A stretch of DNA of 33,225 nt from an uncultured Alphaproteobacteria bacterium (lineage in GTDB: Bacteria > Pseudomonadota > Alphaproteobacteria > HIMB59 > GCA-002718135), in contig CACPNW010000012.1 of the NCBI GenBank assembly GCA_902635455.1, forward strand, positions 1 to 33,225, in the 5' to 3' direction. A program made the translations under genes and the position numbers. Positions 1 through 33,225 of this stretch are shown piece after piece (within the stretch, counting starts at the first letter, position 1; every line of letters starts with the position of its first letter). The notes under the pieces are model-generated. The model was not told where the DNA came from, searched no databases, and was given only the letters and a program-made list of their open reading frames with translations.

Positions 1-624
1 TTAGATGAGGGTGAAAAAATACCTACAAATTTAAGTGATTTTGATGCTATGTTTTGTATGGGTGGACCAATGGATACGTGGATGGAAGAAAGCTACCCAT
101 GGTTAAAAGAAGAAAAAGAAAAAATCAAATATTTTGTTGTTGATTTACAAAAACCTTATCTTGGCTTTTGTTTGGGATGTCAATTATTAGGCGAAGTTGT
201 AGGAGGAGAAGTTAAAAAATCAAATCCTCCAGAAATTGGAATCCTTGATGTTCAGATGCATAAAAGTCATCAAAGTGATATGTTATTTTGTGATTATAAA
301 TCAAATATAAAAGCATTACAGTGGCATAGTTATGAGGTAACTAATTTAGAGAATAACAAAGATGTTACATTAATAGCTTCATCAAATACAACAAAGTATC
401 AAATATTTAAGTATAAAAATAATGCTTACGGAATACAATTTCATATAGAAATTAAAAATGATACTGTTTCTCAATGGGGTTGTGTTCCAGAATATGAAAA
501 AGCACTTAATGATTCTTTAGGTGATGGTGCTTTAAATAAATTTGATGCGGAAGCTAAAAGTTGTATGGCTGATATGAATTTAAACGCAGAAATATTGTAT
601 AAAAATTTTAAAAAAATTTTATAA
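1..624 (+). CDS. Class I glutamine amidotransferase (GMP synthase-like), 5'-truncated
   Basis: The reading frame is open from base 1, so the gene begins upstream of the window and the first in-frame ATG at 49 is internal. The visible 207 codons hold the class I glutaminase core: a nucleophile elbow GFCLGCQLLG (first Cys is the expected nucleophile) and the His-x-Glu of QFHIEI. In this family the domain releases ammonia from glutamine or hydrolyses a gamma-glutamyl bond; single-domain members are often annotated as GMP synthase-like without a known acceptor. No synthetase domain follows, as the frame stops 1 base before the convergent dhaK stop. The Cys and His-Glu are seen; the substrate is unknown. 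A role in the adjacent sugar island is not indicated. Confidence 0.85.
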   Translation, partial: LDEGEKIPTNLSDFDAMFCMGGPMDTWMEESYPWLKEEKEKIKYFVVDLQKPYLGFCLGCQLLGEVVGGEVKKSNPPEIGILDVQMHKSHQSDMLFCDYKSNIKALQWHSYEVTNLENNKDVTLIASSNTTKYQIFKYKNNAYGIQFHIEIKNDTVSQWGCVPEYEKALNDSLGDGALNKFDAEAKSCMADMNLNAEILYKNFKKIL

Positions 625-1617
625 TTACATTTTCCATCTAAGAGCAGCCGTATAAACAGCTGAATCCCAGTGCTCAACTATATTTTCATCTAATTTAGTA
701 ATAGTAAAAGAACCTCCAGCCATATCAAGGGAAGTTGTGTAATTACCTACAATAGATCTGGAAACATTAATATTTTTTTCATTTAATAATTTTTGGCCAC
801 ATTCGAATAGTAAATATAATTCCATTAAAGGAGTTCCACCAAATCCATTAACGTGCATTAAAACTTTTTCTCCTTTATTTGGTTTAATGTCATCAAGTAT
901 TGTTTCAATTATTTCTTTACTTAATTCATTTGCACTTTTAATTTTCTCTCTTCTTCTTCCTGGTTCACCATGTATACCAACTCCGAATTCCATTTCATTG
1001 GGAGCAATATCAAATGTTGGTTTTCCTGCAGCAGGGACTGTACAACTGGTAAATGCAACACCCATCGATCCTGTCATTTTGTTCACATGATCACCAAAAT
1101 TTTTACATTCCTCTAAATTAGCACCGGTTTCAGCAAGACTACCAACTGTTTTTTCAACAATCATTGTTCCAGCTACACCTCTTCTTCCTGTGGTAAAAGT
1201 AGAATCTTCTACAGCAACATCATCGTTAACAATAATTGTAGCATGATCATGCTCAATCATATCTGCACCCATTTCAAAATTCATAATATCGCCAGAGTAA
1301 TTTTTAACTATAAATAATATTCCTTTTTCATTATGAACCTCATTTGCTGCAGCTTCCATCTGATCAGGTGTTGGAGCACTAAAAACTTGTCCAGGGCATG
1401 CAGCATCAAGCATTCCATACCCAACAAATCCTCCATGTAAAGGTTCATGTCCTGATCCTCCTCCAGAAATTAATGACACTTTTGGTTTGCTCGATTTATT
1501 AGCTCGAGCAATAAAATCAGGGGCATGATTAATTTTGATTATATCTGTGTGCGCTTTACCAAATCCAGAAAGACTTTCTGTCAAAATATTATCAATATTG
1601 TTAACGAATTTTTTCAT
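625..1617 (-). CDS. dhaK: Dihydroxyacetone kinase subunit DhaK (copy 1, canonical type)
   Basis: This 330-residue protein is full length for DhaK, the subunit that holds dihydroxyacetone (or a related short ketose) as a hemiaminal on a histidine. GGGSGHEP is at about 51-58 with H57, the NYSGD motif gives D110, and the covalent substrate His is H216 in GVGIHGEPG; these match H56, D109 and H218 of the E. coli enzyme. Its C-terminus (ALRWKM) also resembles the canonical E. coli-type DhaK. It lies 8 bases downstream of dhaL at the end of the transporter operon, so imported or oxidised substrate is probably phosphorylated here. No DhaM phosphotransferase subunit is present in the window, leaving the phosphate donor (ATP or a PTS) open. 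It may act on ketotetroses rather than dihydroxyacetone. Confidence 0.93.
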   Translation of the reverse strand: MKKFVNNIDNILTESLSGFGKAHTDIIKINHAPDFIARANKSSKPKVSLISGGGSGHEPLHGGFVGYGMLDAACPGQVFSAPTPDQMEAAANEVHNEKGILFIVKNYSGDIMNFEMGADMIEHDHATIIVNDDVAVEDSTFTTGRRGVAGTMIVEKTVGSLAETGANLEECKNFGDHVNKMTGSMGVAFTSCTVPAAGKPTFDIAPNEMEFGVGIHGEPGRRREKIKSANELSKEIIETILDDIKPNKGEKVLMHVNGFGGTPLMELYLLFECGQKLLNEKNINVSRSIVGNYTTSLDMAGGSFTITKLDENIVEHWDSAVYTAALRWKM

Positions 1618-1625
1618 AATGTGTC

Positions 1626-2249
1626 TTAATTTATAAACTGATTACAAACAGCATCAATAGCTAGTTGAGATGAACGAGCTCCGGGATCAATATGACCTTT
1701 AGATCTTTCACCTAAAAATGACGCCCTTCCCTTTGTTGCCAGCATATCTTTTGTCGATAACATTGATTTTTCAGCAACTTTTTTAACTTTATCCGCTACT
1801 ATTTTGCTGTTCTTTTCATTTTTACACTCACAAAGTATTTCTGATACTGGGATTAAAACGTCTAACATGGTTTTTTCTCCAGAGCCAGACTTCCCTCTCT
1901 TTTTCATTGCTTCGACACCTTCATAAAACATTTTTGCGATATTTTCCTGGTCAGTTGATTGGGAATTATAATTTTTAGCCATTCCAATTAGCAACGTTGC
2001 AAACAAAGCTCCTGAGGAACCTCCAACAGTTGTCATAATTTTCATACCAAGTTGCTTAAATACTTTATCGATAGGCTCACCAATTAATGATTCTCTAAGT
2101 TTGCTAATTTCTTCTAAACCTCTTAAAATATTAAATATATGATCTCCGTCTCCAATTTGTTGGTCTAGTCTTTCAATTTCTTCTTTATTATCAATAATAT
2201 TATTTTGAATTTTTTCTATTGAATCAAATATATTTTTTCCTTTCATCAT
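1626..2249 (-). CDS. dhaL: Dihydroxyacetone kinase subunit DhaL (copy 1)
   Basis: This 207-residue protein is the nucleotide-binding partner of DhaK. The Mg-nucleotide aspartates are in LDQQIGDGDH (D29, D34, D36), and GEKTMLDVLIP and the C-terminal HIDPGARS segment are typical of the family. The residue after GDGDH is Ile where most DhaL proteins, including the second copy in this window, have Gly; the effect is unknown. Its start overlaps the end of the SDR gene by 4 bases (ATGA), so the two are translationally coupled. The usual ATP-dependent versus PTS-dependent distinction cannot be made from sequence alone, but no dhaM lies nearby. Confidence 0.92.
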   Translation of the reverse strand: MMKGKNIFDSIEKIQNNIIDNKEEIERLDQQIGDGDHIFNILRGLEEISKLRESLIGEPIDKVFKQLGMKIMTTVGGSSGALFATLLIGMAKNYNSQSTDQENIAKMFYEGVEAMKKRGKSGSGEKTMLDVLIPVSEILCECKNEKNSKIVADKVKKVAEKSMLSTKDMLATKGRASFLGERSKGHIDPGARSSQLAIDAVCNQFIN

Positions 2250-2992
2250 AAACTCATTCCTCCGTCAATATTGTAGATAGAACCAGTTACGAATGAAGAT
2301 CTGTCGCTTAATAAAAAAGCAACTAAATCAGAAATTTCTTCTGGTTTGCCTACCCTGCCAATAATTTGACGAGAATTAAAATCCTTTCTGCTTTGTTTTG
2401 GATTTTTAGAATTCAAAACTCTTTTTCTCCAAGTTGGTGTATCAACTGTACCTGGACAAATAGCATTACATCTAATTCCTTTTTTTGCGAAATCAACTGC
2501 AATAGATTTAGTCAATCCTATAATACCAGCTTTTGTAACAGAATAAGCAAACCTTCTAGGAACACCTTTTATCGAGGAAGCAACAGAAGAAATATTAACA
2601 ATTGAACCCTTTTTTTGTTTAAGAAATGTGGGTATAAAATATTTTGTCATTATAAAAACTGAACTTAAATTAGTATTTATTGAATGTTCCCATTCCTCAT
2701 AATCACAATCTATTATATTTCCTTGTGGGACTATTCCTGCACAATTAACAAGTCCATCTATTTTTAAAACATTTGAAAGTTTTGAGCTAACTTCTTCATA
2801 GTTAGTACAATCAATGTGTTTAACTATTAAATTTTTTTTCAATTTAAGTTTTAATTTATTTATTGATTTTTTATCTTTATCAATACCAATTACTGTTGCG
2901 CCTTGCTTAGCAAGCATTATAGATGCAGCTCTACCAATTCCATTCCCACAGCCAGTGATTGCTATAAATTTATTTTTTAAGCTAAATTGCAT
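2246..2992 (-). CDS. SDR-family dehydrogenase
   Basis: This is a classical short-chain dehydrogenase/reductase of 248 residues. It has the N-terminal cofactor motif TGCGNGIG, the NCAG motif, a catalytic Ser in INISSVASS and Tyr/Lys in YSVTK. The C-terminal stretch (CPGTVDTPTW, then GRVGKPEEI and IDGGMSL) resembles the subfamily that contains 2-keto-3-deoxy-L-fuconate dehydrogenase and DHRS6-type enzymes. It probably oxidises a hydroxyl of the imported polyol or sugar to a ketone with NAD(P). It is the first metabolic gene after the transporter genes and overlaps dhaL. The exact substrate cannot be read from the sequence. Confidence 0.88.
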   Translation of the reverse strand: MQFSLKNKFIAITGCGNGIGRAASIMLAKQGATVIGIDKDKKSINKLKLKLKKNLIVKHIDCTNYEEVSSKLSNVLKIDGLVNCAGIVPQGNIIDCDYEEWEHSINTNLSSVFIMTKYFIPTFLKQKKGSIVNISSVASSIKGVPRRFAYSVTKAGIIGLTKSIAVDFAKKGIRCNAICPGTVDTPTWRKRVLNSKNPKQSRKDFNSRQIIGRVGKPEEISDLVAFLLSDRSSFVTGSIYNIDGGMSL

Positions 2993-3042
2993 AATTAAAA
3001 CAATTATAAATTATGATTTTAATTCCACTTATATCACAATAA

Positions 3043-3351
3043 CTATCTTGAGCTTGCAAGATACCAAGAGTATAGTTCAGCAGAACCTACAGCTAGTATT
3101 GCTACAATTATTAAAATTATGAAAATAATAATTGCAATTTTAATTAGTTGGGAAGGTTTTACACCTTCAACGCATAGTGGAACTAAATTAAAAGAGAGTC
3201 CTCCAACTACTACTGCTATACAACCTATGCTATATAAGCTCATTGAAAATGGCTGAAACAAAAAAACTAATGAAAGAATACTAAAACCAACTATAGCTCT
3301 TTCAACTACTTTGGCTTGTTTTTTTGAAAGACCTTCGCTTTGTTTACTCAT
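3043..3351 (-). CDS. Small three-helix membrane protein of the ABC transporter operon
   Basis: I do not recognise a named family for this 102-residue protein. A charged N-terminus (about residues 1-19) is followed by three hydrophobic segments at about 22-42, 43-62 and 69-92, the last very rich in Ile. The start overlaps the end of the upstream ABC ATPase by 8 bases, so it is translated with the transporter. Rhizobial glycerol-type importers (glpSTPQUV) also carry a small membrane gene of unknown role, but that resemblance is of position and size, not of sequence that I can confirm. It could be an accessory subunit of the importer. The coding call rests on overlap, length and composition. Confidence 0.78.
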   Translation of the reverse strand: MSKQSEGLSKKQAKVVERAIVGFSILSLVFLFQPFSMSLYSIGCIAVVVGGLSFNLVPLCVEGVKPSQLIKIAIIIFIILIIVAILAVGSAELYSWYLASSR

Positions 3352-4432
3352 TTCTAATTACCTCTCCGTCTTTATTAAATAGGTGCACCTGACCTTTTTT
3401 TGGTTTTAGATTAATATTATCTCCAATACTTAACTTGCTTGACCTACTTTGAACAGATCTGAAAGTAAATTCATTAATTTTTACATGAACTAAAATTTCA
3501 GAACCCATATTTTCAATTAGCTCTATTTTACCAGAAAAATTATCTGGGGCATTATTGTCAACAAGTTCGAAGCTTCTTGGTCTAATACCAATAAAATAAT
3601 TATCGTTTTTATCTACGCTCAAAGGAGTTTTAAAATCAATTTCTACTTCTTGTTCTAAAACTTTTATTTTAATTATTGATGAATTAATTTCACTAATATT
3701 ACAGTCTAATATATTCATCTGCGGAGTTCCTATAAATCCAGCTACAAAAGTATTATTTGGTTTAGCAAAAATATCATGCGGTGATGAGACTTGCTCAATT
3801 AAACCATCTCTCATAACGGCGATTTTGGTTGCCATTGTAAGTGCTTCTAATTGATCGTGTGTTACAATAACTGTAGCTTTTTTTAAATCAGATAAAACTT
3901 CTTTTATCTGACCTCTCATTTGCTCTCTTAATTGTACATCAAGTCTACTTAATGGTTCATCAAATAAAAAACACTCTGGGTCCCTTATAATAGCACGTCC
4001 GACAGCTACTCTTTGTTTTTCTCCTTCTGCTAGTTGATGAGGCTTTCTGTTAACTATATCTTTTAATTGAAGGATATCTGCAACTTCTAAAATTTTTTTC
4101 TTAACTTCTTCATCTGATAAATTTTCTGCATGAAGAGGGTTAGCTAAATTTTCAGCTACTGTTAAACTTGGGTAAAGTGCATAAAACTGAAATGCCATTG
4201 CTAAATTTCTATCGCGAGTTTCAAGATTATTAACATTTTTATCGCCAATAAATATATCTCCAGATGTTGCTACTTCAAGACCAGCAACCATTCTTAGAGT
4301 TGTTGTTTTGCCACATCCAGAAGGTCCTAATAAGCAAAGAACTTCGTTTTCCTCAACTTTAAGCGAGACATTGTCTACTGCAACTAGATCTCCAAATGAT
4401 TTAGTTAGATTTTGTAATTCAATAGTAGCCAT
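3344..4432 (-). CDS. ABC importer ATPase, MalK/GlpT-like, with degenerate signature motif
   Basis: This 362-residue ATPase has the MalK/UgpC layout: a nucleotide-binding domain to about 235, then a C-terminal beta-rich regulatory domain. Walker A is GPSGCGKT (36-43), the Q-loop glutamine is Q82, Walker B ends in D158-E159, and the H-loop histidine is H192 (VTHDQLEA). The ABC signature, normally LSGGQ, reads LAEGE (134-138), so the Ser and first Gly that contact the gamma-phosphate of the partner site are gone. The second ATPase at 8228-9310 has the opposite defect, which suggests a heterodimer. Its start codon touches the permease stop and its end overlaps the small membrane gene. Rhizobial GlpT is the closest well-described analogue known to me. 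Confidence 0.92.
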   Translation of the reverse strand: MATIELQNLTKSFGDLVAVDNVSLKVEENEVLCLLGPSGCGKTTTLRMVAGLEVATSGDIFIGDKNVNNLETRDRNLAMAFQFYALYPSLTVAENLANPLHAENLSDEEVKKKILEVADILQLKDIVNRKPHQLAEGEKQRVAVGRAIIRDPECFLFDEPLSRLDVQLREQMRGQIKEVLSDLKKATVIVTHDQLEALTMATKIAVMRDGLIEQVSSPHDIFAKPNNTFVAGFIGTPQMNILDCNISEINSSIIKIKVLEQEVEIDFKTPLSVDKNDNYFIGIRPRSFELVDNNAPDNFSGKIELIENMGSEILVHVKINEFTFRSVQSRSSKLSIGDNINLKPKKGQVHLFNKDGEVIRNE

Positions 4433-5295
4433 TATTTTTTAATTGTTCCAAAGGTTACACCTCTTAGAAGTTGGTTTTGAAGAAGATACGTAATTAGGAA
4501 AATTGGAATTATAAATAAGCATATCATAGCTGCAAGCAGTCCATAATCTACATTAATTTCCCCTCCAATTGTCCTTGCCATTGCTGGCGGCATTGTTCTT
4601 GTTAATTTATTTGTTAGCAATAATGAAAATAAAAATTCATTCCAAGTTAATATCAAAGCAAAAACAGATGTGGCTGCTAATCCGGCATATACTTGAGGAA
4701 TACAGACGCCAAAGAAAACAGATCTTTCAGAAGCGCCATCCATTCTTGATGCATCTTCAATCTCAGTATTTAATTCATCAAAGAAGCTTTTCATCATCCA
4801 AATTGAAAAAGGCAGATTAAAGGCTGTATACATAAGTATAATACCTGTATAGGTACCAGCTAGGCCTGTAATTCTAAATATTAAAAAAATTGGCACTATA
4901 ACTATTATTGGCGGTAGCATTCTTGTAGTCAAAATAATAAACAAATAGGTATCATTACCTCTAAGAGGATGTCTTGAAAATCCGTAAGCTGCTATAGTTC
5001 CAATTATTAATGCAAGTAAAACACTCATTCCAGAAATATAAATACTATTAAAGAAATATACATGGAAACCAGTAGCAACATATTCTGTGCTATTGGACAT
5101 ACTTCTAAAAAATATGTGATAAAAATTTTCAAAAGTTGGTGTAAAAAACCACTTCGGTGGTGTTGCAAGAGTATCGCTTCTTGATCTAAATGCTGTTAAA
5201 ATTATAAAAAGAACAGGAAAAAAATATATGAAAGCTACAACACTAGCTAATGATGTCCAAAGCCAGCCAGCATGACCTATTGCTCTTTTTTTCAT
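4432..5295 (-). CDS. ABC transporter permease (MalG/UgpE/GlpQ-like)
   Basis: This is a 287-residue inner-membrane permease of the carbohydrate uptake CUT1 type with about six hydrophobic segments. The cytoplasmic EAA loop that docks on the ATPase is EDASRMDGASERSVFFGVCIP (near residue 190), with the family's conserved DGA and Pro. The N-terminus is a single transmembrane helix followed by a long periplasmic stretch, as in MalG-type subunits. It overlaps the upstream permease by 4 bases and abuts the ATPase, so all three are probably made in fixed ratio. It forms the membrane channel with the partner at 5292-6200. Confidence 0.92.
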   Translation of the reverse strand: MKKRAIGHAGWLWTSLASVVAFIYFFPVLFIILTAFRSRSDTLATPPKWFFTPTFENFYHIFFRSMSNSTEYVATGFHVYFFNSIYISGMSVLLALIIGTIAAYGFSRHPLRGNDTYLFIILTTRMLPPIIVIVPIFLIFRITGLAGTYTGIILMYTAFNLPFSIWMMKSFFDELNTEIEDASRMDGASERSVFFGVCIPQVYAGLAATSVFALILTWNEFLFSLLLTNKLTRTMPPAMARTIGGEINVDYGLLAAMICLFIIPIFLITYLLQNQLLRGVTFGTIKK

Positions 5296-6200
5296 ATTTC
5301 TTCACTTTCTCTTTGCTTGATTACATATAAATATAAGCTTGTTAATACAATGACTGCAAACAATAAAATATAACCCATTGCAGCTGAATTACTTGTTCTG
5401 AAGAATTGGAAAGCAGTTCGATAAACTAAAACACCAATTGTTTCAGTTGCTGTTCCAGGACCACCATTTGTTAAAATAAATACTAAATCAAAAATCTTAA
5501 CTGTTTCAATTGTTCTAAATAAGACTGCAAGTAACAATAGGCTTCTAACATATGGAAAAGTAATAGTAGTAAATTTTCTCCACCAACTCATCCTATCTAT
5601 TTCAGCAGCTTCATATAAATGTTTAGGTACGCTTACCAGGCCGGCTAAAACAAGTAACATAACAAAAGGAGTCCATTGCCAAGCATCTGCAAAAATAACA
5701 CCTATAAGTGCTCCAGCAGGTGTTGCTAATAAAACGTACATCTCGCCCGTAATAAATGATTGTACAAATTGACTTAGTAGACCAAATTCAGGCTCATAAA
5801 ATAATTTGAAATAAATTGCTACAGCAACATTGCTTAACATCATAGGGGCTAACACAAACATAAGAAGAATTTTTCTTAGTGGAAATTGTGAAGCGAATAA
5901 AAGAGCTAATAGAAATCCTAAAACCATTTGTACTCCTACACTACCTGCTACTATGATTGCTGTAGTTTGAAGTGATTCCCAAATATTGTCTTTGGTTAAA
6001 ACTTTTTCGTAACTATAAAACCAACTAAACTTTGGAAGCTTTAAAGTATTTGCCCTGTATTTGAAAAAACTTAGACCAAAAGACCACATTAATGGAATAA
6101 TGTTTACAAGTAATAATACAGTGATAGCTGGTGCTATGAGCATGGGACCTCTTCTTTTAGGATCCATAAACCAGGCAAGAAATCCGCTACTTCTATTCAT
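5292..6200 (-). CDS. ABC transporter permease (MalF/UgpA/GlpP-like)
   Basis: This is a 302-residue permease with about six membrane segments and the EAA-loop signature YEAAEIDRMSWWRKFTTITFP (near residues 197-217). It is the MalF/UgpA-type partner of the downstream permease, with which it overlaps by 4 bases. It is separated from the upstream binding-protein gene by 70 bases that hold a strong hairpin, so its expression is probably lower than that of the binding protein. The start is preceded by only a weak ribosome-binding sequence. Substrate specificity cannot be read from the permease itself. Confidence 0.92.
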   Translation of the reverse strand: MNRSSGFLAWFMDPKRRGPMLIAPAITVLLLVNIIPLMWSFGLSFFKYRANTLKLPKFSWFYSYEKVLTKDNIWESLQTTAIIVAGSVGVQMVLGFLLALLFASQFPLRKILLMFVLAPMMLSNVAVAIYFKLFYEPEFGLLSQFVQSFITGEMYVLLATPAGALIGVIFADAWQWTPFVMLLVLAGLVSVPKHLYEAAEIDRMSWWRKFTTITFPYVRSLLLLAVLFRTIETVKIFDLVFILTNGGPGTATETIGVLVYRTAFQFFRTSNSAAMGYILLFAVIVLTSLYLYVIKQRESEEI

Positions 6201-6230
6201 AATGTTTAATCTTTATAGGGTAATTTAAGC

Positions 6231-6260
6231 AAAAAGCCCAATAAGTTTATTGGGCTTTTT
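6231..6260 (-). terminator. Intercistronic terminator-like hairpin between binding protein and permeases
   Basis: The arms AAAAAGCCCAATAA (6231-6244) and TTATTGGGCTTTTT (6247-6260) are perfectly complementary, with a G+C core and a run of T on either strand, so the element would be active in both directions. It sits 10 bases beyond the stop of the binding-protein gene and 30 bases before the permease start, both on the minus strand. In ABC operons such elements commonly cut read-through so that the binding protein is made in excess. No new promoter is evident after it, so partial rather than full termination is inferred. Confidence 0.85.
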
Positions 6261-6270
6261 AAAATAAAAT

Positions 6271-7698
6271 TTATTGGATTCTATCAACTTCTTCCAACAG
6301 CTCTTGTTGGAATTCAGCAATATTATCCAAGGTTGTTTTAGCATCTTGTTGACCAGTAATTGCTTTGTCAAACTCTTCTTGTTGTTGAGTTAATAATTCA
6401 AAGAATTCTGGAATGTGCCATACATCTTTCTGCCAGTCCATACTTGCTACATATGCAGCATTCCATGGAGCTAGTGCGTTATAGCCATCTGAGTAGATAA
6501 TACTCTTCATACAGCTTTGACCACCAGCCTTAACAGCTGCAATTTGCACATCATAAGATAACCACCATTTAATAACTCTAAATGACGCTTCAATTTCATC
6601 ATCTGTCATCCAAGTAGTCATAACAAATGGCTGACCACCAAGATTTGCCCAACGAGAAATTGTACCATCAGCTTGCATAGTTCCTGGCTGACGAGCATAT
6701 CCTGTAATATCATTAACTTTTGATAATTTAGGATCTACAACTGGAGCTCCTAAACCAACCCAGTTAATCATTGATGCAATTTTACCTTCTAAATAAAGCG
6801 CTTGCATTTCAAAGATACCCATACCACCTGTTTTGTGAGAAGGGTGCATTGTTCCAAGAAGGTCAAGATATTTAGTTAATGCTTGAACGTTGATATCAGA
6901 ATTTACAACACCAACAGCTTGAGCATCAGGTTGTTGATCTTCTCTCCAAATGTCTCCTCCATATTGCCAGAAGAAACCATTAATTTGCATTGAAGAAAAG
7001 TCATAAGCTTTACCTGCTTGATATGTTACGCCATACATATCATCTTCAAGCGGTTTTCCAGCCATCATCTCACCTTTTTTACGAGTTAAGAATTCGTTGA
7101 TTTCGAAGATATCATCCCAAACAACAATTTCCCAATCCGCATAAGTACAAGGAAGTTTTTTTCCATATTTTGCTCTAAATGCTGCATTCTCATCAGGATT
7201 ACAGAAAATATCTGTTCTATAGAAATTTACATAGTTATCCGGAAATTGTGGAAAACCATAATAGTTCTCACTCTTATAAGGATAAGTTGTGTAACCTTCT
7301 TTATATCCTTGATGCATATCATCAAATATTGCCTGAAGTTCAGGATCAGCATCAATATATTTGTTTAACTTTTGGAAATATCCACCTTCAATGAATGCAC
7401 CTAGCCATTGGCTATCAGAAACAATCATATTATACTTTTCTTCTCCAGAAGTTAGAGATGCAGCTACGTTAGTGTAAAAAGTATCCCAAGGAATAAAGTC
7501 CAGAGTTAACTTAACCTCCATGTCATCTGACTGAGGGTAGTTAGAATTAAAGTACTCTTGCATGAAACGTGTTGGAGGCCAATCAGGCGCTGCCATTATA
7601 ATTTCAACTGTTTTAGACTGAACAGCTTTTGAAACTCCAATTGAAAAAACAATAGAAGCCAAAAATACAAGAAGCAATTTTTTCGTTAAATTTAACAT
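6271..7698 (-). CDS. ABC transporter periplasmic substrate-binding protein
   Basis: This 475-residue protein has a clear secretion signal: Lys-rich start, hydrophobic core LLLVFLASIVFSIGV and a likely cut after SKA (about residue 25). It is somewhat longer than maltose-binding-type proteins and has many aromatic residues, as usual for carbohydrate binders. Two cysteines (in IFCNPDE and KLPCTYADW, about 18 apart) could form a disulfide; the same stretch occurs in rhizobial polyol/sugar binding proteins as I remember them. The first gene of the operon, it starts behind a strong ribosome-binding site (GGAGG) and faces the regulator at 7841. The ligand is unknown; a polyol or small sugar is inferred from the neighbours. 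Confidence 0.92.
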   Translation of the reverse strand: MLNLTKKLLLVFLASIVFSIGVSKAVQSKTVEIIMAAPDWPPTRFMQEYFNSNYPQSDDMEVKLTLDFIPWDTFYTNVAASLTSGEEKYNMIVSDSQWLGAFIEGGYFQKLNKYIDADPELQAIFDDMHQGYKEGYTTYPYKSENYYGFPQFPDNYVNFYRTDIFCNPDENAAFRAKYGKKLPCTYADWEIVVWDDIFEINEFLTRKKGEMMAGKPLEDDMYGVTYQAGKAYDFSSMQINGFFWQYGGDIWREDQQPDAQAVGVVNSDINVQALTKYLDLLGTMHPSHKTGGMGIFEMQALYLEGKIASMINWVGLGAPVVDPKLSKVNDITGYARQPGTMQADGTISRWANLGGQPFVMTTWMTDDEIEASFRVIKWWLSYDVQIAAVKAGGQSCMKSIIYSDGYNALAPWNAAYVASMDWQKDVWHIPEFFELLTQQQEEFDKAITGQQDAKTTLDNIAEFQQELLEEVDRIQ

Positions 7699-7740
7699 TT
7701 TACCTCCTATAAAATAAATTTATTTAAACACAGTAAATCA

Positions 7741-7761
7741 TATATTTCTACTAAAAATATA
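7741..7761. promoter_or_regulatory. Candidate operator: inverted repeat in the divergent regulator/transporter spacer
   Basis: TATATTT (7741-7747) and AAATATA (7755-7761) are perfect inverted arms around a 7-base spacer, in the 142-base gap between the divergently transcribed binding protein and winged-helix regulator. A dimeric MarR-type protein would bind such a dyad. The arms are pure A+T in A+T-rich DNA, so chance is a real alternative. Confidence 0.3.
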
Positions 7762-7840
7762 AAGATTCTTTATATATATTATGAAAAAAGATGTTTTTTT
7801 GGTTATATATGTTCTTATTAGGTAATCCGCTAAGTATTTT

Positions 7841-8227
7841 ATGTTTGAAACTACAATAAAAAAATTTCTAAAACGAGAAATTAAACAATTTGATGAATCT
7901 CAAGATGAAACAAATAACGCTTTGAATTATTTTAGAAGATCAAGAATACATTGGTTGTATTTGTTAAATCTATTAAATGCTCATTATACAAATGAAGTTA
8001 TTACAAAAAGTGATTTAATACACAAAATACAAGTATCTCACATTACTATTCTAAAATATATTCAAGAAACAATCGATCTTGGTATTATCACAGAAGAAAG
8101 GTCAAAAACTGATAGACGAAAGGTTATTCTTAAACCATCACAAGAATTATTAAAATCATTTGAAGAATTTTTTTACGAAGAAACAAGAGTGCTAAAAAAT
8201 TTATTTGATGAAAGACAACAGGACTAA
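7841..8227 (+). CDS. MarR-like winged-helix transcription regulator
   Basis: This 128-residue protein has a helix-rich N-terminus, a helix-turn-helix at about 60-85 (ITKSDLIHKIQVSHITILKY) and a basic wing, SKTDRRKVI, a typical MarR-like arrangement, ending in a long C-terminal helix. It is transcribed away from the binding-protein gene and convergent, end to end, with the second ATPase gene. It therefore lies exactly between the two halves of the transporter system and is the obvious candidate to control one or both. No sensor domain is visible, so the inducer, if any, would bind in the dimer interface. The fold class is moderately sure; the MarR family name is less so. Confidence 0.75.
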   Translation: MFETTIKKFLKREIKQFDESQDETNNALNYFRRSRIHWLYLLNLLNAHYTNEVITKSDLIHKIQVSHITILKYIQETIDLGIITEERSKTDRRKVILKPSQELLKSFEEFFYEETRVLKNLFDERQQD

Positions 8228-9310
8228 TTAAGAAAAAATATTAACACCTGTGTCAGTCGTAAATAAATAAGAGTTGTTTAAATTAAAACTAATTTTTATA
8301 TTTTGGCCTGTATTGTAATTAATTGCATCCTCTTCGGGTAGTATCATTTTTAACTTTGTTTCATTAACATTTAAATCTAATATAGTAATATCTCCTAGTG
8401 GTTCTTTTAAGAAAATTTTAGCATCAAAGGTTTCACCTTCGTTAGTAATATTAATATCATTAGGGCGAATACCAAATGACAAGTCTGATGAAATAAATTC
8501 TTTATTAATATTTTTCTCACTAACTCTAACAGAGCCAAATGGTAGTTCAATTGTTGAATTATTTCCACTATCAATTTTTGCTTTTAGTATATTCATTTCA
8601 GGAGAACCGATCATTTTGCCAACATAAATATTGTCTGGATTGTCATAGAGCTCATCTGGTGTACCTTTTTGGATAAACTTACCCTCTTTTATAATAGTTA
8701 TGTTATCTCCCATTGTTAGTGCTTCCAATTGATCAGGTGTTGCATATACCATCGTCATATTAAGATCTCTCTGCAATCTTTTTAATTCAGCCCTCGTGTC
8801 ATGCCTTAATTTAGCATCTAAATTTGCAAGAGGTTCGTCTAATAACAATAAAATTGGTTGTCGAATTAAAGCTCTTCCGATAGCAAGTCTTTGTTGCTCA
8901 CCTCCAGAAAGGGTATTAGGTTTTCTTTTTAAGGCATGAGTAATTCTTAACATTTCCGCAGTCTCTGCAACTCTTTTAGTAATCTCATCTTTTGGTATTT
9001 TATTTTTAATTAAAGGATAAGCTAAATTTTGTTCAGTAGTTAAGTGAGGATATAGTGCAAAAGTTTGAAATACCATTGCCATTCCTCGACCCTGAATTGG
9101 AGCATTTGTGTAATTGTTTTCATTAAAAAAAACTTCTCCACTTTCAATTTGTTCTAACCCAGCAATACAGCGAAGAGTTGTTGTTTTACCTGCGGCACTT
9201 GATCCAAATAAAACAGCAAATTCATTTTTTTCAACAGAAAAATTAAAATTATCTAAAGCAACTAGCTCTTCATATTTTTTTGTAATATTATTTAATTCCA
9301 AATATGCCAT
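8228..9310 (-). CDS. ABC importer ATPase, MalK/GlpS-like, lacking the H-loop histidine
   Basis: This 360-residue protein is collinear with the ATPase at 3344-4432. Walker A is GSSAAGKT (36-43), Q-loop Q82, a canonical signature LSGGE (134-138), and Walker B ends in D158-E159. The H-loop, which should read THDQ, is TPDQ: P192 replaces the catalytic-linchpin histidine. Paired with the other ATPase, its intact signature would complete the one competent site, while its own Walker A/H-loop would face the degenerate LAEGE signature. The rhizobial glycerol ATPase GlpS shows a comparable H-loop loss as I remember it. It lies in the operon with an SDR and two isomerases, 6 bases after the SDR gene, and not beside the permeases. 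Confidence 0.92.
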   Translation of the reverse strand: MAYLELNNITKKYEELVALDNFNFSVEKNEFAVLFGSSAAGKTTTLRCIAGLEQIESGEVFFNENNYTNAPIQGRGMAMVFQTFALYPHLTTEQNLAYPLIKNKIPKDEITKRVAETAEMLRITHALKRKPNTLSGGEQQRLAIGRALIRQPILLLLDEPLANLDAKLRHDTRAELKRLQRDLNMTMVYATPDQLEALTMGDNITIIKEGKFIQKGTPDELYDNPDNIYVGKMIGSPEMNILKAKIDSGNNSTIELPFGSVRVSEKNINKEFISSDLSFGIRPNDINITNEGETFDAKIFLKEPLGDITILDLNVNETKLKMILPEEDAINYNTGQNIKISFNLNNSYLFTTDTGVNIFS

Positions 9311-9316
9311 ATTAAA

Positions 9317-10066
9317 TTAGTAAGTTGCTCTCCCACCACTTATATCAAACACTGCCCCTGTTGTAAAAGAATTCTCTTCAGAAACCATCCAAGAAACCAT
9401 TGAAGCAAGCTCATCAACTAAAACAAATCTTTTTCTTGGTATTTTAGATAGCATATAATTAATGTGTTCTTGACTAATTTGGTCAAAGATTTTTGTTTTT
9501 GCTGCAGCAGGCGTAACACAGTTTACAGCAATATTGTACTCAGCAAGTTCTTTTCCGAGTGACTTAGTTAGAGCTATAACACCAGCTTTTGCAGCACTAT
9601 AAGCTGAAGCATTAGGATTACCTTCTTTACCAGCAATACTAGCAACATTAACAATTCGGCCGTAATTTTTCTTAATCATAAAAGGAACTACAGCTTTACA
9701 GCAATTAAAAGTGCCATTTAAATCAATGTCCACAACTGATTTCCAACTATCAATAGGATAGTCCCATGTTTTGTGAGAAGGACCAGCAATTCCTGCATTG
9801 TTAACAAAAATATCTATACCATTATATTTATCAATTATTTCTCTTATTGTGCTTTCAACTTTTTTAAAGTTTGTAATATCTAGTTCATATGTATCATTAA
9901 ATTTAATCTCATTTTTATTTATAGCTGTTGATATTGCCTCGGGGTCATTATCTAAAATAATTACTTTTGCTGATGAAGAAGCAAATCTTTTTGCTATAGC
10001 ATATCCAAAACCTTGGGCACCGCCAGTTACAACAGCTATTTTATCTTTAAGATCAAAATTATTCAT
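9317..10066 (-). CDS. SDR-family dehydrogenase
   Basis: This is a classical short-chain dehydrogenase of 249 residues: cofactor motif TGGAQGFG, NNAG, VNVASIAGKEG with the catalytic Ser, and YSAAK with Tyr and Lys. It most likely interconverts a secondary alcohol and ketone on a sugar or polyol with NAD(P). It sits between the sugar isomerase at 10075 and the second ATPase, with spacers of 8 and 6 bases. Two SDRs in the two transporter operons may act on successive steps or on two stereoisomers of the substrate. Specific substrate not determinable. Confidence 0.88.
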   Translation of the reverse strand: MNNFDLKDKIAVVTGGAQGFGYAIAKRFASSSAKVIILDNDPEAISTAINKNEIKFNDTYELDITNFKKVESTIREIIDKYNGIDIFVNNAGIAGPSHKTWDYPIDSWKSVVDIDLNGTFNCCKAVVPFMIKKNYGRIVNVASIAGKEGNPNASAYSAAKAGVIALTKSLGKELAEYNIAVNCVTPAAAKTKIFDQISQEHINYMLSKIPRKRFVLVDELASMVSWMVSEENSFTTGAVFDISGGRATY

Positions 10067-10074
10067 TTAAATAA

Positions 10075-10983
10075 TTAACCATATTTGGACACCAATTGAT
10101 CTAATGCTCCTTTACATTTTTCTGTAGCAGCCCAAGCTTCGGGCCAAAAACACAAATCAACTGTCCACCAATCATGACCAACATTTTCTTTAGCAAGAAT
10201 AGGGACAATAGTATCAAAATCTAATATACCTTCGCCAAATGGCGGATGTGCACTAGTTTCATCATTACCATCAGCATCTTTATGACAAGTATTATCAGAA
10301 TCTATTAAATGAATATGATTAATTCTACCACTGAACTTACTTATTAGTTCTACTTGATCACTGACAACTTCTTTTTCTCCTTCTTGCCTTATTCCATTAA
10401 CCCCCATCATTTGTCCATGGCAAGTATCATACATAAGTCCAAAATTTGTATGTTGCAGTTTGTCCAAAACTTTTAAAATATAGGAAGGTTTATTAAAAGC
10501 AAAACCTGGTTCAAATTCCCATGTTACATATACACCTTTGTCTGCAGCATAATTTATACATGTATCCCAAGTTTTTGTTAGTCTATTAAACAATGTATCA
10601 AAATCTACTTCTCCATGTATTGTTGGAGGTTGAACGCAATCAACTCTAACTCCCTTAATTCCCAAATCTACAGCAAAATCAACGTTAGCTCTAAATTCAG
10701 AAATATATTTTGATTGATCATCTGTATTTAAAAGTTGTTCACTCCACAAATCTTGAGCAAAACCAGAAAAAGACAAACCCCAATTACTCATTTTTTCCTT
10801 AAGAGCATCCCTCTGTTCTTTTTCTGGATGATTGTGCGGATTAGGGTATCCATTAAAGCCACCTAATTCTAATCCATCAAATTTCAAATCTGCTAGAGTT
10901 TTGCCAACTGTTTCAAAAGGGATAGGGTTTTCACCATATGGCCCAACATTGTAAGCCCAAGTTCCTATAGATGTTCTTTTCAT
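10075..10983 (-). CDS. Sugar phosphate isomerase/epimerase (AP_endonuc_2 TIM barrel)
   Basis: This 302-residue protein belongs to the xylose-isomerase-like TIM-barrel superfamily (AP_endonuc_2 fold; IolE, tagatose epimerase and relatives). Likely metal ligands are E156 or E158 in WEFEPG, D186 in YDTCH, H225 in NHIHL, and D276 in WTVDLCFWP, an Asp where most relatives have Glu. An excellent ribosome-binding site (GGAGG) fixes the start. It is downstream of another member of the fold (10992), 8 bases away. The reaction could be isomerisation, 3-epimerisation or keto-sugar elimination/hydration, all known in this fold. Confidence 0.85.
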   Translation of the reverse strand: MKRTSIGTWAYNVGPYGENPIPFETVGKTLADLKFDGLELGGFNGYPNPHNHPEKEQRDALKEKMSNWGLSFSGFAQDLWSEQLLNTDDQSKYISEFRANVDFAVDLGIKGVRVDCVQPPTIHGEVDFDTLFNRLTKTWDTCINYAADKGVYVTWEFEPGFAFNKPSYILKVLDKLQHTNFGLMYDTCHGQMMGVNGIRQEGEKEVVSDQVELISKFSGRINHIHLIDSDNTCHKDADGNDETSAHPPFGEGILDFDTIVPILAKENVGHDWWTVDLCFWPEAWAATEKCKGALDQLVSKYG

Positions 10984-10991
10984 AAATCCTC

Positions 10992-12047
10992 CTAATTAAT
11001 TCCTAAAATTTTCTTGTTTGCCTCTTTGTTATCACCGCTTTTATCAATGAAGTCATCAAATGCACCTTGTGAAACAGTAATAATATGTTTTTGAATGAAA
11101 GGAGCACCTTCTTTGGCTCCCTGAACAGAGTCTTTAATTGCACATTCCCATTCTAAAACAGCCCAACCAGAAAAACCATGATAGGTTAATTTGGTAAAGA
11201 TTGAAGAAAAGTCAACTTGTCCATCACCAAGAGACCTGAATCGTCCTGCTCTATCTCTCCAATCAGCATAACCTCCATAAACACCATTTTTACCAGTTGA
11301 ATTAAATTCTGCATCTTTTACATGAAACATTTTTATACGATCATGATACAAGTCAATAAAGTGTAAGTAGTCAAGTTGTTGTAAAACAAAGTGACTTGGA
11401 TCATATAAAAGATTACATCTTGGATGTTCTTTCACTGCGTCTAAAAACATTTCCCATGAAGCTCCATCATGTATATCTTCACTTGCATGAGCTTCATAAC
11501 AAAGATCAACTCCATTCTCTTCGTATACATCTAAGATAGGTGTCCATCTTTTTGACAATTCTTTAAAACCATCTTCAACAAGACCTGGTAGGCGAGGAGG
11601 CCAACTATATATGTATGGCCATAATAATGCCCCTGGAAAAGAAACTGAAACATTTATACCAAGATTTTTGGAAGCTTTAGCCGCCATTTTAACTTGATCT
11701 ACTGCCCAAGCTTGTCTCTTTGAAGGATTGCTATGAACTTCGGGTGGAGCAAATTGATCAAAACCAATGTCATAAGCTGGGTGAACTGCTACAAGTTGCC
11801 CTTGAAGATGTGTAGATAACTCACTTATTTCTACATTATTATTTTTACATATCCCTTTAAGTTCGTCACAATAATCTTTACTTTCAGATGCTTTTTTTAA
11901 ATCAATCATCCGAGCATCCCAAGTTGGTATTTGTACACCTTTGTAACCTAAGTCAGCTGCCCACTTTGATATATTATCTAAGTTATCAAAAGGAGCTTTA
12001 TCTCCAGCAAACTGAGCTAAAAAAATTGCAGGACCTTTAATGGTCAT
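10992..12047 (-). CDS. Sugar phosphate isomerase/epimerase (long AP_endonuc_2 type)
   Basis: This 351-residue TIM-barrel protein is longer than tagatose-epimerase-type relatives (about 280-300). Candidate metal ligands are in CYEAHASED (Glu), LLYDPSHF (Asp, His), MFHVKDAEF (His) and VLEWECA (Glu). Proteins of this length and with the WPPRLPGL segment occur in rhizobial sugar clusters next to Gfo/Idh/MocA dehydrogenases. It is the first gene of the second minus-strand operon, with a strong ribosome-binding site (GGAGGG) and a 125-base divergent spacer to the epimerase at 12173. Function within the pathway is unassigned. Confidence 0.85.
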   Translation of the reverse strand: MTIKGPAIFLAQFAGDKAPFDNLDNISKWAADLGYKGVQIPTWDARMIDLKKASESKDYCDELKGICKNNNVEISELSTHLQGQLVAVHPAYDIGFDQFAPPEVHSNPSKRQAWAVDQVKMAAKASKNLGINVSVSFPGALLWPYIYSWPPRLPGLVEDGFKELSKRWTPILDVYEENGVDLCYEAHASEDIHDGASWEMFLDAVKEHPRCNLLYDPSHFVLQQLDYLHFIDLYHDRIKMFHVKDAEFNSTGKNGVYGGYADWRDRAGRFRSLGDGQVDFSSIFTKLTYHGFSGWAVLEWECAIKDSVQGAKEGAPFIQKHIITVSQGAFDDFIDKSGDNKEANKKILGIN

Positions 12048-12172
12048 AAATCCCTCCTAATTAAAAATATAAAAACATACTGCTACTATTTGATAAAGAA
12101 AGCAATTATATAAATAAAGTTTATAGATTTAATTTTAATTTAATATTTTATTATCCTTAATTAGGGAGAGAT
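12048..12172. promoter_or_regulatory. Divergent promoter region between isomerase operon and epimerase gene
   Basis: This 125-base, very A+T-rich spacer separates two diverging genes and must hold both promoters. Both starts have strong purine-rich ribosome-binding sites (GGAGGG on the minus strand, AGGGAGAG on the plus strand). I could not assign convincing -35/-10 pairs or an operator. Confidence 0.4.
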
Positions 12173-13018
12173 ATGAAAATTGGATTTAATATGCTTTTGT
12201 GGACTACTAATCTAGTAGAAGAAGAATTTCATTTATTAGAAAAAATTAAACAAGTTGGCTATGATGGAGTTGAAATACCAATATTTGGCGGTGAGGAAAA
12301 GGTAGATCATTACCAAAATATCTCTAAAGTTCTAAAAGATAACGACCTTGATTGTACAAGCGTAACAGTAATACCTGATGAATCTAGGAGTCCTATTAGT
12401 GATGACGAAGGAGTAAGATCAAATTCACTTGAATATTTAAAATGGGCAATGGATTGTAGCCATGCTTTAGGGAGTGAAATTTTAGCTGGCCCATATCATC
12501 AGCCACTTGGTGTGTTTTCTGGAGAGCCACCAACACAAAAAGAAAAGGAAAATGCTGCAAAAGTTCATCAACAAGCAGCAGATTATGCTAAAAATTTAAA
12601 CCTAAAACTATCAATTGAACCTTTAAATCGATTTGAATGTTATTTTTTAAATATAGCTGAAGATGCATCAGATTATGTTGATATGGTAGGTAAAGATAAT
12701 TTTGGATTTTTGTATGATACATTTCATGCAAATATTGAAGAAAAAGATCCTGTTGGAGTTATTGGAAAAACAGCAAAGAACATTAATCATATTCATATTT
12801 CTGAAAATGATAGAGGCACTCCTGGTAAGGGAAATGTTCCTTGGAAAGATACTTTTGAAGCTATAAAAAATACAAATTACGATGGTTGGCTTACTATCGA
12901 AGCATTTGGCAGAGCGCTTCCAGACTTAGCTGCTGCTACAAGAGTTTGGAGAGATTTTTTCCCATCTAAAGAAGAAGTGTATGAAGAAGGCTATAAATTT
13001 ATAAAACAAAACTTATAA
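12173..13018 (+). CDS. D-tagatose/D-psicose 3-epimerase-family protein
   Basis: This 281-residue TIM-barrel protein carries the complete active site of ketose 3-epimerases. The metal ligands are E149, D182, H208 and E243, spaced 33, 26 and 35 residues apart exactly as in Pseudomonas cichorii tagatose 3-epimerase (152, 185, 211, 246). H185, R214 and E155 correspond to its substrate-contact residues. It probably epimerises a free ketose at C3; ketopentoses, ketohexoses or ketotetroses are possible substrates. It is transcribed alone, divergent from the isomerase operon and convergent with the broken DMT permease. The start follows a good ribosome-binding site. Confidence 0.87.
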   Translation: MKIGFNMLLWTTNLVEEEFHLLEKIKQVGYDGVEIPIFGGEEKVDHYQNISKVLKDNDLDCTSVTVIPDESRSPISDDEGVRSNSLEYLKWAMDCSHALGSEILAGPYHQPLGVFSGEPPTQKEKENAAKVHQQAADYAKNLNLKLSIEPLNRFECYFLNIAEDASDYVDMVGKDNFGFLYDTFHANIEEKDPVGVIGKTAKNINHIHISENDRGTPGKGNVPWKDTFEAIKNTNYDGWLTIEAFGRALPDLAAATRVWRDFFPSKEEVYEEGYKFIKQNL

Positions 13019-13028
13019 ATTTTTAAGT

Positions 13029-13890
13029 TTACTGATTTTTCCTTTGTTGATGGATGATATAAATACCTGAAAGTGCTATAATTAGAGCTCCAAAAACTGT
13101 AGGAACATCTGGGACGTCATTATAGAAAACAAATCCATAAATTATAGCCCAAAAAATAAGAGAGAAGTGAAAAGGTTGAATTTTGTTTGCAGGCGCTCTT
13201 GCTAAGGCTATTATCAAGCTATAGTGTGCTAATGACATCATAATTCCTATTAAAGGTAGTAAAAAATAAGATATAAAAATAAAATCTACCCAATATATTG
13301 ATGCTAAAATCACCATAGTAATTACCCCAAATAAAGAAGTAAAAAATAAAGACGTTTCATCTTTATCTACTTCAGATACTTTTTTTGTTAATATTTGGTA
13401 AATTGCAAAAGTAAAAGCAGCACCTAGGGGAATTAAAGATTTAAAATTAAAAACATCAAATCCAGGTCTTAAAATAATTAAAACACCGATGAATCCAAAG
13501 AAAATTGCAAACCAAATTTTTTTATCTACAAATTCCTTTAAAAAAATAATTGATAAAGCTACAACAATAATAGGAGATAGAGCTGCAACACTATGTACAT
13601 CTCCTAAAGACAAGTATCTAAATGAAGTAACAAAAAATGCTGTTTCTAAAATTGAGCATAGAGAACGAATTAGTTGTAGTTTTAAATTATTTGTTTTCCA
13701 TACACGTACATTTTTTTTTTCTTTTCGCCTCAATTATTGCAATAATAAATAAAAACAAATATCGAAAAAGCATTATTTGAAATATGGAATGATAGATAGT
13801 TGCATATTTTTGAGCAACATCTGTAGTGGCAAAAAGAAAGAAAGCTATAATTCCAAAAAATATACCTATATTTTCTTTAGAAGATAACAT
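13029..13890 (-). pseudogene. EamA/DMT-family permease interrupted by a frameshift
   Basis: Two adjacent frames together make one roughly 290-residue, ten-helix drug/metabolite transporter. The N-terminal part (13890 to about 13720) reads through two membrane helices to FIIAIIEAKRKKK; the rest (to 13029) continues from NVRVWKTNN in another frame, with GDVHSVAALSPI and FLKEF typical of EamA repeats. The break is at ten consecutive T (13711-13720; A in the coding strand); removing one base restores a continuous product. The gene is 2 bases downstream of dhaL copy 2, so it is the last gene of that operon. It may be a real inactivation, a slippage-controlled switch or a sequencing error. Substrate unknown. 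Confidence 0.82.
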
Positions 13891-13892
13891 TA

Positions 13893-14540
13893 TTAATTCA
13901 TGTTTTTGATAGATTCATAAATTGATTTAATGATTATAAAAGATGAAGCGGCACCAGGATCAATATGACCTATACTTCTCTCACCTAATTTACTTGACCT
14001 TCCTTTTTTAGATAAAAGATTTTTTGTTTCATTCATTGCATTTTCAGCTTTTTCTGCTGTGCTTTGAAGAGAGCTAATTAAATTTTTACCTTCATTTGCT
14101 TTTTGATTCATTTCTTCAGATGCTGGTATCCAAACATCTAACATTGTTTTATCTCCAATTTCAGCTTTTCCTCTTTCTTTAATGCCTTTAGCAGCAGCAT
14201 CTAGGAATTTTGCAAATCCTTCAGCATCAAGTATATCCAAGTCTTTTACAGCCATACCGCCTCGCATTAAAGCTGTAGCATATAAGGGGCCTGCTGAAGC
14301 ACCTACAGCACTTAAGAAACTACTAGCTATTTGTGTACAAATTTTTTGAAAACCATCTTCTGGATTTATATCATTTAATTTTTCTTTAACCGCTGTCCAG
14401 CCTATGCTCATAGTCACACCATGATCACCATCTCCAATTGCTCTATCTAATTCAGATAAATAATCTTTTTCTTTTTCTATTGTTTCACAAATATTATTCA
14501 GAATTGTAATAAAATTTTTTGTATCAATACTTTCTTTCAT
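13893..14540 (-). CDS. dhaL: Dihydroxyacetone kinase subunit DhaL (copy 2)
   Basis: This 215-residue DhaL protein has the canonical nucleotide-binding aspartates in LDRAIGDGDHG (D32, D37, D39), GDKTMLDVWIP, and HIDPGAAS near the C-terminus. It differs from copy 1 by having the usual Gly after GDGDH. It overlaps the triosephosphate-isomerase-like gene by 4 bases, which in turn follows DhaK copy 2, so kinase and isomerase are made together. It would phosphorylate the ketose bound on that DhaK, most likely using ATP because no PTS-linked DhaM is present here. Confidence 0.92.
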   Translation of the reverse strand: MKESIDTKNFITILNNICETIEKEKDYLSELDRAIGDGDHGVTMSIGWTAVKEKLNDINPEDGFQKICTQIASSFLSAVGASAGPLYATALMRGGMAVKDLDILDAEGFAKFLDAAAKGIKERGKAEIGDKTMLDVWIPASEEMNQKANEGKNLISSLQSTAEKAENAMNETKNLLSKKGRSSKLGERSIGHIDPGAASSFIIIKSIYESIKNMN

Positions 14541-15283
14541 TGTTTATTTATTCCTTTGCATATTTTTATAAAGTTTTTGGCATCCAAAGCTGCCCGACCA
14601 ATAAATATTCCATCAATAAATTTGCTTTCTATAAATTTTGTATAATTTTTTTCATTTACACTTCCGCCATAAAGAACGCTAACCTTATTTAATCTTTTTA
14701 AAGCACTTTCTCTAATATAGTGTATTGATTCATTACAATAATCAATATTTGCAGCTTTATTTCCTCCCCCTATAGCCCATATGGGTTCGTATGCTAAAAT
14801 AATTTGCTTTTTTCTATTTCTAATTTTTTTTAATAAAATTTCTATTTGTTTATTTAAAAATTTTTTTCTTTTTAAAATATTTTTTTCATATTTAGCCTCT
14901 CCAATACAAACTAAAGGAATCAAATTATATTTTAATGCTAAATTAATTTTTTTATTCATATGTATCAAATTTTCGTTAAAATATTTTATTCTTTCTGCAT
15001 GACCAATTTCAACAATTTGACATCCGCAAGATTTTAACATCGATGCTGACACCTCTCCTGTAAAAGCACCTTTTTCTTCCCAATGCATGTTTTGTGCACC
15101 ATAAATAAAAGGTAATTTTTTTTTATATTTATTAAACAAAGCTAACGACGTAAAAGGAGGAATAATAAAAAATTTAATTTTAGGATTTGATAGATATTTA
15201 GAATTTTTGATTAGAATATTTAAGTATTTTTTAGTCTCTGGTAAATTATGGTTCATTTTCCAGCTTGTACCTACCCAGAGCAT
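14537..15283 (-). CDS. Triosephosphate isomerase (TpiA) family protein, EryH/LerI-like tetrulose-phosphate isomerase
   Basis: This 248-residue protein is full length for the TIM family, with catalytic K9 (GTSWKMN), H95 (IGHAER) and E166 (AYEPIWAIG) all present. Two features point away from housekeeping TpiA: the start GTSWKMN instead of GNWKMN, and GAQNMHW before GAFTGE, as in Brucella EryH, the L-erythrulose-1-phosphate isomerase. The usual Ser96 and Arg99 of GHSERR are Ala and Ile, which is unusual in either group. It lies between DhaK and DhaL, the gene arrangement expected for an erythrulose kinase-isomerase pair. An alternative is that this is the only TpiA of a small genome and has drifted; the gene context makes the paralogue more likely. 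Confidence 0.83.
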   Translation of the reverse strand: MLWVGTSWKMNHNLPETKKYLNILIKNSKYLSNPKIKFFIIPPFTSLALFNKYKKKLPFIYGAQNMHWEEKGAFTGEVSASMLKSCGCQIVEIGHAERIKYFNENLIHMNKKINLALKYNLIPLVCIGEAKYEKNILKRKKFLNKQIEILLKKIRNRKKQIILAYEPIWAIGGGNKAANIDYCNESIHYIRESALKRLNKVSVLYGGSVNEKNYTKFIESKFIDGIFIGRAALDAKNFIKICKGINKQ

Positions 15284-15290
15284 GAGTAAT

Positions 15291-16289
15291 TTAAACGCTA
15301 AACATAGAACAATGTGCTGGATTTTCTAATAAAGGCTGCAGTTCTTCATCAAGTTTTAAAAGCGTTATTGATGCTCCATTCATTTCTAGAGAAGTAACAT
15401 ATTCGCCAACAAAAGAACTATGTATTTCAATTTTGTTTGTTTTTAAAATTTCATTTACTTTTTTATACATTATATACAATTCCATTAGAGGAGTTGAGCC
15501 TAAACCATTTACAAGAACAGATACTTTAGATGCACTGCCAAGTTCTTTTAGTATAATGTCCATCAGTTCAGTTGTGATTTCATCTGCTGTTTTTATATCT
15601 CCTTTTCTAACACCTGCTTCTCCATGGATGCCTAAACCTATTTCCATTTCATTATCTTCAAGAACAAAACTCGGCTCTAATGTATGAGGAAGCGAACATG
15701 GTGCTAAAGCCACGCCCATTGATAAAGTATTCTCATTTGCTTTTTCGGCTAATCTACAAACTTCATCAATTTCCATGCCTTTATCAGCGGCTGCACCTGC
15801 AATTTTAAATACATAAAAGTCTCCAGCTACACCTCTTCTATCTTTTTTGTTTTCTATTTTAGCTGAAGCAATATCATCTGTTACTAAAATAGTTTTTACA
15901 AGAATATCTTCTGCAGAACACATTTCAGCAGCCATATCAAAATTCATAATATCCCCAGCATAATTTCCATACATATAAACAACTCCCTTGCCACCATTTA
16001 TAGCTTTAGTAGCTTCTACAACTGGGTCAGGAGAAGGTGATGCAAAGACGTTACCAATAGCTGCGCCATCAGCTAATCCTTTTCCAACATAACCAAGAAA
16101 AGCTGGTTCATGTCCAGAACCTCCGCCGATTAATATACCTACTTTATCTTTAATTGGAGCGTCTTTACGAACTACTGCTCTTTTATTATTATTTGCAAAT
16201 TTTAAAATATCATGATGAGCAAGAACTATGCCTTCTACCATTTCATCGACAACTTTATAAGGATCGTTAATTATTTTTTTAAAAGCCAT
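15291..16289 (-). CDS. dhaK: DhaK-like ketose kinase subunit (copy 2, LerK-like)
   Basis: This 332-residue DhaK protein has GGGSGHEP with H60, GNYAGD with D113 and the covalent His H222. The segment after it reads GIHGEAG rather than GIHGEPG (Ala225). It diverges clearly from copy 1 (for example NDPYKVVDEMVEGIVLAHHD and the C-terminus PAHCSMFSV) and resembles the branch containing L-erythrulose and apulose kinases. The frame can be extended 9 bases to a TTG at 16298, but MAFKKIINDP is the usual beginning of this branch, so the ATG at 16289 is chosen; neither start has a clear ribosome-binding site. It heads the kinase-isomerase operon. Confidence 0.9.
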   Translation of the reverse strand: MAFKKIINDPYKVVDEMVEGIVLAHHDILKFANNNKRAVVRKDAPIKDKVGILIGGGSGHEPAFLGYVGKGLADGAAIGNVFASPSPDPVVEATKAINGGKGVVYMYGNYAGDIMNFDMAAEMCSAEDILVKTILVTDDIASAKIENKKDRRGVAGDFYVFKIAGAAADKGMEIDEVCRLAEKANENTLSMGVALAPCSLPHTLEPSFVLEDNEMEIGLGIHGEAGVRKGDIKTADEITTELMDIILKELGSASKVSVLVNGLGSTPLMELYIMYKKVNEILKTNKIEIHSSFVGEYVTSLEMNGASITLLKLDEELQPLLENPAHCSMFSV

Positions 16290-16445
16290 ATTAAGCAAAA
16301 CTTAACATTGTTTTTTTCAAAATATCAATAAAATTAATAAAGTTAGAGGTTTTTTATCCAAAAAAAAATACATAAAATATCTTTATTGGTTTTTTATTTG
16401 AAAGGAATAACTTTAATATATTTGTTATTTATTAGGAGGAAAATA
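16290..16445. promoter_or_regulatory. Divergent promoter region between dhaK copy 2 and the Gfo/Idh/MocA operon
   Basis: This 156-base A+T-rich spacer lies between two diverging operons. AGGAGG at 16435-16440 is the ribosome-binding site that fixes the plus-strand start at 16446 in preference to the in-frame upstream ATG at 16386. No -35/-10 pair or dyad could be assigned with confidence. Confidence 0.4.
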
Positions 16446-17588
16446 ATGGCAAGACTAAAATTAGGCATGGTAGGAGGAGGACAAGGAGCATTTATAGGTG
16501 GGGTACATAGAATAGCCTCTAGAATGGATGATCATTATGAACTTGTTGCTGGATGTTTAGCAAGTAATCCTGAAACTGCTCATGCTTCTGCTAAGGAACT
16601 TGGTATAGATGCTGAAAGATCTTATGATGATTTTTTAAGTATGGCAGAAAAAGAATCATCAAGAGATGATGGTATTGATGTTGTTGCTATAGTTACCCCT
16701 AATCACTTACATTATCCAATTGCAGAGTCTTTCCTTTCCAAAGGTATTCATGTAATTTGTGATAAACCTCTAACTCATAATTTAGAGGATGCAGAAAATT
16801 TTCATAAAGTTGTAAGTAGTTCAAATGCATTGTTTGCGCTAACACATAACTATACTGGCTATCCTATGGTTCGACAAGCACGAGAAATGTTTAGGAATGG
16901 AGAGATAGGTGAGCTGAGAATTATACAGGTTGAATATGCTCAAGATTGGTTAACTCTTCCAATTGAAAAAGATGGACAAAAACAAGCTTCGTGGAGAACA
17001 GACCCTTCAAAAGCTGGAATGGGAGGATCAATAGGAGATATTGGAAGTCATGCTTACAACTTAGCTGACTTTATTACAGGTGCAAAACTTGAAGAACTGT
17101 GTGCTGATATAAGTAGTTTTGTTCCTGGAAGAAAAAATGATGATAATGCTCACGTTTTGCTCAGATACGCTAATAATGCAAAAGGAATGTTATGGTCTTC
17201 TCAAGTAGCTCCAGGTAATGAGAATGCTTTACGCATCAGGGTTTATGGTGAAAAAGGAGGTCTTAGTTGGGAACAAGAAAATCCAAATTATTTAACTGTA
17301 GATATTTTTGGGAAGGCGAAAAAAATTATTCGTAGAGCTGGCAATGAATCAAGTGATATAGGCAATAGAGTGACTAGAATACCACCAGGTCATCCTGAAG
17401 GTTATCTTGAAGGTTTTGCAAATATTTATGCAGACTTTGCCAAGCAAATAAGAGCTTTTCAAAATAGTCAAAAGCCAGATGAAGAATTGCTTTTAGTTCC
17501 CACTATTGATGATGGATTAAAAGGGGTAAAATTTATTACTTCAGTAGTTGAGTCTGGTAGTAATGGTGGAAAGTGGATTAAATTTTAA
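16446..17588 (+). CDS. Gfo/Idh/MocA-family oxidoreductase
   Basis: This 380-residue NAD(P)-dependent dehydrogenase has an N-terminal Rossmann fold ([12 protein letters not shown], about 6-17) and a C-terminal alpha/beta domain. The catalytic Lys is in CDKPL, with Asp in place of the usual Glu of EKP, and the His is in [10 protein letters not shown]. Members of the family oxidise sugars at C1, C2 or C3 or reduce keto-sugars. The GGGQGAFIG start occurs in many rhizobial sugar clusters. The start follows AGGAGG; the frame extends 20 codons upstream without such a site. It leads a four-gene plus-strand operon. Which carbon of which sugar it acts on is unknown. Confidence 0.9.
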
Positions 17589-17605
17589 AATGTATAGGAG
17601 GTTCA

Positions 17606-18754
17606 ATGAAAAAGAAGATTAGAGTTGGAATGATTGGGTATGGATTTATGGGTAAAGCGCATACAAATGCCTTTCGACAAGCTGCAAAATTTTTTCCTGA
17701 CCTTCCATACGAACCTGAATTAAAAATGTTTTGTGCAAGAAACGAGCAAAGAGCAAAAGAATTTGCTGAAAATTGGGGCTATGAAAAAGTAGTTACTGAC
17801 TGGCGTGAAGTTGTTGAAAGTGATGAAGTAGACCTTATAGATATTTGTGCTCCCAATAATATGCACAGAGATATTGCTGTTGCAGCAGCAGAGGCGGGAA
17901 AGTGGGTTTTAACAGAAAAGCCTTTGTCCTTAAATGTCGAACAAGGCGAACAAATGGTTGCGGCTGTTGAGAAAGCAGGAGTACCAAACATGGTTTGGTA
18001 TAATTATCGAAGAATACCTTCTGTAACTTTAGCAAAAAATATAGTTGATAGAGGTTCTTTGGGAAAAATATTTCATTATAGAGCAAATTTTCTCCAAGAC
18101 TGGACAATCTCAGCAGATCTTCCTCAAGGTGGAGAAGGTTTGTGGAGGTTAGATCTAGATGTTGCTGGAAGTGGAGTTACAGGAGATTTGTTGGCACATT
18201 GTATAGATACAGCAATGTGGCTCAATGGATCAATTATTGAAGTAAGCGCTATGACCGAAACATTTATTAAAGAAAGAGAACATAGTTTAACAGGTAAAGT
18301 TCAAAAAGTTGGTATTGATGACGCATGTGCTTTTTTGGCAAAATTTGAAAATGGATCTTTAGCAATTTTTGAATCTACTCGTTATGCAAGAGGCCATAAA
18401 GCTCTCTATACATTTGAAATTAATGGAGAAAAATCTTCAATATCATGGGATTTGCATGATTTACATCGTTTAAAATATTTTGATCATGGCGATGAGTCTA
18501 TTGTTAGAGGATGGAGAGATATTCATGTGACTGATGGAGATCAGCCATATATGGATAAATGGTGGGTGCCAGGCCTTAACATTGGTTTTGAGCATTCTTT
18601 TACTCATGGTGTTGCTGATTTTTTAGCCTCAGTAGATTCTGATAAGAAAGCTCAGCCTGATTTTAGAAACGCACTACAAACTCAAAAAGTTTGTGAAGCT
18701 GTTATTAATTCAGGTAAGTCTCGCCAATGGGTAAAAACTAACGTAGAATTGTAG
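17606..18754 (+). CDS. Gfo/Idh/MocA-family oxidoreductase (second of pair)
   Basis: This 382-residue protein has the Rossmann motif [12 protein letters not shown] near the N-terminus, catalytic Lys in TEKPL (canonical EKP) and [14 protein letters not shown] carrying the conserved His. It is 17 bases after the first dehydrogenase, with an AGGAGG ribosome-binding site. Two such enzymes side by side often do opposite redox steps on a sugar, one making and one reducing a keto intermediate. That division of labour is inferred from pathways such as bacterial levoglucosan breakdown, not seen here. Substrate unknown. Confidence 0.9.
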
Positions 18755-18766
18755 GTTATTAATAAA

Positions 18767-19603
18767 ATGAAATTTAAATACTCATATAATACTATTGTTT
18801 ATTCAGGAGAAGAATATCTTCAACAAATAAAAAGACTTTCTAAATTTGGCTATGAAGGGATTGAACTTGTGGGAGAGCCTGATTGGTATAATTTTAACGA
18901 AGTTAATAAAATAAATAATGATTATGGTATCAAGGTAAATTCAATTTGTTCAATATTTACTCAAGAGAGAGACCTTATTCATCCTGATCAATCAATGAGA
19001 CAAAAGGCCATTGATTATTGTAAAAGTATTTCAGATATGGCTGCAGAAATCAATTCTGATACAATGATAGTGGCCCCATCTCCTGTTGGTAAAGTAGAAG
19101 CCTTGGGCTCAAAAGAGGATGAAATGAATTGGGCTATTGATTCTGTTCAAAAAGTTGGTGAAAACGCACATTCGGTTAATGTAAATATTTCTATTGAGCC
19201 ATGGAATAGATATGAAACATATTTCATAAACCGTCTTGAGCAGGCCGAAGAAATATTAGATAATTTATCTCTCAGTAATGCAGGAATTCATGGAGATACC
19301 TTTCATATGTCAATAGAAGAAGTAAATATAGCAGATGCTTATCGTGCAATGGGTTCTAAGCTTAATCATTGCCATATGGCTGATTCAAACAGAGCTGCGC
19401 CAGGAACTGGACATACAGATTTTAAACCAATTTTACAGGCATTAAAAGATATTAACTTTAAAGGTTATATAACAATGGAATTAATTCCACCTGTTTCAGA
19501 TCCTTTTGCTTGTGTTAGAGGTGGTAGAGCAGAGGAATTCAAAGATAAGTATACAGAGCTATCAATAAAACATTTAAAAAAAATTGAAGAAAATTTAAAT
19601 TAA
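18767..19603 (+). CDS. Tagatose 3-epimerase-like TIM-barrel isomerase
   Basis: This 278-residue protein has metal ligands E144 (EPWNRYE), D177 (GDTFH), H203 (HCHMADSNR) and E238 (TMELIPP), spaced 33, 26 and 35 residues apart, the same as in tagatose 3-epimerase and in the copy at 12173. R209 matches the conserved substrate Arg. The N-terminal half is quite different from the 12173 copy, so the two probably use different substrates. It could be a ketose epimerase or a keto-sugar elimination/hydration enzyme of the same fold. It lies 12 bases after the dehydrogenase and shares a TAATG overlap with the kinase gene. Confidence 0.87.
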   Translation: MKFKYSYNTIVYSGEEYLQQIKRLSKFGYEGIELVGEPDWYNFNEVNKINNDYGIKVNSICSIFTQERDLIHPDQSMRQKAIDYCKSISDMAAEINSDTMIVAPSPVGKVEALGSKEDEMNWAIDSVQKVGENAHSVNVNISIEPWNRYETYFINRLEQAEEILDNLSLSNAGIHGDTFHMSIEEVNIADAYRAMGSKLNHCHMADSNRAAPGTGHTDFKPILQALKDINFKGYITMELIPPVSDPFACVRGGRAEEFKDKYTELSIKHLKKIEENLN

Positions 19604-20547
19604 TGCAAAAAAAATACGATGCTACAATAGTAGGATTATATATTCTTGATGTTTTGGGAAGACCAGTTTCAAAAATTCCTGACGGCGGTAATGTTGAATT
19701 TATTGAAGAATTAAGATTAACTGTAGCAGGTACAGCAGGAGGAACTGTTGTAGATTGTGCAAAATTAGGACTTAAAACTTTAGCAGTTGGGGCTGTAGGA
19801 GATGATGAAAAAGCTGACTTCGTTATTGCAACTTTAGATAAATTTGGTGTCGATACCTCAGGGTTTGAAAGAATTAACAATGTTCCAACATCAGCAACAA
19901 TTCTTAATGTTAGACCAAATGGAGATCGCCCAGCTTTACATTTAAGAGGAGCAAGTGATCACTTTTTACCTCCTTCAAAAGAAAAAATTGATATTTTTGA
20001 TTGTAAGGTTTTTCATCTTGGAGGAACTGGTCTTTTAAAGAAGTTGGATGGCCAAGCTTCAATTGATCTTTTAAAAGAAGCAAAAGAAAGAGGGTGTATT
20101 ACTACTTGGGATCTTATCGCAGCAACTGAAGATACATTAACTATTGTAGAGCCTCTTCTTCCTTACATTGATTATTTTATGCCGAGCATTGAGGAGGCAA
20201 GTGTAATGTCAGGTAAAAAAGATCCGGAGGAAGCTGCTAAATTTTATATAGATAAGGGTGTAAAAAATTGTGTTTTAACAATGGGTGAAAAAGGATCTTT
20301 ATATATGAATAAAGATAATAAAATTATAACACCAGCCTATGATATAAAAGTAGTTGATACTACTGGTTGTGGAGATGCTTTTGATGCTGGTATGATTACT
20401 GCATTAGCAAAAGATATTGATTTGGAGGCTTCCTTGAAATTTGCAACAGCAACTTCAGGATTAGTTGCAACGGGACTTGGTTCTGATGCGGGCATAATAA
20501 GTTATGAAGATACAATACAAAAAATGGAAAATTTTAAAATTAAGTAA
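19603..20547 (+). CDS. PfkB-family carbohydrate kinase
   Basis: This 314-residue ribokinase/PfkB-type kinase has the Gly-rich N-terminal substrate region (TVAGTAGGTVVDCAKLG, about 38-54) and the C-terminal signature DTTGCGDAFDAG, whose Asp is the catalytic base; the more common form is GAGD. It phosphorylates a sugar or sugar acid with ATP, probably the product of the preceding dehydrogenases and epimerase. Its ATG overlaps the stop of the epimerase by one base. Close relatives with the same ILDVLGRPV beginning are common in rhizobial sugar clusters in my memory. It ends the island; the following 300 bases are regulatory for amt. Confidence 0.9.
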   Translation: MQKKYDATIVGLYILDVLGRPVSKIPDGGNVEFIEELRLTVAGTAGGTVVDCAKLGLKTLAVGAVGDDEKADFVIATLDKFGVDTSGFERINNVPTSATILNVRPNGDRPALHLRGASDHFLPPSKEKIDIFDCKVFHLGGTGLLKKLDGQASIDLLKEAKERGCITTWDLIAATEDTLTIVEPLLPYIDYFMPSIEEASVMSGKKDPEEAAKFYIDKGVKNCVLTMGEKGSLYMNKDNKIITPAYDIKVVDTTGCGDAFDAGMITALAKDIDLEASLKFATATSGLVATGLGSDAGIISYEDTIQKMENFKIK

Positions 20548-20650
20548 CTGTATTTTAAGCATATTAAAAACTATTAACTATGCAAATTATGCATATTTAA
20601 TTTGAGTGAATTCTATTATAAATTTCAAATGTATAGTATAAATTAAAATG
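20548..20650 (+). promoter_or_regulatory. Promoter-bearing spacer upstream of the glutamine riboswitches
   Basis: Together with the RNA elements that follow, this forms the only gap over 300 bases in the window. It is very A+T-rich and has -10-like hexamers TATAGT (20632-20637) and TATAAA (20637-20642) just before the first aptamer, without a convincing -35. ATGCA-AATTA-TGCAT (20580-20594) is a small dyad. No sigma-54 GG/GC promoter was seen. Confidence 0.35.
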
Positions 20651-20651
20651 A

Positions 20652-20705
20652 CGTTCATTTTAGTAGCAATACTAAAACGGAAGTAGACGAAAGTCGAAGG
20701 AACGC
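20652..20705 (+). ncRNA. Glutamine riboswitch (glnA RNA), first aptamer of a tandem pair
   Basis: The sequence folds into the known three-helix glutamine-I (glnA) aptamer. P1 pairs CGTTC (20652-20656) with GAACG (20700-20704); P2 is TTTTAGTA/TACTAAAA closed by a GCAA tetraloop (20658-20677); the conserved junction CGGAAGTA follows (20678-20685); P3 is GAC-GAAA-GTC (20686-20695); and the conserved GAAGGAACGC ends it (20696-20705). These junction words are the consensus of the class. Glutamine binding lowers expression of nitrogen genes in the family, which fits an ammonium transporter downstream. Confidence 0.93.
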
Positions 20706-20722
20706 ATGCAAAGTTATAAAAT

Positions 20723-20772
20723 CGTTCAATCTGTTAAAACAGATCGGAAGTAAGGTAAAACTGAAGGAACGC
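20723..20772 (+). ncRNA. Glutamine riboswitch (glnA RNA), second aptamer of a tandem pair
   Basis: This second copy begins 17 bases after the first. P1 pairs CGTTC (20723-20727) with GAACG (20767-20771); P2 pairs ATCTG with CAGAT (20729-20744); CGGAAGTA (20745-20752) and GAAGGAACGC (20763-20772) are identical to those of the first copy. The helix sequences differ but the pairing is kept, showing covariation rather than a recent duplication. P3 (20753-20762) is weak, with only two standard pairs. Confidence 0.92.
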
Positions 20773-20809
20773 GGATATTATTGTTAATTTCCATAGCTAA
20801 GCATGATTT

Positions 20810-20835
20810 AAACAAGTCTCAGGTGAGTCTTGTTT
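20810..20835 (+). promoter_or_regulatory. Hairpin between riboswitch and amt, candidate expression platform
   Basis: AAACAAG (20810-20816) pairs with CTTGTTT (20829-20835) and, after a T-T mismatch, CTC with GAG around an AGGT loop. The hairpin ends 12 bases before the GGAGA ribosome-binding site (20848-20852). TCTC in its 5' arm (20817-20820) could instead pair with GAGA of that site, so an on/off switch of translation is possible. It lacks a proper U-tract, so simple termination is less likely. The mechanism is inference. Confidence 0.5.
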
Positions 20836-20857
20836 TAAACTTATTATGGAGAATTAT

Positions 20858-22138
20858 ATGAATAAATTTTCTTATTTAGGTTTAATTTTAGGATTTACTT
20901 TTGTATCTTCAAGTGCATTTGCAGCTGTTGATCCTGAAGTATCCTATATCTTAAACACACTTTTATTTTTAATAGGTGGCTTTTTAGTCATGTGGATGGC
21001 AGCTGGTTTTGCTATGTTAGAGTCTGGACTAGTTACATCTAAAAGTGTCGCGACAATAGCGGCAAAAAATATTGGATTATATTCTATAGCTGGTTTAATG
21101 TTTTGGTTTGTTGGATATAACTTAGCATATGGTATTCCAGAAGGAGGATTCATAGGAACATTTCTTCCTTGGAGTGATGCGAGTTCAATTGAAACTGGAT
21201 ATTCTGATGGATCTGATTGGTTTTTTCAAATGGTATTTTGTGCAACAACATGCTCAATAGTATCTGGTACGATGGCAGAAAGAATTAAAATTTGGCCATT
21301 CTTTTTATTTTGTGCAGTACTAGCAGGAATAATTTATCCAATCGAAATGGGATGGCAGTGGGGTGGAGGACATCTTGCAGCTGCTGGTTTTTCAGACTTT
21401 GCTGGATCAACACTTGTACATAGCGCTGGTGGTGCAGCTGCACTTGCAGGAGCTATTTTACTTGGTCCAAGACTTGGTCGATTTAATGATACTAATGGAG
21501 CTAAGCCTATGGCACCATTTGCTAGTTCATCAATACCTCTTGCAACTTTAGGTGTATTTATTTTATGGTTAGGATGGTTTGGTTTTAATGGAGGATCACA
21601 ATTAGCTTTAGGTTCTTTTGAAGACTCAACTTCTGTTGCTACTATTTTTATTAATACTAATCTAGCTGCTTGTGCCGGTGTTATGGTTTGTGCAGCTGTT
21701 TCAAGATTAGTTGGTGGTAAAACTGATGTAATAATGATGCTAAACGGAGCATTAGGAGGGCTTGTAGCTATTACTGCAGAGCCACTTACACCTTCACCTA
21801 TTATGGCAATTATAATTGGCGGTATTGGAGGGTTAGTTGTTTACTATGGCACATTATTACTTATCAAACTCAAAATAGATGATGTGGTTGGAGCTATTCC
21901 AGTTCACGGCTTTGCTGGTATTTGGGGTACGTTGGCAGTGCCACTTACTAATTCTGGTACTAATTTTGGTTCTCAGCTTTATGGAATCTTATGGATCAAT
22001 ATTTTTGTATTCATTATAGCCTTTATTATTTGGTATTTAATGAAAATAAGTATTGGAATTAGAATTAGTGAGGAGGCTGAAAAGCTTGGAACTGATAAAG
22101 CAGAAGTTGGTGTTATGGCTTATTCTATTAGAGATTAA
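20858..22138 (+). CDS. amt: Ammonium transporter
   Basis: This inner-membrane Amt-family channel has a signal peptide (MNKFSYLGLILGFTFVSSSAFA) and eleven expected hydrophobic segments. The twin pore histidines are in TLVHSAGG and PVHGFAGIWG, and the family signature region CATTCSIVSGTMAER is present. It takes up ammonium for glutamine synthesis. The frame opens with an ATG at 20846, but GGAGA at 20848-20852 sits 6 bases before the second ATG at 20858, which also gives a clean signal peptide, so 20858 (426 residues) is chosen. It is controlled by two upstream glutamine riboswitches and ends at a strong terminator. No glnK PII gene adjoins it, although many amt genes have one. Confidence 0.95.
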   Translation: MNKFSYLGLILGFTFVSSSAFAAVDPEVSYILNTLLFLIGGFLVMWMAAGFAMLESGLVTSKSVATIAAKNIGLYSIAGLMFWFVGYNLAYGIPEGGFIGTFLPWSDASSIETGYSDGSDWFFQMVFCATTCSIVSGTMAERIKIWPFFLFCAVLAGIIYPIEMGWQWGGGHLAAAGFSDFAGSTLVHSAGGAAALAGAILLGPRLGRFNDTNGAKPMAPFASSSIPLATLGVFILWLGWFGFNGGSQLALGSFEDSTSVATIFINTNLAACAGVMVCAAVSRLVGGKTDVIMMLNGALGGLVAITAEPLTPSPIMAIIIGGIGGLVVYYGTLLLIKLKIDDVVGAIPVHGFAGIWGTLAVPLTNSGTNFGSQLYGILWINIFVFIIAFIIWYLMKISIGIRISEEAEKLGTDKAEVGVMAYSIRD

Positions 22139-22153
22139 GCAAACAATTCTTAA

Positions 22154-22180
22154 TGAAAGAGGCTTATTAAGCCTCTTTCA
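22154..22180 (+). terminator. Rho-independent terminator of amt
   Basis: TGAAAGAGGCTT (22154-22165) and AAGCCTCTTTCA (22169-22180) form a perfect 12-bp stem with a 3-base ATT loop, followed by TTTA. It begins 15 bases after the amt stop. The T-tract beyond the stem is short, but the stem's own 3' arm is T-rich. Confidence 0.88.
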
Positions 22181-22197
22181 TTTAAAATGAGGTAAAA

Positions 22198-22389
22198 ATG
22201 AAAACAATATTTGTAATTAATAAGAAGAAGTATAATTTAAAATATGAGAGAAAGATGCCAGAAAAAGAAGTTTTAAAAATGAAATCTTTCGTGACAATTA
22301 AAGGTGAAAAACTAATTAAAACAAATAAATTTAAAATTAAAAAAATGTCAGAGAGTAATCAAGAAAGAACTTATAATATTATACTTTAA
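22198..22389 (+). CDS. Small Lys-rich hypothetical protein
   Basis: I do not recognise this 63-residue ORF. About a quarter of its residues are Lys, with no hydrophobic segment or Cys motif, so a cytosolic, strongly basic (perhaps nucleic-acid-binding) protein is possible. In its favour, GAGG lies 5 bases before the ATG and it fills the space between the amt terminator and the convergent yqgE stop exactly. Against it, A-rich DNA readily gives Lys-rich chance ORFs, and no promoter is evident beyond the terminator. Confidence 0.45.
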   Translation: MKTIFVINKKKYNLKYERKMPEKEVLKMKSFVTIKGEKLIKTNKFKIKKMSESNQERTYNIIL

Positions 22390-22941
22390 CTAAGCTGTAC
22401 CTGAATGATTTGATAATTTGCTTGGATCAATACCAAGTAAATTGTATGCTTTAGACCATTTATTATTAACTTCTTCATCAAATAAGAAATCGGAGTCTGC
22501 AGATAGAGTCATCCAGCTATTTGATAAAATTTCAGTTTCTAATTGGCCTGGTGCCCACCCAGCATAGCCAAGCGCAAGAATGCTATATTTAGGTCCATTA
22601 CCCTTAGAAAGATCTTCAAAAAAATCTGATGTACTTGTTAAAGCAATACCCTTATTAATTGTAAGTGTTTCTTGTCTAATTATTTCATCGGAATGAAGAA
22701 CAAAACCTCTGCCACTTTCCATTGGACCGCCATATCTTATAAATAGTTTTTTATTACCTAATGGCTTATCTATTCCTAGTTGTTCAAGAAGATCGGGGTA
22801 AAGATCGTAGTCAATTTTTTTATTAATTATAATACCCATTGCACCATCCTTAGAATGAGCACACATATATATAACTGTTTTAAAAAATCTCTCATCTTCT
22901 AGTGAAGGCATGGAAATTAAAAGTTGGCCTGTTAAATTCAT
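22390..22941 (-). CDS. yqgE: YqgE/AlgH-family protein
   Basis: This 183-residue protein has the features of the family: N-terminal LTGQLLISMPSLED, then VIYMCAHSKDGAMGIIINK, a YGGP motif, and ALGYAGWAPGQLETEI near residue 130. AlgH was named for an effect on alginate genes in Pseudomonas, but the molecular function of the family is not established. It is on the opposite strand from its flanking genes: convergent with the small ORF and divergent from the DsbD-family gene. Length is normal for the family. Confidence 0.93.
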   Translation of the reverse strand: MNLTGQLLISMPSLEDERFFKTVIYMCAHSKDGAMGIIINKKIDYDLYPDLLEQLGIDKPLGNKKLFIRYGGPMESGRGFVLHSDEIIRQETLTINKGIALTSTSDFFEDLSKGNGPKYSILALGYAGWAPGQLETEILSNSWMTLSADSDFLFDEEVNNKWSKAYNLLGIDPSKLSNHSGTA

Positions 22942-23019
22942 ACTATATCTATATTCTTATTATTTATGTTATTTCAATAGTCATTTTGATATATGTACCA
23001 TAACAATTTGATAAAAAGA

Positions 23020-25071
23020 ATGAAGAATCTAAGAAAAACAATAACTTTATTAATAGTAATAGGGCTTTTAGGATCATTTAGTTCATCGGCATTTTCTTTA
23101 TCTAGCGAATGGATAGATAATGAGGTTTCTCAAGTTAGGCTTATATCTCCTTTTACTCACAATAATGATCAAAAAGAATTAATTTTAGGTCTTCAATATA
23201 AAATGAAACCAGGATGGAAGACTTATTGGCAGTCTCCTGGTGATGGAGGCTTTGCCCAAAATATTTCATGGGAAAATTCAACAAATATTCAGAAGGTTGA
23301 AATAAAATGGCCAATGCCATTAGAGTTTGAGATATTAGGACTTCAATCTCTAGGATATGAAAATGAAGTTATATTCCCACTTCTATTAAAATTTAAAGAT
23401 AAAAAAGAACTTACAAATTTGGACTTATCAATTAATTATTTAACTTGTAAAGATATATGTATCCCAGGCAATGCTAGGATTTTTTTACCTATTCCAGCTG
23501 GTTTAGCTAAAACAACTAAATATCATCATATTTTAGAAAAAACGACTTCAAACTTACCTCAAACAAATCTTGAGCTATCATCCATAAGTAATGTAGAAGT
23601 AAAAGCCTTTAAAAATGAAAAAGATGTTTTAATTGAAATTAAAGCGAAAACTTTTCAAAAATTCAATAATACAAAAATTTTTTTACATACTCCTTTTGGC
23701 TTACCAGTTGTAAATAACTCATTTCAGTATTCAGCAGATTACAAAACACTAATTTCATCTTTTAATTTTGATAAAAAATTCTTTTCTAAAGAAAATTTTG
23801 AAATTAAAGTTTTATTAAGTGATTATAATCATAATTTTTCTTATATTGATAAAGTCGCATTGGAAGAATTGCCTAAAAAAAACTTTTTTAAAAATACTAT
23901 TATTTTATATTTAGTTATATCATTTTTAGGTGGCTTAATTTTAAATGTGATGCCATGTGTATTACCTGTTTTATCTATTAAATTAATGTCAGTTTTAAAT
24001 AATGATGTTAAAAAAACTCGTAATAGTTTTTTAAATACTGCATCTGGCATAATTTTTTCATTTGTTTTGCTAGGAATATTTTTTTCACTACTTCAAAAAT
24101 TAAATATTTCTGTTTCATGGGGTATGCAATTTCAACAACCTTATTTTATAATAGTAATCACTGCCGTTATTTTTTTGTTTATGATGAATATGTTTGATCA
24201 ATTTCAATTTAGATTACCAGCAAATTTGAATCAAAATAAATTTCTTAATTATAATACCAATACTTATTTAGGGGATTTTTTTAATGGTTTTTTCGCTACT
24301 TTAATGGCAACTCCCTGTTCGGCACCTTTTGTAGGCTCAGCTATTACTGCTGCTTTTACTCAAAAACCACTTATTTCAATATGTATCTTCTTATTTATGG
24401 GTATTGGTATGAGTACTCCATATTTACTAATTTCTTTTTTTCCAAAACTTGTATCTTACTTACCAAAACCAGGAGTTTGGATGCAGTATATTAAATATTT
24501 CTTAGGTTTTTTACTATTTTTAACAGTTTTGTGGTTATCAGCTATTTTGCTTAACTTTTTTAATTATTATTTTTTAGCTTCTTTTAGCATGATCTTAATA
24601 TTATTAATTTATCTTAGAAAAATAATCTATTATAAAAATACTTTAAGCTTAATTCTTTTAATAATTTTATTTATATTACCTTTATTTAATCTTTTTCAGC
24701 AAGATAAGAAAAATAAAATTGATGAAAACTGGCAAGATTTTATTTCCACTGATATTAATGAACTTATAAATGATAATAATTTAGTATTTGTAGATATAAC
24801 AGCAGATTGGTGTGCTACATGTCAATATAATAAATTAAACGTGCTCAATAAAAATAATATAAAGGAAGCGCTAATTAGTAATAAGATTATTTTAGTTCGC
24901 GGTGATTGGACTAAACCTAATAAAAAAATAAATAATTTTTTAAACAATTATAATAGATTTGGAATTCCATTTAATGCATTTTTTTCAAAAAAATATCCTG
25001 ATGGATTAATTCTTTCTGAATTACTTAGTGAAAAAGAAATATTAAATACAATAACTAAAGTTAAAAAATAG
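23020..25071 (+). CDS. DsbD/ScsB-family thiol:disulfide interchange protein
   Basis: This three-part membrane protein moves reducing power from cytoplasmic thioredoxin to the periplasm. A signal sequence (KTITLLIVIGLLGSFSSSAFS) leads to an N-terminal periplasmic domain with a Cys pair in LTCKDICIP. A central membrane domain holds the two redox cysteines in MPCVLP and TPCSAP. A C-terminal thioredoxin-like domain has WCATC. The N-terminal domain, with GLQYKMKPGWKTYWQSPGDGG, is the ScsB-like rather than the enterobacterial DsbD form. The frame begins at 22993, but the ATG at 23020 gives the usual Lys-rich signal-peptide start, so it is preferred (683 residues). Likely clients are cytochrome-c maturation or other periplasmic thiol proteins. 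Confidence 0.9.
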   Translation: MKNLRKTITLLIVIGLLGSFSSSAFSLSSEWIDNEVSQVRLISPFTHNNDQKELILGLQYKMKPGWKTYWQSPGDGGFAQNISWENSTNIQKVEIKWPMPLEFEILGLQSLGYENEVIFPLLLKFKDKKELTNLDLSINYLTCKDICIPGNARIFLPIPAGLAKTTKYHHILEKTTSNLPQTNLELSSISNVEVKAFKNEKDVLIEIKAKTFQKFNNTKIFLHTPFGLPVVNNSFQYSADYKTLISSFNFDKKFFSKENFEIKVLLSDYNHNFSYIDKVALEELPKKNFFKNTIILYLVISFLGGLILNVMPCVLPVLSIKLMSVLNNDVKKTRNSFLNTASGIIFSFVLLGIFFSLLQKLNISVSWGMQFQQPYFIIVITAVIFLFMMNMFDQFQFRLPANLNQNKFLNYNTNTYLGDFFNGFFATLMATPCSAPFVGSAITAAFTQKPLISICIFLFMGIGMSTPYLLISFFPKLVSYLPKPGVWMQYIKYFLGFLLFLTVLWLSAILLNFFNYYFLASFSMILILLIYLRKIIYYKNTLSLILLIILFILPLFNLFQQDKKNKIDENWQDFISTDINELINDNNLVFVDITADWCATCQYNKLNVLNKNNIKEALISNKIILVRGDWTKPNKKINNFLNNYNRFGIPFNAFFSKKYPDGLILSELLSEKEILNTITKVKK

Positions 25072-25082
25072 TTATATACCAT

Positions 25083-26456
25083 TCATACATCAAAAATTTT
25101 TCCAGGATTCATAATATTTTTTGGATCAAGCATTTTTTTTATCCCTTGCATCAAAGGAATATTATCTAAATGTTGTTTCATAAGATATTCTTTTTTTTGA
25201 ATACCAATTCCATGCTCGCCAGTAATTGTTCCTTCTAAACTTAGAGCTTTAGTAATTAATTTGTCACTAAACTCTCTTATAACTTGATAACTTTCTTTTT
25301 TTTCAGGATCATAAATTATAGCTACATGAAAATTTCCGTCTCCTACATGACCAACCATAGGAGCAAGTAATCCAAAATTGTTAATTTCTTTTTCTGCAAA
25401 CTTTATTGATTCAACTAAATTTGATATAGGTACACATATATCTGTTACATATACTTTTATATTATTTTTTTGTGCCTTAACAGCATAGTAAGCATCATGT
25501 CTTGCTTTCCATAATTTATTACGTTCTTCTGTAGTATCAGCCCATTTAAATTCACTTCCATTATTGTTTTTAGATAAGCTTTCAACTACTTCAATTGATT
25601 CTCTATTTATTGTTTCGCTTCCATGAAACTCAAAAAACAAAGTAGGCTTTGAGTCAAAGTTCTTTAGATTAGAATATTTGATAGAAATATCCATTTGATC
25701 TTTATTTAACATTTCTATTCTAGCTATTTGTGTACCATATTGTATTATTTCCTTTGCAGTTAAAACTGCTGATTCTAAATCTGAAAATTGACACACAGCA
25801 CTCATAATACTTTCTGGAATAGGAGATAGTCTAAGATGGATTTCAGAAATTATTCCTAAGGTTCCTTCTGACCCAACAAATAAATTAGTTAGGTTATAAC
25901 CAGCAGCTGTTTTTTTTGTTCTTGTACCAGTTTTAATAATTTCACCAGATGCCAAAATAACAGTTAGTCCAGTAACAACTGTTTTCATTGTGCCATATTT
26001 TACAGCCATTGTTCCTGAAGCTGAAGTTGCAGTCATGCCACCTAAAGAAGCATCTGCGCCAGGATCTATTGGAAAAAAAACACCTTTATCCCTTAATTCT
26101 TCATTAAGCTGTTTACGTGTAACGCATGCCTGAACTCTGCAATCAAAATCTTCGGCATTAACACTAAGCACCTTATTCATTTTTTCTAAAGATAACGTAA
26201 TTCCATCTTTATTTCCTAAAGCATTTCCTTCAAGAGAAGTCCCAGATCCAAAACAAACAATCGGTGTATTTTCCTTATTGCAAATTTTAACAATTGAAGA
26301 AATTTCTTCATTTGTTTCTGGAAAGACTACTGCTTGTGAAAGTACTGGTTCAAAAACATCCTCACCTCTTGCATAATTTGATCTGACTGTTTCAGAAAAT
26401 GAACATCTTTCACCTAGAAGATTTATTAGTTGAGTTTGTAATATATGATTTTTCAT
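25083..26456 (-). CDS. FAD-linked oxidase (D-lactate dehydrogenase / glycolate oxidase GlcD family)
   Basis: This 457-residue flavoprotein has an N-terminal PCMH FAD-binding domain (CFGSGTSLEGNALG, then DPGADASLGGMTATSASGT, and FVGSEGTLGI) and a C-terminal FAD-oxidase domain with GHVGDGNFHV and TGEHGIGIQKKEYL. It oxidises a 2-hydroxy acid such as D-lactate or glycolate to the 2-oxo acid, passing electrons to the respiratory chain or another acceptor. No glcE/glcF subunits are adjacent, which favours a stand-alone D-lactate dehydrogenase-type enzyme. It is divergent from a second 2-hydroxy/2-oxo-acid enzyme at 26530. Confidence 0.9.
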   Translation of the reverse strand: MKNHILQTQLINLLGERCSFSETVRSNYARGEDVFEPVLSQAVVFPETNEEISSIVKICNKENTPIVCFGSGTSLEGNALGNKDGITLSLEKMNKVLSVNAEDFDCRVQACVTRKQLNEELRDKGVFFPIDPGADASLGGMTATSASGTMAVKYGTMKTVVTGLTVILASGEIIKTGTRTKKTAAGYNLTNLFVGSEGTLGIISEIHLRLSPIPESIMSAVCQFSDLESAVLTAKEIIQYGTQIARIEMLNKDQMDISIKYSNLKNFDSKPTLFFEFHGSETINRESIEVVESLSKNNNGSEFKWADTTEERNKLWKARHDAYYAVKAQKNNIKVYVTDICVPISNLVESIKFAEKEINNFGLLAPMVGHVGDGNFHVAIIYDPEKKESYQVIREFSDKLITKALSLEGTITGEHGIGIQKKEYLMKQHLDNIPLMQGIKKMLDPKNIMNPGKIFDV

Positions 26457-26529
26457 TTATGAATTTGCTTATATAAAATAATAGTAATATAAATTAACAT
26501 ATATCAAATAAAAACAAGAAGGAAAACAG

Positions 26530-27525
26530 ATGTCAGAAACTTCATTAACTCTTGAAGAAATATATAAATTAGCTTTAAATGCTCTTAAAATTAACGGCTG
26601 TGATGAATATAACGCTGAAGCTGTTGCAACAACTGTAACTTATGCTGAAAGAGATGGAAGTGTTTCACATGGTTTATTTAGAATTCCTGGATATGTAGCT
26701 GCTTTAAAAAGTAAAAAAGTAAAAGGTGATGCTAGACCTAAAAATACATTTCTATCCCAAAACGCAATACGCGTAGATGGTGATTATGGATTCGCACCTA
26801 CTGCTATTAAAGTTGGTATCCCTGACTTAGTTAAAATTACAAAAAAACATGGTGTAGGGGTTTTAACCATAACAAATACTCACCATTTTGCTGCATTGTG
26901 GCATGAAACCGAAGCTTTGGCAGAAGAAAATTTAATTGGAATTGCATGTACGGCTTACAAACCAAGTGTTGCTCCAGCTGGAGCAAAAAAACCTCTATTT
27001 GGAACAAATCCTATTTCATTTGCTTGGCCAAGAAAAAATAAAACTCCAGTAGTCTATGATATGGCAACTTCAACAATGGCTATGGGAGAGGTTCAAGTAG
27101 CAGCAAGAGATGGTCATAAAGTTCCATTTGGTACAGGTCTAGACAAAGATGGAAATAAAACTGACGATCCACAAGCTATAGCTAATGGAGGAGTTCTGCT
27201 AACTTTTGGAGATTATAAGGGCTCAGCAATAGCTATGATGATAGAACTACTAGCGGCGGGTTTAGTTGGAGATCTATTTAGTTTTGAGGCTCAGAAAGTT
27301 GATAATAATGACGGAGGGCCAGCAAGAGGTGGTGAATTTATTATGTCGTTTTCACCGGAGTTAATTGCAGGAGAAAATTGGAATGAGCATGCAGAAAAAT
27401 TTTTTAAAGAATTGAGTTCAATGGATGGTGTTAGACTTCCTGGTCAGCGTCGACATAATAACAGAAATGATGAAGGTCCAAGAAAGATTAATTCTGAATT
27501 GATTGAAAAAATTAAAAACTTATAG
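26530..27525 (+). CDS. Ldh-family (type 2 malate/L-lactate dehydrogenase-like) oxidoreductase
   Basis: This 331-residue protein belongs to the Ldh_2/YlbC superfamily, which includes type-2 malate/lactate dehydrogenases, ureidoglycolate dehydrogenase and cyclic imino-acid reductases such as DpkA. Typical features are ERDGSVSHGLFRIPGY near the N-terminus (active-site His), NTHHFAALW, GTNPISFAWP and the MATSTMAMG segment. HHFAALW leans towards the imino-acid reductase branch, but this is only a suggestion. AAGGAA precedes the start by a good distance. It is followed 16 bases later by the esterase gene, so co-transcription is likely. Confidence 0.87.
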   Translation: MSETSLTLEEIYKLALNALKINGCDEYNAEAVATTVTYAERDGSVSHGLFRIPGYVAALKSKKVKGDARPKNTFLSQNAIRVDGDYGFAPTAIKVGIPDLVKITKKHGVGVLTITNTHHFAALWHETEALAEENLIGIACTAYKPSVAPAGAKKPLFGTNPISFAWPRKNKTPVVYDMATSTMAMGEVQVAARDGHKVPFGTGLDKDGNKTDDPQAIANGGVLLTFGDYKGSAIAMMIELLAAGLVGDLFSFEAQKVDNNDGGPARGGEFIMSFSPELIAGENWNEHAEKFFKELSSMDGVRLPGQRRHNNRNDEGPRKINSELIEKIKNL

Positions 27526-27541
27526 AATAAAATAATTTTTC

Positions 27542-28732
27542 ATGGAAAATTTAGAAAATATTTTAAACAAATATATTGAAGAAGGAAAATACCCAGGTAT
27601 TCAATGGAAAATAATACAAAAAAATTCAGTTAATCAAGGGTTGCTAGGATATAAAAATTTAGAGAAGAGGGAATTTATAGAATCAGATACATTATATCGT
27701 ATTTGGTCAATGACAAAACCAATTGTTTCATTGGCTGCTATGCAATTTGTTGAAAATAAAAAACTAAATTTAAATGATCCAATTACTTATTATCTTCCAG
27801 AATTTTCTAATCTTAAGGTATTAAAAAATTTAAATTCTAAAATAGAAGATGTGGTTGATCTTAAAGAGCAACCAACTATTAAAAACCTTCTTCTTCATAC
27901 GGCTGGTTTTTCTTATAACTTTTTGCCTGATCCTGTAGGTTTTGAATATGATAGAATTAATCTTTTTGGTTCTTTTTCATCTACTTTAGAAGAAGAAATT
28001 AAACTATTATCAGACTTACCTTTATTATTTCAACCTTCAACAAGATGGTGTTATTCCGTATCAACAGATGTTTTAGGAAGAATTTTGGAAGTAATTACAG
28101 GAACACCTCTTCAGCAAATTTTAAATGAACAAATATTTATTCCTCTTGAAATGAACAAAACTGGCTTTAGTGTATCAGATGCAAACACTCGTTTATTGAT
28201 GAATTCATATGAATTTGATCCATTAAAAAATAAATTAACTAATCATATTTTAGAACCCCAAAGAATTGGAAAGTTTGGTCATCCAATAAATAATAAAAAT
28301 TATGCAAGAGGAGGTCATGGCCTATATTCCACTGTTGAAGATTTTATGAATTTTGTTCAAATGTTGCATACAGGTAAAAATAAGCATGGAAAATATATTA
28401 TTAGCAAAAAATTAATTGATTTAATGTCAAAAAACCATTTAGAAAGTAAATTGTTTCCAATTGAGATATTGAATATTTCAACTAAGAAAGACGAAAACTA
28501 TACTAATGACTTAGATGGATATGGGTGGGGATTTGGCTTTAGAACACTTATGAGCCCAGAAAAAAATAACTATATTGGAAACAAAGGTGAATTTGGATGG
28601 TCAGGCGCAGCTTCTACTTACTTTCTAGTTGATGTAAAAAAAGAAATTTCAGCAGTTCTAATGACTCAAGTTTTAAATGGTGATGTTTCATTAAAAAAAG
28701 ATTTTTACAAATTTATATACTGTAATTATTAA
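27542..28732 (+). CDS. Beta-lactamase-fold serine hydrolase (class C-like esterase)
   Basis: This 396-residue protein has the SxxK catalytic motif S56-M-T-K59 (IWSMTKPIVSLAAMQ), the Tyr motif CYSVSTDVLGRILE at about 177, and a late WSG motif (GEFGWSGAASTY) in place of the KTG box. This is the pattern of EstB-type esterases rather than true beta-lactamases. There is no signal peptide, so it acts in the cytoplasm, probably cleaving an ester or amide of a small metabolite. There is no purine-rich ribosome-binding site before the ATG. Substrate unknown. Confidence 0.88.
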   Translation: MENLENILNKYIEEGKYPGIQWKIIQKNSVNQGLLGYKNLEKREFIESDTLYRIWSMTKPIVSLAAMQFVENKKLNLNDPITYYLPEFSNLKVLKNLNSKIEDVVDLKEQPTIKNLLLHTAGFSYNFLPDPVGFEYDRINLFGSFSSTLEEEIKLLSDLPLLFQPSTRWCYSVSTDVLGRILEVITGTPLQQILNEQIFIPLEMNKTGFSVSDANTRLLMNSYEFDPLKNKLTNHILEPQRIGKFGHPINNKNYARGGHGLYSTVEDFMNFVQMLHTGKNKHGKYIISKKLIDLMSKNHLESKLFPIEILNISTKKDENYTNDLDGYGWGFGFRTLMSPEKNNYIGNKGEFGWSGAASTYFLVDVKKEISAVLMTQVLNGDVSLKKDFYKFIYCNY

Positions 28733-28794
28733 ACTAACTTTTGATTTATAAATTTATTGTAAAAAATTGTATTTTAACTAAGATACTTTAAGCT

Positions 28795-29928
28795 ATGCGC
28801 GGTAAAAATAGAAAAGTTAGAGCAGTTACACTAGAAGGAAAAGGAACGCTAAAAGTAAAAGATTACCCTTATCCTGAATTGAATAAAAATTGTGCCATTA
28901 TAAAAATGGAGTACTCAGGAATATGTGGAACTGATAAACATTCATTTGAAGGTTTTTTTGAACAAAAAGGAGGTAGGCCAATTCCATTACCAGTAATTCA
29001 AGGACATGAAAATGTTGGAATTATTGAAGAAATAAATGGCACGCTTTTAGATCACGATGGAAATGAGTTGTTTGTTGGAGATAGAATAGTTCCTGCTCCA
29101 AATATTTCATGTGGTAAATGCTTTGCTTGCAGAAATAGTAGACCTTATTATTATTGTGACTGCAAACTTGATTACGGAAACAATATTGGAGCTGCCAAAG
29201 AACCACACATTTTTGGTGGATGGAGTGAATATTTATATATAATTCCAGGAAGTCATTTATTTAAATTTCCAGAACATTTAGATCCTCAATTAGGCACATT
29301 CATTGAACCTTTGTCAGTCACAGGTTGTTTAGACAAGGCTAGACAATGGTCTTCAGAATGGGAGCCTTTTAGAAGTGGAGACACAGTAGTTATTTTAGGT
29401 ACTGGTCCGATAGGTTTGTTTCACTTAATTAAGTCAAATCTAATGGGCGCTGGTAGAATTATTTCGATTGATCCAAGTGAATATAGGACTTCAATTGCAG
29501 AAGAATTTGGAGCAACTGATATTATAGTGAGTAGTCAAAGAGATGAAATAAAAGATAACTTAAATAAAATTACAAATAATTTAGGTGCAGATCTAGTAGT
29601 TGATTGCAGTGGTGTAGCTGAAGGTTTTGGTATAGCACTAGACTTAATTAGAGAAGGTGGAATGGTCTTAGAAGTGGGCATATTTTCAAACTCTCATGAT
29701 ATACCTATAAACCCTCATTCTCAGATATTAGAAAAAAGTGCGAGAGTTATTGGAGTTGGAGGTGATGATATATCACAGTATTATCCAAGTATAAAACTGC
29801 TTGAAAGAACCATAAATAAACTTCCATGGAAAAAAATAATTTCTCATAATTTTCAAATAGAAAATGTGCATAAAGCTATGCAGGTAGCTATGAGCGATAA
29901 ATCAATGAAAGTTTTGCTTAATCCTTAA
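28795..29928 (+). CDS. Zinc-dependent alcohol dehydrogenase (MDR family)
   Basis: This 377-residue medium-chain dehydrogenase has the catalytic zinc Cys in GICGTDKH, its partner in QGHENVG, the structural-zinc cysteine cluster CGKCFACRNSRPYYYC and the cofactor motif GTGPIGLFHL. It oxidises an alcohol or polyol, or reduces the ketone, using NAD(P). The spacing in the structural-zinc loop is longer than in most family members because of the extra RPYYY residues. No ribosome-binding site precedes the ATG, and GATACT at 28781-28786 could be a -10 box only 8 bases upstream, so a leaderless message is possible. Substrate unknown; sugar alcohols are plausible. Confidence 0.88.
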   Translation: MRGKNRKVRAVTLEGKGTLKVKDYPYPELNKNCAIIKMEYSGICGTDKHSFEGFFEQKGGRPIPLPVIQGHENVGIIEEINGTLLDHDGNELFVGDRIVPAPNISCGKCFACRNSRPYYYCDCKLDYGNNIGAAKEPHIFGGWSEYLYIIPGSHLFKFPEHLDPQLGTFIEPLSVTGCLDKARQWSSEWEPFRSGDTVVILGTGPIGLFHLIKSNLMGAGRIISIDPSEYRTSIAEEFGATDIIVSSQRDEIKDNLNKITNNLGADLVVDCSGVAEGFGIALDLIREGGMVLEVGIFSNSHDIPINPHSQILEKSARVIGVGGDDISQYYPSIKLLERTINKLPWKKIISHNFQIENVHKAMQVAMSDKSMKVLLNP

Positions 29929-29937
29929 TCATTTTAA

Positions 29938-30366
29938 TTAATTTTCTTCTACAAATCTTCTTGCTAAATAATCAGCTTTTTCATTATAAATTTCACCAGC
30001 ATGACCTTTGACCCATTTCCAAGTTATTTTGTGTTTAAAAATTTGTTTATCAAGCTCAATCCATAATTCTTTGTTTTTGACGGGTTTTTTTGAAGCAGTT
30101 TTCCATCCATTTTTTTTCCAGTTATATATCCATTTTTCAATACCATCCTTTACATATTTACTATCTGTGACTAAAGTAATTGTTTTGGATTCTTTAAAAA
30201 AAGACAGCGCTTTAATAGCAGCAGTTAATTCCATTCTATTATTAGTTGTATCTTTATCGCCTCCATTTAAAAAATATGGTTCTTTGTCTGTTTCTAAGAT
30301 AACTGCGCCCCACCCACCAATACCAGGATTACCTGAACAAGCTCCATCTGTATATATTTCTATCAT
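29938..30366 (-). CDS. rnhA: Ribonuclease HI
   Basis: This 142-residue enzyme cleaves the RNA strand of RNA-DNA hybrids. The DEDD active site is visible: Asp in [12 protein letters not shown], Glu in NRMELTAAI, Asp in LVTDSKYV and Asp in [10 protein letters not shown], with the basic-protrusion region [17 protein letters not shown]. Length is normal. It lies 1 base after thrB and is last in the ispH-thrB-rnhA operon, an order found in other alphaproteobacteria. Confidence 0.96.
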
Positions 30367-30367
30367 T

Positions 30368-31312
30368 TTATAAAATTTTATTTTCTTGGTGCCATTTTAA
30401 AATATTAAAATATTCAAGAGGGTCTTTTGGCTTTACAATTGCACCAGCTGGATGGAATAATTGATCATGAAGCCTTGTAACTAATATTCTAATAGCAGCA
30501 CCTCTTAGTAAGATATTAAAATTTTTAATTTCTTCATTAGTGATTTTTGAAAGCTTAGTATAGCCCTTTATCAAGGAATCAAAATTTTCATTTAAAAATA
30601 AATTTTGCTTACTAAAACACCAAGCATTAGTTGTTAAAGCTAATTCATATGCATAAAAATCATTACAAGAAAAATAAAAGTCTATAAGGCCTGAAAAAGT
30701 ATCATTTTTAAAAAAAACATTATCTTGGAATATGTCAGCATGTATTATGCCATTAGGTAGGTTTTTTGGCCAGTTATTTTCTAGAAATATTAACTCACTT
30801 TTAATAACTTCAATTAAATTTAAAAATTTATGATCTTTAATTTTTAAGCATTTTACGAATATATTTTTCCAATCATTAACAAGAAGGTTATTTTTTCTTT
30901 TAAGTATAAAATTTTTGGTTAAATTTTGAAAGTTAGATATCATTTCTCCTACTTCTAAGCAATGTGCTGCCTTTATTTCTTCAACTTTTTTACCTTCAAG
31001 AAAAGATATAATAATTGCTTTTTTATTGCACAATGTGTTTACAATATTGTTATCTTTATTTTGGATTGGAATAGGACAAATGAATTTGTTATCAGATAAA
31101 TGTTTTTGCAAACTCATAAAAAAAGGCAAGTCTTTGGGATCAACTCTTTTTTCAAATAATGTTAGTATAAAACTACCTTCGTTTGTATTTATTTTATAAT
31201 TAGTGTTTTCTATCCCCTCTAATATACCTTCATATGAAACAAGTGAGCCTAAATTATATTGTTTTAAAAAAAGCTTGATCTCACTTTCTTTTACTGAAGT
31301 GTATACCGCCAC
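30368..31312 (-). CDS. thrB: Homoserine kinase, APH-fold type
   Basis: This 314-residue protein is the aminoglycoside-phosphotransferase-fold homoserine kinase found in alphaproteobacteria and Pseudomonas, not the GHMP-type enzyme of E. coli. It begins [16 protein letters not shown] and has [13 protein letters not shown], the catalytic loop [11 protein letters not shown] and the metal-binding LIDFYFSC. It phosphorylates homoserine with ATP in threonine synthesis. It is 1 base from both ispH upstream and rnhA downstream, so the operon is very compact. Sure of the family and, from the gene order, of the role. Confidence 0.94.
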
Positions 31313-31313
31313 T

Positions 31314-32261
31314 TTAACTTGCCTCTTTTAAAATAGAGGGGATTTTAAAATGAATATTTTCTTTTTCAAAATCTGATTCAATTATATTTATTTGATAAAT
31401 TTTAGAAATTCTTCTTAATAAATTTTTAATTAATATTTCTGGAGCAGAAGCGCTTGCAGTTATTCCTATGGTTTTAATATTTTTTAAAATTCCATTATCT
31501 AAATCATTTACATTTTCAATTAATTTGCAATTTTTAGCTCCATAGTTTTTTGCTACTTCGACTAAGCGTAAAGAATTTGAAGAGTTATTGGATCCAATTA
31601 CAAAAAAATAATCACATTTTCCAGCTATTGCTTTCACAGCCTCTTGTCTATTTGTTGTTGCATAACAAATATCGTTTTTTTTTGGCTCTTTAACATTTGT
31701 AAAATTTTTTTTAATTTTAGCAATAATATCTTTAGTATCATCAATTGAGAGTGTTGTTTGTGTTACATAAGCAATTTTTTGATTATTTTTAAAAGGGAGC
31801 TTTGAAACATCTTCAGCCTTTTCTACTAGATAAATTTTAGATTTAATTTGCCCCATTGTTCCAATTACTTCAGGATGATTTCGATGACCAATTAAAATAA
31901 TAGGAAGATCTTCTTTTTCAAAAATTTCTACTTCCCTATGTATTTTACTGACTAATGGACAAGTTGCATCAAAATAAAGTAAATTTAAACTTTTTGCTTC
32001 TCTGGGTACAGACTTAGGAACTCCATGAGCAGAAAAAATTACTGGCCTGTTTTTATTTTTAATCTCATCCAATTCTTCAATAAAAATAGCCCCTTCTTTT
32101 GTTAAGCTATTAACTACATATTTATTATGAACAATTTCATGCCGAACGTAGACAGGCTTCCCATATTTTTTTATTGCTTCTTTAACCATTAATATAGCTC
32201 TTTCAACCCCAGCACAAAAACCTCTAGGTCCCGCAAGATATATATCTATTTTTTTATTCAT
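31314..32261 (-). CDS. ispH: 4-hydroxy-3-methylbut-2-enyl diphosphate reductase
   Basis: This is the iron-sulfur enzyme of the last step of the MEP isoprenoid pathway, 315 residues. The three cluster cysteines are in GPRGFCAGVERA (C16), DATCPLV and DICYATTNRQ. The substrate-binding motifs FSAHGVPKSV, GHRNHPEV and SNSSNSLRLVE are present. It leads the ispH-thrB-rnhA operon. All known key residues are visible and length is normal. Confidence 0.97.
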   Translation of the reverse strand: MNKKIDIYLAGPRGFCAGVERAILMVKEAIKKYGKPVYVRHEIVHNKYVVNSLTKEGAIFIEELDEIKNKNRPVIFSAHGVPKSVPREAKSLNLLYFDATCPLVSKIHREVEIFEKEDLPIILIGHRNHPEVIGTMGQIKSKIYLVEKAEDVSKLPFKNNQKIAYVTQTTLSIDDTKDIIAKIKKNFTNVKEPKKNDICYATTNRQEAVKAIAGKCDYFFVIGSNNSSNSLRLVEVAKNYGAKNCKLIENVNDLDNGILKNIKTIGITASASAPEILIKNLLRRISKIYQINIIESDFEKENIHFKIPSILKEAS

Positions 32262-32319
32262 ATATAATTTTTTCTAACATGTGATATAAAGGGCTTATTT
32301 ATATTAATTAATTATTTTC

Positions 32320-32835
32320 GTGAAAAATTTCTTATTATTTTTATTATTTTTTTCCATTTTATCATGTAGTTCAAATAAATCTGAAAAAAAACCATTGAAA
32401 ACCGTAGATTGTCCAATTACATATTTTGCTGCTGAGCATAAAAATTATGTTTTTAGTGAAAAAAATCCGATCAATATCGATAATTTGTCTTTTAAGGCAA
32501 ATTTAAACAATTTTTCAATAAACGACTCTTGTTTAAAATATGATGACTATACAAAGTACTCAATCGATATTTTAATTATTATTTCGCCATTGGATATGAA
32601 TAATTCTTTTGTTAACTTGCCAATATATGCAGCATCAGTAGATGAAAACAACAACGTAATTGATATGCAATATTACTCTATTGAGGCTAATCTAGATTAT
32701 GATGAAGATTCAAAAACCTACATAGAAACTGAAATTTTTAGTAAAATTATGGTTTTATCTTCTGCCAATAAAGCTGCAAAAAAAATAATTATTGGATTTA
32801 TGATGGATACTAAAACTGAAGAATTATTAAATTAA
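32320..32835 (+). CDS. Small predicted lipoprotein of unknown function
   Basis: I do not recognise this 171-residue protein. It starts at a GTG, with a hydrophobic leader FLLFLLFFSILSC that ends in a lipobox (L-S-C-S), so the mature protein would be a lipoprotein anchored at the cysteine. The rest is a mostly beta-type, Asp- and Asn-rich domain with two further cysteines (VDCPI and DSCLK) that could form a disulfide. It is transcribed divergently from ispH, and its stop overlaps the stop of the convergent ATP synthase gene. Confidence 0.8.
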   Translation: MKNFLLFLLFFSILSCSSNKSEKKPLKTVDCPITYFAAEHKNYVFSEKNPINIDNLSFKANLNNFSINDSCLKYDDYTKYSIDILIIISPLDMNNSFVNLPIYAASVDENNNVIDMQYYSIEANLDYDEDSKTYIETEIFSKIMVLSSANKAAKKIIIGFMMDTKTEELLN

Positions 32836-33225
32836 TTCTTTATAACAGATGACATCTCATTAATTGAGGCGTTTATTAAATTCTCTTTTTGATCATCACT
32901 TAGTTTTTGTTCTAGTAAAACAATAGTTGCTTTAATAGCTGTCGAAGAAATATATTCCTGAATTTCAGTATTTGTATCTCTAACTAGTTGATCAATTTTG
33001 GATTTTGAAACAATTTTACGTTTTTCTATTTGGTCATTAAGTTTTTTATGTGCTTCATTTTCAATTTGAGCTATCTTACTTTTTGCTTCATTTTGAATTA
33101 GATCAATTTCTTTTTGAACTTCACTTTGTCTTTTCTTAATTTCACCTAATGTTAATTGAGCCTCATTTTTTAAATTTTCAGCTTCATCAATTTTATTTTT
33201 TATCTCATCAATTTGTGAGTCTAAA
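32832..33225 (-). CDS. atpF: ATP synthase F0 subunit b or b' (5' part beyond window)
   Basis: The frame is open from the right edge and ends with TAA at 32832-32834, giving about 131 C-terminal residues. They form one long, highly charged helix without Pro or Gly breaks, from LDSQIDEIKNKIDEAENLK through AQLTLGEIKKRQSEVQKEI to a C-terminus SINEMSSVIKN. This is the stalk part of an F0 b-type subunit, which links the membrane motor to F1. The membrane helix lies outside the window. Whether it is b or the second copy b' common in alphaproteobacteria cannot be told from this part. Confidence 0.85.
   Translation of the reverse strand, partial: LDSQIDEIKNKIDEAENLKNEAQLTLGEIKKRQSEVQKEIDLIQNEAKSKIAQIENEAHKKLNDQIEKRKIVSKSKIDQLVRDTNTEIQEYISSTAIKATIVLLEQKLSDDQKENLINASINEMSSVIKN

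Follow-up and report, generated by a model that had tools for sequence, protein, structure and literature searches.

An ammonium transporter gene behind two glutamine aptamers

The window, by which we mean the whole 33,225-nucleotide stretch of DNA analyzed here, carries an ammonium transporter gene, amt, whose leader contains two glutamine aptamers in close succession. The encoded protein matches the ammonium transporter domain PF00909 (332.8 bits) and, with 555.3 bits, exceeds the cut-off of 514 set for TIGR03644, "probable ammonium transporter, marine subtype". The ATG at 20858 is a more likely start for this gene than the ATG at 20846, because the Shine-Dalgarno sequence GGAG occupies 20848 to 20851. 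Among the listed frames of the window, none beside amt looks like glnK by eye, as the initial annotation had said. The features of the region are as follows.

20580 to 20594, no strand assigned: dyad ATGCA-N5-TGCAT, a probable operator, upstream of the leader and the only one in the window
20650 to 20708, plus strand: glutamine aptamer 1 (RF01739), 59.8 bits, with P1 at 20652-20656 and 20700-20704
20705 to 20722, plus strand: inter-aptamer linker, with the 5' strand of the predicted helix P0 (CAUGC at 20705-20709, AGUUAU at 20712-20717)
20721 to 20775, plus strand: glutamine aptamer 2 (RF01739), 59.3 bits, with P1 at 20723-20727 and 20767-20771 and one non-standard pair in P3
20773 to 20792, plus strand: small hairpin P4 (GGA...UCC), with a predicted alternative in which its 3' strand, UUUCC, pairs with the Shine-Dalgarno sequence
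20788 to 20806, plus strand: conserved downstream element D, UUUCCAUAGCUAAGCAUGA, with the 3' strand of P0 (AUAGCU at 20793-20798, GCAUG at 20801-20805)
20810 to 20835, plus strand: hairpin between D and the Shine-Dalgarno sequence, without a terminator-like T run
20848 to 20851, plus strand: Shine-Dalgarno sequence GGAG of amt
20858 to 22138, plus strand: amt, ammonium transporter, marine subtype; the first in-frame ATG is at 20846

Both aptamers were recovered in an Rfam covariance search of the window, with E values of 5.7e-11 and 7.7e-11 and scores that compare with a gathering score of 35 bits for RF01739, a single-aptamer model of 53 positions. With amt as the next gene, the original reading of glnA-type aptamers in tandem before an ammonium transporter gene holds. 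The covariance check proposed with it comes out for one of its two models: RF01739 matches twice above its gathering score, whereas RF01704, the Downstream-peptide (type 2) family, has no match in the window, and no other Rfam family reaches its threshold there.

Both copies contain CGGAAGTA and GAAGGAACGC, and both have the junction words CGGAAGUA and GAAG-GAACG. The letters of P2 differ between the copies while its pairing is kept, in agreement with the differing but compensating helices first described. P1, P2, and P3 all form in copy 1, while in copy 2 one pair of P3 (AGG/ACU) is non-standard; because of this pair, "two complete aptamers" was slightly generous for the second copy, although the identical junction words are there. 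The close spacing was also seen correctly, but at a slightly different count: 17 bases were given, and we find 18 between the P1 helices (20705 to 20722) or 12 between the Rfam boundaries. Compared with dinucleotide shuffles, the leader has the more stable fold (z = -2.67), which 2 of 200 shuffles equal. In this organism the two aptamers presumably bind glutamine.

The assembly from which the window comes (1.14 Mb, 68% complete) has the tandem pair only before amt. A third RF01739 copy stands singly before another, different ammonium transporter gene (L002), and a GS-I glnA is not present in this incomplete assembly.

Distribution and downstream genes

How widespread is the riboswitch among relatives? 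Among the matches listed, RF01739 occurs in 36 of the 37 genus genomes, in 2 to 8 copies each; the exception, G015 (82% complete), is also missing matches to PII, amt, and GS-I glnA, which may be due to gaps in its assembly or to a true loss. No match is listed in any of the 24 genomes of the sister family, which belongs to the same order, under scoring whose filters lose some weak matches in genus and sister family alike. An even draw over the class found the family in 6 of 385 alphaproteobacterial genomes, namely, this one, a second member of the genus (G220, 96% complete, with 8 copies), and four members of family f10, each of which carries a single copy. These comparisons support the probable alphaproteobacterial host. 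In a pattern scan of named genomes, again among the matches listed, tandem copies were found in a SAR116 cluster record (L042), in a record of Alphaproteobacteria TMED109 (L080), in SAR86, and in further marine records, while single copies were found in many cyanobacteria. Phage glutamine riboswitches are on record, according to an extract of PMC9004378; a phage origin of this arrangement was rejected, since the viral contigs with the linker pattern number zero.

Which genes lie behind the pairs? G220 has four: before glnA, before each of two adjacent amt genes, and before an operon for a circularly permuted ATP-grasp protein, an Alpha-E protein, and a transglutaminase-like protein. Its glnA locus reads aminotransferase, glnB, aptamer pair, glnA. 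Altogether 97 sites were typed, spread over the window and a further 95 stretches picked from the RF01739 matches listed; because the stretches were picked by riboswitch match, the resulting counts give aptamers per site, not frequency per gene. Among these listed matches, the aptamers are in tandem at 30 of 30 glnA sites, at 38 of 38 amtA sites (one of them, L244, was assigned, its gene being absent from a short contig), and at 20 of 21 ATP-grasp sites of the genus (L208 is truncated at a contig end), but at none of four f10 ATP-grasp sites and none of four amtB sites. The ATP-grasp counts refer to loci found through riboswitch matches.

Counting by gene is possible for the others. The survey of amt leaders in relatives that had been suggested finds the pair on 35 of the 38 amtA genes in the genus, and the other three reach a contig end (G018:C21, one of G002:C15, and one of G025:C25). 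The pair precedes 29 of 30 GS-I glnA genes, the exception being in G021, where the contig extends 111 nt upstream. Seven amtB genes were found, four with one aptamer and three (L267, L268, and L270) with none by Rfam. The tandem pair is therefore fixed in the genus on amtA and glnA, and nearly all typed ATP-grasp leaders of the genus have it as well. A further, different transporter gene in G033 (L185, 1563-3683) has no Rfam riboswitch match; its ammonium transporter domain lies in a 706-aa frame that seems fused to another part.

The operon with the CP-ATP-grasp, Alpha-E, and transglutaminase genes stands behind the riboswitch in the genus (for example, L177, 5460-8874), in tandem form, and in f10 (L180 to L183), in single form. 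That glutamine riboswitches precede these genes is a hint that the operon belongs to nitrogen metabolism. In L177, as in other ATP-grasp leaders, a frame some 20 codons long opens at an AUG with which D could pair and, by eye, its end overlaps the start of the ATP-grasp gene (TGATG); the frame and the gene are possibly coupled in translation.

Predicted pairing of the linker with a downstream element

The linker between the P1 helices is 16 to 18 nt long in the 81 distinct leaders, and no expression platform is recognizable in it by eye. What it does have is a predicted partner. Element D, which follows aptamer 2 in the genus's tandem leaders, reads UUUCCAUAGCUAAGCAUGA at amt and many ATP-grasp sites and AUUUCAUAACUAGAGCAUGA at most glnA sites, and the linker, CAUGC-AA-AGUUAU, is complementary to its 3' part. 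In all ten representatives the linker:D duplex, P0, has a value between -10.4 and -11.6 kcal/mol; it is equaled by 0 to 10 of 500 dinucleotide shuffles of D and by 0 to 26 of 500 of the linker, whereas the amtA linker reaches only -2.6 to -3.9 kcal/mol against three single-aptamer leaders. Of 39 tandem sites among the matches listed from the pattern scan, 28 pass a P0 test in which 5 or fewer of 200 mononucleotide shuffles do as well. All 28 have CAUGC or CGUGC linkers, and they include L042 (SAR116) and L080 (TMED109), the rest being mostly relatives of the genus. The other 11, with other linkers, fail, 8 to 193 of 200 shuffles doing as well.

In places the letters of P0 change and the pairing is kept: U-A stands for U-G in glnA leaders and G-U for A-U in L091, the glnA leader of L194 retains the pairing with an altered linker, and L080 has a different, longer pairing. 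Duplex-versus-shuffle tests were used instead of column-wise covariation on alignment A1 because MAFFT set the glnA linkers one column off, and since few letters vary, conservation leaves no room for a strong claim of covariation here. In the predicted folds of the window's leader, P0 appears in both the minimum-energy and the centroid structures, and P4 and the hairpin before the Shine-Dalgarno sequence appear in the minimum-energy one. Hairpins with other sequences take the position of the latter in 8 folded leaders, the one in SAR116 being weak. The GCAUGA of D also opens a very short frame in the window (20803-20811, AUG AUU UAA); its counterparts in other leaders run from 2 to about 6 codons by eye and may be due to chance in AT-rich DNA.

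A 2022 review of tandem riboswitches, as far as an extract of it goes, files 157 doublets and 4 triplets of glutamine riboswitches as independent switches in series, each with its own platform and together pseudo-cooperative (PMC9481103). Read this way, the amt leader would need a platform behind aptamer 1, where there is only the short linker, complementary to the region past aptamer 2; nor is there a terminator-like site anywhere in 20500-20900. We consider the series reading improbable here. Because no platform is recognizable within the linker, which instead could pair with a downstream element, one platform shared by the two aptamers is likelier than separate ones, judging from the sequence. 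The earlier thought that two aptamers sharpen the response to glutamine is possible, and the linker argues for their doing so, if they do, through that shared platform. P0 (the linker plus D) would hold the two aptamers together, and both would feed the one platform, which would control ribosome access to amt. On balance we favor, at somewhat better than even confidence, a tandem type 1 glutamine riboswitch bridged by P0, with a single platform governing ribosome access to amt, by which RNA would have taken over the sensing of glutamine.

Expression platform and direction of switching

As no terminator-like site was found in 20500-20900, an intrinsic terminator was dropped as the candidate platform, and translation is the likelier level of control. 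In which direction would the switch work? Ensemble models were run with and without the aptamers enforced. In the amtB single-aptamer leaders, enforcing the aptamer lowers Shine-Dalgarno access in 4 of 4 (from 0.75, 0.77, 0.53, and 0.24 to 0.07, 0.36, 0.34, and 0.16), and in the three of four f10 single-aptamer leaders modeled, it does so in 2 (from 0.49, 0.17, and 0.18 to 0.00, 0.22, and 0.00). The models thus point to the single-aptamer leaders being OFF switches.

The tandem model took in 81 leaders of four classes out of the 97 sites, with duplicates merged, amtB and the cut L208 leader excluded, and 7 sites without a start-codon match kept outside it. When both aptamers are enforced, Shine-Dalgarno access goes from 0.26 to 0.29 in amtA2, from 0.42 to 0.49 in amtA1, from 0.65 to 0.57 in glnA, and from 0.37 to 0.43 in ATP-grasp leaders, for which the "Shine-Dalgarno" segment of the model is the start of the short leader frame. 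Because access hardly changes, an OFF mechanism is not predicted for the tandem leaders, and ensemble modeling was abandoned as a means of deciding between ON and OFF. What does change is the number of linker:D pairs, which moves from 7.0 to 8.5 in amtA2, from 3.7 to 6.4 in ATP-grasp, from 1.1 to 5.4 in glnA, and from 10.7 to 10.8 in amtA1 leaders. As the pairing rises, P0 is compatible with both aptamers being bound.

UUUCCAUAG and UUAUGGAGA could form an antiSD helix, valued at -9.0 in the window, which would share bases with P4 and with a part of P0. It leads to the idea that the tandem leaders are ON switches, in which glutamine would stabilize P0 and P4 and these would hold the antiSD strand, UUUCCAU, leaving the Shine-Dalgarno sequence free. 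Enforced aptamers do bring more linker:D and less antiSD:SD pairing in the models of all four classes, with low starting levels in three, and the cyanobacterial members that have been assayed are activating, according to an extract of PMC6316151. But more amt and glnA under ample glutamine would contradict nitrogen economy, the amtB single-aptamer leaders are predicted to be OFF, and Shine-Dalgarno access stays nearly constant in the tandem models; we give ON switching little chance. AntiSD pairing was also discarded as a class-specific signal, a swap table showing little specificity. In one leader of a second amt gene (L251), ACGGAG stands in place of the AUGGAG that would pair with the antiSD strand.

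OFF switching is preferred because of physiology and the single-aptamer leaders, and glutamine is expected to turn the tandem leaders off. With plentiful glutamine, both aptamers would be bound and translation of amt would go down; with scarce glutamine, it would go up.

A probable operator upstream

The dyad ATGCA-N5-TGCAT recurs 66 to 70 nt before aptamer 1 in 17 of 19 amtA1, 17 of 23 ATP-grasp, and 2 of 2 window-type leaders, and at that spacing in 3 of 16 amtA2, 0 of 29 glnA, and 0 of 4 amtB leaders; 4 of the 97 sites were left out of this count for having too little upstream DNA. The 23 ATP-grasp leaders include four f10 sites, from which the dyad is absent. It is probably a transcription factor site, or operator. 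No sigma-70-like site is listed on the plus strand in 20500-20900. Could transcription through the dyad be the main control, with the riboswitch as fine tuning? The counts for amtA1, ATP-grasp, and window-type leaders, and the few amtA2 cases, speak for it, yet glnA and amtB leaders carry aptamers without any dyad, and to us this division of labor seems doubtful. In the reading that we prefer, RNA would sense glutamine for these genes, probably alongside a transcription factor at the dyad.

What the RNA may stand in for

The GlnD domain, PF08335, has no match in any of the 37 genus genomes, nor in G220, which is 96% complete. In the sister family, 24 of 24 genomes have it in frames of about 850 to 870 aa, read as GlnD, and in 21 of the 24 another match, a weak one, falls in a frame mostly of 770 to 780 aa (shorter in three assemblies), which we take to be GlnE. 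Completeness in this comparison is 55 to 89% per genome, so chance absence from all the genus genomes is very unlikely. The loss of GlnD is a single event in a single lineage. The riboswitch was rejected as a predictor of GlnD loss across the class: GlnD is retained in three of the four f10 genomes, which have the riboswitch as a single copy, and PF08335 is found in 274 of 385 class genomes and without a match in 111.

PII has not been lost altogether, a possibility that was also considered. It is present in 29 of 37 genus genomes, as one gene each (none in the window's incomplete assembly), compared with two genes in 18, one in 5, and none in 1 of the 24 sister-family genomes. Its T-loop has changed. 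In the two sister-family proteins examined, the loop reads YRGAEY, presumably the usual setting of Tyr51, which we take to be the uridylylated residue. In 29 of 29 genus proteins the loop is like IDPNDGYDDEF, with one residue inserted and YRGAE gone; loss of Tyr51 itself was dismissed, as the alignment shows the tyrosine kept in all 29. In glutamine synthetase, the tyrosine of what we assume to be the adenylylation site is kept in 30 of 30, and the DLP that follows it in one sister-family protein is changed in the genus sequences shown.

The initial annotation had spoken of a direct RNA substitute for PII/NtrBC control. Full replacement of this kind would agree with the lack of a PII gene beside amt in the window, as judged by eye, and with the search for NtrC, which has no match above the cut-off in any of the 61 genomes, those of the sister family among them; that test is weak, as the cut-off was reached by just 1 of 14 control genomes. 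However, PII persists in the numbers given, and full-length NtrX-like matches, all below cut-off, occur in 26 of 37 genus genomes; a 442-aa sigma-54 activator in the window's assembly has its best fit with the NtrX model, at 414 bits (cut-off 600), and reaches 222 bits with that of NtrC (cut-off 559). The sister family, moreover, is likewise without NtrC above the cut-off and yet has no riboswitch. Full replacement is thus very unlikely and the earlier wording too broad. The GlnD domain went undetected while PII, its T-loop altered, is still there; what the RNA seems to replace is the arm that senses glutamine (GlnD) and not PII.

Across the genus, the same device precedes glnA, as many as two amtA genes, and the ATP-grasp operon, and RNA would then have become the glutamine sensor for all of them. 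The strongest form of this idea, that a dual-aptamer riboswitch locked by P0 onto one platform replaced GlnD as their sensor, is one we hold tentatively, at a little under an even chance; a causal tie between riboswitch and GlnD loss would be part of it.

Relation to known systems

Tandem aptamers and their link to amt are already published, while the proposed bridged architecture, the genus-wide gene set, the lack of detectable GlnD, and the upstream dyad go beyond that. The leader has the sequence, structure, and downstream nitrogen genes of RF01739 (type 1, or glnA RNA). It differs from that family as described in being part of a genus-wide, alphaproteobacterial tandem set and in having P0, which lies outside the Rfam model. 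The glycine riboswitch, in an extract of PMC9481103, likewise has two like aptamers, a short linker, and apparently one platform; its ligand class is another, and the present case is known from sequence and predicted folding.

An extract of PMC2864571 describes glnA RNAs in tandem and links them to PII, GS, GOGAT, and ammonium transporters. A 2018 review, also in extract, restricts glutamine riboswitches to cyanobacteria, with the links to glutamine synthetase, PII, and ammonium transporters apparently confined to environmental sequences from uncultured strains (PMC6316151). In an extract of PMC10308909, the terms ammonium, amt, glutamine, and ntr have 0 occurrences. Titles and the starts of abstracts yielded no description of the arrangement in alphaproteobacteria; Ames and Breaker 2011, Klahn 2018, Ren 2015, and Smith 2013 lay outside this search. 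The associations with glutamine synthetase and ammonium transporters can now be assigned to one defined alphaproteobacterial genus, in which the genes concerned can be counted. This genus, with the riboswitch, and the sister family, with GlnD and no riboswitch, form a natural comparison of RNA and protein sensing of glutamine, and P0 is a concrete, mutable handle on the question of one cooperative device or two independent switches.

Other marine tandem records (L047, L063, L076, L081, L086, L099, L112, L114, L128, L141, and L159) have two or three RF01739-type aptamers with other linkers, other target genes, and no clear P0, L076 being borderline (8 of 200 shuffles). In L128 and L141, two or three aptamers without P0 precede what by eye is a putative glutamine synthetase gene. 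In L086 (Pseudomonadota) and L114 (SAR86), two or three aptamers, likewise without P0, precede a putative porin gene, again as judged by eye.
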